Source of the DNA: Candidatus Nitrosotenuis uzonensis
GTDB lineage: Archaea; Thermoproteota; Nitrososphaeria; Nitrososphaerales; Nitrosopumilaceae
NCBI RefSeq assembly: GCF_000723185.1
Contig: NZ_CBTY010000008.1
Location: 296,677 to 360,676, forward strand
DNA: 64,000 nucleotides
Direction: 5' to 3'
The notes below the pieces were generated by a model that saw nothing but the letters and a program-made list of their open reading frames with translations, made no database searches and was not told the origin of the DNA. Of this stretch, positions 1 through 64,000 are shown piece by piece. The position numbers were made by a program, and so were the translations under genes. The stretch's first letter is position 1; each line of letters begins with the position of its first letter.

Positions 1-347
1 TCAAGGGCAATATTTTTATCATATTTTGGATTTGACTCCAAGAACCCCCGCATCGTAAGCGATTTTATACATTGAGCAAGATACTGCGGCTCAACACCGC
101 CAAATCGCGAAGCCTTTTTTGAGACGTCCTTGTACAGGCTCTCATTTTCCATGTTCATTGTCTGGCACATGTTGACTCGGAGCAGTATGCCTAGCGTTAC
201 AAGCTTGTACATCGAAGCAGGCCTTTCCTCAAGATAAATCTCCGATACCAGATCCTCGATGTGATAGAATCCCCTGGCAGTCAGTCTGTATCTGAGCATC
301 TTTGGATAGTCAGTTATTGGTATGCAGTATGGTATCTGTTCGTCCAC
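1..347 (-). CDS. Hypothetical protein, N-terminal part (continues beyond the window)
   Basis: An open frame on the minus strand begins at a GTG (345-347) and runs off the left edge, giving about 115 residues that start MVDEQIPYCIPITDYPKMLR. An in-frame stop lies a few codons upstream of the GTG. The protein is soluble-looking, mixed helix and strand, without a recognised motif; the stretch around residues 85-110 (SRFGGVEPQYLAQCIKSL) could be part of a helical DNA-binding-like domain, but I do not recognise the family. It is divergent from the release-factor gene, and a T/A-rich box at 361-372 lies about 19 nt upstream of the GTG, slightly close for a leaderless start. The downstream Met at 303 is an alternative start. 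Confidence 0.55.
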   Translation of the reverse strand, partial: MDEQIPYCIPITDYPKMLRYRLTARGFYHIEDLVSEIYLEERPASMYKLVTLGILLRVNMCQTMNMENESLYKDVSKKASRFGGVEPQYLAQCIKSLTMRGFLESNPKYDKNIAL

Positions 348-464
348 GCTGCAACAAAACTTGCTATATTAATGACTAGTGCGGTACTTTGGAGCGAAAT
401 TAAATTCCAATTTGGAAACGTTATAGCCAAACTTCTTAATATTGAGCCTCTCAAGGCTCAGGTG

Positions 465-1739
465 ATGGGCAAGATCAATATTGAAAAGCAAGACTCTGTG
501 AAAATCTACAAGATAAAGAAAACTCTTGATGAGCTATCACGTATTTCGGGCAGGGGTACTGAGCTTATCTCAGTATACATACCAAAAGGCAAGCAGCTCC
601 ACATGGTCATAAACAACCTACGTGAGGAGCAAGGAACTGCAGATAATATAAAATCAGATCTGACAAGGTCGCATGTGGTGGACGCTCTCTCAAGGGTCCA
701 GCAAAGGTTAAAGCTATACAAGAACACACCAGAGCATGGCCTTGTAATATTCTGTGGTGCACTGCCGCCGGAAGGAGGAGGCCCAATAGGCAGCGAGGTA
801 ATCAAGGTCTGGGAGATAGAGCCCCCAAAGGATCTTTCCACATTCCTGTATAGATGCGATGATCACTTTCATGTAGATATACTAAAAGACATGCTAAAAG
901 ACGACAACCTAATTGGTTTTCTGGCAATAGATACAAAGGATGCAGGATGGGGCCTGCTGCATGGTGATAAAATCGAAGTACTCCGTGAGACCAGCTCAGG
1001 CGTTGCAGGAAAACACAGGCAAGGAGGCCAGTCGGCAAGAAGATTTGAGCGGCTCAGAGAGATGGAGCTTAGTTACTATTACAACAGAGTAGCCGAGGTC
1101 ACAAAAGAGTTTTTCATCGACATTTATCCAATAAAGGGGCTCATAGTGTCAGGACCCGGTCCCACAAAGGAAGATTTTTTGAAATCAAACTATCTTGAAT
1201 ACAGATTGCAGAACATGGTGATTGCCACTCTTGATACGTCATATTCTGGTGCTGAGGGAATACGTGAGGCTTTCTTAAAAGCTCAAGACGTCTTGTCCGA
1301 TTTCCGATTATCTGAGGAGAAAAAGCTGGTAGAGAAGCTTTTCCGGGAGATAAACGCCCGTTCAGGCCTTGGGGTGTATGGAATGGCAGACATATTACAA
1401 CTGCTCAAAAATAACGTAGTTGATACACTACTGATAACCGATGATACAAATCTTTATCGACTGGAAGTAAAATGCAAGCGATGTCAGAATGTACAAGAGG
1501 AAATAATCGAGCGTCCCAAGCTCATCCCAAGACAGACTGAGATGCTCAACAAGCCATGTCCTGCTTGCAAGAGCATGGACCAAGAGGCAGTATCACAAGA
1601 TATCGTAGATTACATCTCCCTGATTGCAACTCCTGTCGGCACAAAGGTCGAGGTCATATCAGGTGCCTCAGAATATGGAGCAATGCTAAGCAGCCTTGGC
1701 AAAATAGGCGCCATCTTAAGGTACAATCCCAACCAGTAA
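465..1739 (+). CDS. prf1: Peptide chain release factor aRF1
   Basis: Class I release factor that reads all three stop codons and triggers peptidyl-tRNA hydrolysis on the ribosome. Starting at the ATG at 465 the protein has 424 residues, the normal family size. The N domain carries the NIKS stop-codon recognition motif at residues 61-64, the position found in eukaryotic eRF1. The middle domain carries GGQ at 187-189 (RQGGQSARRF), whose glutamine promotes hydrolysis. The C domain contains two CxxC pairs (CKRC, CPAC near residues 340-370), as in many archaeal homologues. The frame is open further upstream, to 261, but that part overlaps the divergent gene and does not resemble the family. A T/A-rich box at about 430-441 suits a leaderless start at 465. 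Confidence 0.95.
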   Translation: MGKINIEKQDSVKIYKIKKTLDELSRISGRGTELISVYIPKGKQLHMVINNLREEQGTADNIKSDLTRSHVVDALSRVQQRLKLYKNTPEHGLVIFCGALPPEGGGPIGSEVIKVWEIEPPKDLSTFLYRCDDHFHVDILKDMLKDDNLIGFLAIDTKDAGWGLLHGDKIEVLRETSSGVAGKHRQGGQSARRFERLREMELSYYYNRVAEVTKEFFIDIYPIKGLIVSGPGPTKEDFLKSNYLEYRLQNMVIATLDTSYSGAEGIREAFLKAQDVLSDFRLSEEKKLVEKLFREINARSGLGVYGMADILQLLKNNVVDTLLITDDTNLYRLEVKCKRCQNVQEEIIERPKLIPRQTEMLNKPCPACKSMDQEAVSQDIVDYISLIATPVGTKVEVISGASEYGAMLSSLGKIGAILRYNPNQ

Positions 1740-1808
1740 TAATCAGAAATTGTTTGCATGAAACGATCATCATGCAGTTAATTTTCAATAGACACAGTAT
1801 GTCTTGAA

Positions 1809-2036
1809 ATGAAGTCAGCTACCAAGACAAGAGTTGCCATCATCTCTGGCATAGCCATGATAGTGTTTGTCGCATCTTTTGTTGGACTGCCATTTATCGA
1901 AGAGTCTGCATTGCAAAAAGCCCAGCAAGAAAGTATAAAAAAGACGGAGCAATCTGAGGAAAGAATGTTAGAGGTAATAGCACAGGAAAAAGCAGAGCTT
2001 GAGGCAAAAATTGGCGGCAGGCTCAGCATACCTTGA
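1809..2036 (+). CDS. Small membrane-anchored coiled-coil protein, function unknown
   Basis: A 75-residue protein with a basic N-terminus (MKSATKTR), one hydrophobic membrane segment at about residues 9-28 and a charged helical tail (residues 33-68, rich in Glu, Lys and Gln) that is predicted to form an amphipathic or coiled-coil helix. The topology suggests an N-terminal anchor with the helix on one face of the membrane. It lies 70 nt downstream of aRF1 on the same strand and ends 2 nt before the converging response-regulator gene. I recognise no family. The length and composition argue for a real gene, but there is no functional evidence. Confidence 0.6.
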   Translation: MKSATKTRVAIISGIAMIVFVASFVGLPFIEESALQKAQQESIKKTEQSEERMLEVIAQEKAELEAKIGGRLSIP

Positions 2037-2038
2037 CT

Positions 2039-2512
2039 TTATCGTATTGCAGCACTGTCTTGTGATGCAGTCATCGGTATCCCTTCCTGAACTTTGTTGA
2101 TTACTCTATTGCGTATGCTGGCTCCTTCTATTTTCTTGATAAGAAAGCTGAGTGAGAACGGTTTTTGAACAATCTGTACGGTATCATCTCTAAGATCCTT
2201 TAGCTTTTGAATTATTCCGTTGCCATATGCGGATAGAAATATCAGTCTCTGCGTGGGACGCATCTCCAGTATTTCGCGTGCTGCATCCGCACCTGTCTTT
2301 CTTGGCATATCATGATCAAGCAGCACAATATCAAACGGAGGAGCCTTACTTTTTCTGAAAAACTCGTCATATTTTGCCTCATTGAGATAGTAATCAACGC
2401 ATTCCACGCCATCCTTTGTTATCGTGACCTTGTGATTGCGTTTTTCCAATGCTAGCTTGTACTGTCTTGCAGTGTATTCGTTATCTTCTGCAATCAAGAT
2501 TTCAAATGGCAT
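2039..2512 (-). CDS. Single-domain response regulator (CheY-like), copy 1
   Basis: A stand-alone receiver domain of 157 residues. The acidic pair is at residues 9-10 (LIAED), the phospho-acceptor aspartate is D66 in LLDHDMP, the switch Ser is in FLSAYG and the invariant Lys is in QKPF. The loop between helix 2 and strand 3 is about ten residues longer than in CheY. There is no output domain, so it should act through protein contacts or as a phosphate relay. Copies at 19683 and 58355 share the HDMP/HNMP-like motif and the long loop, forming one paralogous group. The start at 2512 (MPFEILIAED) is preferred to the Met one codon upstream, because a TATA-like box on the minus strand lies near 2540. 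A palindrome sits at 2553-2569. No histidine kinase is encoded nearby. Confidence 0.9.
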   Translation of the reverse strand: MPFEILIAEDNEYTARQYKLALEKRNHKVTITKDGVECVDYYLNEAKYDEFFRKSKAPPFDIVLLDHDMPRKTGADAAREILEMRPTQRLIFLSAYGNGIIQKLKDLRDDTVQIVQKPFSLSFLIKKIEGASIRNRVINKVQEGIPMTASQDSAAIR

Positions 2513-2552
2513 CACAGTAAAAAACCAGCAAAGAATCTTTTAAGACTAGTTT

Positions 2553-2569
2553 TTTTGTTTCAAACAAAC
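2553..2569. promoter_or_regulatory. Palindromic operator candidate GTTTGTT-N3-AACAAA(A)
   Basis: Read on the minus strand this 17-bp site is GTTTGTT-TGA-AACAAAA; the inner 15 bp are a perfect inverted repeat (TTTGTTT-C-AAACAAA). It is centred at 2561, 49 bp upstream of the response-regulator start at 2512 and just upstream of the TATA element. Nearly identical sites lie at the same distance upstream of the response regulator at 20099 and the CBS/response-regulator operon at 24769. Confidence 0.6.
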
Positions 2570-2722
2570 ATGTGTGTTCGCATAAACAGCATCCAGATAA
2601 AATCGCAGAAATGCAAACAGCATACATGAGAGGACACGCAGGGATAACAGGACGACATGTACACATCTGTCGTTTACAAAAACTGCTTGAGAGATTGTAC
2701 ATATCCAAGACTGCATGCTGCC

Positions 2723-3046
2723 ATGGATGCTGAAAAAACCGACAGGCGTCTGAGGCCACTTACAAGAAAGGAGGCAGAAATGCTAATCCACCGATTAGAG
2801 GAGGAGTATGAAAAAACAAAGGAAAAACTGTTATACCAAGAACTAATTGTACAGAAAACAAAAGACGAGCTTGAAAGAAAATCAACCCAAATAGACAGAC
2901 TAAAAGAACAAATCCTGAGAAATCAGCACTCAGAAGGCGATCCGCTGGAAATTCTTCGAGAAGAGCTAAAAAAGGCAGGCGTCAAATCAGCCAAGATAGA
3001 AGACGCTCTAGATGACATAACAAGATTGTTAGGCTCAGGCCGCTAG
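2723..3046 (+). CDS. Small coiled-coil protein, function unknown
   Basis: A 107-residue, highly charged, almost entirely helical protein. Residues 15-70 form a long heptad-like stretch (EEEYEKTKEKLLYQEL onward), and the C-terminal third (DPLEILREELKKAGVKSAKIEDALDD) looks like a small helical hairpin. The frame is open further upstream, but the ATG at 2723 is preferred: the upstream residues are Cys/Tyr-rich and unlike the rest, and a TATA-like stretch (tacatat) is centred about 23 nt before it. The 3' end overlaps the convergent HIT gene by 12 nt. The family is not recognised; an adaptor or oligomerisation role is only a guess. Confidence 0.65.
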   Translation: MDAEKTDRRLRPLTRKEAEMLIHRLEEEYEKTKEKLLYQELIVQKTKDELERKSTQIDRLKEQILRNQHSEGDPLEILREELKKAGVKSAKIEDALDDITRLLGSGR

Positions 3047-3445
3047 TTTTGCACGTATCTGCTCGGCCAGAGATTTCAGATCATCTGATGTTGGAATGGT
3101 ACGCTTTGTCCACATCGAGCCAGTATCGTTGTAGCGGGGAATTATATGCACATGCACATGCGGGATTATTTGTTTTGCAGCTCGTCCGTTGTTTTGTGCC
3201 AAGCTGAATGCGTCTGCGTTTGTCGTATTCATTATTGCTCGAGTTATCTTTGGAATCTGAGAGAAGAGCATGCCGACACTTTTTTCGTCCATGTCAGTTA
3301 TTCTCTCATAATGTTTTTTTGTAACTACAAGAGCATGGCCTTTGTCTATTGGATATTTGTCAAGAAAAGCCACGTGATTCTCGTCCTCATATATGAAATA
3401 GCCTTCGCGTTTTCCTTCAACTATGTCACAAAAAATACAGCTCAC
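3035..3445 (-). CDS. HIT-family nucleotide hydrolase/transferase
   Basis: A 136-residue histidine-triad protein. The hallmark HxHxHxx motif is present as HVHVHIIPRY near residues 95-104, and the middle histidine is the nucleophile that forms a nucleotidyl intermediate. The N-terminal CIFCDIVEG is the zinc-site Cys pair of the Hint/PKCI-type subgroup. Family members hydrolyse AMP-lysine, AMP-phosphoramidate or dinucleoside polyphosphates; the substrate here cannot be read from sequence. The GTG start at 3445 has a T/A-rich box centred about 23 nt upstream, consistent with a leaderless mRNA. It is convergent with the coiled-coil gene. Confidence 0.92.
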   Translation of the reverse strand: MSCIFCDIVEGKREGYFIYEDENHVAFLDKYPIDKGHALVVTKKHYERITDMDEKSVGMLFSQIPKITRAIMNTTNADAFSLAQNNGRAAKQIIPHVHVHIIPRYNDTGSMWTKRTIPTSDDLKSLAEQIRAKLAA

Positions 3446-3545
3446 AACTGAGTTGGTCGGATTTAATTTATTATGCTATCGTTTTTCATCGAAAGGATCA
3501 CGTCCGATTGATTAATTAGGGCTAATTTTTTAGGATGTATGTTTT

Positions 3546-4145
3546 ATGGGAAAAAACAACAAAGAGAAAAAGGAGGCCAATGAAAAACGCGAGAGCTTTG
3601 CAGACAGGCAGACAAAGCAAAAACGCAAGAACACGCTCATCGGCATTGGCGTCTTAATTGTTGTTGCAGCCATTGTAGGATATGCATCATTGCACTTTAT
3701 CGAAAAATCAACTACCACGCAAGGCTTTGGCAAGCTTGGAGACGACCACCAGCACGCATCAATACTTGTTAGAATTCATGGCGACAAGTTTGACTTTTCG
3801 CGTCCCGACTTTCAAGTAAAGAACGCATTCATACACTTTGAAGGACAGGACGGAGATACCATCCACAGACATGCTACTGGGGTGCCACTAGGATTTCTCT
3901 TTGAGACAATAAAGGTAGGCCTTAGCGATGAGTGTTTTGTCTTCCCTGACAGAAAGCCAGAGCACACATTCTGCACTGATGAAGATTATTCTCTAAAGTT
4001 CTATATCAACCACAAAAAAGTAGACAGCATAACAGACTATGTCATTCAAGAAGATGATAGGATTCTCATCTCCTATGGAAACCAAAGTCAAGAAGAAATT
4101 GACGATCAGCTAAGAGAGCTTGACGCACAGGTAATCAGAAGATAA
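3546..4145 (+). CDS. Membrane-anchored His-rich conserved protein, function unknown
   Basis: A 199-residue protein with a lysine-rich cytoplasmic N-terminus (residues 1-32), one membrane helix (about 33-53) and an extracytoplasmic domain. The domain begins with the motif GDDHQHASILVRIHG, followed by AFIHFEG and TIHRHATG, so at least six histidines could line a metal or ligand site. It also has two Cys (DECFVF and TFCTDE) about 15 residues apart that could form a disulfide. I believe relatives occur in other Nitrososphaerota, but I cannot name a characterised family. It lies upstream of ilvD on the same strand, separated by 38 nt, with no obvious functional link. Confidence 0.7.
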   Translation: MGKNNKEKKEANEKRESFADRQTKQKRKNTLIGIGVLIVVAAIVGYASLHFIEKSTTTQGFGKLGDDHQHASILVRIHGDKFDFSRPDFQVKNAFIHFEGQDGDTIHRHATGVPLGFLFETIKVGLSDECFVFPDRKPEHTFCTDEDYSLKFYINHKKVDSITDYVIQEDDRILISYGNQSQEEIDDQLRELDAQVIRR

Positions 4146-4183
4146 ACTCTACCATAAGAATCAGGTAAAATCTAATATTGTGC

Positions 4184-5884
4184 ATGTCTGAACACAAGAT
4201 ATTGAGTACTGAGATATCTAGCAGAAATGTTGTAACCGGAACTGCTCGTGCGCCGCACAGAGCAATGTACAAGGCAATGGGCCTTACAGATACAGACCTT
4301 GACAGGCCGTTCATAGGAGTATCACATACTGGCAACGAGGCCACTCCGTGCAATATTCATCTTGGCAGATTAGCACAAAAGGCAAAAGAGGGTGTGCACG
4401 ATGCTGGCGCCACTCCGCGTGAGTTTAGCACAATCGCCGTAAGCGATGGCATAGCGATGGGACACGAGGGAATGAAATCATCACTAATTAGCAGAGAGGT
4501 AATTGCAGATTCTATTGAGCTGATGGTGAGGGCACACCAATACGACGGCCTTGTCGGCATCGCAGGATGTGATAAGAGTTTGCCTGGAACCATGATGGCA
4601 ATGGCACGACTGAATCTTCCCTCGGTGTTCGTGTACGGAGGAACGATAATGCCAGGATTTTACAATGGTAAACAGCTTACCGTTCAGGACGTGTACGAGG
4701 CAGTCGGTGCATATGATTCAGGACAGATAACACTTGAGGCATTAAAAAATATTGAAAACTATGCGTGCCCATCTGCGGGTTCTTGCGGAGGAATGTTCAC
4801 TGCAAACACTATGGCATCAATCTCAGAAGCACTGGGAATCTCGCTTCCTGGAAGCGCTAGTCCTCCTGCAGAAGATGAGAGGCGTGATAAAATGGTGTAT
4901 GATACAGGAGTTGCTGCAGCAAAGCTGCTAGAGCTTGGAATAAAGCCAAGAGATATACTCACGTTTGAAGCATTTGAGAATGCGATAACAATACTCAATG
5001 CAATTGGAGGTTCCACTAATGCCATTTTGCATCTTTTAGCAATATCGCATGAAGCAAGAGTCAAACTAACATATGATGATTTTGAGCGTGTAAGAAAACG
5101 AGTGCCACACATAGCAGACCTCAAACCTGGAGGAATGTATGTTATGAATGATCTTGACAAGGTCGGGGGAGTACCGCTCATGCTCAAAAAACTTTTGGAC
5201 AGAAAGCTACTTCATGAGAACACAATTACTGTGACAGGAAAGACTATGAAGCAGAACCTTGATTCAATCACAATTCCGCCGCAACCTAACAGCAATATTG
5301 TAAAACCGCTTGACTCACCGCTATACAAAGCAGGAACTGCAGTAATACTCAAGGGCACACTTGCACCCGATGGCGCAGTGGTAAAAATGTCTGGGGTTAA
5401 AATTACCAAATTCAGTGGAAACGCCAAAGTCTTTGACAGAGAGGAAGATGCCTTTGAGGCAGTATCTAAAAATCAGATCAAACCAGGAGATGTCGTAGTA
5501 ATAAGATATGAGGGACCAAAGGGCGGGCCGGGAATGCGAGAAATGCTTGCGGTAACGGCCGCACTTGTTGGACAGGGACTAGGCGAAAAAGTCGCAATGG
5601 TAACAGACGGTAGATTTTCAGGTGCAACGCGAGGATTCATGATAGGTCATGTGGCACCCGAGGCTTTTGTTGGCGGAAACATTGCACTTGTAAAAGACGG
5701 CGATGAGATAACAATAGATACAGAGACCAATAAAATAGATCTGCTCATATCAGAAAAAGAGTTTGAAAAAAGAAAGGCGGAATGGAAACCAAGAAAACCC
5801 AACTATGAATCAGGCGCACTTGCAAAATACGCCTCTCTTGTCGGATCAGCAGCTCAAGGAGCAATTACAAGCCCTGCATGGTAA
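4184..5884 (+). CDS. ilvD: Dihydroxy-acid dehydratase
   Basis: Third step of branched-chain amino acid synthesis: it dehydrates 2,3-dihydroxy-isovalerate and -methylvalerate to the 2-oxo acids. The 566-residue protein is a complete IlvD/Edd-family enzyme. Iron-sulfur cluster ligands are visible at [16 protein letters not shown] and [16 protein letters not shown], and the C-terminal domain has the [11 protein letters not shown] and [10 protein letters not shown] motifs. The ATG at 4184 (MSEHKILST) is preferred over the in-frame TTG two codons earlier. No other ilv gene lies in the window, so the rest of the pathway must be elsewhere. The gene ends 8 nt before the converging zinc protein. Confidence 0.96.
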
Positions 5885-5892
5885 ATATCTGA

Positions 5893-6093
5893 CTACAAAT
5901 GATGCGAACATAAAAAGGCAATATTGCCATTTATTCTGCGTGCAACAAGACCGTTTCCTTCTTTTAGGATAGAGCCGCACACGTTGCAGGCTACCTCGCT
6001 TGCCTGACTCTTTAGATGAACGGTAAGCTTTGGAAAGTGTAGCTCTGAATACAGCACCCAATCTTTTGGTTTGCCAAGCAATATTTGACTCAT
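5893..6093 (-). CDS. Small zinc-binding protein (CxxC...CxxH)
   Basis: A 66-residue protein. The N-terminal half (SQILLGKPKDWVLYSELHFPK) resembles a short beta segment. The C-terminal half has CNVCGSIL, a spacer of about 20 residues, then FLCSHHL at the very end, a plausible four-ligand zinc knuckle. It starts at the ATG at 6093; a TATA box (atataaag) is centred at about 6119, 26 nt upstream, so the mRNA is probably leaderless. A perfect 6-bp-arm palindrome lies immediately upstream of that box (6126-6142). The function is unknown; it could bind nucleic acid or a protein partner. Confidence 0.72.
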   Translation of the reverse strand: MSQILLGKPKDWVLYSELHFPKLTVHLKSQASEVACNVCGSILKEGNGLVARRINGNIAFLCSHHL

Positions 6094-6125
6094 GTAGTAT
6101 TATACGGCAAGATCGCATATAAAGG

Positions 6126-6142
6126 TACCGTACCATACGGTA
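6126..6142. promoter_or_regulatory. Palindrome TACCGT-N5-ACGGTA upstream of zinc-protein promoter
   Basis: Perfect 6-bp inverted arms with a 5-bp spacer, located directly upstream of the TATA box of the minus-strand gene that starts at 6093 (centre 41 bp upstream of its start). It is about 95 bp from the trpE TATA box, so control of the zinc-protein gene is the simpler reading. Confidence 0.45.
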
Positions 6143-6230
6143 ATTTTTGCAAAATTCAAGCCCAATTAATACACAAATTTGCCGATCATACCAAAAATAT
6201 TGACATGATCCTAAAATGCCATCCCGTTGA

Positions 6231-6240
6231 AATTATTAAA
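6231..6240 (+). promoter_or_regulatory. TATA box of the trp operon
   Basis: The sequence aattattaaa is centred about 33 nt upstream of the GTG at 6269. This places transcription start at or next to that GTG and is the main reason for choosing it as the trpE start: an upstream TTG at 6227 would lie inside the promoter itself. Confidence 0.6.
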
Positions 6241-6268
6241 TAGGTCACAAAGTCCAACAAATTCATGG

Positions 6269-7618
6269 GTGGACACCTTTGGAAACTCTCAACCAACAAT
6301 AATACAACTAGGTCTACCTGGAACGCAGTTTGAAATTTACTCAAGACTGGAACAAAACTATCCTTGTACATTTCTGTTTGAATCTCTCACAGGTCCAGAA
6401 GAGCTTGCAGAGACATCAATCATAGGGTTTGATCCTGAAATAACAGTAGAAGGATACCAAGACAGACTAGTACTAAAGTACCGGGACGGAACCATAAAGA
6501 GCATACCGACCACGGATCCTATATCTGAGCTAAAACAATTCATAAGAAAAACAGACAACATGACATACAGGTATCTTGGTGGTGCTGTTGGCATGATAAA
6601 CTATGATGCAATCAAGATGTACGAGAAAATTCCCATCAAGGACAATGACAAACCTCTAATCGAGTTTGGCATATACCAAGATGGAATCCTTTACGATAAC
6701 AAGACAAAAAAGTCCATGTATTTTTATTATGATGAAAACAGAATAGAAAAAATAAAAATGTCAGAGAAGACATTTGGCAGCATAACACTTTCCGATATTT
6801 CTGCCAACATGGACGAGCAAAATTTCTCAGATATTGTCATGCGGGCAAAAAAATACATACATGATGGCGACATATTCCAAGTCGTTCTCTCAAGAAGGTT
6901 CAGCTTTACACTTTCTGGTGATGCTCTTCGCATCTATAAGGAACTGCGGGCGCTTAACCCATCGCCATACATGTATCATATCAAATTCGGTCATAAAACA
7001 TACATCGGATGCTCACCAGAGATGCTTGTGCGTGTAACTGGTAAGGAAGTAGAAACATTTCCAATAGCTGGTACAAGAAAAATAACTGATGATGAGAAAA
7101 AAAATACACAGTTACAAGAAGAACTGCTAAACGATGAAAAAGAGATTGCAGAACACACGATGTTAGTAGACCTTGGAAGAAACGACATAGGAAGAGTCTG
7201 CAAATATGGCAGCGTACGCGTAGCAGAGCTTATGGTAGTCAAGCGTTTCTCGCATGTGCAGCATATGGTCACGCATGTAATAGGCACGCTTGCAGACAAC
7301 CAAGACATGTTCACCGCCTTTGAGGCAGTCTTTCCAGCAGGCACCGTCACAGGGGCTCCAAAGGTAAGGGCAATGGAGATAATTAATGAGCTGGAGCCAG
7401 ACATCAGGGAACAGTATGCAGGAGCAGTCGGTTACTTTTCAAATAACGGTTGTTGCGATTTTGCAATTGCCATAAGAAGCATATTCATCGATGGCAAAAA
7501 CGGATTCATTCAAAGTGGCGCAGGCATAGTAACAGACTCTACGCCCCATGGTGAATTCATAGAGACCGAACACAAGGCAGGCGCCATGATTGCAGCACTA
7601 AAGGAGGCCACCCGATGA
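6269..7618 (+). CDS. trpE: Anthranilate synthase component I
   Basis: Converts chorismate and ammonia (or glutamine-derived ammonia from TrpG) to anthranilate, the first committed step of tryptophan synthesis. From the GTG at 6269 the protein has 449 residues. The chorismate-binding domain contains FPAGTVTGAPKVRAMEII and the GAGIVTDSTP segment near the C-terminus, both diagnostic for the family. The N-terminal region has the LFESLTG stretch that replaces the LLES motif involved in tryptophan feedback binding, so feedback control is plausible. The frame is open back to 6227, but that part overlaps the TATA box. The last codons overlap trpG by 4 nt (ATGA), implying translational coupling. Confidence 0.96.
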   Translation: MDTFGNSQPTIIQLGLPGTQFEIYSRLEQNYPCTFLFESLTGPEELAETSIIGFDPEITVEGYQDRLVLKYRDGTIKSIPTTDPISELKQFIRKTDNMTYRYLGGAVGMINYDAIKMYEKIPIKDNDKPLIEFGIYQDGILYDNKTKKSMYFYYDENRIEKIKMSEKTFGSITLSDISANMDEQNFSDIVMRAKKYIHDGDIFQVVLSRRFSFTLSGDALRIYKELRALNPSPYMYHIKFGHKTYIGCSPEMLVRVTGKEVETFPIAGTRKITDDEKKNTQLQEELLNDEKEIAEHTMLVDLGRNDIGRVCKYGSVRVAELMVVKRFSHVQHMVTHVIGTLADNQDMFTAFEAVFPAGTVTGAPKVRAMEIINELEPDIREQYAGAVGYFSNNGCCDFAIAIRSIFIDGKNGFIQSGAGIVTDSTPHGEFIETEHKAGAMIAALKEATR

Positions 7619-8202
7619 AATTTCTTATAATAGACAATTACGATTCTTTTGTGTACAATATAGCCCAAATTCTAGGTGAGCTTGGCGTTGAATCAGAAGT
7701 AATACGAAATGACAAGATAACAATAGAGCAAATAGCTGCAAACAAATACGATGCAATCATAATATCTCCCGGCCCCGGTACCCCTGAAGATAAAAAATAT
7801 TTTGGCATTTGCACGGACGTGATAACAAAGCTCGGCCCGAGCACGCCTATTCTTGGCGTATGTCTTGGCCATCAGGGGATAATCCATGCATTTGGCGGCA
7901 AAGTAGTCAATGCAGGAAACGTCAGACATGGTAAGACAAGCCCAATAAAACATTTTGAAGACTCTATTTTTGAAGGAGTGAAAAATCCATTCCGAGCTAC
8001 AAGATATCATTCCCTTGTGGGAGACAAGACTGTCATACCAGATTCTCTTAGAGTCACCGCCTTGGCAGAAGATGACGGAGAAGTCATGGGTGTGTCTCAC
8101 AAAGAATATCCAATCGAAGGAGTGCAATTCCACCCAGAGTCAATCCTGACCACAGACGGCAAAAAAATCCTGGCCAACTTTATCAAGCGGGTTAAGAAAT
8201 GA
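7615..8202 (+). CDS. trpG: Anthranilate synthase component II (glutamine amidotransferase)
   Basis: A class I glutamine amidotransferase of 195 residues that supplies ammonia to TrpE. The nucleophile elbow GVCLGHQGI carries the catalytic Cys, and the His/Glu of the triad are in FHPESI near residue 175. The oxyanion region ISPGPGTPED is intact. The gene overlaps trpE by 4 nt and is preceded by a clear AGGAGG at 7602-7607, one of the few Shine-Dalgarno sites in the window. It overlaps trpD by another 4 nt. A pabA-type role in folate synthesis is possible for this family, but the operon points to tryptophan. Confidence 0.96.
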   Translation: MKFLIIDNYDSFVYNIAQILGELGVESEVIRNDKITIEQIAANKYDAIIISPGPGTPEDKKYFGICTDVITKLGPSTPILGVCLGHQGIIHAFGGKVVNAGNVRHGKTSPIKHFEDSIFEGVKNPFRATRYHSLVGDKTVIPDSLRVTALAEDDGEVMGVSHKEYPIEGVQFHPESILTTDGKKILANFIKRVKK

Positions 8203-9245
8203 TCACAGACACCATAGTCAAGCTTCAATCAGGACAGGACCTGGGACTTGATGAAACCATGGAAGCAATGAATGATATTCTTACTGAAGGCACGCCAGAT
8301 AAGCAAAAGGCAGAATTTCTCAGATTTCTTGCAAAAAAAGGCGAGACAAATGATGAGTTGTTTGCAATGCTAAGCAAGATGGACGAGCTTTGTATTCACA
8401 TAGAACCAAAATGTAGCGGCACGATAATTGACATGTGTGGAACCGGAGGAGACAGACTATCCACATTTAACATCTCAACTACTGCATCGTTTGTAGTTGC
8501 AGCATCGGGAGGATATGTAGCAAAGCATGGAAATCGTTCCGTTTCCAGTATTTCAGGTAGCGCCGATATCTTTGAGTATTTTGGAATCGACCTTAATGCG
8601 CATCCAGAAAAAATCAAAAGCATGATAGAATCAGACAGAATCGCGTTTCTGTTTGCACAAAAGTTCCATCCTGCCATGAGACATGTGGCAGCTGCGCGCA
8701 AAATCCTTGGTACAAGAACGGCGTTCAATCTGTTAGGCCCGCTCTGCAATCCGGCACGCGTCAAAAATCAGCTTATCGGCGTTTTCTCAGAAGAACTGCT
8801 CCGCAAAATAGTATTCTTATTGCAAAGACGCGATGCACAAAGCATTATGACTGTGCACTCTGGCGACGGACTGGATGAGCTTTCAACCGGGGCAAAAAAC
8901 AAAATTTGTTTTTTACAAAATGGAAAAATAACAGACATTTTGCTTGATCCCCAGCAACTGGGTCTACAAAGAGCCACGCTATCTGATCTGCAAATCTCAT
9001 CAAAGCAGCAGGCGATCAAAGCTTTTTTATCAGTACTTGATGGAACTGCAAATCGTTCAATGAGTGAGATTGTAATGCTTAATGCCGCAGGAGGCCTTGT
9101 CGTCGGAAACATTGCAAAAGACTTTGGCGAAGGTCTAGAGATTGCAAGAGACACGCTTCAGAGCGGCGCTGCGTACAAGTTCTTTGTCAAATATGTTACA
9201 AAATACGGGAACATAGACAAGATAAGCGAGGTGCAGGAAGCATAA
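8199..9245 (+). CDS. trpD: Anthranilate phosphoribosyltransferase
   Basis: Transfers phosphoribose from PRPP to anthranilate. The 348-residue length is typical. Visible signatures are the PRPP-binding loop MCGTGGDRLSTFNIST, the KHGNRSVSS anthranilate/Mg site, and RTAFNLLGPLCNPA. The N-terminal helical domain (residues 1-70) ends in the stretch typical of type III nucleoside phosphorylase-like folds. It overlaps trpG by 4 nt and is followed after 20 nt by trpC. Confidence 0.96.
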   Translation: MITDTIVKLQSGQDLGLDETMEAMNDILTEGTPDKQKAEFLRFLAKKGETNDELFAMLSKMDELCIHIEPKCSGTIIDMCGTGGDRLSTFNISTTASFVVAASGGYVAKHGNRSVSSISGSADIFEYFGIDLNAHPEKIKSMIESDRIAFLFAQKFHPAMRHVAAARKILGTRTAFNLLGPLCNPARVKNQLIGVFSEELLRKIVFLLQRRDAQSIMTVHSGDGLDELSTGAKNKICFLQNGKITDILLDPQQLGLQRATLSDLQISSKQQAIKAFLSVLDGTANRSMSEIVMLNAAGGLVVGNIAKDFGEGLEIARDTLQSGAAYKFFVKYVTKYGNIDKISEVQEA

Positions 9246-9265
9246 GCGGGACACTAAAGAGGCTG

Positions 9266-10015
9266 GTGGAAAACTCACACAAAGCAATATCAGATGGAAC
9301 GTACGAGATCGTAGAGTCACTCCAACAGTCCCCGTTCGATCTCATAGAATCCATAAGAGCGAACAAACGCGCATCACTTATTACCGAAGTAAAGTTCTCC
9401 TCACCATCGCTAGGACAGATACGCTCTATGAGCGACCCTGTAGAGATTGCCAAATCAATGGTAAGAGGAGGAGCACTAGGATTATCAGTTCTCACCCAAC
9501 CTTACTTGTTTGAGGGTTCGCCAAAGTATTTTATGGAGATCAGAAAACAGCTCAGAATCCCGATGCTCATGAAGGATATCATAGTTGACAAAATCCAAAT
9601 AGATGCGGCAAAAAGAATAGGAGCGGACTATATGCTGCTAATACAATCATTGTTTGACTCTGGCCATTTGAAGGAAATCGACGAATTTGTAGAGTATGGC
9701 CACAAACAAGGTCTAAAGGTACTAGTAGAATCACATACAAAAGAAGAGTTTGCAAACTCACTTAAAACGGACGCTGACATCATAGGAATCAACAATAGAA
9801 ATCTTGACACGCTCAAAATAGACATCAACGTGACAAAGAACATACTTGAAGGCCACAAAAAAGACAGAGTTGTAATCTCAGAAAGCGGCATAGAAACACC
9901 AGAAGAGATTATCTTTTTAAGAAAATGCGGTGCGGATGCCTTTCTTGTTGGCTCAAGCATAATGAAAAGCCAGGATGTGGAACAAAGCGTAAGGAGGCTG
10001 GCTAACGCAATATGA
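9266..10015 (+). CDS. trpC: Indole-3-glycerol phosphate synthase
   Basis: Closes the indole ring from carboxyphenylamino-deoxyribulose phosphate. The 249-residue TIM barrel keeps the expected elements: [10 protein letters not shown] (strand 1 with catalytic Lys), [26 protein letters not shown] and VISESGIET (phosphate site). The GTG at 9266 is used because no ATG, GTG or TTG precedes it in frame after the trpD stop; family members usually have a few more N-terminal residues, so the true start may be a rarer codon slightly upstream. It overlaps trpB by 4 nt, so no trpF lies between them. The sequence shows a single barrel, not a TrpC-TrpF fusion. Confidence 0.93.
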
Positions 10016-11199
10016 AAATAAGATTTCCAAAGAACGGACAATTTGGCGAATTTGGAGGAAAATACATTCCAGAAACTCTAGTCCCTGCAATAGAGGAGCT
10101 CGAATCAAGTTACCTAAAATACAAAAACGAGCCCTCATTCAAAAAAGAGTTAAAATACTATCTTACTGAGTATGCCGGAAGGCCTACGCCGCTTTACTAT
10201 GCAAAAAACCTCTCAGAAAAGATTGGAGGTGCAAAGATCTACTTAAAGCGTGAAGACCTACTTCATGGTGGGGCCCACAAAATAAACAACACACTTGGAC
10301 AGGCATTGCTTGCAAAACGGATGAAAAAAACCCGTATAATTGCAGAGACTGGTGCAGGGCAACATGGTGTTGCAACTGCAATGGCGTGTGCAGCATTAGG
10401 TCTGAAGGCCGAAGTATACATGGGTTACAAGGATACCATACGCCAAAAGCTGAATGTCTTTAGAATGAATCTGCTTGGATGTAAGGTTCACGCAGTAAGG
10501 AGCGGCTCGCAAACACTCAAAGATGCAATCAATGAGGCAATACGAGACTGGATAACTAATGTCAAAGACACATATTATTTGCTTGGCTCCGCCGTTGGGC
10601 CGCATCCATATCCTGTCATGGTAAGGGATTTTCAGTCAGTCATAGGTATTGAGATAATCTCACAGATGAAAAAAATCGGCAAGACTACTGATACAGTGAT
10701 CGCATGCGTCGGCGGCGGGTCTAATGCCATAGGAACATTCTATCCGCTAGTAGACACCGATACCGAAATAATTGGCGTAGAGGCAGCAGGCAAGGGAATC
10801 AATACAGAATATCACTCTGCAACACTTAGCGCAGGCTCAAAGGGAGTCCTGCACGGCATGATGACATATCTGCTACAAGACAAAGAAGGCCAGATAAAAG
10901 AGACACATAGCATTTCAGCAGGTCTTGACTATCCAGGTGTCGGCCCGGAACACTCTTACCTCAAAGACTCCAAGCGCGTAAAATACACCAGTGCAACAGA
11001 CAAGGAAGTGATTGAAGCGTTCTTACTTTTGACAAGAACTGAAGGCATAATTCCGGCATTAGAATCGGCACATGCAGTTGCACACGCCATCAAAATCGCA
11101 AAATCAAAACCAAGATCAGAGACAATAGTTGTCACACTCTCAGGAAGAGGAGACAAGGACGTAGAAGTAGTTGAAGAATATGTCAGAAAACAATTCTAG
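10012..11199 (+). CDS. trpB: Tryptophan synthase beta chain
   Basis: PLP enzyme that condenses indole with serine. At 395 residues, with an N-terminus reading [16 protein letters not shown], it is the TrpB1 type that pairs with TrpA, not the longer TrpB2. The Schiff-base lysine is in [11 protein letters not shown] near residue 85, followed by [11 protein letters not shown]; the PLP phosphate site is in [16 protein letters not shown] at 9992-9997 lies 14 nt before the ATG. The 3' end overlaps trpA by 20 nt if trpA begins at 11180. Confidence 0.97.
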
Positions 11200-11998
11200 A
11201 ATTAAAGCCAAGTTTGCAGAACTAGAATCAAGAAACGAGACAGCACTAATCATGTATGTCATGGTTGGATACCCAAACGGAAAAAGCATGATGCCAATAA
11301 TCAGAGGCCTCATCAAGGGAGGCGCAGACATTATCGAGCTTGGCTTTCCATTCTCCGACCCACTTGCAGACGGCCCTGTAATCCAGAACGCAAGTACTGC
11401 ATCACTTGAGAGGGGAACTAAAATCAGCCACATGCTCTCACTTGTAAGACAGATAAGAAAAGAAAGCCAGATACCGCTGGTTCTTATGACGTATACTAAC
11501 ATACTGTACAGGCAAGGATACGACAGATTTTTCAAATCCGCAAAGGCTGCAGGAATTGACGGACTCATCACACCAGACATGACAGTAGACTCAAAAGAAT
11601 ATCATGCGGCTGCAAAAAAACACGGCATTGACACCATTTTTCTAGTATCACCCAACACTAGCCAATCAAGACTGCGTAAAATCGTGTCCAAGACTACAGG
11701 ATTTTTGTATCTAGTGTCTGTCTTTGGTACTACCGGAGTGCAAAACAAGATTCAAAAATATACAATCGAGGCGTTAAAGAGGACAAAAAACGCAGCTAGC
11801 GGCAAGGTTCCGGTAGGAATAGGCTTTGGCATATCCACGCCAGATGATGTATCCAATTACAAAAGACAGGGAGCTGATGCGGCAATAGTAGGCAGCGCTC
11901 TGATAAATATAATTGAGAAAACACCTCATGCAAAACTACAATCTGCAGTCACAGAATATACAAAAAATATGAAACATGCTACACAAATGTCAGTGTGA
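11180..11998 (+). CDS. trpA: Tryptophan synthase alpha chain
   Basis: Cleaves indole-3-glycerol phosphate to indole and glyceraldehyde 3-phosphate. The 272-residue TIM barrel shows the catalytic Glu in [18 protein letters not shown] (near residue 50) with the catalytic Asp ten residues later, and the phosphate-binding [11 protein letters not shown] and IVGSALI at the C-terminus. The ATG at 11180 is preferred to a TTG three codons earlier. As the last gene of the operon it overlaps the converging SemiSWEET gene by 9 nt. Confidence 0.96.
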
Positions 11999-12259
11999 GT
12001 ATTTTATTTTCAATGTCAGTAACAACATGTTAAGTCCTATGGTGGTAACGTTTGCACCTATTATGACATAGTCCTGCTTTTCAATTCCATAGACTATCCA
12101 CAATGACATGCCGGCAGAAATCAATATCATCAAAAGGTATGATACATCCTCCAGCTTTTTTGTTCTGTATCCTTTGATGATCTGTGGAATAAAGCTTGAA
12201 GAGACAAGTGCAGATGCAATGCTACCTACAAGTGTAAGCCATATCCCCTCAAAAATCAA
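11990..12259 (-). CDS. SemiSWEET / PQ-loop family small transporter
   Basis: An 89-residue membrane protein with three predicted helices (about residues 5-25, 40-57 and 62-84), the size of one PQ-loop triple-helix bundle that dimerises in SemiSWEETs. The PQ motif is present as SSFIPQIIKGYRTKK, followed by the conserved region DVSYLLMILISAGMSLWIVYG. Bacterial SemiSWEETs move sugars by facilitated diffusion; the substrate here is unknown. It is a single gene, convergent with trpA and divergent from pyrG. Confidence 0.88.
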   Translation of the reverse strand: MIFEGIWLTLVGSIASALVSSSFIPQIIKGYRTKKLEDVSYLLMILISAGMSLWIVYGIEKQDYVIIGANVTTIGLNMLLLTLKIKYSH

Positions 12260-12353
12260 CCCTATTGAAGAAAATTCAAGAGCATTAAAACATTTACCCC
12301 TGACATCTAGTTTGTAAATAAAGAATTAAAAATACCATATTCTATCCTCAAAT

Positions 12354-13955
12354 GTGCAGACAAAATTCATTTTCGTTACAGGCGGAGTTATGTCTGGACT
12401 TGGAAAAGGTGTAGTTACATCGTCAATAGCCAAGCTCTTACAGTTATCAAACCAAAAGGTCTCATGTGTAAAAATAGATCCATATCTGAACTATGATGCA
12501 GGTACCATGAACCCAATTGCGCATGGAGAGGTATTTGTCACAAACGACGGAGGCGAATGCGACATGGATATAGGAAATTATGAAAGATTCCTAAATCAGA
12601 ACCTGACAAAAAACCACAACATAACTACAGCCCAGATATACTCTACAGTAATAGAGGCTGAAAGAAGGGGCGAATACCTTGGAGCATGTGTTCAGATAAT
12701 ACCGCATGTAACCGATGAGATAAAACGCCGTATACGCAAGATTGCCGAGGATGAAAAGCTTGATGTCCTCGTGGTAGAATGCGGCGGCACTGTAGGTGAT
12801 ATTGAAAGTCTTCCATTTCTTGAGGCCTTAAGACAGATGCGACTTGAGGACGGTCAGCATAACGTGCTGTTCGTCCATGTGACACTTGCCCCATCACTTG
12901 ACGTCGTAGGAGAGCAAAAAACAAAGCCGACGCAGCACAGCGTTCAAGAATTGCGCAGAATAGGTATCCAGCCAGACCTGATAGCGGTGAGATGCTCAAC
13001 ACCGCTGTTGGAATCAACCAAGAAAAAGATTTCCATGTTTACCAATGTCACAACAAAAGATGTTTTTTCATGTCACGATGTCAAATCGATCTTCATGGTG
13101 CCGCAAATTTTGTATGATCAGGGAATAGTTGAGACAATATTTACCAAGTTTGGCAAAATAGGTCTTGTTAACACCTCGACAAACTGGGACATGTGGAATT
13201 CCATTATAAAATCATTTGAGAATGCCAAAGGAGATGTGAAAATCGCAATGGTAGGCAAATACGTAACCCTTGCTGATAGCTATGTGAGTGTAAATCACGC
13301 GTTAAAGCACGCAGGTGCAAAGATTGGCAAGGCCGTCTCAATTGATTGGATTGACTCAGAAAACATAAACGGTAACACTGAACAGTTGGCAAAATTTGAC
13401 GGCATACTGGTGCCAGGGGGATTTGGAAACAGGGGCGCAGAGGGAATAATAGCAACTGCCAATTTTGCAAGGGAGAAAAACATACCTTACCTTGGCATAT
13501 GTTTTGGATTTCAGCTGGCGGCAGTAGCATTCGGGCGACACGTATGCGACCTAAAGGATGCAAATTCTACAGAGCTTGACGCAAACACTGCAAATCCCGT
13601 AGTCGATTTACTGCCAGAACAAAAGACCATCTCAAACATGGGCGGCTCATTAAGGCTTGGAGCTCACGAAATAATCATAAAAAGCAACACACTTGCCCAC
13701 AGAACGTACAATTCAGACAAGGTGATGAGAAGGCACAGACACAGGTATGAAATCAACACAAAATATCTTGATGTGTTTGAGAAAAACGGAATGGTGTTTT
13801 CTGCCGAAAGCGACAACTCAAAACGAATGGAGATGCTGGAAATACCATCACACAGGTTCTATTTTGGAGTGCAGTTTCACCCAGAATTTAACAGTAGACC
13901 CGGCTTCCCAGAAGAGTCATTTGAGGCATTCATCAAGGCAGCATCAAGTGCCTAG
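12354..13955 (+). CDS. pyrG: CTP synthase
   Basis: Makes CTP from UTP, ATP and glutamine. The 533-residue protein has the amidoligase domain (FVTGGVMSGLGKGV at the N-terminus, KIDPYLNYDAGTMNP, GGTVGDIES) and a C-terminal class I glutaminase domain (GICFGFQLA nucleophile Cys, FHPEF). The GTG at 12354 is about 26 nt downstream of the TATA-like aattaaaaata, fitting a leaderless mRNA. An out-of-frame ATG two bases earlier is not the start. It overlaps the NAD kinase gene by 4 nt at convergent 3' ends. Confidence 0.97.
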   Translation: MQTKFIFVTGGVMSGLGKGVVTSSIAKLLQLSNQKVSCVKIDPYLNYDAGTMNPIAHGEVFVTNDGGECDMDIGNYERFLNQNLTKNHNITTAQIYSTVIEAERRGEYLGACVQIIPHVTDEIKRRIRKIAEDEKLDVLVVECGGTVGDIESLPFLEALRQMRLEDGQHNVLFVHVTLAPSLDVVGEQKTKPTQHSVQELRRIGIQPDLIAVRCSTPLLESTKKKISMFTNVTTKDVFSCHDVKSIFMVPQILYDQGIVETIFTKFGKIGLVNTSTNWDMWNSIIKSFENAKGDVKIAMVGKYVTLADSYVSVNHALKHAGAKIGKAVSIDWIDSENINGNTEQLAKFDGILVPGGFGNRGAEGIIATANFAREKNIPYLGICFGFQLAAVAFGRHVCDLKDANSTELDANTANPVVDLLPEQKTISNMGGSLRLGAHEIIIKSNTLAHRTYNSDKVMRRHRHRYEINTKYLDVFEKNGMVFSAESDNSKRMEMLEIPSHRFYFGVQFHPEFNSRPGFPEESFEAFIKAASSA

Positions 13956-14950
13956 TCTATTTTTGAGATCTCATAGATTTTCTGCCTGGCATCCCGAATC
14001 GATATCTTCTTTTTAACATATCCTTTGTCCAAAAGATGCCTCAATGCAAGTCGGACTGTTCTGTCAGGAAGAACTGTTTTCTGTGCAAGCTCCTTTTGTG
14101 TCATCGAGCCCTCGTATTCAAGAGTCTTCAAAAGCAGCTTTGAGCTTGGAGGCATGTTGAGAAGCTCTTCGGCAAGCTTGACTTTTTTGGTTAGTGCCGA
14201 TACGGCAGTAGAGTCCTTTTTCATTTTAATTATCCTTGCAGAAGGGGATGATTTTGTGCATTCTAGAGTATTGTTTATCCGGAGCCTATCAACTCCGTCT
14301 AAAACCACCTCGCAGTAAAGTCTGGCAGAGATATCATCGATCACTATAGTGCTAGAATCTGAGACTATGAGAGGCCTTCGGGTAATGTCCAATGAGTTCA
14401 CTGAAACTATTCCAAATACTGGCGAGTCCTGAAATATCATTGGGCCTCCAGCAGACATTGAATATGCAGATGAGCCTATTGGTGTTGAGACAATCACTCC
14501 ATCAGAGCTATCATGCCAGACTTCCTCACTGTTAACTCTCAGTATATGTTCCATGAGCATTGCGCTTTTGGATGGAAATACTGCGACATCATTGATGACA
14601 GAATAGGTCGGCCTGCCATCTATTTTCACTCCAAGGCGAGTGAATTCGCTTATCTGATAATCCCCTTTCTTTATCCTGTTAACATATGCTGAAAATTCCT
14701 TCAAATCAATTTGGGCAAGAAACCCACTTGCCTCAGATTCGCTGACTCCGAGTATGGGTATCTGTGGGTCCAGCGTCTTGTGGAAATAATTTCTCACTCC
14801 TCTGTCCCCGCCAGTCACAATTATGCAGTCAGTGTCCTTTTTAGGCTTGTATCCGACATAGCTTGATGTAATTCCATAGTCATCAAGTACAGTTTTGATA
14901 GTCTTTACTCCAATATCAGATTGATTGAGACCGGAGATTCCAATATGCAC
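13952..14950 (-). CDS. NAD kinase fused to a C-terminal winged-helix domain
   Basis: The N-terminal 245 residues match the NAD/NADH kinase family, which phosphorylates NAD to NADP. Visible elements are the GGD motif at 47-49, PILGVS, INDVAV (equivalent to the NE/ND motif) and DGVIVSTPIGSSAYSMSAGGP. The GGDG signature reads GGDR here. Residues from about 250 to 332 form a separate domain typical of a winged helix (TQKELAQKTVLPDRTVRLAL, then KGYVKKKI). Such a fusion could couple NADP supply to DNA binding or serve as a dimerisation domain; this is inference. It is the third gene of an operon with the PfkB kinase (30 nt upstream) and the 35-residue zinc protein. Confidence 0.88.
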   Translation of the reverse strand: MHIGISGLNQSDIGVKTIKTVLDDYGITSSYVGYKPKKDTDCIIVTGGDRGVRNYFHKTLDPQIPILGVSESEASGFLAQIDLKEFSAYVNRIKKGDYQISEFTRLGVKIDGRPTYSVINDVAVFPSKSAMLMEHILRVNSEEVWHDSSDGVIVSTPIGSSAYSMSAGGPMIFQDSPVFGIVSVNSLDITRRPLIVSDSSTIVIDDISARLYCEVVLDGVDRLRINNTLECTKSSPSARIIKMKKDSTAVSALTKKVKLAEELLNMPPSSKLLLKTLEYEGSMTQKELAQKTVLPDRTVRLALRHLLDKGYVKKKISIRDARQKIYEISKID

Positions 14951-14980
14951 ACTCTGTACTGGTGTACACCAATAAAAAAA

Positions 14981-15850
14981 TCATACATCTCTGAATTTTA
15001 GAGTGTTGTAAAAATAGGCACCATTTGCCTCAGTTGCAGCCTTTGGCGGTATCTTTTCAAGCCCGACCATCTTTGATTCTAGCGCAGCCTGTGCCGCGCC
15101 ACCTGCAAAGCTTAGCGCCCATAGTGGATCTTTTTCTTTTAAGAGCGTGCAGCAGAATGTGGCAGTAAATATGTCCCCTATTCCAACAGTATCATAAATT
15201 TCCATGTTCGGCAGCTGAAGCGAATATTCCTTGTTTTTGTACAGCATTGAGACATTACGCTTGTTGGTGTATAGGACGTGCTTTACTTTTTTGTGAATTT
15301 CAAGTGCGCCCTCAATGCCCTCCTTGCCCGTAAGATGGTATACCTCATTTGGATCTGCTTTAAGAACTGAGATTCCACTCAGATCAATTTCAGTCATTTC
15401 AAAATGTATTCGACCTTCAGAATCAACGCGCCTAAGAAAACCCTGAGGATCCAGAAACAGGTTGTCAGTATCCTTTTTTAATTTGGCGAATGTTTCCATC
15501 GAGACCTCGCTAAACACTGGACTTACAAGAACTCCATCAGTGTCCAGTTTGTGATATTGAATCTCATCACATGCATTTTTGAGCCAGAGCGTTCGCTCAT
15601 CATTGTTTATGTGCAAGACAAATTTTGTCGTCTGCACTTTCGATTGTGCATCAATTAATTTTATTTTGTTTTTTTCAAAAATCTCAGCATATTTGTAGTC
15701 ATGTCCAAATCTTGTACACAGTGTGATGTCAAATCCGAATTGTCTTGCAGCAAGGCTACAGTAAAATGCTGGACCACCGGCCAGATCGTAAACACTATCA
15801 TCTATTCTGATCTCATCTACTGTACAATGCGAGAAAATACCAAGACGCAT
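14981..15850 (-). CDS. PfkB-family sugar/nucleoside kinase
   Basis: A 289-residue ribokinase-fold enzyme. The N-terminal GGPAFYCSLAARQFG is the substrate-side glycine motif, and IYDTVGIGDIFTATF near residue 240 is the second PfkB signature with the catalytic base Asp. The lid strands are short. Phosphoryl acceptor specificity (ribose, nucleoside, sugar phosphate) cannot be read from sequence; with NAD kinase directly downstream, a nucleoside or cofactor-salvage substrate is one possibility. The 18 nt from the zinc microprotein and the 30 nt to the NAD kinase gene suggest one transcript. Confidence 0.9.
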   Translation of the reverse strand: MRLGIFSHCTVDEIRIDDSVYDLAGGPAFYCSLAARQFGFDITLCTRFGHDYKYAEIFEKNKIKLIDAQSKVQTTKFVLHINNDERTLWLKNACDEIQYHKLDTDGVLVSPVFSEVSMETFAKLKKDTDNLFLDPQGFLRRVDSEGRIHFEMTEIDLSGISVLKADPNEVYHLTGKEGIEGALEIHKKVKHVLYTNKRNVSMLYKNKEYSLQLPNMEIYDTVGIGDIFTATFCCTLLKEKDPLWALSFAGGAAQAALESKMVGLEKIPPKAATEANGAYFYNTLKFRDV

Positions 15851-15868
15851 TTTTCTTTCTCGCTAGAA

Positions 15869-15976
15869 TCAGAATTTAGTTTTTTGCTTTTCATAGCATG
15901 CCTTGCATAGGATTTGTCCCTTTTCTATTACCAACTCTACGTTGGATGTTAGACACGCATGACACAGTCCGCGCAT
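15869..15976 (-). CDS. 35-residue zinc-ribbon microprotein
   Basis: The sequence opens MRGLCHACLTSNVELVIEKG and ends ILCKACYEKQKTKF. The spacing CxxC-x15-CxxC is that of a single minimal treble-clef or zinc-ribbon knuckle, and little else is encoded. Support for expression comes from a TATA-like aataaattta centred near 16003, 27 nt upstream of the ATG at 15976, which is the spacing of leaderless genes here, and from position as the first gene of the PfkB/NAD-kinase operon, with an 18-nt gap. It may be an adaptor or RNA-binding microprotein. It is too short for many gene finders. Confidence 0.65.
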   Translation of the reverse strand: MRGLCHACLTSNVELVIEKGQILCKACYEKQKTKF

Positions 15977-16078
15977 GATTGTATTACCACACACCTGAAT
16001 AAATTTACTATTCACGTATTTGCTCTCCGTATTAAAAATCTAGGAAAAGGAGATATTCTGACTTTCCAGAGTAACACT

Positions 16079-17830
16079 ATGAGAGGCCTTCCCGTAACGC
16101 TTGATAAAAAACTAGTAACCCTAGTCATATTAGTGTCGCTTGTTGGAATAGGCATTACAATAACACTCTCATTTCACTATACAACCATAATTGTGGAAGA
16201 GCGAATAGCAGACCACCTTAACAGTGAATCAGCAATAAGAGGTGATTCGATAAGAAACACGCTTGGCTCTAAAGTCCAGCAAATCCAGGTAATATCCACA
16301 GATCCGATGATTCGCAAACTGATAAGCGAGTTTAATGTGATAGACAATGATGAAGAGTTTGCAAGAAAGGTGGCAGAAAAAAGAATCGACTTTTTAATAC
16401 AAATTCAAGCCTTTGAATCCAGCATAGGTGGCGCAAACGACCTTGAAAACGTAGAGATAGTCAGCAAGGACGGAAAGAGACTTTTTGCATTGATAAACAC
16501 AAAAAGCAAGAAAGACTTTCTTGAGGATCACGCATTCAATCTTGGCATTAACAAGCCGTTCATCGAAATCACATATGAAAACGGTAAGAGACTGCTTGTT
16601 GCTGCCACCCCCATCTACGAGAATCCAAAAGATCAAAAGGCAAGTGGAGTTGCAATTGTGACTATGAATACACAATCAATTGATCAGATTTTACTAAATC
16701 GGCTTGGCCTTGGAAACACTGGTGAATCATATATTGTAAACGAGGAAAGACTTTTGGTATCAGAATCCAGATTTATTGAAAATGCTGCATTCAATCAGCA
16801 GGTCAACACATATCCAGTTGAGCTTTGCTTTTCAAGTGGAAAGAATCATTATGGCCTTTATGACGATTATCGAGGAATACAAGTTCTCGGATCATCAAAC
16901 TGCATGAGTGATTTGGGGCTAATTTTGCTCGTGGAAATAGATGACAAGGAGGTATTCCAACCTATAATCACGCTGCGCCAGAACATTATCATGCTTGGAA
17001 TCACAATCACCGTAGCCGTCGCAATTGCCGCATACTTTCTCTCAAAGCTAATCTCAAAGCCCCTCATAAAACTCAAAAATGCAGCAAACGTGTTAGCAGA
17101 TGGCAACTTTGACATAAGAACAGATATCAGAACCAATGATGAGATTGGCCAGCTTTCTCGCGCATTTGATCAGATGGCAGAAAAGATTCAGGACTCGCTC
17201 CTAAAAATAAAAGAGCGTGAAGACGTCATACGACAACAAAAAGAAGTACTGCTACAGTTCTCCCAGTTCAGCTCCAATTATTGTGTCTGTTTTGTAGATA
17301 TAGTAGGCTCTACTAAACTCACAGCAAAACTAAGTGACCTGCAAACAAGCAAGTTTTATTCCATCTTCCTAAACTCGCTTGCCACGATAATAACTCAGAA
17401 CGGCGGAGTTGTAGTAAAAAACATTGGAGATGCTCTACTGTATTATTTCCCAAAGACTGACACTGACGAGGCTGGCCCGTTTGCAGAGATGCTAAGATGC
17501 AATATGAAAGTAATCGAGGCACGCTCCATGATAAACGAGCTGCTCAGAAAGGAGGAGTTGCCCGAGCTAAGCTACCGTATAAGTGCCAACTATGGTCCTG
17601 TCAGAGTTGCAATCATCGCTACATCCTCAATTGACGATATTTTTGGAACCACCGTCAACACATGCTCGAAGATAAACTCGCTTGCAAAACCAAACACGCT
17701 CATAATAGGCCAGCCTCTCTATGAGAAGGTAAAAAAGATCGAGCAATACCGGTTTGAGAAAGTGACTTCGTATGACATTGATGTAGAAAACAAGCTTGAC
17801 GTGTATAGTGTGACCCCAAAGCAGGACTAG
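16079..17830 (+). CDS. Membrane adenylate cyclase with Cache-like sensor and HAMP domain
   Basis: A 583-residue class III nucleotidyl cyclase. Order: short cytoplasmic N-terminus, membrane helix 1 (about residues 12-32), extracytoplasmic sensor of about 250 residues resembling a double Cache domain, membrane helix 2 (about 300-320), HAMP, linker helix, catalytic domain from about 395. The metal aspartates are in CFVDIVGST and NIGDALLYY. The adenine-selecting Lys (VVVKNIGD) and Asp (DDIFG) are both present, arguing for ATP. Of the transition-state pair, Asn is present (TVNTCSKI) but the usual Arg is Lys, so turnover may be low or altered. The ATG at 16079 is chosen; the earlier open frame overlaps the divergent promoter. 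Confidence 0.88.
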   Translation: MRGLPVTLDKKLVTLVILVSLVGIGITITLSFHYTTIIVEERIADHLNSESAIRGDSIRNTLGSKVQQIQVISTDPMIRKLISEFNVIDNDEEFARKVAEKRIDFLIQIQAFESSIGGANDLENVEIVSKDGKRLFALINTKSKKDFLEDHAFNLGINKPFIEITYENGKRLLVAATPIYENPKDQKASGVAIVTMNTQSIDQILLNRLGLGNTGESYIVNEERLLVSESRFIENAAFNQQVNTYPVELCFSSGKNHYGLYDDYRGIQVLGSSNCMSDLGLILLVEIDDKEVFQPIITLRQNIIMLGITITVAVAIAAYFLSKLISKPLIKLKNAANVLADGNFDIRTDIRTNDEIGQLSRAFDQMAEKIQDSLLKIKEREDVIRQQKEVLLQFSQFSSNYCVCFVDIVGSTKLTAKLSDLQTSKFYSIFLNSLATIITQNGGVVVKNIGDALLYYFPKTDTDEAGPFAEMLRCNMKVIEARSMINELLRKEELPELSYRISANYGPVRVAIIATSSIDDIFGTTVNTCSKINSLAKPNTLIIGQPLYEKVKKIEQYRFEKVTSYDIDVENKLDVYSVTPKQD

Positions 17831-17877
17831 CCCACATATCGCACCAAGAATATAAAGAGGCACTCTGAATGGAAGCC

Positions 17878-18165
17878 ATGCCATTAAAGCGAGCAAGCAG
17901 AGGCCGTCGTAAAGGTGGAAAGGGATCATCAGACAGGATCCAGTGCACCAACTGCGGCGCAACCGTACCGAAGGACAAGGCAAAAAAAGTCACCTCAAGA
18001 TTGAGCCTTGTGGAACAATCGCTTGCACGTGAGCTTAGAGCGCAAGGAGCATACATTGCAGCACCCAAGGTTCTCAAGTGGTACTGCATATCATGCGCAA
18101 TTCACTTTGGCATACTCAAAATCCGATCAGCTGATTCTAGAAGACAAGCCGGCAGACTATACTAG
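17878..18165 (+). CDS. rps26e: 30S ribosomal protein S26e
   Basis: A 95-residue zinc-binding small-subunit protein shared with eukaryotes and found in only some archaea, including Thaumarchaeota and Crenarchaeota. The basic N-terminus PLKRASRGRRKGGKG is followed by CTNCGATVPKDKA and CISCAIHFGILKIR, giving the CxxC...CxxC zinc site. The start at 17878 has gaatataaaga centred about 24 nt upstream, so it is preferred over the Met three codons earlier. It overlaps the converging phosphatidyltransferase gene by 4 nt. Confidence 0.96.
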   Translation: MPLKRASRGRRKGGKGSSDRIQCTNCGATVPKDKAKKVTSRLSLVEQSLARELRAQGAYIAAPKVLKWYCISCAIHFGILKIRSADSRRQAGRLY

Positions 18166-18743
18166 TCCGAAATATTCTTTGCAGTAACAACTATTCTTTG
18201 AACAAACGTTATGCCAGCAATTATCACAACTACGAGTATAGCATACGGCATGAGTCCTGGGATCATTCCAATTATCGCAATCACAAGCAATCGCTCTGCA
18301 CGCTCGCCAATTCCGATTCCTTGTAGTTTTACGCCAAGAGATTCTGCCCGTGAACGCGAATAGCTTACAAGAAGTGACAGTGTTATTGCCAAGAGTACCA
18401 TATGAGGCTCTGCAAAGTTGCCGACCAAAATCCCAAGAAATATCGCAACTTCTGCGACCTTGTCAAATACTGAATCCAAAAAACCGCCCTTCTTTGAGAC
18501 CTTTTTGGTGATCCTTGCCACCTGACCGTCAACAATGTCAAAGAATCCAGACACCAACAATAAAATGCCGCCTATTATTGCAGCGTATGAGATGTGCATG
18601 TTAAGCCCATATACTGCAGCCGAAGCAAATGCAAAGACAAGTCCTACTGCAGTCCAGAAATTGGGCGACAGTCCTGTAGATGCAAACACAGTACCTATTT
18701 TTTCAAGATGCGGCTTGAGTGAGTCTCTAAAATTGTTTAGCAT
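18162..18743 (-). CDS. CDP-alcohol phosphatidyltransferase (archaetidyl-inositol-phosphate synthase type)
   Basis: A 193-residue integral membrane enzyme with about five to six helices. The family signature DxxDGxxARx8GxxxDxxxD is complete (DIVDGQVAR, then GGFLDSVFDKV) and binds the CDP-lipid and two metal ions. By size and context it resembles archaeal enzymes that move CDP-archaeol onto inositol phosphate, a step in ether-lipid head-group synthesis. The polar acceptor cannot be proved from sequence. It lies 26 nt downstream of the agmatinase gene on the same strand. Confidence 0.9.
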   Translation of the reverse strand: MLNNFRDSLKPHLEKIGTVFASTGLSPNFWTAVGLVFAFASAAVYGLNMHISYAAIIGGILLLVSGFFDIVDGQVARITKKVSKKGGFLDSVFDKVAEVAIFLGILVGNFAEPHMVLLAITLSLLVSYSRSRAESLGVKLQGIGIGERAERLLVIAIIGMIPGLMPYAILVVVIIAGITFVQRIVVTAKNISD

Positions 18744-18769
18744 TGGTTACCTTGTAACAAGAAAAGATT

Positions 18770-19642
18770 CTATTTAATACTCATGGCAATCATAGTTGAC
18801 ATTAGCTTGGCTGCAAGCGATGAGGTAGCACCGTTATCAAATGCAGGGTTTAGTTCCACTATGTCAAGGCACGCTATCTTGTGGCCATCCATAGCATAGA
18901 CCATATCAAACAGTTCTCGCGATGTGATTCCTACGGCTTCAGGGTTGCCAACTCCTGGAGCGAACGCTGGATCTAATACGTCAAGGTCTACACTCACATA
19001 CACTTTTTTGAAGGTAGAAATAGCGTCAGATACCATCTTTGGGCCCTTTCCATCCCGGATGTCTTTGTCTGTTATGGTCTTGATTTTATTTTCCTTAAGA
19101 AATGCAAGCTCTTCTCCTACAAACGAGCGAGCCCCGACATGGATTATGTTTTCTGCACCATTTTTTTCCACTATGCGTCTGAGGTATGCAGCATGACTGA
19201 GTCGAACACCTGCGTATTGCGAGCGTAGATCATAATGTGCATCAAACACCATATAGCCGGTGTCCTTTGGGAATGCAGTATATGTCGGGAATGTAAGAGA
19301 GTGCTCGCCTCCAAGGATTATCAACAGTTTGTTCTTTGCAATCAGCTCGCTAGTAAGCTTGTGAACCATATCTGTCATCTCTTCTACGTTTACTGTGTGG
19401 TGCACGTTGCCAAGATCCTGTATGTTGACGGACTCGAGGTCTACTTGTAAATCCGGATGAAAAATCTCTATGTTGTTGAATGCGCTGCGTATTGCTTCAG
19501 GACCAAATCTGCATCCTGGCTTGTAAGAATGCGTAGAGTCAAATGGGATTCCAAATACAATGGCAGCAGGCTCAGCTCTGTCATCCGGGCTAATTATGTA
19601 CGGACTCTTGGTCATATACAAATCAAGATAACTCAATTTCAA
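18770..19642 (-). CDS. speB: Agmatinase (ureohydrolase family)
   Basis: A 290-residue binuclear manganese ureohydrolase. The metal ligands are visible in GGEHSLTF, DAHYDLR and SVDLDVLDPAFAPG, and the C-terminal DIVELNPAFDNG closes the fold. Archaeal members usually hydrolyse agmatine to putrescine and urea; arginase or guanidinobutyrase activity cannot be excluded. Putrescine feeds spermidine, the donor used by deoxyhypusine synthase, which is encoded about 4 kb away, so the two are metabolically linked though not adjacent. Urea release could also matter to an ammonia oxidiser. Confidence 0.9.
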   Translation of the reverse strand: MKLSYLDLYMTKSPYIISPDDRAEPAAIVFGIPFDSTHSYKPGCRFGPEAIRSAFNNIEIFHPDLQVDLESVNIQDLGNVHHTVNVEEMTDMVHKLTSELIAKNKLLIILGGEHSLTFPTYTAFPKDTGYMVFDAHYDLRSQYAGVRLSHAAYLRRIVEKNGAENIIHVGARSFVGEELAFLKENKIKTITDKDIRDGKGPKMVSDAISTFKKVYVSVDLDVLDPAFAPGVGNPEAVGITSRELFDMVYAMDGHKIACLDIVELNPAFDNGATSSLAAKLMSTMIAMSIK

Positions 19643-19682
19643 TTTTTACTTTAAAATCACTAGAAAATAAATCAATAGATCA

Positions 19683-20099
19683 TTATTGGAGCACCAGGCC
19701 GGTCTGTACTTGTCCCTCAATTTCAAACTCAACTTTCTGTATCAGGCTCTGGGAGTTGAACGGTTTTTCCAGTACGTCTATGTTAGTCCCGTTGCTCAAG
19801 GCGCGAAGCTTTGGCGTAAGCTCATCTCCGAACGAGCTAATAAAGAGAATCCTCTGATCTGGCCGTATCTGAAGAATCTCCTTTGCAGTCTCAAGTCCGT
19901 TCTTTTTTGGCATGGAGTAATCCAGAATCACCATATCAAACTGCCTAGCATCAGAGTTTGCAGTCATATTCTTGTATAATGCAACGCATTCCTCTCCATC
20001 ACTAGTAACAGTCACCGTATGCCCTCGTGACTCGAATATCTGCTTGTAAAGTAGCGCGTATGATGGACTGTCTTCTGCCACGAGTATGTTTCTGCCCAT
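19683..20099 (-). CDS. Single-domain response regulator (CheY-like), copy 2
   Basis: A stand-alone receiver domain; from the Met at 20099 (MGRNILVAED) it has 138 residues. The phospho-acceptor is D60 in VILDYSMPKKNG, the switch Ser is in FISSFG and the Lys is in EKPF. It shares the GHTVTVTSDGEECV pattern and the longer loop before strand 3 with the copies at 2039 and 58355. The frame is open to 20120, but the TATA-like ctattttag is centred near 20127, about 28 nt upstream of 20099, so the internal Met is the better leaderless start. The palindrome at 20139-20155 then lies at the same distance as in copy 1. Confidence 0.88.
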   Translation of the reverse strand: MGRNILVAEDSPSYALLYKQIFESRGHTVTVTSDGEECVALYKNMTANSDARQFDMVILDYSMPKKNGLETAKEILQIRPDQRILFISSFGDELTPKLRALSNGTNIDVLEKPFNSQSLIQKVEFEIEGQVQTGLVLQ

Positions 20100-20138
20100 T
20101 CTCATTTGTTGTATTTCCATGCTATTTTAGATTGGTCT

Positions 20139-20155
20139 GTTTATTCCAAACAAAC
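20139..20155. promoter_or_regulatory. Palindromic operator candidate GTTTATT-N3-AACAAAC
   Basis: A 17-bp inverted repeat with one mismatched pair, centred at 20147, 48 bp upstream of the preferred response-regulator start at 20099 and just upstream of its TATA element. It abuts the stop codon of the upstream thrS gene. It belongs to the set at 2553-2569 and 24712-24728. Confidence 0.6.
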
Positions 20156-22011
20156 TAGACCATTATCTGCGGACGCTTTGAGAGGTGCCTTGCCAAATTC
20201 AACTTTGTGAATGGTTTGTCCTTTGTCTGCTCTTTTATTTCCCTAACAAACTCTTCAAACGGTATCTCTTTTACATTGCCAGATTGCCTGTCCCTTACTG
20301 CCAGCTCTTTTTTGTTGATTTCTTTTTCTCCTATAACGAGGCTATACCTTATCCATTCTGTTTCCGATTCCCTAATTCTTTTTCCTATACTCTCGTTCCT
20401 ATCGTCAATATCCACGCGTATGTTCTGGGAGCTCAGTCTGTCTGCCAGATCCTCGCAGTACTTTAGGAATTCTTCCTTTAGTGGTATTATTCTTACCTGA
20501 GTAGGAGCGAGCCAGAGCGGCAGCTGTGGTTTTTTCCCTTCTTTTTGTTCAAATGCAGCCTTTTCCAAAAGCGCATAAACAACACGCTCTATTGCACCGC
20601 TAGGCGAGTTGTGCAGAATTATAGGGTGGTGCGGAGTATTACTCTCATCGAAAAACTTTATTCCATATCTTGCCCCGTTTTCGACATCGATTTGGTCAGT
20701 TGAGAGTGCAGATGCCTTTCCAAGGTTGTCAACGTAGTTGAATTCCCATTTAAGTACAAAATAAAAGAAGCGCTCCTTCCACATTTCCACAAGTACCGGC
20801 TTGCCCATTTTCTTGACCAGGTCTACAATTATTTCCTTGTGTTCGTTATAGAATTCTTCTGTAAATCTTATTGCCATTTCGTAATCAGATTCCGTTATTC
20901 CTATTTCTCTGAGTACAGAACGAGAAAGATCAAATCTCTTCCTTATCTCAGTTATGGCCTGTGGGATATCTTGGCAGAATGCATGACAATCAGGCATCGT
21001 AAATGCGCGCAGTCTTCTGAGGCCCACAAGCTCGCCTGATTGTTCGCGCCTGAAGCTGTATCGCGTAAGCTCGTACAGCTTTAGCGGTAGATTCTTGTAT
21101 GATATCTGAAAATCATTTGCCATCAGAAACTGGCCAAAACATGCTGCAAATCGCAAAAAGAGTTGCTTTCCCTCGGTGTTGATATTATATTGTCTTGCCG
21201 GAAACCTGTTAAAGTAACTTTCCATACTAGGATGATGCGAATCATACATAATCGGTGTTTCAACTTCCAGACCACCATAGTTTTTCACCTCGTCTGTGAC
21301 GTATCTTTCAAGAAGTGATTTTATGAGTCGTCCGTTCGGATAAAACCTCATGTTACCAGAATCAGATGCTGGCTCATAATCTGCGATGGCCATCTTCTTC
21401 ATCAGCTTCACGTGTGGCGGGGGCTCATCAACTGACCGTTTCTTTGCAGATTCATACTTTGAGAGAATCTCTAGTTTTTCATGCTTTGTAAAGTCAAAAT
21501 TGTCGATTTCATGCATTATGCCATCGGTAGTCATTATGTACCAGTACGACTTGATCTTTGATTCTGATTTCAGTGCCTCCGAGGTATGACCGTCTTCGTG
21601 TTCATGTCCTTCCTTTGTTATCACTTTTGAGCTCTCCGCCAACGGGTGTCCTTTGACCTTGATATTGTATGATTTTGTCCAGCCAAATGGTGCGTGCGAG
21701 ACCTCGCAGTTTGCGTTTGATTCCATTTCCTTTAGAAGTGAAAGTGCGATCGAAGGTGATGCAAGGTTTGAGCTCAGATGCGCATACGGGTAAAGCAATA
21801 ATCTGTTGCACCCTACCTTTGCCATGCTTGCAGTGATCTCCGCAATTGCCTTTCTTGCAACTTCGGAATCATCACCATCTTCTATTGCGATAAAGGCCAC
21901 TACTACCTCCTCTATTTTCTTTGGTTCCGGTGTGATCTCTTCTGCGGATTTGATCTCTTTTTTCGTTGGATTGTATTCTATGCTGTCGCAGTGTAACTGT
22001 AGTATACGCAC
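20155..22011 (-). CDS. thrS: Threonyl-tRNA synthetase, archaeal type
   Basis: Charges tRNA-Thr. From the GTG at 22011 the protein has 618 residues and begins VRILQLHCDSIEYNPTKKEI, the typical start of archaeal ThrRS with its D-aminoacyl-deacylase-like editing domain (about residues 1-140). The class II core follows: motif 2 region YRREQSGELVGLRRLRAF, GARYGIKFFDE and motif 3 near SPSGAIERVVYALLE, then the anticodon-binding domain (LPLWLAPTQVRIIPL to the end). The 18 codons open upstream do not match the family, and a T/A-rich box about 29 nt before 22011 supports a leaderless GTG start. Confidence 0.95.
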   Translation of the reverse strand: MRILQLHCDSIEYNPTKKEIKSAEEITPEPKKIEEVVVAFIAIEDGDDSEVARKAIAEITASMAKVGCNRLLLYPYAHLSSNLASPSIALSLLKEMESNANCEVSHAPFGWTKSYNIKVKGHPLAESSKVITKEGHEHEDGHTSEALKSESKIKSYWYIMTTDGIMHEIDNFDFTKHEKLEILSKYESAKKRSVDEPPPHVKLMKKMAIADYEPASDSGNMRFYPNGRLIKSLLERYVTDEVKNYGGLEVETPIMYDSHHPSMESYFNRFPARQYNINTEGKQLFLRFAACFGQFLMANDFQISYKNLPLKLYELTRYSFRREQSGELVGLRRLRAFTMPDCHAFCQDIPQAITEIRKRFDLSRSVLREIGITESDYEMAIRFTEEFYNEHKEIIVDLVKKMGKPVLVEMWKERFFYFVLKWEFNYVDNLGKASALSTDQIDVENGARYGIKFFDESNTPHHPIILHNSPSGAIERVVYALLEKAAFEQKEGKKPQLPLWLAPTQVRIIPLKEEFLKYCEDLADRLSSQNIRVDIDDRNESIGKRIRESETEWIRYSLVIGEKEINKKELAVRDRQSGNVKEIPFEEFVREIKEQTKDKPFTKLNLARHLSKRPQIMV

Positions 22012-22070
22012 AATCTCGAGGAAAGATGATATTGAATTAAATGTTTGTGGCCACTGCAAGGCCAATTTGC

Positions 22071-22292
22071 CTAAGCTAGTGTATGTTTTATCATTTTATT
22101 TTGAGCACATCCAGTATGTATCGGATCGTCAGCAAAATGGGCGCAATGTATACAGATAAACTGCAGTGGCTGGTTGCATACTGGACAGTACTTGGAGACC
22201 TCTAGGGCATTACCACAGTTTCTGCAGCTATCTATTCTCAAGAATGAGTCTTGATTCTGAGTAGTATTTGATCTTTTCCATACTGAAAACAC
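22071..22292 (-). CDS. Small double zinc-ribbon-like protein
   Basis: A 73-residue protein with CRNCGNALEVSKYCPVCN followed by FICIHCAHFADDPIHTGC, giving up to eight Cys/His ligands in two knuckles. This resembles zinc-ribbon modules that bind RNA or act as protein adaptors. The GTG at 22292 has cttatttttt centred about 25 nt upstream, as expected for a leaderless mRNA. It lies 59 nt upstream of thrS on the same strand. The function is unknown. Confidence 0.72.
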   Translation of the reverse strand: MFSVWKRSNTTQNQDSFLRIDSCRNCGNALEVSKYCPVCNQPLQFICIHCAHFADDPIHTGCAQNKMIKHTLA

Positions 22293-22327
22293 AGTAAAAT
22301 GGTGTAACTAGCAAAAAATAAGAAAGA

Positions 22328-22756
22328 TTATTTTAGAAAGCCCGGTAGTTTCTTCAAAGTGTGCGAAGCTGAGAACTTTCCGGCGCCGACTGCTACAAGA
22401 AGCAAACTGCTAACCAGCAGAATTAGCTCGAGCTCAAAGCCTGCCTGTCCTGTCAACTCGGTTGGTTTTTTCACATAGAAAATTGCTCCCAACATGATTG
22501 TAGAGAGGATGGAAGCAGATATTCTTGTTATCACTCCTGCAATTAGCAATACTCCTGGTACAATTTCTGCCAGAGCTATCAGTATTTGCATTTCTGCAGG
22601 CAGGCCAAGACGGCCAAGAAAGCCGGCAAAACCTGCGTCAACTTTGGCATATCCGTGAACGATAAATATTGCACCTAGTGCCAACCTAATCCCAAGATAT
22701 GCCAGATCGTGCAGTCTGTTCTCTTTGTAGATGGTTGTTGTTTCCAACGTTGTCAT
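22328..22756 (-). CDS. DoxX-family membrane protein
   Basis: A 142-residue protein with four predicted membrane helices. The N-terminal helix pair contains GIRLALGAIFIVHGYAKV, the usual DoxX start, and the second half has LAEIVPGVLLIAGV and a Gly-rich helix before the C-terminal LKKLPGFLK. The family is named for the small subunit of thiosulfate:quinone oxidoreductase in Acidianus, but most members, including short ones like this, have no proven activity; redox or detoxification roles have been proposed. It is a single gene on the minus strand with its own TATA-like taatatg about 22 nt upstream. Confidence 0.85.
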   Translation of the reverse strand: MTTLETTTIYKENRLHDLAYLGIRLALGAIFIVHGYAKVDAGFAGFLGRLGLPAEMQILIALAEIVPGVLLIAGVITRISASILSTIMLGAIFYVKKPTELTGQAGFELELILLVSSLLLVAVGAGKFSASHTLKKLPGFLK

Positions 22757-22855
22757 AATTGATTTTTCTCATATTACAATTGCTAATGTGATCAGCTGAT
22801 TTATCATAAGATTAGCTGAATTCATATTATATGCATAACACATACATGTAGTTAC

Positions 22856-22910
22856 GGGAACGGTTCCCCAGACCATAGTGCTTTTGGTAGAGCCCTACCA
22901 ACTGTTCCCC
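22856..22910 (+). ncRNA. Candidate structured small RNA
   Basis: An intergenic element of about 55 nt. GGGAAC at 22856-22861 can pair with GTTCCC at 22904-22909 (or with the adjacent GTTCCC at 22863-22868), and it encloses a perfect hairpin TGGTAG-AGCC-CTACCA at 22885-22900. A TATA-like attcatattatatgc is centred about 25 nt upstream of 22856 on the plus strand, which would start a transcript exactly at the first stem base. No reading frame is present. It may instead be the 3' hairpin of the minus-strand gene ending at 22917. Confidence 0.35.
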
Positions 22911-22916
22911 TTACTT

Positions 22917-23273
22917 TCAGTTTGATTTTACATTGTTCTGTTTCGTCTCTTCTTTTAGTGTAATTACGGAACGAAGTATTATGCCAGATAATCCCAGATT
23001 ATTCAGAACGAATTGAGATGTGTGCTCAAGGGCATTATCGCCTCTGTACCCTTCATCGTATGTTGATTCGATTTCTCCCATGTCTGTCTGAACAAGAACA
23101 GTTATCAGTGAATACGATCCAAGTTTTGGATCGCTGCCTTCAATATACAGACGCATCTCGACTCTCTTTACTGTGACACCATACTCTACAAAATTTCCTG
23201 ACGAAAGAAGAGTCATAGTTTTATCAGGATTACGGTTGACCCGTTGTGGATTTGCAACATCGATTATTTTCAA
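22917..23273 (-). CDS. Hypothetical protein, function unknown
   Basis: A 118-residue soluble protein rich in beta strands. It starts MKIIDVANPQRVNRNPDKTM and ends in a Lys/Asn-rich tail; there is no signal peptide, cysteine or recognised motif. The pattern VTVKRVEMRLYIEGSDPKLG followed by ITVLVQTDMGEIESTYDEG suggests a compact beta barrel or sandwich. It is divergent from deoxyhypusine synthase (83 nt apart). The family is not recognised; codon use and length support a real gene. Confidence 0.65.
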   Translation of the reverse strand: MKIIDVANPQRVNRNPDKTMTLLSSGNFVEYGVTVKRVEMRLYIEGSDPKLGSYSLITVLVQTDMGEIESTYDEGYRGDNALEHTSQFVLNNLGLSGIILRSVITLKEETKQNNVKSN

Positions 23274-23356
23274 CTGACATCTAAAACAATTATGTACATT
23301 TTAAGAATTTTATTTTCAGACACAGGATTATTATACCAATACGAAAACTCCTGATC

Positions 23357-24451
23357 ATGGATCACCATCATTTTAAAGGCAAGGACATACCACATATCCG
23401 GCTCACATCAAAGACAACCATAGAGGATCTTGTAGATGTCTTCTCAAGCACCGGTTACAATGCAAGGCAGCTTGGGGATGCGGCAAAGCTGTACGCAAGA
23501 ATGATTGAAGAAGATGCAGTCATTTGTCTTACCGTAGCGGGCGCCATGACACCAGTAGGTTTTGGCGGCATCATAAAGACTCTGATAGAGAAAGGTTTTG
23601 TTGACTGGATAATTGCCACTGGTGCGAACGTGTACCATGAAGATCATTTTGCAAGAGGCTTTCCAGTAAAACAGGGCCATTTTGAAGTTGATGACATGAT
23701 ATTGTACGAGAAGGAAATAGTCCGGATAAGAGATGTTTACATAAAATTTATTGAAACGCTTGCGGCCGAGGATAAGGTCGTGCAACAGATGTTCAGAGAC
23801 CAACTAGTTGGCAAACCGTTTACCACTGCTGAATTTTGTAACATCATGGGCATGCTAAGTGCCAAGAATGCAAAGTATCCGGAAAAAAGCTTCCTTGTAT
23901 CTGCGTACAAATACGATGTTCCAGTATACGTTTCCACCCTAAAGGACTCCTCACTTGCGATGAACTTGGGAGTGCATAGACTGCAGAATAAAGTCTATAA
24001 TCTTGACTTTGTGCGAGAGATTCTTGAGCAGGCGGCAATAGTTTACAACTCTAAAAAATCGGCAATAGTTGAACTTGGGGGTGGCGTGCCCAAGAATACA
24101 GCACAACAAACAGGTCCGATGTTAGATCAAATACTCGGTAATAATGATGGAGGTCAAGACTACATAATACAGATTACTGATGCAAGACCTGATACTGGAG
24201 GACTTTCTGGAGCGACACTGCAAGAAGGAAAAAGCTGGGGCAAGGTGCAGGATGCGCATTCTGGCACAGTCACAGTTTATGCCGATTCTACTATTGCATT
24301 TCCAATAATAGCGGCATATGTGCTTGCAACGCAAAAGCCAAGAAAGCCAAAGAGAATATACAAAGATCTTTCAAAATACTATTCAAAGTTGCAGCAGGAT
24401 TATCTGCAAAACGTTCACAAAGGCAAGGCCAAAATAAAAAGAAAGCACTAG
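23357..24451 (+). CDS. dys: Deoxyhypusine synthase
   Basis: Transfers the aminobutyl group of spermidine to a lysine of translation factor aIF5A, the first hypusination step. The 364-residue protein shows the NAD-binding and active-site elements: TVAGAMTPVGFGG, ATGANVYHEDHFARG, ELGGGVPKN, TGGLSGATLQEG and SWGKV, whose lysine (near residue 296) corresponds to the Lys that forms the covalent imine intermediate. This points to an active enzyme rather than one of the homospermidine- or agmatine-using relatives, though these are hard to separate. The His-rich start MDHHHFKG is noteworthy but not diagnostic. It overlaps the converging small gene by 4 nt. Confidence 0.92.
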   Translation: MDHHHFKGKDIPHIRLTSKTTIEDLVDVFSSTGYNARQLGDAAKLYARMIEEDAVICLTVAGAMTPVGFGGIIKTLIEKGFVDWIIATGANVYHEDHFARGFPVKQGHFEVDDMILYEKEIVRIRDVYIKFIETLAAEDKVVQQMFRDQLVGKPFTTAEFCNIMGMLSAKNAKYPEKSFLVSAYKYDVPVYVSTLKDSSLAMNLGVHRLQNKVYNLDFVREILEQAAIVYNSKKSAIVELGGGVPKNTAQQTGPMLDQILGNNDGGQDYIIQITDARPDTGGLSGATLQEGKSWGKVQDAHSGTVTVYADSTIAFPIIAAYVLATQKPRKPKRIYKDLSKYYSKLQQDYLQNVHKGKAKIKRKH

Positions 24452-24660
24452 AATCTGTCGAATCTAGCTCGTTCTAGTTCGCGGTCATCCTTAGTTTCTT
24501 TCTTCCATTCCTTGTAGTGGTCCTTACAGAGAACTGCCTTTTTGGCAGATGATCTTAGGCGCATACCCGCATTTTCCACCTTTGAGGAGTTTAGCGAACG
24601 TGCTCCGTCGTTACTGCATCCATCGACGTCGCATTTGGCACCTTTTGCCACGATTCCCAT
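24448..24660 (-). CDS. Small conserved zinc-finger-like protein
   Basis: A 70-residue basic protein. The N-terminal half has CDVDGCSNDGARSLNSSKV and the second half AVLCKDHYKEWKKETK, giving a CxxxxC...CxxH arrangement that could bind one zinc. The C-terminal RELERARFDRF is charged and helical. Similar tiny zinc proteins appear several times in this window, but I recognise no characterised family. It overlaps the 3' end of dys by 4 nt (convergent) and is divergent from the CBS gene. Confidence 0.7.
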   Translation of the reverse strand: MGIVAKGAKCDVDGCSNDGARSLNSSKVENAGMRLRSSAKKAVLCKDHYKEWKKETKDDRELERARFDRF

Positions 24661-24711
24661 GCATGTGGATTAATTACATTATATTTATAGTTGAAACACC
24701 ACAGACAAAAT

Positions 24712-24728
24712 GTTTGTTCGTAACAAAC
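24712..24728. promoter_or_regulatory. Palindromic operator candidate GTTTGTT-N3-AACAAAC (perfect)
   Basis: A perfect 7-bp inverted repeat with a 3-bp spacer, centred at 24720, 49 bp upstream of the CBS-protein ATG at 24769 and upstream of the TATA-like gataatatt (about 24739-24747). It is the best copy of the element also found at 2553-2569 and 20139-20155. Confidence 0.65.
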
Positions 24729-24768
24729 TAACTACGAGATAATATTGCGAATTTGCCAATTCTAGCAA

Positions 24769-25641
24769 ATGGCACACTCAGAATACCTTGTAGGTTCGTC
24801 ACCAGATGACACTGTGATTGAAATAAAGAATGCAGATATTATCAAGGCTGACGTTTCTGATAATCTGTACGATGTCATAATAAACCTCATCACCAATGGG
24901 ATAAGTAAGCTGTTCATATTTGATAAGAATCTGCCAGTAGGCATAGTTACTGATAAAGACATTATCAGATTCCTATACAACGAACGAAGTGGTAAGCGGT
25001 TTGATGAGATTACTGTGGACCAGATAATGAACAGTATTTGTTATGTTATTGACAGCCTTACGTGCAGGCAAGCAGCACAAACAATGCTAATCAACAAGAT
25101 AAGCTCACTTGGGATCGGCTCACGCCAACATCTTTTAGGAATAGTCACTAAAACAGATCTGTTACAATACTATGTTAACAGGATGCACGATACCAGCAAG
25201 GTACTTGATTACATGACCATAAGTTATTACTCTGCAGACGTGGAATCAAAACTGCACGAGATAATCAAAAAGATGATCACATGTGATGTCTCGCGTGTTG
25301 TCATAACAGAAAATCAGACTCCTGTAGGGATAATAACAAACGGAGATATTTTTAGAATTACTATGTCAATTAACAAATTAAGCATAGTCCAGTCAAGTCT
25401 TACCACATATTCAGAAGAAAACAGGCTGTGGTCAGAGTCAGGATTCGTTGGCTCAAAGCAAGCAGGTGAGGTAATGAGTGAGGGAATTATCAGCATAAGA
25501 TCCAATCAAAATATGATGGAAGCTGCCAAATTGATGCTTGAGAAGAAGATAGATAGTCTTGGGGTAAGCAACAGTAGCGGAGAGCTTGTTGGCATCATAA
25601 ACAAGACCAACGTGCTTTACGCACTGGCAAACGCAAAGTGA
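24769..25641 (+). CDS. Four-CBS-domain protein
   Basis: A 290-residue protein made of two CBS pairs. Each module ends in the usual VGIVTDKD-like motif: PVGIVTDKDIIRF, LGIVTKTDLLQY, PVGIITNGDIFRI and LVGIINKTNVLYA. CBS pairs bind adenine nucleotides (AMP, ATP, SAM) and act as energy or ligand sensors. No enzymatic or DNA-binding domain is attached, so it should work through a partner; the response regulator that overlaps it by 4 nt is the obvious candidate. The start at 24769 has a TATA-like box centred about 26 nt upstream. Confidence 0.9.
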   Translation: MAHSEYLVGSSPDDTVIEIKNADIIKADVSDNLYDVIINLITNGISKLFIFDKNLPVGIVTDKDIIRFLYNERSGKRFDEITVDQIMNSICYVIDSLTCRQAAQTMLINKISSLGIGSRQHLLGIVTKTDLLQYYVNRMHDTSKVLDYMTISYYSADVESKLHEIIKKMITCDVSRVVITENQTPVGIITNGDIFRITMSINKLSIVQSSLTTYSEENRLWSESGFVGSKQAGEVMSEGIISIRSNQNMMEAAKLMLEKKIDSLGVSNSSGELVGIINKTNVLYALANAK

Positions 25642-26027
25642 TTGCATTGAGCGAAGACTGGGAACCATCCATATTGATAGTTGATGACTCGCATTTTACA
25701 AGGCGTGCAATACGAAAGATAATAGAATCAAATATGCTTGCAACAAAGATCATTGAAGCAGCAGACGGTGTGGAAGCAGTAATGAAATACAAAGAGCACA
25801 GACCTACACTTGTGACAATGGACGTGCTTATGCCAAAAGCAGACGGCATACAGGCGCTAAGGGCAATCAAGAAAATCGATCCTTTTGCCAAAGTGATAAT
25901 GATCTCGTCCACTGGAAAAAGCCACATAGTTCAGGACTCTATGCGTGCGGGGGCAATAGACTATGTGTTAAAACCGTTTGATCCTGCTCAAATTGCAATC
26001 ACGATAAGCAAGCATGGGAGAATTTAG
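25638..26027 (+). CDS. Single-domain response regulator (CheY-like), operonic with CBS protein
   Basis: A 129-residue receiver domain. The acidic pair is in ILIVDDSHFTRR, the phospho-acceptor is D62 in VTMDVLMPKADG, the Ser/Thr switch is in MISSTGK and the Lys is in LKPFDP. It lacks the long loop of the other three receivers in the window and is closer to classical archaeal/bacterial CheY, so it belongs to a different subfamily. The GTG start overlaps the CBS stop by 4 nt, giving translational coupling. It is shorter than usual at the C-terminus, ending shortly after helix 5 begins. Confidence 0.9.
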   Translation: MIALSEDWEPSILIVDDSHFTRRAIRKIIESNMLATKIIEAADGVEAVMKYKEHRPTLVTMDVLMPKADGIQALRAIKKIDPFAKVIMISSTGKSHIVQDSMRAGAIDYVLKPFDPAQIAITISKHGRI

Positions 26028-26029
26028 AA

Positions 26030-26395
26030 TTAGTTTTGTTGCACTTTTTGATTTGCATCAAGTGATGCAATCTGTTTTTCAAATATTTTTTGGAATTTCT
26101 TTAGTTCGTTTATTCTGATCTTTTGCTGGTCAAGGTGGTTATTCACATGTTTTATGTACCTGCTAGTTTCCTCGGCAGTCTTGTTTAGCTCGGAGATCTT
26201 TTCCTCAAGAATCTCGCTCAGTGAACATGGCTCTGCTGAGACGTCCTTCAGATATATGATCCTCTTTGGCGTTAGCGTCTCGTCAAGCTCGGGAATCTTT
26301 GGGCCGTGTTCCGTTATGTGTTTTGGATAATCATCAGATCGCATAAGGCGCTTGTAGCGCTCCTTTGTCTTGCGGTCCAGATACCTACGCGTCAT
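26030..26395 (-). CDS. Coiled-coil protein, function unknown
   Basis: From the ATG at 26395 the protein has 121 residues. The N-terminal 50 residues are basic (MTRRYLDRKTKERYKRLM) and the rest is a long helical stretch from about residue 65 (SEILEEKISELNKTAEETSR) to the end, likely a coiled coil. The frame is open to 26449, but the T/A-rich stretch near 26428 fits a leaderless start at 26395 and the upstream residues add nothing recognisable. It ends 2 nt after the converging response-regulator gene. The family is not recognised. Confidence 0.6.
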   Translation of the reverse strand: MTRRYLDRKTKERYKRLMRSDDYPKHITEHGPKIPELDETLTPKRIIYLKDVSAEPCSLSEILEEKISELNKTAEETSRYIKHVNNHLDQQKIRINELKKFQKIFEKQIASLDANQKVQQN

Positions 26396-26520
26396 TCTAA
26401 CTCCTATCCTTTCACTTGGTATACTAAATCTAGTTTGTAAAATATACACGAACAGATTTTATGGATTTGACACAGATATTACGTAAATCGTTATAAATGG
26501 ATGAAATAAGCCATTAGACG

Positions 26521-26838
26521 ATGGGCGGAGACAAAAAAAAGAGTGCAGCTCAAATGGAAAAAAGCCAGGAAAGCGACAAGAAAAAAGAATCAGGCGGCAA
26601 GAAAGACAAAAAGCAAGAAAAACAGGAAAAGAAAGCAGAGATTACAGTCATAGTAAACGAGGACCAAGCGCTCAAGCTCATAAAATCAAATAATTTTATC
26701 ACCGCCACCGAGCTTGCAAGGCAGACAGGAGTCAAGATATCTACTGCAAATACGTGCCTTGTTGGTCTTCTAAAGAAAGGCGCAGTAAAAAGAGCCGGCG
26801 GATTTAGCGGCCACTGGATATATCAGCCAACTTCATAA
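26521..26838 (+). CDS. rps25e: 30S ribosomal protein S25e
   Basis: A small-subunit protein shared with eukaryotes. The first 38 residues are an extremely lysine-rich tail (KKKESGGKKDKKQEKQEKK), and the C-terminal 65 residues form a winged-helix fold (ALKLIKSNNFITATELARQ, then TANTCLVGLLKKGAVKR and GHWIYQ). The start lies about 25 nt after the TATA-like gttataaat. The 3' end overlaps the convergent cyclophilin-like gene by 16 nt. Confidence 0.95.
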   Translation: MGGDKKKSAAQMEKSQESDKKKESGGKKDKKQEKQEKKAEITVIVNEDQALKLIKSNNFITATELARQTGVKISTANTCLVGLLKKGAVKRAGGFSGHWIYQPTS

Positions 26839-27206
26839 AGCGACAACACGTCACCGGGTTTGGCAGATTTTAATAGTTCAACGTCTTCTAGTATCTTTCC
26901 TATAGGCGTCATAGGTTTGGTTGTTATCACATCTGCAACAAAAATGCAGATGCTACTACCAGTAGGCGAGAATGCAATATCGCCTTTTTTGAACTCTTTT
27001 CTTTGTCTTTCTACACCAGAATTTACCATCGTTTCAAAATAGACTATGCTTTGCCCAAGAAAGTGTGTGTTGCCAGAAAGCGGTAGTGATCGCGATATCA
27101 ATCCTACTGTTTTTGGTGAGAGGTGTCGTTTTAGCTCGCAGTTGAGTTTTGCCTTACCTTTGACTTCTAAAATCAGACGTAGACCAGATACGGAGCCGGC
27201 GCTCAT
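26823..27206 (-). CDS. Cyclophilin-like fold protein (TM1367-type)
   Basis: A 127-residue, mostly beta protein. The order of motifs (VKGKAKLNCELKRHLSPKT, then GDIAFSPTGSSICIFV and PIGKILEDVELLKSAKPGD) matches the small cyclophilin-like family found in Thermotoga and archaea, which has the barrel of cyclophilin but lacks its catalytic Arg. A ligand-binding rather than isomerase role is likely. It overlaps S25e at the 3' end by 16 nt and is divergent from rpoK. Confidence 0.75.
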   Translation of the reverse strand: MSAGSVSGLRLILEVKGKAKLNCELKRHLSPKTVGLISRSLPLSGNTHFLGQSIVYFETMVNSGVERQRKEFKKGDIAFSPTGSSICIFVADVITTKPMTPIGKILEDVELLKSAKPGDVLSLYEVG

Positions 27207-27258
27207 TCACAGAGATTTCGCGTATGAATATATAACCGTACCAAGTGAGTTTTTTCAC

Positions 27259-27759
27259 TTGTCCGATCCTGAAGAAGCTGAAGTTGAGATTACAGAAGAG
27301 ATCGAAGAGGAACCAGATTTTGTCAGACCGGCAGGTGAAGAAGTAAGCGAAGATACCTCGATGGAGGATGCAATTAACGCATACAGGAAAATTTTTGAGA
27401 CAAAAGAACTTACTGATGAGGAACGAGCCGAGCTAGACAAGAAAATAAAGGAAATGGAACAGCGAGAAATTATCGATGTCGACCCAATCCACCAAGCAGT
27501 CGAGATACCGCTTGCAGGGAAGGGCAAGATTGCAATCGGGCCACCGACATTGACAAGATTTGAGAAAGCACGAATTCTTGGAGCACGTGCACTACAACTC
27601 TCACAAGGTGCACCACCGTTCATATCGATTCCACCAGATGCAAGAACATCACTAGATATCGCATTAAAAGAGCTAGAAGACAGAGCAATCCCAATCGTAA
27701 TCAGACGTAGATTGCCAAATGGCGACTATCAGAATATTCCAATAGATTATTTCAACTAA
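27259..27759 (+). CDS. rpoK: DNA-directed RNA polymerase subunit K (Rpb6 homologue) with acidic N-terminal extension
   Basis: The C-terminal 75 residues are a clear RpoK/Rpb6/omega domain (GPPTLTRFEKARILGARALQ, then PPFISIPPDA and IPIVIRRRLPNGD), which clamps the largest polymerase subunit. It is preceded by about 90 acidic residues (EEAEVEITEEIEEEPDF and a helical segment up to DVDPIHQAVEI), absent from short archaeal RpoK but reminiscent of the acidic tail of eukaryotic Rpb6. The frame is open to 27046 through the opposing gene. The TTG at 27259 is chosen because gaatatataa is centred about 32 nt upstream; Met at 27361 is an alternative. Confidence 0.85.
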   Translation: MSDPEEAEVEITEEIEEEPDFVRPAGEEVSEDTSMEDAINAYRKIFETKELTDEERAELDKKIKEMEQREIIDVDPIHQAVEIPLAGKGKIAIGPPTLTRFEKARILGARALQLSQGAPPFISIPPDARTSLDIALKELEDRAIPIVIRRRLPNGDYQNIPIDYFN

Positions 27760-27810
27760 TGAACAAATCGTCGATAAAACTTAAAAACGCTGCATTTTTG
27801 GAAAAACTCA

Positions 27811-28122
27811 ATGATTAGTATGGGGGAGACAACGGAGGAATTAAGAGTTGCTGAAAAAAGGACAGAACCTTACATATATCATGTCAGAAACGAGCCGGTA
27901 ATGCAGGCTGCACTTGATGTTTTCACTATAATCAACAAGCATGGCAAAGGCATGTTGCTTGCAAAGGGGGGCTCCATTCCAAGTGCTGTTGCCATTGCAA
28001 ACATACTAGTGGAAAAGATGCTAAACAGAGTTTGCACCATAGAGCACATACTTCTTGATTCAGAAAACGAGTTTGGGAAAAGAATGATCTCAACAATAGA
28101 GATTTTAATTGTAAAAAACTAG
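27811..28122 (+). CDS. albA: DNA/RNA-binding protein Alba
   Basis: A 103-residue archaeal chromatin protein. The Alba fold signature is visible as YIYHVRNEPVMQAALDV near residue 22, GKGMLLAKGGSIPSAVAIAN around the DNA-contacting lysines, and the C-terminal STIEILIVKN. The lysine usually acetylated in Sulfolobus Alba is in the N-terminal strand-1 region; here that part reads RTEPYIYH, so the classical K16 is not obvious. The ATG at 27811 lies about 29 nt after acttaaaaac, fitting a leaderless start; the Met at 27820 is an alternative. It overlaps the converging HTH gene by 4 nt. Confidence 0.94.
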   Translation: MISMGETTEELRVAEKRTEPYIYHVRNEPVMQAALDVFTIINKHGKGMLLAKGGSIPSAVAIANILVEKMLNRVCTIEHILLDSENEFGKRMISTIEILIVKN

Positions 28123-28541
28123 TATACGCTGCCTGGCCCTTTTAGCAACATGTTCTCACATTCTTTGCAGATTGCCTCATCTATGTTAGATTCCAGATTG
28201 TGGTGTATCTCGCATATCAATAGACTTGACTTGATATAGTTGCACAAACTAATGAATTTGGCAAGACTTGATGGGGTGTATGCCATATCCGAAGCAAGTC
28301 GCTCGCTTAGCTCCTTTATCATCTGTGATACCTGTTCATCGGCAACAAGTTTTTGGATTAGTTTTGGGTCACCTCTAGTCCCACGTATGTAGTTGCTGAT
28401 TGCAGCTTGAGTTACTCCAAGCATTTTCGATATTTCATCTTCGCGTATCTTGTGCTCTTCTGCTAGTTTTTTTGCCAGTATGGCGCGCAGTGCAGGAATT
28501 AGCGTTTTTGATTCAATCTCGGCAGGCAGTAGCAATAGCAA
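28119..28541 (-). CDS. HTH transcriptional regulator with C-terminal Cys/His cluster
   Basis: A 140-residue protein. Residues 14-55 contain a helix-turn-helix of the Xre/predicted archaeal regulator type (EDEISKMLGVTQAAISNYIRG). The C-terminal part carries CNYIKS, LICEIHHNLES and AICKECENML, a probable metal or redox-sensing cluster. This arrangement resembles a group of archaeal regulators annotated as predicted transcriptional regulators. It is divergent from the asparagine-synthase-like gene across a 187-bp gap that contains an 8-bp-arm palindrome, suggesting control of itself and of that gene. Confidence 0.82.
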   Translation of the reverse strand: MLLLLPAEIESKTLIPALRAILAKKLAEEHKIREDEISKMLGVTQAAISNYIRGTRGDPKLIQKLVADEQVSQMIKELSERLASDMAYTPSSLAKFISLCNYIKSSLLICEIHHNLESNIDEAICKECENMLLKGPGSVY

Positions 28542-28636
28542 AAATCAGCCTACAATATATTTAAAGTTAACATGCACATCAACATTTACAAAATCACACA
28601 CATTATTTTGACAGGATAAATTTAGCTTAAACTAAT

Positions 28637-28659
28637 TTGCATTTACATTCAAAATGCAA
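28637..28659. promoter_or_regulatory. Palindrome TTGCATTT-N7-AAATGCAA in a divergent promoter region
   Basis: A perfect 8-bp inverted repeat with a 7-bp spacer, lying 96 bp upstream of the HTH-gene start at 28541 and 70 bp upstream of the start at 28729. It is a plausible operator for the HTH regulator. A second small palindrome (AAACA-T-TGTTT) follows at 28661-28671, and a TATA-like tttaaat lies close to it. Confidence 0.45.
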
Positions 28660-28728
28660 CAAACATTGTTTTAAATCCAAAGATTGCCAGAACTCAAAAT
28701 TTAATTTCAAATCAATACAGATATCAAT

Positions 28729-29667
28729 ATGAATCAGGTTCTCCAACAGACATACAAAATACTGGAAAATGCCGTCTTAGAATGCAACGCCAAATCCATC
28801 TCACTCTCAGGCGGACTTGATAGTGCAATCATCGCATACTTTCTGCAAGATAAAGGAGTTAGCGCAATATCCGTCATTTCAAAAGACTTTATTGCAAGTG
28901 ACCTAACTTATTGCCAGCTTGCCGCCAAGAGATTCAAAATGCCACTTTCAATCAAGATGTGCCAGATAGATCAGATATACCATGCAATAGAGCAGACGGT
29001 GGAAATACTTGGTAACTTCAATGACATAGAGATAAGAAACAACGTAGTGGCATACCTTGCATTTGATGAAGCAAAGAATCTAGGTTTTGATAGAATAGTC
29101 ACCGGTGACGGGGCAGATGAGATATTTGCAGGGTATAATTTCCTTTTAAATAAAACCGAAAGTGAGCTACAGGTCGAGCTAGACAGAATTAGAAAAATAA
29201 TGCACTTTCCATCTCAAAAGATAGGAAAGGCACTAGGCATAGCTGTAGAGTCCCCTTTCTGTAGCACTAATGTACTCAAATTTGCAAAAACTATTCCTGC
29301 AAACATGCTTGTCGGGGAACACGATGGTAAAAAATATGGCAAGCTGATTTTACGCAAGGTCTTTGAAGATAAAATACCAAAGTCAATAGTTTGGAGAGAG
29401 AAATCACCGATGCAGGAGGGGGCTGGAACTCAAGGGCTGACAGAGTTTTTTGAGCACTCTATTCCAGATCATGTATTTGCTCAAAGGGCAAGGCAGATAA
29501 AAGAAAAGGACAACGTTACAATCAGGACAAAGGAGTCGCTACAATACTATGAGATATTCCGCAAAAACCATGACCCCCCAAGCTCAATTGGAGTTCAAAA
29601 ATGCCCCGACTGCAATGCTGGAATAGAGTCCAGATTTTGTAGGATGTGTGGCAAGTTTCCAGTTTAG
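28729..29667 (+). CDS. Asparagine-synthase-like ATP-pyrophosphatase without glutaminase domain, C-terminal zinc ribbon
   Basis: A 312-residue protein with the PP-loop SGGLDS at residues 27-32 and the AsnB synthase-domain motifs VTGDGADEIFAGYNF and VWREKSPMQEGAG. It starts directly with the synthetase domain; the N-terminal class II glutamine amidotransferase of AsnB is absent, so it must use free ammonia or a partner. The last 25 residues form a zinc ribbon (CPDCNAGIESRFCRMCG) not found in AsnB. It may activate a carboxylate as an acyl-adenylate, perhaps to amidate a small molecule, protein or tRNA; asparagine synthesis is possible but unproven. It is divergent from an HTH regulator. Confidence 0.85.
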   Translation: MNQVLQQTYKILENAVLECNAKSISLSGGLDSAIIAYFLQDKGVSAISVISKDFIASDLTYCQLAAKRFKMPLSIKMCQIDQIYHAIEQTVEILGNFNDIEIRNNVVAYLAFDEAKNLGFDRIVTGDGADEIFAGYNFLLNKTESELQVELDRIRKIMHFPSQKIGKALGIAVESPFCSTNVLKFAKTIPANMLVGEHDGKKYGKLILRKVFEDKIPKSIVWREKSPMQEGAGTQGLTEFFEHSIPDHVFAQRARQIKEKDNVTIRTKESLQYYEIFRKNHDPPSSIGVQKCPDCNAGIESRFCRMCGKFPV

Positions 29668-29810
29668 CTCTTTTTTGCCCATTTTTTGGGTTTTTTCTTA
29701 AAGATTCGTCTGCATCCGTTGCAACAGAAAAAATATTTCTTACTGTCGTATTCGTAGGTAACTGCAAGGCTCTCATCCATTTCGATTCCGCACACAGGAT
29801 CCACGGGCAT
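29664..29810 (-). CDS. YHS-domain microprotein
   Basis: A 48-residue protein that is essentially one YHS domain: it opens MPVDPVCGIEMDESLAVTY, continues KYFFCCNGCRRIF and ends in a Lys-rich tail (KKKPKKWAKKS). YHS domains bind metals such as copper through the Cys of DPVCG and the following CxxxC, and occur in copper ATPases and related proteins. The Met at 29810 is preferred to one five codons earlier because the TATA-like tataaata is centred near 29836, 26 nt upstream. It overlaps the 3' end of the asparagine-synthase-like gene by 4 nt. It may be a metallochaperone. Confidence 0.75.
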   Translation of the reverse strand: MPVDPVCGIEMDESLAVTYEYDSKKYFFCCNGCRRIFKKKPKKWAKKS

Positions 29811-29867
29811 AACTAGACCCGGCATATTTTCTATTTATACACTTGGCTGTACATAGACTCACAGATA

Positions 29868-30818
29868 CTATGCTTCTAACATCACTGTTCGGATATCGTC
29901 TATAGTATCTGCTACCATTATCCTATCTCTTAGTCTAGTGCTTCCCACAAGTCCCTTTGTGAACCTCATTGCCTGCTGTCGTATGTTTGGAAATTTTATG
30001 TTATAGTGTAAGGCATATTCGGCGTACTTGAGAAACATTTCCACTTGGTATCTTGCAGAGTATTCCTGGTATGTGCCAGTCATAATGTACTCGCCAATCT
30101 GCTTGAAAAGAAACGGATTCCCCATGGCCGCCCTGCCAATCATGATATAATCACATCCTGTCTCATCTAGCATCTTTTTTGCAAGTTCCGGACTTGTAAT
30201 ATCACCGTTGCCCACCACTGGCACGTCTACAATTTCTTTTAGCTTTCGTATCAGTGACCAATCAGACTGTCCAGAATAGCCCTGTCTTACAGTTCTTGCA
30301 TGAAGCGTTATCATCTGTATTCCCTCCTCCTGTGCAATTCGTGCTATGTCTTTGAATCTATCCGGGTCGTTGATGCCTGCTCGCATCTTTAGCGTGATGG
30401 GTTTTTTCACAGACGAGACAAGTGTTCGAAATATCTTTCTTGTAAGGTCGTTATTTTGAAGTAGTGCTCCTCCGGCCATCTGCTGTGTTATGTGCGGGGC
30501 GGGACAGCCCATATTGTAGTCAATTATATCAAAGAATGGTTCTACTATTTTCGCTGCCCTTCCAAGTGCATCAAGATCTGAGCCAAACAATTGTATTGAT
30601 ATGGGCCGTTCCTTTTCAGAAAACTCGACAAATTCAGTTATTTTCTTGCCCTCAAGTCTTAGCTGCCTTTCTTTTGCAATTATTGCATGTATGCTTGTAA
30701 GCTCTGTTGCAACAAGACCTGCACCCATCTCCTTGCAAAGCAGCCTCAGTGCTGCATCGCTGACGCCTGCCATGGGAGCCAAAAACGCCTTGCTAGAAAA
30801 TTTTGGTAGGCAGCTCAT
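29868..30818 (-). CDS. dus: tRNA-dihydrouridine synthase
   Basis: Flavin enzyme that reduces uridines in the tRNA D-loop. From the Met at 30818 (MSCLPKFSSKAFLAP) it has 316 residues. The FMN barrel shows LAPMAGVSDAALRLLC, the catalytic Cys in DYNMGCPAPHI, LKMRAGIND, LHARTVRQGYSG, PVVGNGDI and MIGRAAMGNPFLF; the C-terminal helical domain follows. The frame is open seven codons further, but a TATA-like gttttatatt lies about 28 nt before 30818. The family assignment is firm; the position modified is not known. Confidence 0.94.
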   Translation of the reverse strand: MSCLPKFSSKAFLAPMAGVSDAALRLLCKEMGAGLVATELTSIHAIIAKERQLRLEGKKITEFVEFSEKERPISIQLFGSDLDALGRAAKIVEPFFDIIDYNMGCPAPHITQQMAGGALLQNNDLTRKIFRTLVSSVKKPITLKMRAGINDPDRFKDIARIAQEEGIQMITLHARTVRQGYSGQSDWSLIRKLKEIVDVPVVGNGDITSPELAKKMLDETGCDYIMIGRAAMGNPFLFKQIGEYIMTGTYQEYSARYQVEMFLKYAEYALHYNIKFPNIRQQAMRFTKGLVGSTRLRDRIMVADTIDDIRTVMLEA

Positions 30819-30918
30819 GCAGCCTTTCACAGAACGCACAATATAAAACGAATGAGAAAGTTATCCGTTCAGCTCAAACACACTAGAAAAAATAGTCACT
30901 TGGAATCCACATAATACG

Positions 30919-31611
30919 TTGAGATTTCAAAATAGGGCGGGCTTGCTGTTCTGGCACAACGCCGCACTAGTCACATTTGCTGCAGTCGCAATAGGAATGA
31001 CATGGACTGTGATGAACTCTGGATTCTCATCAAGCGAGGTAATGAAGGATGTAATCGAGGACGCAGTAACAGATTCTGCCAATGCGTTTCAAGTTGTAGG
31101 TAGCATGACTGGAACCGCGCAAGTTGCTGCAAATGAGGTAATGGTTACAGCAACGCCCATAACCACCACCATAAATGGAATAGTGGATCTTGATACATCA
31201 AATATCAAAATTGCCTACAAGATAATAAAAGACGCAAGCTATACCATAACACAGGAGAACATCTATGCAGGAACGCTGTACGGAACATCATACAATTCTG
31301 TAGGATCTGCAATCAAGGCTGCAAAAGAGCAAGGTCTGATAAGCGCCAACCCGCTAATAGATGAACAAAAACCGCAGGAAACTGTAGCGTTTCTTTATTG
31401 GATAATCAACCTTGACGGTGACAAGTACCTGCAGAACGGCGAGATAATGAACCTTGTAATAATTTACTCAGAGAAGGACAGGCCGTCTACAGGCGAATAT
31501 CTGCAGATACAGGCAACTGAAAAGCAGGGAATATTGTTGGATATTCAGAGAACTGTGCCCAACATATCAACATCTATTCTTGACTTTGGCGGCAAAGTAA
31601 AAAATGACTAG
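30919..31611 (+). CDS. Archaellin-like protein (orphan)
   Basis: A 230-residue protein with a class III (type IV pilin-like) N-terminus: QNRAG followed by a 24-residue hydrophobic helix (LLFWHNAALVTFAAVAIGMT), so processing by a prepilin/prearchaellin peptidase is expected. Beyond the helix, the conserved pattern (TATPITTTINGIVDLDTSNI, then WIINLDGDKYLQNGE and LQIQATEKQG) resembles archaellin globular domains, including the usual C-terminal LxxGE-type segment. The start is a TTG at 30919. No arl motor gene is nearby; flanking genes are metabolic. It could be a filament subunit, a minor archaellin or an adhesion pilin using a motor encoded elsewhere. Confidence 0.7.
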   Translation: MRFQNRAGLLFWHNAALVTFAAVAIGMTWTVMNSGFSSSEVMKDVIEDAVTDSANAFQVVGSMTGTAQVAANEVMVTATPITTTINGIVDLDTSNIKIAYKIIKDASYTITQENIYAGTLYGTSYNSVGSAIKAAKEQGLISANPLIDEQKPQETVAFLYWIINLDGDKYLQNGEIMNLVIIYSEKDRPSTGEYLQIQATEKQGILLDIQRTVPNISTSILDFGGKVKND

Positions 31612-32711
31612 TATGACGGCACGAGTTTCCTTACAAGTCCGATAAACTCATCATGCGACATTGGTGGCACTTTGAGAATTTCCAAGTTTTCCTGAACGTG
31701 GGATGGATCTTTCTGACCCACAAGCGGGGCAAGCACACCAGGAGTTGAGCGGATAAACTGGAGACATCTAAGTGATGGCTTTAGCTGGCCAAACTCCGGT
31801 ATTGTCCCAGGTGCAAGGAGCCTTCCCTGCATGAGCGGTACACTAGTAAAGATACCGATGCCAAGTTTTTGTGCAGCATCGAGTACCGAGACTTGGATAC
31901 CGTCGATTTTTTGGTTTTTTGCCATGAATGCCTGATCATAATACATATTGTATGGAAGCTGAATAAATCTAAAACCGTGGTCGTCTCCGCCAATCTGTTT
32001 TGCAATACTCACAGTCTCACTTAGTGACAAATACTGCGGATTATCTTCGCCCACCCTAAAGCACTCCCAAGTGGCCATGCCGTAGAATCTTATCTTGCCG
32101 TCTCTGCGTTTTTGCTCGTACATCTCAAAGACCTGCTTTAGGTTTTTTACAAACTCTTCTTTAGATATGTCCTGAATCTGTCCTTCTACTGCGTTGTGCA
32201 GGTACATCAGATCCACGCATTCTAGTCCCAAATTTTTGAGACTTCGATTCAGCTGGTCCTCAAGATAAGAGACCTTCATACAATGGTATCCGGATGAAAT
32301 ATCGTCCGGGCCTATGATTCCCGGTTTTGTGTATTCGCGCTGTACATACGCCCAAAAGTCTTCTTTTATGTCAGCATCATTTGTAATGTACCCGTTCTTT
32401 GTACTAACAAATATCTGATCTCGCTTTATGCTTTCTTGCTGTATTAGCTCAGATAATGCCCTTCCAACAGAGCGTTCAGCCTTTTGTGCCCGGTAGTTTA
32501 TCGCAGTATCAATTACATTTATGCCTGCCATGACTGATTTTTTTATTGCATCAGTTACTAGTGTATCCGTTGCCGCATCAGGATTCCCAAGATAGGTTCC
32601 CATACCGACGTTCGAGAGCGTCAATCCATGAACAAGCCTAAAGTTTGCTGCAAGTCCGTGCTTTTCTGAGAACTTTTTTGTGCCTTCCGGCGTGGAAAAT
32701 CCTGAAATCAT
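31608..32711 (-). CDS. Aldo/keto reductase
   Basis: A 367-residue NADPH-dependent oxidoreductase of the TIM-barrel AKR superfamily. The tetrad is visible: Asp and Tyr in VIDTAINYRAQKAE, Lys in VSTKNGY and His in MYLHNAVEG. It is longer than most AKRs (about 280-320 residues), with an insert after the lysine (KEDFWAYVQREYTKPGIIG). The substrate is unknown. It lies 24 nt downstream of the prenyltransferase gene, so a role in modifying a prenylated quinone or lipid is possible but speculative. It overlaps the archaellin-like gene by 4 nt at convergent 3' ends. Confidence 0.88.
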   Translation of the reverse strand: MISGFSTPEGTKKFSEKHGLAANFRLVHGLTLSNVGMGTYLGNPDAATDTLVTDAIKKSVMAGINVIDTAINYRAQKAERSVGRALSELIQQESIKRDQIFVSTKNGYITNDADIKEDFWAYVQREYTKPGIIGPDDISSGYHCMKVSYLEDQLNRSLKNLGLECVDLMYLHNAVEGQIQDISKEEFVKNLKQVFEMYEQKRRDGKIRFYGMATWECFRVGEDNPQYLSLSETVSIAKQIGGDDHGFRFIQLPYNMYYDQAFMAKNQKIDGIQVSVLDAAQKLGIGIFTSVPLMQGRLLAPGTIPEFGQLKPSLRCLQFIRSTPGVLAPLVGQKDPSHVQENLEILKVPPMSHDEFIGLVRKLVPSY

Positions 32712-32735
32712 AAAATCCCTAGGAAGGGTACGAAT

Positions 32736-33641
32736 TTAACCGTAATTATCTGCAACAAACGAAACTAGAAATCCTGCCACAAACAATGCGCCAGTTATCC
32801 TGCTGAACAGCAGCGTTGATTTCATAACGGAAAGAAACTCTTTTTCATCATTTATGCTTGCAGTAATCTTCCTGCCTGCATCAAGTGCAAAAAAAGATGA
32901 AGCTAAAGAAAGTAGGCAAAAAACAGGAAAAAGTCCAGATGCAATGCCGCCGATTACAAAACCATACGTCACTGCAGGAAACGCCCAGAATACCTTTGAG
33001 GCCGATGCCTTGCCAAGCACTATGACAAGCGTTCGTCTTCCCTTTTGCTTGTCTGCATCATGGTCAGGAAACGATGTGATGTATAATACAAATGATGAGA
33101 GCGTGCCTGCTATAATGCCAGCTGCAATGTCGGTTGCGGTGATGAACTGTGTCTGAATGTATGATGTGCCAAGCACGATCATACATCCTTTTATTGCGAC
33201 AAATATCTCGCCTAGTCCGGAATCGACTATTCTTGTAGAGTAAAAGTAAATTGAAATGATTGCAAACCCAAGTATTGCTGCAATTATCCATCCATACAGT
33301 GCAACAAAATATACTCCTGCAAGCGAGCCAAGTACTAGAAACAGAATTCCTGCACGATAAACGATAGACGGCTTTAGCAGGCCCTCCGGTAGTACACCTG
33401 TGCCGCCGCTGAACTTTGTTCTCTTGGTAGCAGTGTCGATTCCCCGTTTGTAGTCCCAGTAGTCGTTTAGCAGATCAACGCTTGCATGCAATGCTACAAC
33501 CCCGCCCATAGTGATTACCGCACTTGTAAGATCGATATTCTGGGCCTTCCAGTACGATACTGCAAGGCCAAGCGAGACCGCTATGACTGACGCTAGGAGA
33601 AACTTTACCCTAATTACTCTGAACCATACTGACAGACTCAT
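32736..33641 (-). CDS. UbiA-family prenyltransferase (MenA-like)
   Basis: A 301-residue integral membrane enzyme with eight to nine helices. The first Asp-rich motif is LLNDYWDYKRGID (near residue 60) and the second is SFPDHDADKQKGRRT (near 190), both binding the prenyl diphosphate through Mg. Sequence and length resemble 1,4-dihydroxy-2-naphthoate polyprenyltransferase (MenA); ammonia-oxidising archaea contain menaquinones, which supports such a role. Heme O synthase or geranylgeranylglyceryl-phosphate prenylation are less likely alternatives. The start overlaps the DUF2203 gene by 4 nt, implying co-translation. Confidence 0.85.
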   Translation of the reverse strand: MSLSVWFRVIRVKFLLASVIAVSLGLAVSYWKAQNIDLTSAVITMGGVVALHASVDLLNDYWDYKRGIDTATKRTKFSGGTGVLPEGLLKPSIVYRAGILFLVLGSLAGVYFVALYGWIIAAILGFAIISIYFYSTRIVDSGLGEIFVAIKGCMIVLGTSYIQTQFITATDIAAGIIAGTLSSFVLYITSFPDHDADKQKGRRTLVIVLGKASASKVFWAFPAVTYGFVIGGIASGLFPVFCLLSLASSFFALDAGRKITASINDEKEFLSVMKSTLLFSRITGALFVAGFLVSFVADNYG

Positions 33642-34039
33642 ACAAGGGACTCGTCGCTTACGCTCAAAGGCTTGCGACCCATAAAGCCAACATCCTTTTC
33701 GTGCCAGAACTTTATCTCAGTCTCGCCTTCTTTCCAGCACAGCCAGACTTCATCATCAAATCTTTTTGAAGGAAAGTCAAGCAGTCCTTCCTCAAGGCTT
33801 TTGAGTACGACTCCGGTATTCTCAAGATCTTCTACTGCCTGATAGAATTTTGTGACTGCCGAGTTTAACTCTCTTTTTATTGCTGCATATTCTGCAAGAT
33901 TAAAAGAGATGGACATTTGCGAGTTCAGCTTTGCCTCAAGGCGCTCGACTTCGAGCTTCTGTTTTTTTAACGCCTTGTATTTTTCAATCACTTTTGGGAG
34001 TGCCTCATTGGCATTGGCCACAGTAAAATAAGAAAACAT
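33638..34039 (-). CDS. DUF2203-family protein
   Basis: A 133-residue protein with a helical N-terminal two-thirds (residues 10-85, coiled-coil-like) and a short C-terminal beta segment (DEVWLCWKEGETEIKFWHEKDVGFMGRKPL), the conserved signature of DUF2203. The family occurs in bacteria and archaea and has no known biochemical activity. It is the first gene of an operon with the MenA-like prenyltransferase and the aldo/keto reductase. Confidence 0.8.
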   Translation of the reverse strand: MFSYFTVANANEALPKVIEKYKALKKQKLEVERLEAKLNSQMSISFNLAEYAAIKRELNSAVTKFYQAVEDLENTGVVLKSLEEGLLDFPSKRFDDEVWLCWKEGETEIKFWHEKDVGFMGRKPLSVSDESLV

Positions 34040-34117
34040 TGTTTGGGTATGAAAATTTGAGCATTAAAAGCATTATGTGGCTGGCAGATTTATTACCAAT
34101 AGCCTTTCAGTACATCC

Positions 34118-34402
34118 ATGAGTGATGATGAACAGCTTGAACAGCTAATCAACCAGACACTTGATGGCGCTCTGGCAATGATACCATCATACATGAGCGA
34201 AATAGAACAAAACCAGGATGAGCTAAAAGTAAGCAATGTGAAGGAATTTGTTTATGGAATCGTAATGGGGATGGCACTTGGCATGGCAAGCACCGCGGTT
34301 GCTGCAGTAAGGCAGGGCATACCTACAGAGCAAGACCAGATAAAGATTCGCGATTTAATTTACTCCAAGATTCCACAAGTAAGAGAGCGGATTTTCAGTT
34401 GA
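34118..34402 (+). CDS. Hypothetical protein, function unknown
   Basis: A 94-residue, mainly helical acidic protein (opens MSDDEQLEQLINQTLDGALA) with a Met/Ala/Gly-rich helix in the middle (YGIVMGMALGMASTAVAAV) that could be a weak membrane or packing helix. The stop overlaps the start of the PPOX gene by 4 nt, and the parvulin gene follows, so the three are probably co-transcribed. The family is not recognised. Confidence 0.68.
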   Translation: MSDDEQLEQLINQTLDGALAMIPSYMSEIEQNQDELKVSNVKEFVYGIVMGMALGMASTAVAAVRQGIPTEQDQIKIRDLIYSKIPQVRERIFS

Positions 34403-34797
34403 TAAGATTCTCAGAAAAAGAGAAAAAATTTCTGGCCTCAATTGAAGAGGCACGTTTTGCAACCACAAGTAAAAAAATGCCTCACGTCAAACCAGTCTCG
34501 TTCATCTTCGATGGTGGTGCATTTTTCATTGCCACTGACTATCACACAAGAACCTACAAGAACATCAAGGCGAACAAATATGCAGCAATATCTGTCGACA
34601 TATACAGACCAGGTGGCCACAAAGCCATACTTGCACAGGGCAAAGTTGAGATAATCGAGAACGGTGCCCAGTTCAAGAAAATATATTCCAAGTTTTTTGA
34701 AAAGTTCGAGTGGGTCAGAAAGGATCCATGGAAGGAAGGTGAGGCGCCTTTTCTCAAACTAGTCCCACTAACAAAGGTATCTTGGGGAATGGCATAA
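34399..34797 (+). CDS. Pyridoxamine 5'-phosphate oxidase-family flavin/F420-binding protein
   Basis: A 132-residue split-barrel protein. The pattern [20 protein letters not shown] followed by [18 protein letters not shown] and AAISVDIY is typical of the PPOX class, which in archaea often uses coenzyme F420 rather than FMN. Thaumarchaeota make F420, so an F420-dependent reductase is plausible; the substrate is unknown. The TTG start overlaps the upstream gene by 4 nt. It is 33 nt from the parvulin start. Confidence 0.85.
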
Positions 34798-34829
34798 AAT
34801 ATTTCAAAGACACCAAAACTGTGATATTT

Positions 34830-35105
34830 ATGGAGAAAATAAAATGCGCCCACATACTTGTTGAAAAGCAGAGTCAAGCACTTGCAATACTTGAGAGGCT
34901 CAAAAAAGGCGAAAAGTTTGCCGAGCTTGCCAAGGAACTGTCAACTGACAGGGGCAGCGGCAAACGTGGTGGCGACCTTGGATACTTTGGGCGCGGCATG
35001 ATGGTAAAACCGTTCGAGGTAGCCGCTTTCAAGCTGTCAATAGGCCAGATATCAGAGCCGGTAAAATCAGAATTTGGCTATCACATCATCAAGAGGCTTG
35101 CCTAA
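34830..35105 (+). CDS. Parvulin-type peptidyl-prolyl isomerase
   Basis: A 91-residue stand-alone parvulin. It reads [20 protein letters not shown], then [31 protein letters not shown] and FGYHIIKRL, which includes the active-site His, Cys/Asp-equivalent and Met/Phe positions of the family. It is close in size and sequence pattern to NmPin of Nitrosopumilus maritimus and CsPinA of Cenarchaeum symbiosum, characterised single-domain parvulins; NmPin binds the outer membrane face through a lysine patch. No signal peptide is present, as in those proteins. The start at 34830 is used; the upstream open part overlaps the PPOX gene. Confidence 0.93.
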
Positions 35106-36607
35106 AAGTATGCATCGAGTACGGAGCTCGATGTTCCGTTATTTTGTTTTTGCAGATCACGGCTGAGGCGCTCGCCCATGCTCTGAGCTGACTTTATCTT
35201 TCTTTGTCCCACCCAATAATAGACCTCATCTATTGTATCTTTGGCAATTAGCACTACCAGCCTTCCTGCAGACTTGCGTCCTGTCCTTCCCTTCCTTTGT
35301 ATGAACCGAATGGAGCTTGGCACGTTATCAAAGAATATCACGGTATTGACCTCCGAGATATCAAGTCCTTCCTCTCCAACTCGCGTTGCAATCAGCACGT
35401 TATATTTCCCGTCACGAAACTTGTGCACTGTCTCAATCTGTTCTTTTTGTTTCAGGCCCGTCTCTCCTGCCTTGCCGATAAGAAAAGTTGCAGAAATTCC
35501 CATCTGGATAAGCTTTTCATGGATTATCTCAACGGAATCGCGATAGCTTGTAAAGACTATTATCTTGCCGCTAAGTGATTTTATAATTTCTGCAAGCTTG
35601 GGTATCTTGCTATGCTCTATTCCCTTTTTCTGGGCATCTTTTGCGTATGCAAGAGCGCGAACAAAGTTGGAATCACTCTCAAAGAGTTCCCTTATTCCAG
35701 CGCCCTTTTTCTCCCTTGTGCGCTCACAGAACCGAAGAAATGATGTGATCCCGTGCGATTCTAAAATGTTGAGCGCATAGTGGAGTCTGATTGCAGTGAA
35801 CAGCGGCTTTGCTGCGCGCCTGTTCTGCCTTATTACAAAATCGCGCGCTCGAAGAAGTTGTGAGAGCGAAGGCGCGTTTGAGAGCTTCAGGCCGCATCTC
35901 TGAAGCAGGTCATGCTGTACTGCAAGTGCTTTTCTTAGATAATACTGCACTTGCCTTAACTCTTCGGGTAGCTCAACTTTTACCCACTCGGTGTTTGTCT
36001 GCTGCACATAAGGCCTTACATCAGGGCTGTCGTCGTTTCTTTGTGCAACGCTTGCTATCCTCAACGTGGTGATTATCTCAGTTGCTTTTTCCTTCTCGCT
36101 TGGCAATGTCGCAGTCATGCCAACTATACGCGCATTAGTTGCAGCAAGCTTTTGTGCAATGTAGGAATAGGAATAATCACCTATTGTTCTGTGGGCCTCG
36201 TCAAATATTACAAGCGAGAACTGGTCGGCTGAAACTATGCCACGCTCAAGATCATTTTTTGTAATCTCTGGAGTCGCACAAACAACGCTGTTTGCCCAAA
36301 GCTTTTTTCTTTTTGCAAGTACATCCTCTCCCGTCAGGAGTGCGATATCATCAAGATTGAGATTGTTCTTTAGGAATTCATAGTGCTGGTTTGCAAGAAC
36401 CCTTGTGGGTGCAAGAAATAGAACTCCCCCTTTGCCTCTTTGCAGATATTCAGCTATTACCTGCAGTGCCACCGCCGTCTTGCCAAGTCCAGTAGGCAGC
36501 ACAATCATGCAGTTCTCACTTTTTGCCTGGTTTGCAAGCGCGATTTGGTATTCACGTGCTTCCACCGTATTTGCTCGTATGAATTTGTGCTCCAGATACT
36601 CTGCCAA
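35102..36607 (-). CDS. Hef/FANCM-type superfamily 2 helicase (no nuclease domain)
   Basis: A 501-residue DNA helicase for forked or branched DNA. Walker A is [12 protein letters not shown] near residue 40 and the DEAH box is [15 protein letters not shown]; the helical insertion between the RecA lobes (about residues 210-330) is typical of Hef/FANCM/Mph1. Lobe 2 shows [24 protein letters not shown] and RKGRTGRK. Euryarchaeal Hef carries an XPF nuclease at the C-terminus, which is absent here. The protein ends SSSVLDAYF, resembling a C-terminal PCNA-interacting peptide with Ser replacing Gln. It overlaps the parvulin gene by 4 nt (convergent). Confidence 0.9.
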
Positions 36608-36727
36608 GTACCTTCAGTTAGGCCGATCTGCGCATTTTATTATTTTGTTTAGCAGAATGTAGCTTCAAGCTCAACTAAAAAGAGCAGTACAGATCCACTA
36701 AAATATCAAATAGATTGTGGATTTGGT

Positions 36728-37246
36728 GTGATAAAGTTTGAGCGACCCAACTGGGATGAATACTTTATGCTACAGGCAGAGCTTGCCAAGCTTCGCTCAA
36801 ACTGCATGACAAGGCAGGTCGGTGCAGTCATAGTAAGGAACAACCGCCAGATTGCCACAGGATATAATGGCACACCGCCTGGCGTGAAAAACTGTTTTGA
36901 GGGCGGCTGCAAAAGATGCATGCTCAGAATGGAAGGCAAGATAGAGTCTGGCGCATCGCTTGATAGGTGTCTGTGCAACCATGCTGAGGCAAACGCCATA
37001 ATGCACTGTGCTATAATGGGAATAGAGGCTGGAACAAAGGATGCTATACTGTATACTACTTTTGTGCCATGCCTGGAATGCACCAAGATGGCAATAACCA
37101 TAGGAATCAAAAGAATAGTCTGCCTTGACACATACCCTGAGACTGACTATGACCTTCTAAGAGAAGCCGGAGTGGAAATAGTAAAGCTTGACAAAAAAAG
37201 AATACAGCGATGGGCAAGCTCACTAACTGATGAGCCAAAGGTGTGA
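36728..37246 (+). CDS. Deoxycytidylate (dCMP) deaminase
   Basis: A 172-residue zinc deaminase. The catalytic HAE is in CNHAEANAIMH and the zinc Cys pair in TFVPCLECTKMA. The N-terminal part (KLRSNCMTRQVGAVIVRNN, then GTPPGVKNCFEGGCKRC) is the nucleotide-binding and second-metal region characteristic of dCMP deaminases rather than cytidine deaminases. It makes dUMP for thymidylate synthesis. The GTG at 36728 is the start, with a TATA-like aaaatatcaaa about 24 nt upstream. The DNA polymerase gene begins 3 nt after its stop, linking dNTP supply and replication. Confidence 0.92.
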   Translation: MIKFERPNWDEYFMLQAELAKLRSNCMTRQVGAVIVRNNRQIATGYNGTPPGVKNCFEGGCKRCMLRMEGKIESGASLDRCLCNHAEANAIMHCAIMGIEAGTKDAILYTTFVPCLECTKMAITIGIKRIVCLDTYPETDYDLLREAGVEIVKLDKKRIQRWASSLTDEPKV

Positions 37247-37249
37247 GTT

Positions 37250-39787
37250 GTGTCAGAACCGCTAGAAACATTAGCGCCATCGCTTTTAGTATCTGCAACT
37301 TATGACAACCAGAGCCAGTCGGCAGTGCTAAAGTTTTACAATCCGGAAACGCAGAAGATCGTACTATGGAAGGATCAGACAGGACACAAGCCGTACTGTT
37401 ACTCTAAGCTAAAACCAGACGAGCTTGGATTTTTATCTTCAAGAAAAGACATTATCAAAATAGAGGCAGTAAAGCGGAAAAATTTTCTCAAGGATGCAGA
37501 GGAGACAGTCTCAAAGATAATTGTGGCTGACCCACTTGCAATCGGCGGAACACAAACTGACAAGAGCATAAGAAACATCATAGAGACATGGGAGTCAGAT
37601 ATCAAATATTATGAGAATTACCTGTATGATCAAGGCCTGATAGTTGGCAAGTTTTACAGAATAGAGAATGGCAGAATAATTCCTCATGATTTTAAGCTCA
37701 GTGAGGACGTCAACCTTGCAATGAAGAGCTTGCTTCTTGACGCAAACACCACAAAGGGACTGGTAGATGTAAAAGAATTCCAGGAATACATCACGCAGTG
37801 GGCACACCTTTTGAACCAACCGATTCCAAAAATAAGGAGGCTTAGCTTTGATATCGAGGTAGAATCAGAGATTGGCAGAATTCCGGACCCCAAGATTGCA
37901 GAAAAACGTATCACCGCAGTAGGATTTGCAGGCTCTGATGGTTTCAAACAGGTCTTTGTTTTACGAAAGACTGGCTCTAATGATGGGACGAGCGAGCTGC
38001 CACCTGATATCAAGGTGACATTCTATGCAGAAAACGATGAGAAGAAAATGATAGAGGATGCATTCAAGATAATAGCTGACTATCCGTTTGTGATCACATA
38101 CAACGGCGATGACTTTGACATGCCATATCTGTATAACAGGGCAGAAAGACTAGGCCTGAAAAACTCGGACAATCCATTATACATGATGCGTGATTCTGCC
38201 ACACTAAAGCATGGGGTGCATATCGACCTTTACAGAACAATGTCGAACAGGTCGTTTCAGATCTACGCGTTCAGCCACAAATACACTGATTTTTCCCTAA
38301 ATAGCGTCACAAAGGCGCTTTTGGGCGAGTCAAAGATCGACTACGGCGTAGACCTTGACAGACTAACAAACTATCAGCTTGCCAATTATTGCTATAATGA
38401 TGCAAGGATTACGCTCAAGCTTACCAGCTTTAACAGCGATTTGTTGATGAATTTGCTGGTTGTAATTTCTAGGATCGCAAGGATGCCAGTTGATGATATT
38501 GCAAGGATGGGCGTATCACAGTGGATTCGCAGCTTGTTGTACTATGAGCATAGGCAAAGAAACGCGATGATCCCAAGAAGAGAGGAGCTTGACAGCAAGT
38601 CACAGGGAGTTATGAATGACGCAGTCATTAAAGACAAAAAGTACCGTGGAGGGCTGGTGGTAGAACCTACAGAGGGAATCCACTTTAATGTGACTATTAT
38701 GGATTTTGCAAGCCTCTATCCCAGCATAATCAAGGTGCGCAATCTATCATATGAAACAGTAAGATGTACGCATGATGAATGTAAGAATAACACCATTCCA
38801 GATACAAATCACTGGGTGTGCACAAAATACAACGGTCTTACATCAATGTTGATTGGCTCACTACGAGATCTAAGGGTGAACTATTACAAAAGCCTGGCAA
38901 AAAGGGCGAAAACTCAGGAGCAAAAAGAACAATACACTGTAGTAAGCCAAGCGCTCAAGGTTATCCTAAATGCCAGCTACGGGGTGATGGGTGCGGAGAT
39001 ATTTCCACTGTATTTTCTTCCAGCGGCAGAAGCTACCACTGCGATTGGCAGACACATAATCATGGAGACGATCAAAAAGTGTAAAGAACGAGGAATTCAG
39101 GTATTATACTCTGATACAGACAGTCTCTTTATAAAAAATCCAACTCAAGAACAAATATCGTCAATTATTGAAACTGCAAAAGCGGATCATGGTGTAGAAT
39201 TAGAAGTGGATAAGATATACCGCTATGTAGTATTAAGTAACAGAAAGAAAAACTATCTTGGGGTGACAAAGGACGGAAAAGTGGACGTAAAAGGTTTGAC
39301 AGGCAAAAAAAGCCACACTCCTCCATTCATCAAGAATTTGTTTTACGAGCTGCTAGATATTTTATCGAAAGTTGAAACCGCAAACGATTTCGAAGCCGCA
39401 AAGAAAAAGATTAGTGATAAAATTTCAGAATGTGCGACAAAAGTAAAGGAAAAGAAAATACCGATTCCAGATCTTGCCTTCAATGTAATGATAAGCAAGG
39501 CACCCGATGAATATGACAAGACAGTTCCTCAGCACATACGCGCAGCAAAATTGTTAGAGCAGCACCGCGAGATAAAGCGTGGCGATATCATATCATACGT
39601 AAAAATAATCAACAAGCCTGGCGTAAAGCCAGTAGAGATGGCAAGACAAGATGAGATTGATTCTGCAAAGTATATGGAATTTATGGAGTCCACTCTGGAC
39701 CAGATAACATCCTCCATGGACCTTGATTTTGACAAGATAGTCGGTAGACCAAAACAGACTGGTCTTGACCAGTTCTTTTGGAGTTGA
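37250..39787 (+). CDS. polB: Family B DNA polymerase
   Basis: An 845-residue replicative/repair polymerase. The 3'-5' exonuclease motifs are intact: FDIE near residue 200 (Exo I), YNGDDFDMPY near 283 (Exo II) and YCYNDARIT near 380 (Exo III). Polymerase motifs are DFASLYPSI near 484 (A), KVILNASYG near 570 (B) and YSDTDSLF near 620 (C). The C-terminus ends in QTGLDQFFWS, a textbook PCNA-interacting box. The start is the GTG at 37250, 3 nt after dCMP deaminase, so the two are co-transcribed. Length and motifs indicate an active PolB. Confidence 0.97.
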   Translation: MSEPLETLAPSLLVSATYDNQSQSAVLKFYNPETQKIVLWKDQTGHKPYCYSKLKPDELGFLSSRKDIIKIEAVKRKNFLKDAEETVSKIIVADPLAIGGTQTDKSIRNIIETWESDIKYYENYLYDQGLIVGKFYRIENGRIIPHDFKLSEDVNLAMKSLLLDANTTKGLVDVKEFQEYITQWAHLLNQPIPKIRRLSFDIEVESEIGRIPDPKIAEKRITAVGFAGSDGFKQVFVLRKTGSNDGTSELPPDIKVTFYAENDEKKMIEDAFKIIADYPFVITYNGDDFDMPYLYNRAERLGLKNSDNPLYMMRDSATLKHGVHIDLYRTMSNRSFQIYAFSHKYTDFSLNSVTKALLGESKIDYGVDLDRLTNYQLANYCYNDARITLKLTSFNSDLLMNLLVVISRIARMPVDDIARMGVSQWIRSLLYYEHRQRNAMIPRREELDSKSQGVMNDAVIKDKKYRGGLVVEPTEGIHFNVTIMDFASLYPSIIKVRNLSYETVRCTHDECKNNTIPDTNHWVCTKYNGLTSMLIGSLRDLRVNYYKSLAKRAKTQEQKEQYTVVSQALKVILNASYGVMGAEIFPLYFLPAAEATTAIGRHIIMETIKKCKERGIQVLYSDTDSLFIKNPTQEQISSIIETAKADHGVELEVDKIYRYVVLSNRKKNYLGVTKDGKVDVKGLTGKKSHTPPFIKNLFYELLDILSKVETANDFEAAKKKISDKISECATKVKEKKIPIPDLAFNVMISKAPDEYDKTVPQHIRAAKLLEQHREIKRGDIISYVKIINKPGVKPVEMARQDEIDSAKYMEFMESTLDQITSSMDLDFDKIVGRPKQTGLDQFFWS

Positions 39788-39861
39788 AATATTTTTAATA
39801 GAAAATGCTGTGTTGAATGAACAGCATTTGGCTTAACATCTGCGATACCCCACATTCTTTA

Positions 39862-40470
39862 ATGAACATACAAAACAACACTCGAAGACTTCATAAATCG
39901 CGCAAAGGAGTAGCGCCTGTAATTGCCACGCTGTTGCTAGTTGCAATTGCCGTAGTCGGCGGTGCAATAGTCTTTGCATACTCGCAGAACTTCTTTAGCT
40001 CGTCTCAGCTTAGTGGAAAGCCCACTATTGAGGCGGCAAAGATTTTAGGATATGATGCAAGAGCAATACAACAAATCCAAGATCATAACGGAAATTCATT
40101 TATCACCGATTCATTAGAATCCAATGCACAGAAAGAAGTAGGAGAACGAATTGCAGTATATCTTAAGAATGACAGCGTCCAATCCATAACGATTAGTGAG
40201 CTTAGATTTGGTGGTACAATCTACGATTACACTATACCAACAGATACAAATGCACTAAACAATGGACAATACACAATTGCGAGCGGACAAGGCACTAGTG
40301 AGATCATATCTCCAAGCTCTGTCCCAGACATACAACCAGGACAAACAGTGAGCGTAGTGCTTGCACTCAGTGAAAACATGAAGTCAGGACGAGACACACA
40401 GTTCAAGATAACCACTACCAACGGTGCCGTTTTTGTCAACACTGTGGTAATCGGACAACAAAGTGGCTAA
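39862..40470 (+). CDS. Type IV pilin-like protein (class III signal peptide)
   Basis: From the ATG at 39862 the protein has 202 residues. The N-terminus has a short basic leader ending HKSRKG, followed by VAPVIATLLLVAIAVVGGAI, so a PibD-type peptidase should cut after the Gly and leave a hydrophobic assembly helix. The mature domain is beta-rich. An in-frame Met at 39817 lies about 21 nt after a TATA-like ttttaata, so the leader may be longer. It overlaps the large surface protein by 8 nt, making an operon of pilin plus adhesin-like protein at the edge of the pilus locus. Confidence 0.85.
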   Translation: MNIQNNTRRLHKSRKGVAPVIATLLLVAIAVVGGAIVFAYSQNFFSSSQLSGKPTIEAAKILGYDARAIQQIQDHNGNSFITDSLESNAQKEVGERIAVYLKNDSVQSITISELRFGGTIYDYTIPTDTNALNNGQYTIASGQGTSEIISPSSVPDIQPGQTVSVVLALSENMKSGRDTQFKITTTNGAVFVNTVVIGQQSG

Positions 40471-43003
40471 CCCACTTTTTTCTTTTTATGGAGGCTCAAA
40501 ATTGTTACGCGAGCTTTGCCTGAAAACCCTCCTCATAGTAATGGCATTATGCATCATAGTTTTAGGAAACTTGGTTCTAACGCATGCTCAAAGCACGACA
40601 GAACTAATAGTAGTGATTTCACCGGCAGTTGTAGAGCCGGGCGAAAAATCGCACAAAATAGGCTATGTGGGGCTTGCAGGCAAGCAGGGAACGCTTAGCA
40701 AGGCCACACATGATACCATAGTAAAATTAGAGTCGGAAAATCCCAGTGTTGCTACCGTGCCGCAAGAAGTGACAATTCCTGCAGGCTCACAATACACCGT
40801 ATTTGATGTAAAGACCACAGGAATCCAAGGTACGACAAACATTTTTGCATCAGTTGGAAACGAGCTTAGCTTTGCCACATTGACAGTAGGCGACCAAAGC
40901 AATGATCTTACAAGCGACCTAAAAATGATAGTAAACCTGCCAACCCCAGAGATGAGCGTAAACTCTGAGATGCCTTTTTCTCTGTATCTACAAAACGCTG
41001 ATGGTACAATAGCACAGGCGCCATACGATATCCCAATAGCGCTAGACTATGAGAAAAATCTGGTAACAGTAGAAATCACAGAACAGTCAATAAAGAAAGG
41101 CAACAGCTATGTCCTTGGTACAATAAAGTCAAAGGAAAAGGTGGGCAACGCGTTCATCAGGGCATCAGCTGACAAGCTAGGATTTGATGAGGCAAAAGAA
41201 ATCAGGGTATCATCATCGTTACCATCATCACTTGCAGTCAACATATTCCCAGAAAAGATTCCTGCCACGCTAAAGCGTGACATTGACATTATAGTAAGCC
41301 TGGTAGACTCTGACGGCCTTCCTACATTTGCTCAGGAAGACATCAAGCTGCAGTTTTTCTCCGATGACCAGTCAATTAATGACCAGATCGACAGAGCAGT
41401 CAAGGAGCTAAACCTGTCCCAAACCATAAAGAAAGGCGAGTTCAGCTACCACTTTAAGCAAAGACTAGATCTTGCAAAGGAAGGCAAGACAATAACAATA
41501 GGTGCTACAACAAAGGGACTAGGAGTTGCAATGGACTCCTTTCAGACAGTAAAACCGCTTACAACAAGCAACCCGCTGGTTGTCAACAAGACAATGCAGA
41601 TATTCACACTTGACAAAGTTCCAACAAAATCAAAGACAATTGCAGTGTATCAAATCGGGACGCTGTATGTTGTATCAGATTCTGAGAACAGTACAGAAAC
41701 CAAGGAAGGCGAGTTTCTTCCCCTCATAGTTAATGAAAACTATGACTCTATTGGTAGTGACCACAAAATAGGCCTCATATCAAGCAACAACCTTTTGCTC
41801 AAGGTAAACTCTGTAGGAAAGATGGACGTATCATCATCCCATGGAACCGCTCAAATCGAGACCGGCCAAGAGACAGGCTCTGTAGTTCTGGCATCGACCA
41901 TAAAGGGAATTGGTGCAGCATCGACTACAACCGAGGTCATAAACACGCTCAAGCAGGAAAAATCCATGATATTTTCACCTACCGGAGACAAATCCATCCT
42001 ATTTGATAAGAACGGATACTTTGATGTATTCATAATCTCGCTGGACTCCAAAAACAGGCCGACTGCAGTTGAAAATGAGATACGATATTTGGTAACGCCA
42101 ATAAACGAAATTCTCACCATACCAAAGGGCAAGACATACTCTCACGTATCATTTCTTGGCAACCTAATACAGTCAGATGCTAAAGAACCAATTACAATAA
42201 GGACGGTTCCAATTGGCGAGTCAGCCGATCCGGGTTTGCAATCCCAGCACGTTTTTGCAAGAGAGCCTACTGCCAAGCTTGCAATATCAGTACCGTTTGA
42301 TATCCTGAGCCCGGAAAAAACAGAATACTCTGGAATAATTCAAGTCCTTGACTTTTATGACAATCCAATTAGTGTTACCGAAGACATCAGGGTAAAGATC
42401 ACGCCGTCTGAGTTTGATTTTCTTGGCATCCCAGATTACATCATAGTGCCAAAGGGCGCATCCTTTGCTAGCTTTCCAATACAGACCAACGAGAAGGCAG
42501 GCAGTGTTATAATAAAGGCAAGTGCCAAAGGAATCCTTGGGGCCCAAACGCAGGTAGATACCAAGTCTGCCATCACAAAGCTAAAGATAAGCCTTGGAAG
42601 TGTGAGTGAGCCACTTTTAGCAGAGCAACCAGCAGAGATGAAAATCTATGTAGACGATGAAGAACAAAAGTCAGTTAACGGTGCCACGCTCAAAATAGTA
42701 TCAAATGATGCCACAATAATTCCTGAAACCATCAAGACAAACGAGGAAGGATATGCCATAGTTCAGATAAACGCAAAACAGCCCCCCAAAATATCATTGC
42801 AGATTCTTGCAACTGCAGAAGGATTCACAGGTGAGCAAAAGTCCGTCAGTTTTGATGTGACACAGACAACACAAGAAAACAAGACAGAGCTTCCAGAGTG
42901 GATAACGTATGCAGGCGCTGGCGGAGTCGCAGTTATCGGGCTTGGAATATTCTTTGCACTAAGAAAGCCCAAAAAGATTGAAGAGGACGAATCTTACGAA
43001 TAA
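40463..43003 (+). CDS. Large extracellular beta-repeat surface protein
   Basis: An 846-residue secreted protein. A signal peptide or anchor is at about residues 15-43, ending THAQSTTE. The body consists of about six related units of 90-120 residues, each with an I(P/K)KGxSY-like turn followed by a short beta strand and an ASxKGxG-like ending (for example IPAGSQYTVF, IKKGNSYVLG, IPKGKTYSHV, VPKGASFASF). This is the look of bacterial Ig-like or invasin-like modules. A C-terminal membrane helix (near 815-835, AGAGGVAVIGLGIFFAL) and a charged tail anchor it. The GTG start overlaps the pilin gene by 8 nt. It is probably an adhesin or pilus-associated surface protein. Confidence 0.82.
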   Translation: MANPLFSFYGGSKLLRELCLKTLLIVMALCIIVLGNLVLTHAQSTTELIVVISPAVVEPGEKSHKIGYVGLAGKQGTLSKATHDTIVKLESENPSVATVPQEVTIPAGSQYTVFDVKTTGIQGTTNIFASVGNELSFATLTVGDQSNDLTSDLKMIVNLPTPEMSVNSEMPFSLYLQNADGTIAQAPYDIPIALDYEKNLVTVEITEQSIKKGNSYVLGTIKSKEKVGNAFIRASADKLGFDEAKEIRVSSSLPSSLAVNIFPEKIPATLKRDIDIIVSLVDSDGLPTFAQEDIKLQFFSDDQSINDQIDRAVKELNLSQTIKKGEFSYHFKQRLDLAKEGKTITIGATTKGLGVAMDSFQTVKPLTTSNPLVVNKTMQIFTLDKVPTKSKTIAVYQIGTLYVVSDSENSTETKEGEFLPLIVNENYDSIGSDHKIGLISSNNLLLKVNSVGKMDVSSSHGTAQIETGQETGSVVLASTIKGIGAASTTTEVINTLKQEKSMIFSPTGDKSILFDKNGYFDVFIISLDSKNRPTAVENEIRYLVTPINEILTIPKGKTYSHVSFLGNLIQSDAKEPITIRTVPIGESADPGLQSQHVFAREPTAKLAISVPFDILSPEKTEYSGIIQVLDFYDNPISVTEDIRVKITPSEFDFLGIPDYIIVPKGASFASFPIQTNEKAGSVIIKASAKGILGAQTQVDTKSAITKLKISLGSVSEPLLAEQPAEMKIYVDDEEQKSVNGATLKIVSNDATIIPETIKTNEEGYAIVQINAKQPPKISLQILATAEGFTGEQKSVSFDVTQTTQENKTELPEWITYAGAGGVAVIGLGIFFALRKPKKIEEDESYE

Positions 43004-43009
43004 GCCATT

Positions 43010-45199
43010 TTACGGCTCAAGACCCGTAGCCTCTCTGAATACGTTAATCTGTCCTTCTGACATGAATATCACATCAACTGGTATGATGCCTACTTTGCCA
43101 AAGCCGCAAGTTGAAGGGTTTGGGTCAACCATTGTTGTTCCATCGGATGACACCACCGGCGATATTTCACTGTGATAGTGTGATGCATCACAGTTTGGCT
43201 CGTGTGCCGGAACTTCGACGAACTGGGAAAGTGGATAATACTTGCCTCCAATTACAAGCGCAGCTACCTGCCTGCCCGCCTGTACTTTTTCAGGCTCCGT
43301 TTTTGTGCCCTCCTTTGGCTGCTCAGGCAGATTTGCAGTGTTGATTTTCATTATTACCTGCATGTCATCTTTGACTGCTTTTGCTACTAACCAGTTATCA
43401 TCAAACACTGCCGATATTGGCATATGATCAGGTACACCATAGTAGTCTTTGAAGAAATCAGGACCTACCGCAGTGCCAAGAATACTAGTAATCTTGCCAG
43501 TGCCGCCACTCGTACTTTCAGATGTTATAGTATTTTGATTCCATAGCAGCTCATCTAGTACTTTTCCCGATGGGAGGCCAAGCGCAGTTTCAAGGTTCTT
43601 TACGTTCTGCTTGTTTGCATTTTCCACGCTGGCAATTGCAGCACTCATCTTTTGGTGTGTGTCTATTTTTGGAACTGATATTATTTTTCCCTTCACCGAA
43701 TTTTCAAGATCAGATTGCATCAAACTGTGCTTTGCTGCAGTTTTTACTAGATTTTGTGTGCTTTGCTTTGCAATTCCTTGGGTCTTTGATAATAGTTGGA
43801 TTCGCATTTCTACATCTTTTAGCTCTGAAGCAATTTTTTGGGCATCCTTAAGATCTGATTGTTCTTGTGTCTGCTCATATTTTTCCCACGCATCATCAAT
43901 GACGTTGTTGAATATTTGTTTTTGATATATTGTAATTTCAACAAGCGAGGATGTTATTGCCTCATTCTGTCTGCTTATCACATACAACTCTTTGAATTTC
44001 TTGCTTGCGATAGCAGATACTGATTTTTTTGTCGGAGGCTCTGATAATGTGATGATTTTCTTATCCATCATATACTCAATGCCAGATGTAAAATCAGCAT
44101 CAGAAATGGTGCCGTCTGCCCACCACTTGGCATTCTGCTTTATCCAGGATGGAATACTGAGATTCTCGTTTATCAAAATCGTTCCATCAATGTTTGTTTC
44201 CATACTTGTTAAAATTATACCGTGCATTGCCAAAAAGCCTATTCCAGATGCAAAATCAGCATCAGAAATGGTGCCGTCTGCCCACCACTTGGCATTCTGC
44301 TTTATCCATCCAGGTATTTGCTGGATTGTAAATTCATCATCGAGTATGGCATACAATTCATCATGGTGCAGGCTTGTAGCCGATGATGTAATATCGCTAC
44401 ATGGGATATCCTCCGTAACTGTCTTTACCTTAAATTCAATTTCTGCATTACCATACTGCGTTTCTGCTGTCGTTACAGTGTATGTCTTCTCTCCATTCTC
44501 TCCAAGCTCTTGCAGGTCGACTTCAAGTGTGCCTATTCCTAGTGACTCGTTACCCCTAATAGTATACAGTATATTCTGGATGATTACTGCGCCTGCTGCC
44601 GCAACAAGCAAGCCGCCCATAGTAGAGCCTTCTGCTGCTATATACCCTACCTCTATTGCAAGCTGTCTAAGGGTCGCAAAGCTGGCTGCTTTAGCTGCAT
44701 CCACCAAAATTCCCTCCCAGTTGGGCCATCTTCCATTTACGTTGTATACTGTAAAAACAGCGTTCAGGGTACCAGTAGGGTGACACTCTACGTGAATGTA
44801 TTTTGTGTGCGCAGCAAAATCACGATTGATGGCCTTTTTGTATGTAGATGGCGCATTGTGCGGCACACTATCATGAAGCTGTAGATCCCATCCAGACAGA
44901 TTAAGCTCAGTCTCCAAAATGTTGCGATGTCCTGGTTCTGAGAAGCTGTATAATACTGCAACCTCACCAGTCATAAACCCGCCAGGATCATTAAAATCCG
45001 CAAAGCCACCTTTGTAATTTATTTTCAATCTTGTTAATTCTGCTGACACTGTAACCTTATCTCCGTATTGTTCCAATAATCGTTCGGCATAGGAACTATT
45101 ACTTGGAATAACGATTAATGTAATGCACAGAATGATTGCAATCGCCAGTTTCAGATTATACCGTCTGGGCGATATCAATAACTGTGTTGGAATATTCAT
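43010..45199 (-). CDS. Secreted protein with tandem WIKQNAKWW repeats
   Basis: A 729-residue secreted protein. The signal peptide is at about residues 15-42 (AIAIILCITLIVIPSNSSYA). A beta-rich N-terminal region follows, then a short hydrophobic stretch near 205-225. Two copies of the motif IPxWIKQNAKWWADGTISDADF are near residues 295-345; this motif recurs in many secreted thaumarchaeal proteins, function unknown. A long helical region (about 400-560) and a C-terminal beta domain complete it. A TATA-like atttttaaata directly upstream could drive a shorter form starting at a TTG near 45178 (ISPRRYNLK). It lies 24 nt after the last pilin gene. Confidence 0.8.
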   Translation of the reverse strand: MNIPTQLLISPRRYNLKLAIAIILCITLIVIPSNSSYAERLLEQYGDKVTVSAELTRLKINYKGGFADFNDPGGFMTGEVAVLYSFSEPGHRNILETELNLSGWDLQLHDSVPHNAPSTYKKAINRDFAAHTKYIHVECHPTGTLNAVFTVYNVNGRWPNWEGILVDAAKAASFATLRQLAIEVGYIAAEGSTMGGLLVAAAGAVIIQNILYTIRGNESLGIGTLEVDLQELGENGEKTYTVTTAETQYGNAEIEFKVKTVTEDIPCSDITSSATSLHHDELYAILDDEFTIQQIPGWIKQNAKWWADGTISDADFASGIGFLAMHGIILTSMETNIDGTILINENLSIPSWIKQNAKWWADGTISDADFTSGIEYMMDKKIITLSEPPTKKSVSAIASKKFKELYVISRQNEAITSSLVEITIYQKQIFNNVIDDAWEKYEQTQEQSDLKDAQKIASELKDVEMRIQLLSKTQGIAKQSTQNLVKTAAKHSLMQSDLENSVKGKIISVPKIDTHQKMSAAIASVENANKQNVKNLETALGLPSGKVLDELLWNQNTITSESTSGGTGKITSILGTAVGPDFFKDYYGVPDHMPISAVFDDNWLVAKAVKDDMQVIMKINTANLPEQPKEGTKTEPEKVQAGRQVAALVIGGKYYPLSQFVEVPAHEPNCDASHYHSEISPVVSSDGTTMVDPNPSTCGFGKVGIIPVDVIFMSEGQINVFREATGLEP
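44082..44308. repeat. Direct repeat of 65 bp (44082-44146 and 44244-44308)
   Basis: The two copies differ at a single base (position 8) over 65 bp and encode the two WIKQNAKWWADGTISDADF units of the secreted protein, 162 bp (54 codons) apart. Near-identity that includes synonymous positions suggests recent duplication or gene conversion. Confidence 0.9.
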
Positions 45200-45223
45200 T
45201 CATATTTAAAAATGATCAAACAA

Positions 45224-46942
45224 TTAGTTTGGAGATACACGCAATACAACTTCAGCAAGCGGGCCTATCACTATATTTCCATTAACATATCCGTCTGCTA
45301 GAACGTACATTATGTATAATCTGGTGTCAGATATTGGTGGTGCCGTTGCCGTAAACGATATTGTCTTGCCAACTCCACCAGCTCCGGTCAAATCAGAGAG
45401 TAGCTGTCCTACCAGCTGCGATGAGCCGTCGGGAAACGACTGGAATGTCGGGGTCGTAAAACCTGTATTCCCTATTACATTAACATCAGACCAACCCCTT
45501 GGGATGTTGATTATCAATCTAGAACCTGCACTTATTTTGTTTGCAGTTCCACTCTCCATGTCTGCCAGTACCACATGAAATGTCTGCGTCGAGCCAGGGA
45601 GAATGCCAGTTTTGTTTGCTATTATATCCACAGTGTTGGTCGAATCCACCACTTTTGAGATATACACGTTAGGTATCGATGATGATGTTCTCATTGCAGT
45701 ACCATATGCAGACTTGCCGAATTGACCAAGTGTTGTAAACACATTTGTTTGCACTACGATAGTCTCAGGCTCAGTTCCGCTTCCCTGTAGATCTCCAGGT
45801 GTAACTTTGACCATAAATGGAAATACCGATTTAGCAGGTATTAATTGAGGCGATATGGTGTTTTTCCACATCAATTGATTTAGTGTTGGACACGACCAAT
45901 GGTTTGATGTAGGCGGTATTGTTATCGTGCTACATCCAGAATCAAATATTTTATCATTGGCATTTGCAGGCGAGGTCTGTGTGCTGATTACCACCTTGCT
46001 TACGTATATTGGTTGATCAGTAGGATTTACAATGTTAACCCCCCATACTCCCTTATCAGATGCATCACCAAAGGTATTTGGTATTACCATGTAAATCTCT
46101 GGACGCGAGAAAAGATCCGACGACACAATTGAACCCGGTTCAGAATTATCACGTAACAACACTATTCCTTGATCAGTATTGCTCTGCTTTGTAATTCCTG
46201 TAGGTTTTTCTATTCCCTGAGCAAAAGTCGAGAACGTAACATTAGTTCCTGCAGGCCCCATCAGCCTGTATTTCCAAGAAAGTATTGCCGATTCTGCCGG
46301 AAGCAGGTCTGATTTTATCTGCACTATTGGCGATGAGGCAAGTACTGCAGTTGGCGGACTAACCGTTATTGGCCCCGAGGTGACATTAATCATTTTGGTG
46401 TTTCCAACATTTGTCACATAAAGTAATGCAGTCGCGTTCTCGCCAAGCCTTACATCTGGCGGATTGAGTATCAGTTTTGCCTTCAAGCTGTTAGAACCGC
46501 CCACACTGAGACGCTCTGCCGTTTTTATCGTTCCAAGAGAGGATACCAGTTTGACATCGTATTCACCCGGATTAAGGAATATCTGCTGATTTTCCGCTAC
46601 ATCGCCACCATATCCAGGCGCAAGTACCGAGTCCGCATAGTTGAGATCATACTTTACAGCCTGAGATGTTCCTGTCTTATTAACGAGCCACAACGTGTCA
46701 ATTACAAGCGAATTTGAGCCCTGATTCTGCACATACACGACAATCTTGTTGTTTGCACCTACTGACGCTACGGCGTAGAACTTTTCCTGAATTTTCTTTA
46801 TTTCAGCATCAGCTATTGTTTGCTGTGCCGATATCATATCTGACTGCGCCTCTATTACAAGATACGATACTGACATACCTGCAGTCATCAATACCATAAA
46901 GAAGACAGAACCGATTACAGTGGAGATTGCGCGCCTTTTCAC
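45224..46942 (-). CDS. Type IV pilin-like protein, large (class III signal peptide)
   Basis: A 572-residue protein with a very short leader (MKRRA) followed by the hydrophobic helix ISTVIGSVFFMVLMTAGMSV and YLVIEAQ, the class III arrangement with cleavage expected after the RRA. The large extracellular part is beta-rich and contains CARDB-like segments (NKIVVYVQNQGSNSLVIDTL and ATALLYVTNVGNTKMI). Its size is much larger than a typical pilin, suggesting a tip adhesin or minor pilin. It overlaps the next upstream pilin gene by 4 nt, so it is co-translated with it. Confidence 0.82.
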   Translation of the reverse strand: MKRRAISTVIGSVFFMVLMTAGMSVSYLVIEAQSDMISAQQTIADAEIKKIQEKFYAVASVGANNKIVVYVQNQGSNSLVIDTLWLVNKTGTSQAVKYDLNYADSVLAPGYGGDVAENQQIFLNPGEYDVKLVSSLGTIKTAERLSVGGSNSLKAKLILNPPDVRLGENATALLYVTNVGNTKMINVTSGPITVSPPTAVLASSPIVQIKSDLLPAESAILSWKYRLMGPAGTNVTFSTFAQGIEKPTGITKQSNTDQGIVLLRDNSEPGSIVSSDLFSRPEIYMVIPNTFGDASDKGVWGVNIVNPTDQPIYVSKVVISTQTSPANANDKIFDSGCSTITIPPTSNHWSCPTLNQLMWKNTISPQLIPAKSVFPFMVKVTPGDLQGSGTEPETIVVQTNVFTTLGQFGKSAYGTAMRTSSSIPNVYISKVVDSTNTVDIIANKTGILPGSTQTFHVVLADMESGTANKISAGSRLIINIPRGWSDVNVIGNTGFTTPTFQSFPDGSSQLVGQLLSDLTGAGGVGKTISFTATAPPISDTRLYIMYVLADGYVNGNIVIGPLAEVVLRVSPN

Positions 46943-47595
46943 TTTGCATCACCGCTCATAACCACAAACTCTGTTGCACGAATGCTTCCAAAGTCAACTA
47001 ACACTTGTAGTGGTCTTGCAAGTTGTATGTCTGGCGTGATGTCTTTTGAAAGCTTTGCAACCAGTATTACTTCCTCATCAGGAAATATCTCGTTGCTGGA
47101 TTTTTGCAGCCATGACGATGTGACAATGCTAAACTTGCCATTTTGCGGATATTTGCCGGAAGAATCATCGGAGCTTGCATCAAGATGCACGCCCCATGTC
47201 TGCTCATCCCATACGTGTGTCATTCCGGATATCCGGATGCTTTTTATGTAAAACGAATTCGTGCTCACATTTTTTATCTGGACTGCAATGAATTCTGTCC
47301 CGCCGTTCTGTGGTATACTATCAGCTAAGGCAGAACACGATTGTGTGCAGAGTTTTTTATCAAAACGGTTCTCAAGTGTCTGTACATCAAGTAACCCTGT
47401 AGAGTCACGCGTATCATATCCAATCAGCTTGACAGCATAGGTAGGCGATACTGGTGATGCAGTATTTGCCCCCATGCTCCCAAATCCGCTTCCCTGCATC
47501 AGATTTGCAAGAAATAGCGAGCCTGCTGCAGTTATGCCAAGTAGCATAAGTGTGGCTATTACTTCAGATATGCCACGTCTTGTCCTCATCATCAT
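46939..47595 (-). CDS. Type IV pilin-like protein (class III signal peptide)
   Basis: A 218-residue protein. The leader MMMRTRRG is followed by ISEVIATLMLLGITAAGSLF, a perfect class III signal with cleavage after Gly. The mature domain is beta-rich and contains two close Cys (KLCTQSCSAL) that could form a disulfide. The overlap with the genes on both sides is 4 nt, so the three pilins and the zinc-ribbon gene form one translationally coupled unit. It is probably a minor pilin. Confidence 0.85.
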   Translation of the reverse strand: MMMRTRRGISEVIATLMLLGITAAGSLFLANLMQGSGFGSMGANTASPVSPTYAVKLIGYDTRDSTGLLDVQTLENRFDKKLCTQSCSALADSIPQNGGTEFIAVQIKNVSTNSFYIKSIRISGMTHVWDEQTWGVHLDASSDDSSGKYPQNGKFSIVTSSWLQKSSNEIFPDEEVILVAKLSKDITPDIQLARPLQVLVDFGSIRATEFVVMSGDAK

Positions 47596-48092
47596 GTGTT
47601 AAACGGCCTCGCCATAATCTCAAAAAAATTACCCTTTGATGTGAGAACTGAAATTTTGTATTCAGAGTTCAGGTAGTTAGGATCATCCCATTTTTGTGAG
47701 AATTGCAGATCTGCCTCAGTTATGATATTTGTGCCTGTCTTTGGCTGTGCCCTAACTGCAATTGACTTTTCGTTGACAAGTATTTCCTGCGTATCCATCT
47801 TTACCATCAATATCTTTACGATCATACTTTCCACACTTCCGACATTTCGTATAGATAATGTGACTTGGTTACTATTTGGATCAAACATTATGTTTTCAAA
47901 TACAAGCGATTCCCGGCCACCTTCATTCTGATATGTAATTCCGCTGGCAAGCCTGTTTGTTATCTCACCTGTCTCATTGAGTCCCTTTGTGAGCACCACT
48001 GTGCCCACTGGAACCACCAATGCGAGCATGAACAGACTACCAACTATCTGGTTTACTCCGCGCCTGTCTTTGGCAGATCTTGATAGAATCAT
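47592..48092 (-). CDS. Type IV pilin-like protein (class III signal peptide)
   Basis: A 166-residue protein with leader MILSRSAKDRRG followed by VNQIVGSLFMLALVVPVGTV, again a class III signal cut after Gly. The mature part is short and beta-rich (ESLVFENIMFDPNSNQVTLS). The size fits a major or minor pilin. It overlaps the upstream zinc-ribbon gene and the downstream pilin by 4 nt each. Confidence 0.85.
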   Translation of the reverse strand: MILSRSAKDRRGVNQIVGSLFMLALVVPVGTVVLTKGLNETGEITNRLASGITYQNEGGRESLVFENIMFDPNSNQVTLSIRNVGSVESMIVKILMVKMDTQEILVNEKSIAVRAQPKTGTNIITEADLQFSQKWDDPNYLNSEYKISVLTSKGNFFEIMARPFNT

Positions 48093-49159
48093 CTTGCCGC
48101 CGTCACACCAAGATTCATTTTCTGTGATACGATTTTTTTTATCTCGGAGAGGATCTCCTGTACGTTCTGTGACGCAATTACAGTGGCATTGTATTTTGAT
48201 GCCACAGATTTTGTCTTCTCACTTATAGCTGGATACCCTGCCAGAATAGCCGTATTTGGCATCGTATCAAGAACTTGAACTATTCTAGAGTCAACCGAAT
48301 TTGATTCCGAATTGTTTATCAGAATGAAAACCGACTGACCTTTCTTGTTCGTCGCATAAACGTCAATTATGTGATCGTTTCCACTCTTCCCCTTAACAAG
48401 ATAGTTCTCCTCCACTGCAAGCTCGAATTCCGAGAGTGTCTTTACGACATCATTTTTTAATTTCAAATAATCAAACTGGAATCGTTCTGAGCTTGCAACC
48501 GAATAACCATATATTGTAACAGTCATTGCCTCAGATATTGAAAAATCATGATCATACTCTTTGCAATACAGTCTTATTGTTGCATCATCAAACTTTTCCC
48601 CACAATCACTGCAAAAATACCATGCGGCAGGAACACGCATCTCTTTTTGTGGATTTTTAACCACTTTATCACATGAGGGACATTTTAGTTGACTGTTATC
48701 TTCTGAGAATCTGGACTTTTCTGCAAGATAACCGCAGCTTTTGTGCTCAAATAGGTGCAGCCTTTGAACGCAGATAGAATCGCACTTTGGGCAGAACATA
48801 CGCACGTTTACCAGAAATGAGGACTTGTGGTGCGGACATACAAGAAACTGGTTGTGCACAAACCTTTCCAGAAGAGGTGGCTCTGTGCTTGCCAGCATAT
48901 CCATAAAGCCTGTCTCATTAACTGCCTCGCCTGCCTCCTTTAATGCAAGATAGAGATAACGGCCTTCCTCATAGTTGATATCAGGCAGTATTATCCCGTT
49001 GTAGTTTTCCTTTGCCTTCGACAGAAACTTTGAGATTCTCTCTCTGTTTTCCTCTTGCCATGACTTTGCATCTGGTTTTACCTTTGTTCCAAATGTTTTT
49101 TCTTTTGACGTCTTGGAATTTTTTCCAATGTTGAATAGCTTTTTGTTTACCTCAAACAT
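48089..49159 (-). CDS. Zinc-ribbon protein (TackOD1-like) with nuclease-fold-like C-terminus
   Basis: A 356-residue cytoplasmic protein that heads the pilin operon. A charged helical N-terminus (1-70) is followed by a Cys/His-rich region at about 105-215 with CPHHKSSFLVNVRMFCPKC, LKCPSC and YFCSDCGEKF, resembling the thaumarchaeal output domain TackOD1 found in TACK-archaeal signalling proteins (recalled family, not searched). The C-terminal 100 residues (HIIDVYATNKKGQSVFILIN onward) look like a PD-(D/E)xK-type alpha/beta fold in which the E-x-K is missing, so nuclease activity is unlikely. It may regulate pilus expression or assembly. Confidence 0.65.
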   Translation of the reverse strand: MFEVNKKLFNIGKNSKTSKEKTFGTKVKPDAKSWQEENRERISKFLSKAKENYNGIILPDINYEEGRYLYLALKEAGEAVNETGFMDMLASTEPPLLERFVHNQFLVCPHHKSSFLVNVRMFCPKCDSICVQRLHLFEHKSCGYLAEKSRFSEDNSQLKCPSCDKVVKNPQKEMRVPAAWYFCSDCGEKFDDATIRLYCKEYDHDFSISEAMTVTIYGYSVASSERFQFDYLKLKNDVVKTLSEFELAVEENYLVKGKSGNDHIIDVYATNKKGQSVFILINNSESNSVDSRIVQVLDTMPNTAILAGYPAISEKTKSVASKYNATVIASQNVQEILSEIKKIVSQKMNLGVTAAR

Positions 49160-49211
49160 ATTTACCCCTAGTTTGTCTGCGCGGCATTAGGTACAATACA
49201 ATGCAAATTCC

Positions 49212-49226
49212 ACATTTGGTAAATGT
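49212..49226. promoter_or_regulatory. Palindrome ACATTT-N3-AAATGT between divergent pilus operons
   Basis: Perfect 6-bp arms with a 3-bp spacer, centred at 49219, 26 bp before the ATPase start at 49245 and 60 bp before the zinc-ribbon gene start at 49159. The position coincides with where the ATPase TATA box should be, so a bound regulator could block or tune both operons. The TrmB-like protein of the same locus is a candidate binder. Confidence 0.45.
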
Positions 49227-49244
49227 AAACAGAATGTTGTTCAG

Positions 49245-50942
49245 GTGAACTCACAATCGCTTATGTGTGATTTTATGCGTGTAATTGCAGTGAAAAGCAG
49301 CAAATTTCCACATAGTAACTATTTGATACGAATAAGAAAAACAAACCCGATTAATTTTTCAAAATTCATAGTAGATAAAAAACAGACAAAGCTCCAAGAA
49401 GCTGTAAGGCCAGAGATTGACAGTTCTGTCAAGCTTGACAGCGACATAATTCCAAAATTCAAAACGCTTAACAAAATAAGCTTTGAGGATGCAGAGATTT
49501 ATTCTGGTCTGATCAAGGATTCCACATCAAAGAACGGTTTTAGATACGTAATCATCGAGCCGCAGATGAGCAAAACTGATGAGACCAACTTTAAGGTAAT
49601 AAAAAAACTACTCATATCAGAGCTGGACATATCGCTTAATCACATAAAAACAAAAAAAGAAGCTGCGCGTGAGCTCAAAAGTAAGATTCTTCACCTTATA
49701 AGAAAATACAATATTGAAATCCCCACAAGGAATCTCTCCAAGATCACATATTATGCAGTTCGAGATTTTGTCTATCTTGGCAAAATAGAGCCATTAATGC
49801 GAGACCACATGATAGAAGAGATTAGTTGTGATGGCACCGGCATACCACTTTATGTATGGCACCGCGAATTCGAATCTGTTCCAACAAACATAGTATACGA
49901 AAGTGAAGACGAGCTTAACAATTTTGTCCAAAAGATGTCCTATATTGGAGGCAAGCACGCCTCGCTTGCAAACCCAATAGTTGACGCATCGCTGCCCGAT
50001 GGCAGTAGGATAAACCTGACGCTTGGAAGCGAGATTACAAAAAGAGGAAGCACCTTTACAATCAGGCGTTTTAGGGCAGATCCAATCACAATAGTGGATT
50101 TGATAAAATTTAGAACCATCTCAGTATACGAGGCAGCATACCTTTGGTATGCGGTGGAGAACAATTCCACCATGCTGGTCGCAGGCGGTACTGCAAGCGG
50201 CAAGACAACGCAACTGAATTCATTGTCCTCGTTCATAAGACCAGGACAGAAAATAGTGAGCATAGAAGATACGCACGAATTAAATCTATTGCATGAGAAT
50301 TGGATACCTGCAGTATCACGCCAAAATTTTACTGACGGCCAGATAGGTGAGATAACCCAGTATGATTTACTCAGGGCGGCTCTCAGGCAACGACCAGATA
50401 TCATTATAGTTGGAGAGACAAGAGGAAGGGAAGCATACACACTGTTTCAGGCAATGGCAACTGGGCATGGAGGATTCTCGTCCATACACGCAGATTCTGT
50501 TGAGGCCACACTCACGAGGCTGACATCATCTCCAATGGACGTTCCAAGAACTTTGATTGCAAACACGCTTGACATAATCACATTACAGCTAAAAATGCGA
50601 GTAGGCGACAAATCTGTAAGAAGAGTCATTCAGATATCAGAGATCGCAGGCATCGATAACAAGACTGGCGAAATAAAAACTCACGAGGTCTTCAAGTGGA
50701 ATCCTCATGAGGACAAACATGAATTTGCAGGCAACAGTATTGTGATGAACAAGATCAAGGAAAAAACGGGCACGTCCGATGATCAGATAACATACGAGCT
50801 GAAAAAACGCAAGACGGCACTAGAATGGCTCGTAGAAAACAACGTACGCAGTCACAAGGACGTAATTAAAAACATCCTAGAGTTTTATTCCAATTCAGAC
50901 AGATTTTACGAAAAAAAGAGGCTGATCATAGAAGAATGTTAG
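49245..50942 (+). CDS. Type II/IV secretion ATPase (TadA/ArlI-like) of the pilus
   Basis: A 565-residue ATPase that powers pilin assembly. Walker A is VAGGTASGKTT near residue 313. The His/Asp-box region SIEDTHELN follows, then Walker B-like RQRPDIIIVGETRGREAYTLFQ and the His box GHGGFSSIHADSV. The N-terminal 200 residues form the usual membrane-facing domains. The GTG at 49245 is the longest start; Met codons six and ten codons later are alternatives. It overlaps the first membrane platform gene by 7 nt. ArlI of the archaellum is a relative, but no arl genes are nearby and two platform genes follow, which fits a pilus. Confidence 0.92.
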   Translation: MNSQSLMCDFMRVIAVKSSKFPHSNYLIRIRKTNPINFSKFIVDKKQTKLQEAVRPEIDSSVKLDSDIIPKFKTLNKISFEDAEIYSGLIKDSTSKNGFRYVIIEPQMSKTDETNFKVIKKLLISELDISLNHIKTKKEAARELKSKILHLIRKYNIEIPTRNLSKITYYAVRDFVYLGKIEPLMRDHMIEEISCDGTGIPLYVWHREFESVPTNIVYESEDELNNFVQKMSYIGGKHASLANPIVDASLPDGSRINLTLGSEITKRGSTFTIRRFRADPITIVDLIKFRTISVYEAAYLWYAVENNSTMLVAGGTASGKTTQLNSLSSFIRPGQKIVSIEDTHELNLLHENWIPAVSRQNFTDGQIGEITQYDLLRAALRQRPDIIIVGETRGREAYTLFQAMATGHGGFSSIHADSVEATLTRLTSSPMDVPRTLIANTLDIITLQLKMRVGDKSVRRVIQISEIAGIDNKTGEIKTHEVFKWNPHEDKHEFAGNSIVMNKIKEKTGTSDDQITYELKKRKTALEWLVENNVRSHKDVIKNILEFYSNSDRFYEKKRLIIEEC

Positions 50943-51853
50943 GAATGCTCAAAAGCAAACAATATGAGAAAAGTCACCAGCCATCCGGCTTTCAAGTGTT
51001 CAGCTACAGATTGCTCAACCGCCACATAGGTTTTCTCTACACTAGGTTGACTGACCTTAGAGACAACATAAGACAGGCAATGATGCCCATTCCATACGAA
51101 GTATACGTTGCAAGCATGGTGCTCTCCAGCATGATTGCTATGATAACAGGAATCGTGGTTGCTGTGATTGCGCTTTCATACTTTAATGTTGACACTCCTG
51201 TCACGTTGCTTCTTGGGGCAATGGCAGGCCTTGTCTTATCAGTAATGGTTTTTTTTGGTATGCAGGCAGTGCCCGTACTCAATTCCAAGAACAGATCAGC
51301 CAAATTATCAGAGGAGATTCCACATTATATTGGATACATGGCCACTCTTTGTGCAAGCGGACTTTCGCTTGAAGGTGTCTTCAAGTCTATTGCAAAGGAA
51401 AGCTCGGACGAGGAGATAGTCAAGGATTCCAAGTTTGTAACACGCAACGTAGAGATACTTGGAATGGATATACTCACCGCGATAAATGACCTGATAAAGC
51501 GAACACCCAAAGGACCATATTCGGAGTTATTAGAGGGAGCAATAATCACATTCAAGTCGGGCGGGAACTTGCGCGAGTATTTTCTTGCAACTGCCAAAGT
51601 TCATCTTGAGGAAAAAAAGCTTAACGTAAAAAGGTCAACAGAATCACTTGGTATTCTTGCCGAGATGTATACGATTTTGCTCATCGTATTCCCCCTTATG
51701 GCAGTAATCATGCTTTCAATTATGGCAATAATGAATCCAAATCTTGGTGGCTTTGACCTTCTTACTTTGATGAACATGCTCACATACGTGATGGTTCCGT
51801 TGTTTGGCATAGTGCTTCTGATTTTGATGAACTCGATGGTTCCAAAGAGGTAG
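50936..51853 (+). CDS. Pilus assembly platform protein, TadB/TadC-like (T2SSF domain), first
   Basis: A 305-residue membrane protein. Two hydrophobic pairs flank a cytoplasmic helical T2SSF domain: helices at about residues 60-80 and 85-105, then IPHYIGYMATLCASGLSLEGVF to about 215, then two C-terminal helices (AEMYTILLIVFPLMAVIML and MLTYVMVPLFGIVLLILM). It forms the inner-membrane platform on which the ATPase acts. It overlaps the ATPase gene by 7 nt and is followed by the second platform gene after 2 nt. Half-sized, split platform proteins are typical of Tad-type systems; ArlJ of archaella is one longer protein. Confidence 0.88.
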   Translation: MLGMLKSKQYEKSHQPSGFQVFSYRLLNRHIGFLYTRLTDLRDNIRQAMMPIPYEVYVASMVLSSMIAMITGIVVAVIALSYFNVDTPVTLLLGAMAGLVLSVMVFFGMQAVPVLNSKNRSAKLSEEIPHYIGYMATLCASGLSLEGVFKSIAKESSDEEIVKDSKFVTRNVEILGMDILTAINDLIKRTPKGPYSELLEGAIITFKSGGNLREYFLATAKVHLEEKKLNVKRSTESLGILAEMYTILLIVFPLMAVIMLSIMAIMNPNLGGFDLLTLMNMLTYVMVPLFGIVLLILMNSMVPKR

Positions 51854-51855
51854 AC

Positions 51856-52752
51856 ATGTCAAAGACAATAGAATCCGAGGTAAGAATGCCAAGCATACCT
51901 CTAAGAAAGAAAGAAAAATTCAAGGTCGCAGTAATCTCTTCCGTTGCCAGCATATTTGTGATATCATTTAGCTTTTATCTTTCCGATTCCATTGAAGGAA
52001 TGACACGTGACATCGGCATAATTTTCGGCGTTCTTGCCGCAGTAATACCGCTCACATTATTACAGCTAAAAGAAGTACAGAGAAAAGAAAGCATAGATAG
52101 GCACCTGCCGCTTTTTCTTCTCTCCCTTGTGAGCTCGATTCAGAGTGGCTCAAATCTTATTCAGGCAATTCAAATCACACCAGAACGCAACATGGGCAGT
52201 CTTGGCCCACTTTTAAGAAATCTGAAGGCAAACATCAGCTGGGGCATGCCCATAACGGAGGCGTTTTCAAACTTTGAAAAGCTTTCAGGAACCAGAATGG
52301 CAAAAAGGGTCATCGTGTTACTTGAGATCGCCTACAGGAACGGTGGTAACATTTCAGAAAACCTAGAAACTATTCAAAAATACGTAACAGAGCTAAGAAA
52401 TCTTGAAAAGGAGCGCAAGTCCGCCCTCCAGCCTTACACATACACAATATACATAGCATATGCAGTCTTTATCGCAATAACCGTAATTCTGTCCTCACAG
52501 TTCTTCACGCAGATAGAGGCAGTCAAGGTACTCTTGCAGGAAAATAACGTTCCTGCAACCGGCAACGTGTTTGCCGCCTTGTCCGGAGTAAAGATAGAGG
52601 AGCTTGATTCCATATTGTTTAACATGGCAGTAATCGAATCGATCTTTGGAGGTCTTGCTGCAGGAAAGATCGGCACAGGTTCCTATGTTTCTGGAATAAA
52701 ACACGTGGTAATAATGATCGTCATTGCGGTCATAGCATTCAACGCGTTTTAG
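51856..52752 (+). CDS. Pilus assembly platform protein, TadB/TadC-like (T2SSF domain), second
   Basis: A 298-residue membrane protein with two N-terminal helices (about residues 27-45 and 55-72), a T2SSF domain (RHLPLFLLSLVSSIQSGSNL, then GMPITEAFSNFEKLSGTRMA and YRNGGNISENLETI) and C-terminal helices (TIYIAYAVFIAITVILSSQF, and near the end VSGIKHVVIMIVIAVIAF). It is distinct from the first platform protein, so the platform is probably a heteromer. It lies 2 nt after the first platform gene; the regulator's Shine-Dalgarno overlaps its stop codon. Confidence 0.88.
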   Translation: MSKTIESEVRMPSIPLRKKEKFKVAVISSVASIFVISFSFYLSDSIEGMTRDIGIIFGVLAAVIPLTLLQLKEVQRKESIDRHLPLFLLSLVSSIQSGSNLIQAIQITPERNMGSLGPLLRNLKANISWGMPITEAFSNFEKLSGTRMAKRVIVLLEIAYRNGGNISENLETIQKYVTELRNLEKERKSALQPYTYTIYIAYAVFIAITVILSSQFFTQIEAVKVLLQENNVPATGNVFAALSGVKIEELDSILFNMAVIESIFGGLAAGKIGTGSYVSGIKHVVIMIVIAVIAFNAF

Positions 52753-52764
52753 GAGGAAAATCAC

Positions 52765-53763
52765 ATGTCATTCTTAAATTCATCGTCGGAATCCTTCTCG
52801 GAGTTAATTACCCATGAGATATCAAGCGAGGTTACGGGGAAAATGTCTGTTCGAAAAAAACAGAGAATATCGTTAATACACAACAAGGGGATCGACTCTA
52901 TGGACACGGAGGACCCCCAGAGCATAGAGGAGTTTAGTAAAATACAAACTCCATACTATGAGGAACTTTCTTCTCAGCTTTCATCCATACTGGGACTAGA
53001 CGAACTTGAAACTAGGATTTACCTAAATCTTTTGAGAACCGGACCTATCACAGCTAGCGCATTATCAAAAGAGATGAATGTCGACAGGGCAAAAACATAC
53101 AGAATGGTAGACAAACTCTCAAGCATCGGAATAGTTTCTATTTCATTCTCATCACCAAAGCTTTGCGTCGCAACGGATCCAGATGAAATACTCTCCATCA
53201 CACTAAAGAAAAAAGAAGAGGAAATATCAAAGATAAAAAAAGATGGCAAAAACATCATCGAGAAGATCAAAAGCGTCAGCTCAAACGAATCCAAGTCAAC
53301 TATGCCAACGTTTCGGATAATACAAGGAATTGAAAACATAACATCCCAGATAGAAAGAATGCTAGAAACTACAACTGATATTGTTTACTTTGTCACATCA
53401 CTTGATGACGTATCAAAGTTGTATCATTCTGAGATTCCAGAGAAAATACGAATGGTGGAAAAAGCAGGAGGTAGGGTTCGCCTCATAATAGATGAGGCAT
53501 CTCCGAAGATGCTACCATTTGTTAAAAGATTCTCTGCAAGCGAGGTAAGAATAGGAAAGCTTCCTTCAAAGGGAAGAATAGTGGTATCAAGAAGCTGTCC
53601 AATAACAGGAAAGCTGCTCATGTCAGATTCTGCAGTAAAGGGAACACTTCATGAGAATGTTGATGCCGAATGCGCACTGTTTACAAACTCTGAAGAAATG
53701 ACAAATAACATTTTTACGCTATGCACTTTTATCTGGAAGGGTGCTACACCAGTAAATATCTGA
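52765..53763 (+). CDS. TrmB-like transcriptional regulator of the pilus operon
   Basis: A 332-residue protein. A disordered 60-residue N-terminus is followed by a TrmB-type winged helix at about residues 70-145 (LGLDELETRIYLNLLRTGPI, then ASALSKEMNVDRAKTYRMVD), a coiled-coil linker (LKKKEEEISKIKKDGKNIIE) and a C-terminal effector-like domain (IVYFVTSLDDVSKLYH to the end). Sugar-binding residues of classical TrmB are not evident. The start at 52765 is set by AGGAGG at 52751-52756, which overlaps the stop of the preceding gene, so the regulator is made with the motor proteins. It probably controls the divergent pilus promoters. Confidence 0.85.
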   Translation: MSFLNSSSESFSELITHEISSEVTGKMSVRKKQRISLIHNKGIDSMDTEDPQSIEEFSKIQTPYYEELSSQLSSILGLDELETRIYLNLLRTGPITASALSKEMNVDRAKTYRMVDKLSSIGIVSISFSSPKLCVATDPDEILSITLKKKEEEISKIKKDGKNIIEKIKSVSSNESKSTMPTFRIIQGIENITSQIERMLETTTDIVYFVTSLDDVSKLYHSEIPEKIRMVEKAGGRVRLIIDEASPKMLPFVKRFSASEVRIGKLPSKGRIVVSRSCPITGKLLMSDSAVKGTLHENVDAECALFTNSEEMTNNIFTLCTFIWKGATPVNI

Positions 53764-53796
53764 GTCTAAAAACAATAAATACTCCAGTAATTCCAT

Positions 53797-54471
53797 TTGA
53801 GCAAAGTCTTGTTTGTAATAAATTACAAAAACTATGAAGAGATATCAGGCTCAAAGGCAGCCAAGCTCGCCCAGATAGCAGACAAGATTGCAAAAAAACA
53901 CCGTCTCAAAATAGCAGTAGCACCACCTCACCATCTTTTGGGCACGATTTGCAGATATTCAGGCCCAATTCTTGCCCAGCATGTAGACAATGCAAAGACA
54001 GGCAGCACTACAGGGTTTGTAGTACCAGAGCTTTTAAAAAAATCAAAAATCAGCGGCTCGCTGATAAATCACAGTGAGCATAGAATCGCACCAAAAGACA
54101 TCGCAGGACTGGTGTCAAAGCTGAACGATCTTGGAATGATATCTATTGTATGCGTCAAAAATGTCGCTGAGGCTGCAAAATACTCAAAGCTAGGCCCTAC
54201 ATACATTGCAATAGAGCCACCAGAGCTAATAGGCTCCGGCAAAGCAGTTTCAACTGAAAGGCCAGAGCTAATAACAAAGGCCGTAAATGCCGTCAGAGCT
54301 GCAAGAAACAAGACAAAATTGCTGTGCGGAGCAGGTATAGTAAGTGGCCAAGACGTAAGAAAAGCAATGGAGCTTGGCTCAGATGGAATACTTGTAGCAT
54401 CTGGAATAATAAAGGCAAAGAGCTGGAATAAGATAATCAACGAGTTTGCAAGTGCGATGAGGCCTATCTGA
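53797..54471 (+). CDS. tpiA: Triosephosphate isomerase, archaeal type
   Basis: Interconverts dihydroxyacetone phosphate and glyceraldehyde 3-phosphate. The 224-residue size is the short archaeal form. The substrate Lys is in FVINYKNYEE, the electrophilic His in INHSEHRI near residue 90, the catalytic Glu in YIAIEPPELIGSG near 137, and the phosphate loops in LLCGAGIVSG and DGILVASGI. The TTG at 53797 is the start, about 24 nt after the TATA-like caataaatac. It overlaps the converging membrane protein gene by 8 nt. It is probably gluconeogenic, together with pyruvate phosphate dikinase encoded nearby. Confidence 0.95.
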   Translation: MSKVLFVINYKNYEEISGSKAAKLAQIADKIAKKHRLKIAVAPPHHLLGTICRYSGPILAQHVDNAKTGSTTGFVVPELLKKSKISGSLINHSEHRIAPKDIAGLVSKLNDLGMISIVCVKNVAEAAKYSKLGPTYIAIEPPELIGSGKAVSTERPELITKAVNAVRAARNKTKLLCGAGIVSGQDVRKAMELGSDGILVASGIIKAKSWNKIINEFASAMRPI

Positions 54472-55270
54472 GATCATTTGGATTTGAGAATATGGTTTTT
54501 GGCTTTTCAAAGTATTTCATGTTATGATATACGCCAAAGGCAAACAACACGTATGCCCAAAAATAGCCAATATCAATCGGGTGCCCTATATCGTATGCAG
54601 AATCAATCTCTTCCATCATGAACAACATGTCTGCAACTACAAAACACAAAATTCCAACAAATATCGCAGTCCACAAAAAACCAACTTTACCTTCAAAAAA
54701 CAACATAATGGCAATCATTGTGGGAACCATTATTATTGAATCTACGATGGGGTAAGATACCCCCATGATTATATCGAAACCTCTTGCGTCCCATTGAGAC
54801 TTTTCAAACGATGCAAGGCTGATAGCCGTAGGCATAAAAATTGCAAGCGATACAAGAGCAGACATTGTTATTTTTTTGGCATTCACCGATTTTGCAAATG
54901 GTTTGATATAAAAAACTGAGAAAATAGTAAAAAATACGTAGAACGAAAAATAAAAAAAGTCAGCCTCAGACGGCCACGGGTCCACATGCAGAATTTTATC
55001 ATATATCATCCACATCTGTTCTGCAATAAAGCTTGATGCGACTGCAATCGAGAACGCCAGCCATGCCTTGCCATGCATTCCAGCAAAGCCAATTCTCTTC
55101 ACATACAATACGGACAGTACCATAGGTATGCCGGGAATGATAACATACAGAATGCAATCAACAATCTTTGCAGTTGACGGGCCAATCAAGTTGACTATCA
55201 TAACAACTGCCGCCACGGAAAACAGCGACATCGGGATTTTTCTTCGCAGTGTGTCTTGCTCAGCTGACAA
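54464..55270 (-). CDS. Seven/eight-helix membrane protein, possible sensor
   Basis: A 268-residue integral membrane protein with about eight hydrophobic helices. Between helices 3 and 4 is a conserved-looking loop HVDPWPSEADFFYFSFY; a similar PWPSxADxFYL loop occurs in the N-terminal membrane sensor regions of some bacterial diguanylate cyclases and histidine kinases (from memory). Here no cytoplasmic output domain is attached. The start overlaps the 98-residue gene upstream by 11 nt, so the two are co-expressed. The function is unknown; a sensory or light/redox role is conceivable. Confidence 0.72.
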   Translation of the reverse strand: MSAEQDTLRRKIPMSLFSVAAVVMIVNLIGPSTAKIVDCILYVIIPGIPMVLSVLYVKRIGFAGMHGKAWLAFSIAVASSFIAEQMWMIYDKILHVDPWPSEADFFYFSFYVFFTIFSVFYIKPFAKSVNAKKITMSALVSLAIFMPTAISLASFEKSQWDARGFDIIMGVSYPIVDSIIMVPTMIAIMLFFEGKVGFLWTAIFVGILCFVVADMLFMMEEIDSAYDIGHPIDIGYFWAYVLFAFGVYHNMKYFEKPKTIFSNPNDLR

Positions 55271-55553
55271 ATTTTGTCAACCTTGTTTGAAATGATTCAA
55301 TCTTTGGAGTTATGCTTAGCTGTTCCAGATCATCAAGTATTTGATTGACAATGTTTTTGGCAGATGCGCCATATGCCTCACTTAGTATGTCCAAGAGGTA
55401 TTCTGGATGCTCCAGACATTTATCAAAATAGCAGCCGTATTTTTCTTGTAATCTATTACCCACAAGATCGCATGTCTGCTTGCTTATACTAAAGAGTCTC
55501 TTTTCGACTATAAGGTGTATGACGTCACGTTCAATTTCGTCGCTAATTCGCAC
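55260..55553 (-). CDS. Small helical protein, function unknown
   Basis: A 97-residue protein from the GTG at 55553 (a TTG one codon earlier is also possible), entirely helical by composition: EIERDVIHLIVEKRLFSISK, then QTCDLVGNRLQEKYGCYFDK and DILSEAYGASAKNIVNQILD. It contains three Cys. The end overlaps the eight-helix membrane protein gene by 11 nt, which suggests that the two products work together. The family is not recognised; a NitrosoPumilus-type accessory signalling protein is a guess only. Confidence 0.62.
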   Translation of the reverse strand: MRISDEIERDVIHLIVEKRLFSISKQTCDLVGNRLQEKYGCYFDKCLEHPEYLLDILSEAYGASAKNIVNQILDDLEQLSITPKIESFQTRLTKFVS

Positions 55554-55684
55554 CAATGACTTTCATTGTTATGCAAATAGATAACTTTTTCAACTGCCAT
55601 TTAGCATCGTCGATCTCTGAATTCCCATCTAAGGGGGATAAGCTTAAAACACCTTCCAATAGATAGAAAAATCCTGATAGAACA

Positions 55685-58366
55685 ATGAAAATGGTATACT
55701 CTTTTGACGAAGGAGACGGTAAAAATAGAAAACTGCTAGGCGGAAAGGGTGCTGGTTTGTGCGAAATGACACAGTTAAAGCTGCCAGTACCACCAGGATT
55801 CACTATTACGACTGAAGTTTGTAAAGCATATTATCAGAATAACAAAAACCTTCCAAAGACACTATGGCCAGAAGTCAAAAAAAACATAGCAAAGCTTGAA
55901 AGAAAGACTGGAAAGAAATGGAACTCGAAGGAAAACCCGCTGCTTGTGTCGGTGCGTTCTGGCGCAGCAATCTCAATGCCAGGTATGATGGACACCATAC
56001 TTAATCTGGGACTCAACGATACTACAGTGGAAGCGCTGGCAAAAAAAACTAGCAATCCAAGATTTGCATGGGATTCTTATCGCAGATTTGTTCAGTTATT
56101 TGGAAAAGTGGTCTTTGGTGTCAACGATAAAAAATTTGACGTGATTTTGGAAAATGCAAAAAACAAGCAAGGAGTTCACCTTGACAGCGATTTGAATGAA
56201 CAATCCTTAAGAGAAGTAGTATCACAGTACAAAGATATTTGTCAGAAACATATGGGCCAGCCGTTCCCATCAAATCCAGACGACCAGCTTTTGCTTGCAA
56301 TAAAGGCAGTGTTTAACAGCTGGATGGGCGAGCGCGCAGTAGTGTATAGAGAGAAAAACCATGTCACAAAAGACATTGCAGATGGCACGGCTGTGAATGT
56401 GGTAACAATGGTGTTTGGCAACATGGGCAATGATAGTGCCACAGGTGTGGTGTTTACGCGAAATCCCGGAGATGGTACCAATAAGATCTTTGGAGAGTAT
56501 CTTGTAAACGCCCAAGGTGAAGATGTTGTTGCAGGCGTAAGAACACCCAAACCGGTAGATGAGATGAAAAATGAGATGCCAAAAAGCTATGAATTGCTAC
56601 TGAAAACTTGCAGAAACCTTGAAAGACACTACAAAGAACCGCAAGACATCGAGTTCACCGTAGAGAGAGGAAAGTTCTACCTTCTGCAGACAAGGTCGGC
56701 AAAAATGAATGCAGCCGGAATGATAAAGACGTCAGTTGATATGGTAAAGGAAAAATTAATCACAAAGGATAGGGCGCTTCTCAGACTACAGGCAGACCAG
56801 CTGGAACAGTTACTACACAAGACGATAGACTATGAAAAAGCCAAAGATAGTAAAAAAGCGGCAAAAGGAATCGCTGCCTCGCCAGGAGCTGCAAGTGGAG
56901 TTGCAGTATTTGACGTAAAACAAGCAGTAGCCATGGGAGAGAACGGCGCCAAGGTCATACTGGTGAGAGAGGAGACAAAACCTGAAGATGTGCCTGCATT
57001 CTTTGCATCAGTTGGGATTCTGACAAGCAGAGGGGGCAAAACATCACATGCTGCCGTAGTTGCAAGAGGAATGGGCAAGCCATGCATAGTTGGATGTTCC
57101 GAGCTAAAAATCAATCAGGACGCAAAGATGGCAACAGTAGGCGATATAACAATAAGACAGGGGGATCAAATCACCATCGACGGAAGTCAGGGCGACGTGT
57201 ATCTGGGTGATATTCCCACAATTGAGCCGCAAATTACTGATAACTTTAAGACTATACTAGAATGGGCCAAAAAAGCAAAAAAGATTGGAATTAGGGCAAA
57301 CGCTGACACACCTGATGCAGCTCAGCTTGCAAGAAGATATGGTGCAGAAGGCATAGGCCTGTGCAGAACCGAGAGAATGTTCAATGCATCAGACAGGCTT
57401 GGTTTGTTTGTCAAACTAATCATGGCAAAATCAGTCGATGAAAGAAAACAACACCTTGAAAAGCTTCAAGAATTGCAAAAAAGCGACTTTATTCAGATAT
57501 TGAAGGCAATGGAAGGATACAAGGTCACAATACGATTGCTAGATCCGCCACTGCACGAATTCCTGCCAAACCCAGAGGAGCTAATCAATAAAATACACAA
57601 GCTCGAAAAACAAGGAAATGCTCAAGAAATAGAAGAACTCAAAGTAATTCTCGCAAGAGCAAAGGAGCTTGCAGAAATCAATCCCATGATGGGACATCGT
57701 GGAGTCAGGGTCGGCATCACATATCCTGAAATCTATGAAATGCAGATAAGAGCAGTCTTTGAGGCAGGAGCTGAGCTTGCAAAACAAAAAATAAATGCAT
57801 ATCCACAGATAATGATACCGCAAGTAGGAAGTATTACAGAACTAAACCACATAAGGCAAATCTATGAGAAGGTCAAGGCAGAAGTAGAATCAAAATACGG
57901 CCTGAAATTGAAGATAAATTTTGGAACCATGCTGGAAGTAGTACGTGCCTGCCTGACATCAGGCGAGCTTGCAAGCACTGCCGAGTTTTTCAGTTTTGGT
58001 ACAAATGATCTTACACAGGCAGTGTTTAGCTACAGCAGAGAAGATGTAGAAGGCAAATTCCTCCCAGAATACATGGAAAAAGAGATTCTTGAGAGAAATC
58101 CATTCCAGACTGTAGACGTAAATGGTGTAGGAAGTCTTGTGAAAATAGCAATTTCCAACGGCAGAGCGTTAAAACCAGGCCTTGAGATCGGCGTTTGCGG
58201 AGAGCATGGCGGAGATCCCAATTCAATAAAGTTCTTCCATGGTGCAGGCGTTTCGTATGTAAGCGCATCCCCCCACAGAATCCCGATCGCAATAGTGGCA
58301 GCAGCTCAGGCAGCTATTCTGAACAAATCAAAGCCAAAGATCAAAGCAAAAAAATCACACAAGTGA
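55685..58366 (+). CDS. ppdK: Pyruvate, phosphate dikinase
   Basis: Interconverts pyruvate, ATP and phosphate with phosphoenolpyruvate, AMP and pyrophosphate; in CO2-fixing archaea it feeds gluconeogenesis. The 893-residue protein is full-length. The nucleotide-binding domain has GGKGAGLCEM and SGAAISMPGMMDTILNLG, the swivelling phospho-His is in TSRGGKTSHAAVVARGMGKP near residue 455, and the PEP barrel has GLCRTERMF, MMGHRGVRVG, FGTNDLTQAVFSYSREDVEG and GVCGEHGGDP. The C-terminus is a basic tail (KPKIKAKKSHK). It overlaps the converging response-regulator gene by 12 nt. Confidence 0.97.
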   Translation: MKMVYSFDEGDGKNRKLLGGKGAGLCEMTQLKLPVPPGFTITTEVCKAYYQNNKNLPKTLWPEVKKNIAKLERKTGKKWNSKENPLLVSVRSGAAISMPGMMDTILNLGLNDTTVEALAKKTSNPRFAWDSYRRFVQLFGKVVFGVNDKKFDVILENAKNKQGVHLDSDLNEQSLREVVSQYKDICQKHMGQPFPSNPDDQLLLAIKAVFNSWMGERAVVYREKNHVTKDIADGTAVNVVTMVFGNMGNDSATGVVFTRNPGDGTNKIFGEYLVNAQGEDVVAGVRTPKPVDEMKNEMPKSYELLLKTCRNLERHYKEPQDIEFTVERGKFYLLQTRSAKMNAAGMIKTSVDMVKEKLITKDRALLRLQADQLEQLLHKTIDYEKAKDSKKAAKGIAASPGAASGVAVFDVKQAVAMGENGAKVILVREETKPEDVPAFFASVGILTSRGGKTSHAAVVARGMGKPCIVGCSELKINQDAKMATVGDITIRQGDQITIDGSQGDVYLGDIPTIEPQITDNFKTILEWAKKAKKIGIRANADTPDAAQLARRYGAEGIGLCRTERMFNASDRLGLFVKLIMAKSVDERKQHLEKLQELQKSDFIQILKAMEGYKVTIRLLDPPLHEFLPNPEELINKIHKLEKQGNAQEIEELKVILARAKELAEINPMMGHRGVRVGITYPEIYEMQIRAVFEAGAELAKQKINAYPQIMIPQVGSITELNHIRQIYEKVKAEVESKYGLKLKINFGTMLEVVRACLTSGELASTAEFFSFGTNDLTQAVFSYSREDVEGKFLPEYMEKEILERNPFQTVDVNGVGSLVKIAISNGRALKPGLEIGVCGEHGGDPNSIKFFHGAGVSYVSASPHRIPIAIVAAAQAAILNKSKPKIKAKKSHK

Positions 58367-58744
58367 GCGTATCTTTCGTTCCAGTTGCGATAAAGTGAAT
58401 GGTTTTTCCAAGACAGCTATCTTGTCCACCAGATCATCTGTTTCATCTTCTAGTGCCCACCTTTGGTAGCCGGTTACGAAAAGTATCTTTTGTCGTGGAT
58501 TTTTCTCCAAGATCTCTTTTGCCGCTCTGGCACCAGTCTTCTTTGGCATGTTATGATCAAGCAAAACTATGTCAAATGGCGACTCGTCAAGTGAGTCAAA
58601 CTCTGTTTTTTTGAGCTGTTCCTTGTATTTTTTCACGCACTCTGCTCCATTCTCTACAGTTACCACTTTGTGACCATTCTTCTCCAAAAGCAGCCTATAC
58701 TGTCGTGCGGCGAACTTGTTGTCTTCGGCAATCAAAATCCTCAA
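58355..58744 (-). CDS. Single-domain response regulator (CheY-like), copy 4
   Basis: A 129-residue receiver domain starting with a TTG (MRILIAEDNKFAARQYRLLL). The phospho-acceptor is D63 in LLDHNMPKKTG, the switch Thr is in FVTGYQ and the Lys is in EKPF. It is closest to copy 1 at 2039: both share AARQY/TARQY, GHKV and DIVLLDHxMPxKTGA. The TATA-like tcaaaatc on the minus strand is centred about 29 nt upstream. A palindrome different in sequence from that of the other copies is centred 48 bp upstream. It overlaps the end of ppdK by 12 nt. Confidence 0.9.
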   Translation of the reverse strand: MRILIAEDNKFAARQYRLLLEKNGHKVVTVENGAECVKKYKEQLKKTEFDSLDESPFDIVLLDHNMPKKTGARAAKEILEKNPRQKILFVTGYQRWALEDETDDLVDKIAVLEKPFTLSQLERKIRSLV

Positions 58745-58784
58745 TTTGACTTGGATTGTTCAAACAGGATTTTGAGAGCTAGTG

Positions 58785-58799
58785 TGTTCTATTCGAACA
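58785..58799. promoter_or_regulatory. Palindrome TGTTC-N5-GAACA upstream of the fourth response regulator
   Basis: Perfect 5-bp arms centred at 58792, 48 bp upstream of the TTG start at 58744 and upstream of the TATA element. The position equals that of the GTTTGTT-N3-AACAAAC sites, but the sequence is different, suggesting a related regulator with altered specificity or an independent operator. Confidence 0.45.
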
Positions 58800-58869
58800 A
58801 CATTTCAAAATTGTTCAAGTATGATTCATGCGCAAGCCTTTTTTTATTAGAATGCATATATGCACTAGG

Positions 58870-58971
58870 TTCATTCGGCGACCAATCACACCGAGATAGG
58901 ACCGGCCAAACCAACTAAATCAAGTGAGGATATCCCAAGTCGGCCATGTTCTCTTGATATCCTCACTTTAT
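58870..58971 (+). ncRNA. Candidate small RNA with terminal hairpin
   Basis: An intergenic region of about 100 nt without a reading frame. A TATA-like tttttattag is at about 58841-58849, so transcription would start near 58870. The segment ends in a perfect 13-bp stem (58922-58934 with 58956-58968, arms AAGTGAGGATATC and its complement, 21-nt loop) followed by a T-rich tail (tttatttatt). Immediately upstream is the palindrome TGCATATATGCA at 58853-58864. The stem could instead be the terminator of the minus-strand aminotransferase gene, which ends at 58972. Confidence 0.4.
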
Positions 58972-60363
58972 TTATTGAGCGTGTGAGCTTTGTTTCTGTG
59001 CTATTATTGATGCTGCGTCTTTTTTCAGGTCAAGAATATACCGCTGAAGCATGTTTAGGCCAGCCACTAGCCTTGGTGCATTCTGTCTGACAAACTCTAA
59101 TTTTTCAGATGTCGTGCTAGGTTTGCTTGCAATGTAGTTTTGCATTGCTTGTGCCCCGTTATAATCAACAAATGCAAGTCTGGCGCTAAAGTCAGTTCTT
59201 TCCAGCACCATGCTATCTCCTGCAACAATGGCAGTATGATACGGATGTACTATCAGCGATTCTGAAAACTGTTGCGAATTGTAGATCTTTTTTGTGTTAA
59301 AGTCAGGTACAAAATGGTTAAAGTTTGCAAGAAGGTAAAATGTAGCCTCCGGCTTTGTTGCCTTTATGCCATCAACTTCAAGTAACGTGTTGTATGTATA
59401 CTCGCCCATGATTTGGTGAATTGCCCTTGTAACACTCAGATATTCGTCGATCTCACTGCTTTCTTCAAAGGCGGCTATGGCAGCATGCTGTATTGGAGTG
59501 GATGTGGCAGTATACTCTGTTGCAAGTATTTTTTTGAAGTTTTGGAGTATTTCAGAGGTATTTTTTGGAAAAATAACGTAGCCAAGACGATATCCTCCAG
59601 CAGAATGCGATTTTGATATTCCGTTTGTAACAAACGTTCCTTCCGGATAGATCTCGGCCATGCTGACAAATTCAGATATGTTATAGGTCGTCATAGCATA
59701 GATCTCATCTGATATTACCAAGACATCATACGTTCTGCAGACATCGGCAATTTCTTCAAGCTCAAGTCGCGAATACAACAATCCTGTAGGATTATTGGGA
59801 TTGTTCAAAATCAGTATCTTTTGCCTGTCGTGTAAACGCAGTATAAGGTGTTCAAGATCCTTTGGATTTATCTTTCTGGCAGATGGTAACATGTGAAAGT
59901 TTTTTCTCAGAAATCGAATTTGTGGCAAGTATCCAAGCCATGCAGGCGTCGGCAGTATTACTGTGCCATGGAACAATTCGAGCAAATTGTAGATTAGCTC
60001 TTTTGTGCCGGGTCCAACACAGATGTCCTTTGGTTCCACATCAAGCCTGAAATATCTTTTGTTGTAATCTGAAATTGCTTTTTTTAGCTCCGGTATGCCA
60101 GAAGACTCAGCATACTGGCCCTTGTCGGCGTTTTTTGCAAGCGCATCCTGCATTATTTTCGGCACCGGGAACGGAGACTGACCAAATGCAAATCCATAGT
60201 AACCAAAATCGCATTCTTTATGCGAACAGTCCGAATGGAATTCTTTTAAAAACGTGTTTAGCTTTAGGTTTTCAGGCATTTCGATATCTTCGACCTGTTG
60301 GTCGATTACAAATTTGACCATACAGATAAAGCTTGGAATCGCTGGCATAAAAACAGTATCCAT
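58972..60363 (-). CDS. PLP-dependent aminotransferase (class I/II)
   Basis: A 463-residue fold-type I aminotransferase. The PLP lysine is in TNGISKSHSAGGYRLGY near residue 250; NNPNNPTGLLYS and VISDEIYAMTTYN are the PLP-ring contacts. It is longer than AspAT (about 400 residues), with an N-terminal extension (DCSHKECDFGYYGFAFGQSP) and a helical C-terminal tail (residues 430-463). The substrate cannot be read off; alanine, aspartate, aromatic or LL-diaminopimelate aminotransferase are possible. The start at 60363 is uncertain: the Met at 60321 (MVKFVIDQQVEDI) is nearly as good. It is divergent from glutamine synthetase, so transamination and ammonia assimilation genes share a promoter region. 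Confidence 0.88.
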   Translation of the reverse strand: MDTVFMPAIPSFICMVKFVIDQQVEDIEMPENLKLNTFLKEFHSDCSHKECDFGYYGFAFGQSPFPVPKIMQDALAKNADKGQYAESSGIPELKKAISDYNKRYFRLDVEPKDICVGPGTKELIYNLLELFHGTVILPTPAWLGYLPQIRFLRKNFHMLPSARKINPKDLEHLILRLHDRQKILILNNPNNPTGLLYSRLELEEIADVCRTYDVLVISDEIYAMTTYNISEFVSMAEIYPEGTFVTNGISKSHSAGGYRLGYVIFPKNTSEILQNFKKILATEYTATSTPIQHAAIAAFEESSEIDEYLSVTRAIHQIMGEYTYNTLLEVDGIKATKPEATFYLLANFNHFVPDFNTKKIYNSQQFSESLIVHPYHTAIVAGDSMVLERTDFSARLAFVDYNGAQAMQNYIASKPSTTSEKLEFVRQNAPRLVAGLNMLQRYILDLKKDAASIIAQKQSSHAQ

Positions 60364-60460
60364 CTCAAATAATTACAATTGATTACAAACAATGACAGTT
60401 TTTGATATTTGTGAAATTATAACATGTAAGAGGGGCAGATTTTTAAGACGACGTGTTGAA

Positions 60461-60474
60461 AATTTTGCAAAATT
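60461..60474. promoter_or_regulatory. Perfect 14-bp palindrome AATTTTGCAAAATT before glnA
   Basis: It lies between the TATA-like agatttttaag (about 60438-60448) and the GTG start at 60477, covering the expected transcription start. The position suits a repressor site. A similar AATTTTTGCAAAATT, one base longer, occurs at 6142-6156 in the trpE/zinc-protein intergenic region. Confidence 0.45.
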
Positions 60475-60476
60475 AG

Positions 60477-61931
60477 GTGACAGTGCAAGTTTTGATTCAC
60501 AATGATGTACTTGAAAAAATCGCTGAACAAAAAATATCTTATTTAAGCTTCTGGTTTACAGACATCTTCGGGGAATTGCATAGCATGAGTATGCCATCAT
60601 ACGCAATAGACAAAAATGCATTTTCGGATGGATTTGAAAAACTTGATGCCAGCTCCATCCGCGGATTTAGTTCAGTAAACAAATCCGATATGATATTAAA
60701 GCCGGATCCTGAGACATTCCGGATTCTTCCTCCAGACTATGATCAGAGGCGCAAAAATGCAAGGATGTTCTGCAATATTTATCAGGAAAACACAAACGAA
60801 TCATCAAGATTCAGCAGAGATTCTAGAGCTGTCGTAGAAATGGCGGAAAAACAGACCCGAGAATTCGGCATAACGCATACATTTTGGGGTCCAGAAGTAG
60901 AGTTTTTTGTATTTGATTCAATAAGTGTCTATCCGTCCCAATACGGGGCAACTCACTCTTACGGCGGCTCTGGGTACTCCATTGAATCGGCCGAATCTCC
61001 ATGGACAAAAAACATTAGCACTGCTATCGACATAAAGGAGGGATACTACCCATCGCAACCAAAGGATACCATGAGCAGCCTCAGAAAGGATATCTGCGAT
61101 GATCTGTACGATTATTTTGGGATCAAAGTAGAGGCGGAGCATCACGAGGTAGCAACCTCCGGTCAGAGTGAGATAAATTTGCATTACGATAGGATGCTGC
61201 CTACTGCAGATGCAGTAACCACCACAAAAAATATAGTCAAAGTGAAGTCAAAAAGACAAAACAAAGTAGCTACTTTCATGTCAAAGCCCATTTATGGTGA
61301 CAACGCATCTGCCATGCACATGCACCAGAGCCTATGGAATGAAGATACGAATCTTGTATACGAACCAAACGATAGTCAGGCAAACCTATCGCAGATGGGC
61401 AGGTACTACATAGGTGGACTGCTTGATCACGCATCATCGATTTGCGCAATTTCCAATCCAACCACTAATTCCTACAAAAGACTCGTTCCAGATTTTGAGG
61501 CGCCTGTAAATGTGTGCTGGGGAATCGGCAATAGATCAGCTGCAATAAGAATACCGATGTACATGAACAGTCATGGCAAAAGCAAGAGAATTGAGTATAG
61601 AGTACCAGACCCAACATCGAACATATATCTGCTCGAAGCGGCATTGCTTCTTGCAGGTCTTGATGGTATTAGAAGAAAGATCGACCCAGGCGATCCAGTA
61701 GAGCACAATATCTACAAGCTAACTCCAGAGCAGAAACGAAATTATGGAATCAGATCATTGCCACAATCATTAAAAGAAGCACTTGACTCACTTGGCTCTG
61801 ACAACAAGTTTCTAGCCTCTGCATTCTCAACAGATCTGCTTGATGCATATTGCGAATCAAAATACAAAGAACATCGAATATTCTCCCAGACTCCTACAGC
61901 CTGGGAAGTGTCAATGTATGCGGACATCTAA
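60477..61931 (+). CDS. glnA: Glutamine synthetase, type I
   Basis: Makes glutamine from glutamate, ammonia and ATP, the main ammonia-assimilation step. The 484-residue protein has the beta-grasp N-terminus (KISYLSFWFTDIFGELHSMS), metal ligands in WGPEVEFFVFD, the KVEAEHHEVATSGQSEINLH region, and the ATP/glutamate sites MHMHQSLW, NRSAAIRIPMY and KRIEYRVPDPTSN. A Tyr adenylylation site of the GSI-beta type is not evident near the C-terminus. The GTG at 60477 sits about 32 nt after the TATA box. Confidence 0.96.
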   Translation: MTVQVLIHNDVLEKIAEQKISYLSFWFTDIFGELHSMSMPSYAIDKNAFSDGFEKLDASSIRGFSSVNKSDMILKPDPETFRILPPDYDQRRKNARMFCNIYQENTNESSRFSRDSRAVVEMAEKQTREFGITHTFWGPEVEFFVFDSISVYPSQYGATHSYGGSGYSIESAESPWTKNISTAIDIKEGYYPSQPKDTMSSLRKDICDDLYDYFGIKVEAEHHEVATSGQSEINLHYDRMLPTADAVTTTKNIVKVKSKRQNKVATFMSKPIYGDNASAMHMHQSLWNEDTNLVYEPNDSQANLSQMGRYYIGGLLDHASSICAISNPTTNSYKRLVPDFEAPVNVCWGIGNRSAAIRIPMYMNSHGKSKRIEYRVPDPTSNIYLLEAALLLAGLDGIRRKIDPGDPVEHNIYKLTPEQKRNYGIRSLPQSLKEALDSLGSDNKFLASAFSTDLLDAYCESKYKEHRIFSQTPTAWEVSMYADI

Positions 61932-61997
61932 TTGTGTTTTTCTGCCTCATGCGCAATACGTAGCAAAATTCATAGCCATAGATTCACAAAAATCACC

Positions 61998-62555
61998 ATG
62001 CTTCCGCGTCTTGATAGTATAAAGCAGGCACGAACCAAGATTGGCGTTACGCAAAAACAGTTAGCAAAGATGACAGGCGTGAGTACATCAATGATAAACC
62101 AGATAGAATCAGGGCGAAGTCAGCCAAGCTATGAGACTGCAAAAAGAATCTTTGATAGCTTGGCAACACTCGAAGGAAGGGCTGACCCTAACAAAGCAGG
62201 CGATATCTGCAGTAAGGAGATAGTAAAGATGAGACCAACAGATTCTCTTCACGATGCAATTCACAAAATGCGAAAGATGTCAATTAGTCAGATCCCGATT
62301 TTTAGCGGTTCAGAACCAGTTGGCATAATTACCGAGGATGGTGTCGTAAAACACCTTGCAGACAGTGACGAGTCATCATGGAAAAGTATTCAGCTTGCTG
62401 ATGTGATGGAGGCAACACCACCCATAGTTGACTATCAAACACCTGCTCGAGCATTGGTGCCACTTGTTCGGTATTCAAAATGCATCCTCGTAGTAAAATC
62501 GCGTAAAATAATTGGGATCATAACTGCATCAGATACGCTAAAGATGTTAGAATAG
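61998..62555 (+). CDS. HTH-CBS transcriptional regulator
   Basis: A 185-residue protein with an N-terminal Xre-type helix-turn-helix (ARTKIGVTQKQLAKMTGVST, then MINQIESGRSQPS) followed by a CBS pair (IVKMRPTDSLHDAIHKMRKM, SISQIPIFSGSEPVGIITED; LVVKSRKIIGIITASDTLKM). HTH-CBS fusions occur widely in archaea and are thought to sense adenine nucleotides. The Met at 61998 is chosen (MLPRLDSIKQARTKIG); the upstream 22 codons are rich in Cys and Phe and unlike the family. It lies 66 nt downstream of glnA on the same strand, suggesting control of nitrogen genes, which is inference. Confidence 0.88.
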   Translation: MLPRLDSIKQARTKIGVTQKQLAKMTGVSTSMINQIESGRSQPSYETAKRIFDSLATLEGRADPNKAGDICSKEIVKMRPTDSLHDAIHKMRKMSISQIPIFSGSEPVGIITEDGVVKHLADSDESSWKSIQLADVMEATPPIVDYQTPARALVPLVRYSKCILVVKSRKIIGIITASDTLKMLE

Positions 62556-62556
62556 T

Positions 62557-62577
62557 GGTAGATTTGTCAAATCTACC
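62557..62577 (+). terminator. Perfect inverted repeat after the HTH-CBS gene
   Basis: Arms GGTAGATTT and AAATCTACC with a 3-nt spacer start 2 nt after the stop codon at 62555. It could be a transcript-end hairpin or a protein-binding palindrome. No T-run follows directly, which is against a simple intrinsic terminator. Confidence 0.4.
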
Positions 62578-62621
62578 GGATCTGTTATTACCGATAATTG
62601 TAAATTCTACATACAGACCAT

Positions 62622-62680
62622 TGGTGAGAATTAATGGTTATCCCTTCACTTTGTATTTCTCACCATTTTTTCTATTTTAT
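62622..62680 (+). terminator. Hairpin followed by T-rich tract
   Basis: A 9-bp stem (TGGTGAGAA at 62622-62630 with TTCTCACCA at 62657-62665, loop 26 nt) is followed by ttttttctatttt. This is a typical archaeal T-rich termination signal for the glnA/HTH-CBS transcript. The T-rich stretch may also serve as the TATA region for the next gene, which starts at 62720. The intergenic region 62556-62719 holds nothing else recognised. Confidence 0.45.
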
Positions 62681-62719
62681 GCCAACAGTTAAGTTGGACA
62701 GAATAGTATTTCCATTAAA

Positions 62720-63235
62720 TTGAAGATCAGTTTTGTATTAATTGTAATTATTACCTTGTGCACACATGCTGCGTTTGCTCAGTCAGAGGAGATAGTGCAG
62801 ACAGTACGTTCTGAGATGGTATCATCTGATGGAACGGTAAGAATACAACTTGAGAGCAACCTACCAAAAGAAAATACTCCGCTTATCATAACCATCAAGT
62901 TTTCCAACATTGCTACAGGTGCCACGTTACATGATGTTAACTACGATATTGTTGTGATGCAAAATGGTGAGCTTGTGCTATCTCAGATGGGCATGTATGC
63001 TGAAGACGGAATGGCGCAGCATGTTACAGCATCCCTTAACACAGACAACCATGTAGAAGTGATGATAGTACTACAGGGGATAGGAAGCCAGGCCCCATAT
63101 TCCGGCCCCAAGGGTGAGATGATCGAGATAGTAATAGTACCAGAATTCGGACCAGTTGTGTTCTTGATTCTATTTTTAGCCACCATATTCATGCTGGCCA
63201 CCTACAAGATTGCAGGTATCAAGGTCAGAATCTAG
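62720..63235 (+). CDS. Secreted protein with PEFG-CTERM-type sorting domain
   Basis: A 171-residue protein with a cleavable signal peptide (residues 1-20, ending AAFAQSEE), a beta-sandwich-like domain, and the C-terminal PEFGPVVFLILFLATIFMLA helix followed by a basic end (KIAGIKVRI). The PEFG motif plus helix plus basic tail is the thaumarchaeal PEFG-CTERM sorting signal, thought to be processed by a thaumarchaeal archaeosortase encoded elsewhere. The TTG start at 62720 is used. The function of the surface domain is unknown. It overlaps the converging His-rich gene by 4 nt. Confidence 0.82.
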   Translation: MKISFVLIVIITLCTHAAFAQSEEIVQTVRSEMVSSDGTVRIQLESNLPKENTPLIITIKFSNIATGATLHDVNYDIVVMQNGELVLSQMGMYAEDGMAQHVTASLNTDNHVEVMIVLQGIGSQAPYSGPKGEMIEIVIVPEFGPVVFLILFLATIFMLATYKIAGIKVRI

Positions 63236-63735
63236 TTTACCTCAACTTTTTCTGGATGGAACGTTATCTCCATAGGCGTATTTTTGATTTTTCCTACTAC
63301 GTGTACTAAAGGATAACCTGAGCTATCAGGCACATATACGCCATAATATGTTCCCTTGTTTGTCTTACTCTCAACTAGCCTTAGGAATGTTTTTTTGTCG
63401 TTGAGTACAACGTCGACTTCGAGTGATTTATTCAAGCCTGAGACTCCGTCAATGTTCTTTGCCACCACATGATTTGTATGCGCAGAATGATCTTCATGTG
63501 ATTGAGATTTATCGTGTGATACATGATCGTGTGAATTGGCCATCTCCTTATCTGATGCAGTAGCTTTTGTCACCGTTATCTCTATTGCATTTTTCATTCC
63601 AGCTATCGGCGGCTCCTTTACCCAACCAACCTGGATTTTATAATCATCTACTACTTCAGATTTGTGTGCATACGCACCATATAATAGTCCAATGGAAATT
63701 AGTGCAACTGAGAACAGTAACAATAATTTGCTCAA
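63232..63735 (-). CDS. Secreted His-rich protein, putative metal binder
   Basis: A 167-residue exported protein. The signal peptide is residues 1-23 (LLLLFSVALISIGLLYGAYA). In the middle, ANSHDHVSHDKSQSHEDHSA carries seven of the eight closely spaced histidines; a Cu, Zn or Ni binding loop is likely. Flanking beta strands (YKIQVGWVKEPPIAGMKNAI and PMEITFHPEKVEV) resemble the beta-sandwich of small copper-resistance-type proteins. The TTG start at 63735 is the first codon. It lies 54 nt downstream of the ArsR-like gene on the same strand, possibly one metal-responsive operon. Confidence 0.75.
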   Translation of the reverse strand: MSKLLLLFSVALISIGLLYGAYAHKSEVVDDYKIQVGWVKEPPIAGMKNAIEITVTKATASDKEMANSHDHVSHDKSQSHEDHSAHTNHVVAKNIDGVSGLNKSLEVDVVLNDKKTFLRLVESKTNKGTYYGVYVPDSSGYPLVHVVGKIKNTPMEITFHPEKVEVN

Positions 63736-63789
63736 CAGTAACAGTAGATAATTTTCTTAATTAATGATTGTGGTAGAAATGTCAAAAAA

Positions 63790-64000
63790 TCAGATGGAGC
63801 TAAAAATATCAGATATGTTGTTTGCAGTGTTTTCGATAAATGACGGTCTTTGTATTTCTACCAGCGAGCCTACAAGTGTGCTGTCAATTAGATGAAACAT
63901 CATGTTGCCATTGTTAAAAATTCGCTCAACTAGTCCGTCATCACATAATGATTTGAGGCAAAGCGAAACTGTTCCTTGTGATTTTTTTGTTTCTGTCACA
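63790..64000 (-). CDS. ArsR-like winged-helix regulator, C-terminal part (continues beyond the window)
   Basis: The visible 70 residues enter from the right edge and end at 63790. The segment KKSQGTVSLCLKSLCDDGLV is the recognition helix and following helix of an ArsR-type winged helix, followed by the wing (ERIFNNGNMMFHLID) and a C-terminal helix. The start lies outside the window. A Cys in the recognition helix (SLCLKSLC) hints at a metal or redox sensing site, though this is uncertain. It would be co-directional with the His-rich secreted protein. Confidence 0.7.
   Translation of the reverse strand, partial: VTETKKSQGTVSLCLKSLCDDGLVERIFNNGNMMFHLIDSTLVGSLVEIQRPSFIENTANNISDIFSSI

Follow-up and report, generated by a model that had tools for sequence, protein, structure and literature searches.

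The window analyzed here, a stretch of 64,000 nucleotides on contig C8 of a 1.64-Mb genome, contains two divergently oriented genes (Table 1). One encodes a putative amide ligase related to asparagine synthase, which we named ASNL, and the other a regulator of the HTH_3 type. In a profile search, ASNL matched the Pfam family Asn_synthase (E 1.3e-29), and no match to a glutaminase or GATase domain was found. The first-pass annotation of this DNA had described just such a pair, a PP-loop synthetase without glutaminase facing an HTH gene, and both descriptions hold. Positions 27811-28122 encode an Alba-like protein (22 bits against a Pfam cut-off of 25), whose gene keeps its place relative to Rpb6 and HTH_3. 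Across the family, the genes are arranged as a putative S25-like gene, Rpb6, Alba-like, HTH and ASNL. No Rfam model matched the region 27800-30900 at gathering thresholds.

Table 1. Coordinates of the genes, active-site motifs and intergenic elements at the ASNL locus.
Feature	Position	Strand	Evidence or remark
HTH_3 regulator, 140 aa, C-terminal Cys/His residues (LICEIHH ... ICKEC)	28119..28541	-	Above the HTH_3 cut-off (E 2.1e-05)
Degenerate form (TTAGCTTAAACTAA) of TAGCT-nn-AGCTA, an operator-like palindrome of relatives	28622..28635		By eye; strict pattern unmatched
Palindrome with 8-bp arms, TTGCATTT-7-AAATGCAA	28637..28659 (28637-28644 / 28652-28659)		Not conserved
ASNL, putative Asn_synthase-like amide ligase, 312 aa	28729..29667	+	Pfam match, predicted structure
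PP-loop SGGLDS, residues 27-32, ATP pyrophosphate binding	28807..28824	+	S27 and D31 in 91/91; role from AsnB/ASNS (PMC6748925)
R103-N104	29035..29040	+	R103 at the position of Arg-339 in human ASNS
TGDGADE, residues 125-131	29101..29121	+	D127 at ASNS Glu-364; D130 and E131 correspond to Asp-367 and Glu-368
K225, corresponding to the essential Lys-466 in ASNS	29401..29403	+	91/91
Zinc-ribbon-like tail C292-x2-C295-x8-C304-x2-C307-G308	29602..29652	+	CxxC-(5 to 14)-CxxCG in 91/91 aligned members

ASNL is no local oddity. It belongs to a large archaeal family and is near-universal in the GTDB family of the window, where it was found at E ≤ 1e-30 in 161 of 171 genomes; the ten genomes without it are all at most 92% complete. 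Among 61 relatives, 54 gave a match, weaker paralogue matches included. At E ≤ 1e-30, a threshold that also lets in some AsnB proteins outside the window's GTDB family, 230 of the 300 genomes of the class were positive, and at E ≤ 1e-38 the phylum sample of 398 genomes gave 174 carriers. Since the family is widespread outside the ammonia oxidizers, ammonia oxidation does not explain it. The earlier description of a synthetase without glutaminase is supported; such a protein must draw its nitrogen from solution or from a partner, as free ammonia, partner-supplied ammonia or an amine.

We also searched the genome for a full-length AsnB. GATase_7 exceeded its cut-off in only two proteins, at other loci, with frames of 590 and 481 aa, which we infer from their size to be GlmS and PurF. 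The remaining Asn_synthase matches comprise a 422-aa protein without GATase (L067), whose neighbors resemble surface-polysaccharide genes as judged by eye, LarE, and an ArgG-like and a QueC-like protein (L069 and L070, assigned by eye). A further match is a second glutaminase-less paralogue of 248 aa without ribbon, which adjoins a purB-like gene on contig C9 (L066:4990-5736); its relatives in other families have frames of 419-480 aa, in which the GATase_7 match is limited to the second half of the domain.

Structural relatives, active site and asparagine supply

Asparagine synthetases are the nearest solved sequences to ASNL in a HMMER alignment. The AlphaFold model of ASNL (mean pLDDT 94.0, pTM 0.90) likewise gave human asparagine synthetase (ASNS) as its top structural match in VIA-align (Z 28.9, rmsd 2.7 over 280 residues). 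Beta-lactam synthetase (Z 27.1) and carbapenam synthetase (Z 25.7) were the next close matches, and the group formed by these two enzymes and the lasso cyclase scored 27.1, 27.0 and 25.7. The first-pass annotation had recommended a structural comparison with beta-lactam and lasso-peptide synthetases. The beta-lactam, carbapenam and lasso peptide enzymes are AsnB-derived ligases that do not use glutamine and are structurally very similar to ASNL. Unlike them, ASNL is not encoded in such a biosynthetic cluster, keeps the AsnB-like acidic cluster and shows no relic of an N-terminal domain.

These matches raise the possibility that ASNL is an ammonia-dependent synthetase for free asparagine, an AsnB that would have shed its glutaminase because its hosts have enough ammonium. 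In its favor, ASNL shares with the synthetase domain of AsnB and human ASNS (EC 6.3.5.4) the fold, the PP-loop, the equivalents of Lys-466, Asp-367 and Glu-368, and the C-terminal helices; the AsnB alignment of its C-terminal part reaches residue 287. To examine residue conservation, we aligned 91 members of the ASNL family and transferred the numbering of human ASNS through the HMMER alignment. In the PP-loop, the serine, G29 and the aspartate are invariant (91/91), and G28 is replaced by Ala in seven members. The residues equivalent to Asp-367, Glu-368 and Lys-466 are likewise invariant, and retention of the first two, which bind the amino group of aspartate in human ASNS, also counts against the role in B12 metabolism proposed below.

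Two further positions argue against asparagine as product. D127, at the place of the catalytic Glu-364, is Asp in all 91 members, whereas E. coli AsnB has Glu there. Position 100, Thr-336 in ASNS and Thr in E. coli AsnB, never keeps this residue: 90 members have Ile, Met or Val, and the last has a gap. In human ASNS, the variants E364A, E364Q and D367A are inactive, and T336I nearly abolishes the glutamine-dependent activity (PMC6748925). In addition, ASNL stays below the cut-offs of both AsnB equivalog models (113.9 against 499 for NF006949 and 80 against 267.1 for TIGR01536).

ASNL further differs from AsnB and ASNS in lacking the class-II glutaminase domain with its Cys-1 and in having gained a tail with four cysteines. 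This tail, the CxxC...CxxC ribbon recognized in the first-pass annotation, occurs in every aligned member, with a spacing of 10 in 76 of 91. It is absent from E. coli AsnB, from the short paralogue of the same genome and from the four AsnB proteins of family f8 that we compared. Zn_Ribbon_1 (PF13240) reached 21.3 bits in one relative, below the cut-off of 25, and gave no match in the window protein. One subgroup in family f25 (e.g. L303, L309-L313) carries SAGTD in place of SGGLD in the PP-loop and has few B12 neighbors; its function has possibly shifted.

We also looked at the asparagine pathway, a check that the earlier annotation had named. GatA, GatB, GatD and GatE exceed their cut-offs in this genome, and model searches found no recognizable AsnRS. 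Two strong class-II Asp/Asn synthetases (L063:1775-3058 and L064:6245-7579, both on contig C8) lie above the cut-off for non-discriminating AspRS and below that for AsnRS; a third match to this synthetase family is weak. One of the two adjoins gatA-gatB, which suggests an AspRS dedicated to tRNA-Asn. Most likely, Asn-tRNA is made by transamidation through AspRS and GatCAB, so that translation would not depend on free asparagine.

Two more observations favor an asparagine synthetase. In family f13, ASNL follows gatB at a distance of 19 to 140 bp in 7/7 genomes, which points to amidation or asparagine. We considered this gatCAB linkage as the mark of an enzyme of the Asn pathway and set the reading aside; in the tree described below, the linkage has a single origin (100/100) within that one family. 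Published reconstructions let the ancestor of the ammonia oxidizers gain an asparagine synthase (EC 6.3.5.4; PMC7603488), a label that may refer to ASNL. Asparagine synthesis also leaves the B12 fusions and operons described in the next section unexplained. On balance, we regard it as an unlikely function of ASNL. The replacement of two ASNS residues throughout the family and the separate Asn route for translation were counted in favor of a role in B12 metabolism.

Cobalamin genes near ASNL in relatives, and CbiP

The genomic context of ASNL was scored for a B12 gene set (cobY, cobS, cobT, cobZ, cobD, cbiB, cbiA, cbiZ, btuC, btuF, corrin methylase and DUF71) within 5 kb. Outside the ammonia-oxidizer clade and family f13, we picked 50 loci from the matches for family spread, including three fusions chosen by frame length. 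At least one B12 gene was present in 26 of these 50 loci, from 16 GTDB families (27 were scored, minus L309 with a weak CobD-like match), and 24 had no convincing one. Within 1 kb, a B12 gene was found at 25 of the 50 loci and at none of 24 control loci. In the window's own clade of ammonia oxidizers, 0 of 34 loci showed a B12 gene near ASNL. The cobalamin link is thus visible only in relatives, and the first-pass annotation missed it. In the open-access literature, we found no paper linking a glutaminase-less AsnB-like protein to cobalamin.

The most complete arrangement is an operon btuF-btuC-(btuD)-ASNL-DUF71-cobD-cbiB-cobZ-cobS-cobY, which occurs at 6/6 loci of that copy in family f27 (btuD was not scored). 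In representative clusters, CobS, CobT, CbiB and CbiA exceed their NCBIfam or Pfam cut-offs, and CobY, CobZ, CobD, BtuF and the Dph6-like proteins remain below. Three genomes from three families carry a CobY-like domain fused ahead of a full ASNL. These fusions match TIGR00454 with E 1e-36 to 1e-41 and the CobY model with E 1e-26 to 1e-34, and the AsnB models cover the remainder. Their CobY score is below the cut-off, as is that of the cobY in the cob operon of the window's own genome.

A DUF71 protein is encoded within 1.3 kb of ASNL at 18 of the 91 loci, and all 18 contain GExGE[YF]H, a signature of the B12 type and not of the Dph6 type. ENGE[FY]H has been described as the mark of the DUF71-B12 group, whose role was assigned to B12 salvage, whereas Dph6 is marked by EGGE/DxE (PMC3541065). 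The same paper treats AsnB-DUF71 fusions of some methanogens, in which an AsnB-like PP-loop domain is joined to a DUF71 PP-loop protein much as ASNL and DUF71 are paired here. The methanogen fusions, however, keep the glutaminase and are discussed there as diphthamide enzymes, whereas ASNL lacks it and has a DUF71 partner of the B12 type. A reviewer's question in that paper was which reaction the AsnB-like domain of the fusions performs.

To place these linkages, we built a tree of ASNL proteins whose outgroup comprised E. coli AsnB, the short paralogue of the window's genome and four AsnB proteins from family f8. It contains three main clades, and the forks at its base are weakly resolved. 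In one clade, 12 of 17 members are B12-linked; the ammonia-oxidizer clade has 34 members, 27 of them HTH-linked; a third clade of 40 members includes 14 B12-linked and 7 gatB-linked ones. Since B12-linked members occur in both main clades other than that of the ammonia oxidizers, the linkage is probably ancestral and would have been lost in the latter.

Known amidation of corrin side chains is carried out by cobyric acid synthase (CbiP/CobQ) and CbiA/CobB, i.e. the type of reaction that we consider for ASNL below. These enzymes combine a P-loop fold of the CbiA type with a class-I glutaminase, whereas ASNL has a PP-loop and would be an unrelated enzyme. A search of the 398 phylum genomes with TIGR00313 gave 112 CbiP matches at E ≤ 1e-60. 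Of these, 73 belong to ammonia oxidizers or close kin; all 73 end before position 304 of the 477 in the model, have frames of 232-329 aa and lack the C-terminal glutaminase half. CbiP of the window's genome (G000:C6:128869-129678; L305:6858-7694) consists of the P-loop domain only, with 278 aa. It sits between a cobD-like gene and cbiB, followed by cobS and cobY, and this stretch leaves no room for a separate glutaminase. Truncated CbiP was also seen at L306, L307 and L308, and an intermediate of 456 aa matching to model position 356 in a genome of family f2 (G170); the deeper relatives in f3 and f13 are full length.

Full-length CbiP was present in 39 genomes of the phylum sample, and ASNL in one of them (G586); of the 286 remaining genomes that are not ammonia oxidizers, 101 have ASNL (Fisher p 4e-6, kinship ignored). 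Both proteins occur together in 7/7 genomes of f13, 2/2 of f3 and one of f45 (G586). We therefore rejected a strict displacement of CbiP by ASNL, and the f13 and f3 genomes indicate that ASNL is no simple replacement for it. Among 15 tested genomes with CbiB and without ASNL, CbiP exceeded its cut-off in 11, was truncated in one and gave no match in three, two of which are only 66-68% complete.

Proposed reaction and its alternatives

From the replaced residues and the gene context in relatives, ASNL probably forms an amide bond in B12 metabolism and not asparagine, in line with the earlier view that its product is not plain asparagine. We give about even chances to the more general proposal that the ASNL family, the window protein included, serves corrinoid metabolism as an ATP-dependent amide ligase that forms AMP. 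The rarity of genomes in the phylum sample that combine full-length CbiP with ASNL also speaks for it. Against it stand the lack of nearby B12 genes in the window's own clade and at 24 of the 50 other loci, the gatB linkage in f13, the genomes of f13 and f3 that have both ASNL and full-length CbiP, and the occurrence of ASNL in family f10, where no CbiB matched. ATP would bind to the PP-loop, as the conserved residues suggest. A corrinoid carboxylate, a substrate proposed from gene context, could then attack the alpha-phosphate to form an acyl-adenylate and pyrophosphate, the latter held by K225 and the loop. Attack of ammonia or an amine on this adenylate would yield the amide, most likely by restoring or completing one on a corrin side chain. 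Paired with the DUF71-B12 PP-loop protein, ASNL would in most B12 clusters take a step between corrinoid uptake by BtuFCD and the CbiB reaction. A structural zinc in the ribbon may serve to dock the substrate or a partner. In ammonia oxidizers, the gene lies outside the cob cluster and yet is kept as a core gene; orthology and the unchanged active site suggest the same role there.

Amidation of a specific corrin side chain by ASNL is a tentative refinement that we rate as rather doubtful. Slightly more doubtful still is a version in which ASNL, running on ammonia through the acyl-adenylate, replaces or aids the glutamine-dependent cobyric acid synthase. If true, ammonium, the energy source of the cell, would directly drive late B12 assembly in ammonia-oxidizing archaea, whose CbiP lacks the glutaminase; these organisms are regarded as a major source of the vitamin in the ocean (PMC4303638). 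A role in B12 metabolism would also correct a misleading reading, since a core gene of ammonia oxidizers that can be read as “asparagine synthase” would belong to a B12-linked family. It would point to a further step in archaeal corrinoid metabolism and give the DUF71-B12 protein an archaeal partner.

It is improbable that ASNL has moved to another amidation in the ammonia oxidizers, one linked to translation or nucleic acids. The Alba-like, Rpb6, S25-like and Dus genes nearby, their conserved order and the complete loss of the B12 linkage in this clade hint at such a move, as does the gatCAB linkage in f13. Yet the active-site residues of the ammonia-oxidizer proteins are those of the B12-linked members, and the neighbors do not accompany ASNL outside the clade.

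Least probable by a little is a CbiB-like or CbiB-helping ligase that joins cobyric acid to its aminopropanol linker, with an amine as nucleophile like the internal amine of beta-lactam synthetase: this would suit the structural matches to the beta-lactam and carbapenam enzymes, the operons with CobD, CbiB and CobY, the CobY fusions and family f10, which carries ASNL without a CbiB match (CbiB is missing from the entries for G218 and G229, and the CbiB matches do not include G257, G277 or G307), but CbiB co-occurs with ASNL in the ammonia oxidizers and in the f27 operon, where a second such ligase would be redundant.

The divergent regulator gene and the intergenic region

The HTH gene lies within 2.3 kb of ASNL at 27 of the 34 loci of the ammonia-oxidizer clade. 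The linkage suggested by the first-pass annotation is therefore real, but its interpretation as a regulated two-gene module is not supported as such. Within the genus, conservation is 89-94% for the HTH protein and 57-66% for ASNL, and HTH homologues also occur in genomes without ASNL; being far more conserved than ASNL, the HTH protein may have wider targets. The palindrome with 8-bp arms quoted in support of the module exists. However, shuffling the intergenic stretch 60 times gave an equally good one in 7 cases, so that it does not exceed chance, and it is absent from all intergenic stretches of relatives tested.

A different, imperfect palindrome, TAGCT-nn-AGCTA, is conserved in 10 of the 22 intergenic stretches compared, and shuffled sequences gave a mean of 0.075; the pattern was picked after inspecting the sequences, and several of the species that carry it are closely related. 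It is placed nearer to ASNL in about half of the relatives. In the intergenic region (28542-28728 in the window) and its counterparts, a conserved TATA-like TTTAAA box lies near the start of the HTH gene in most relatives.
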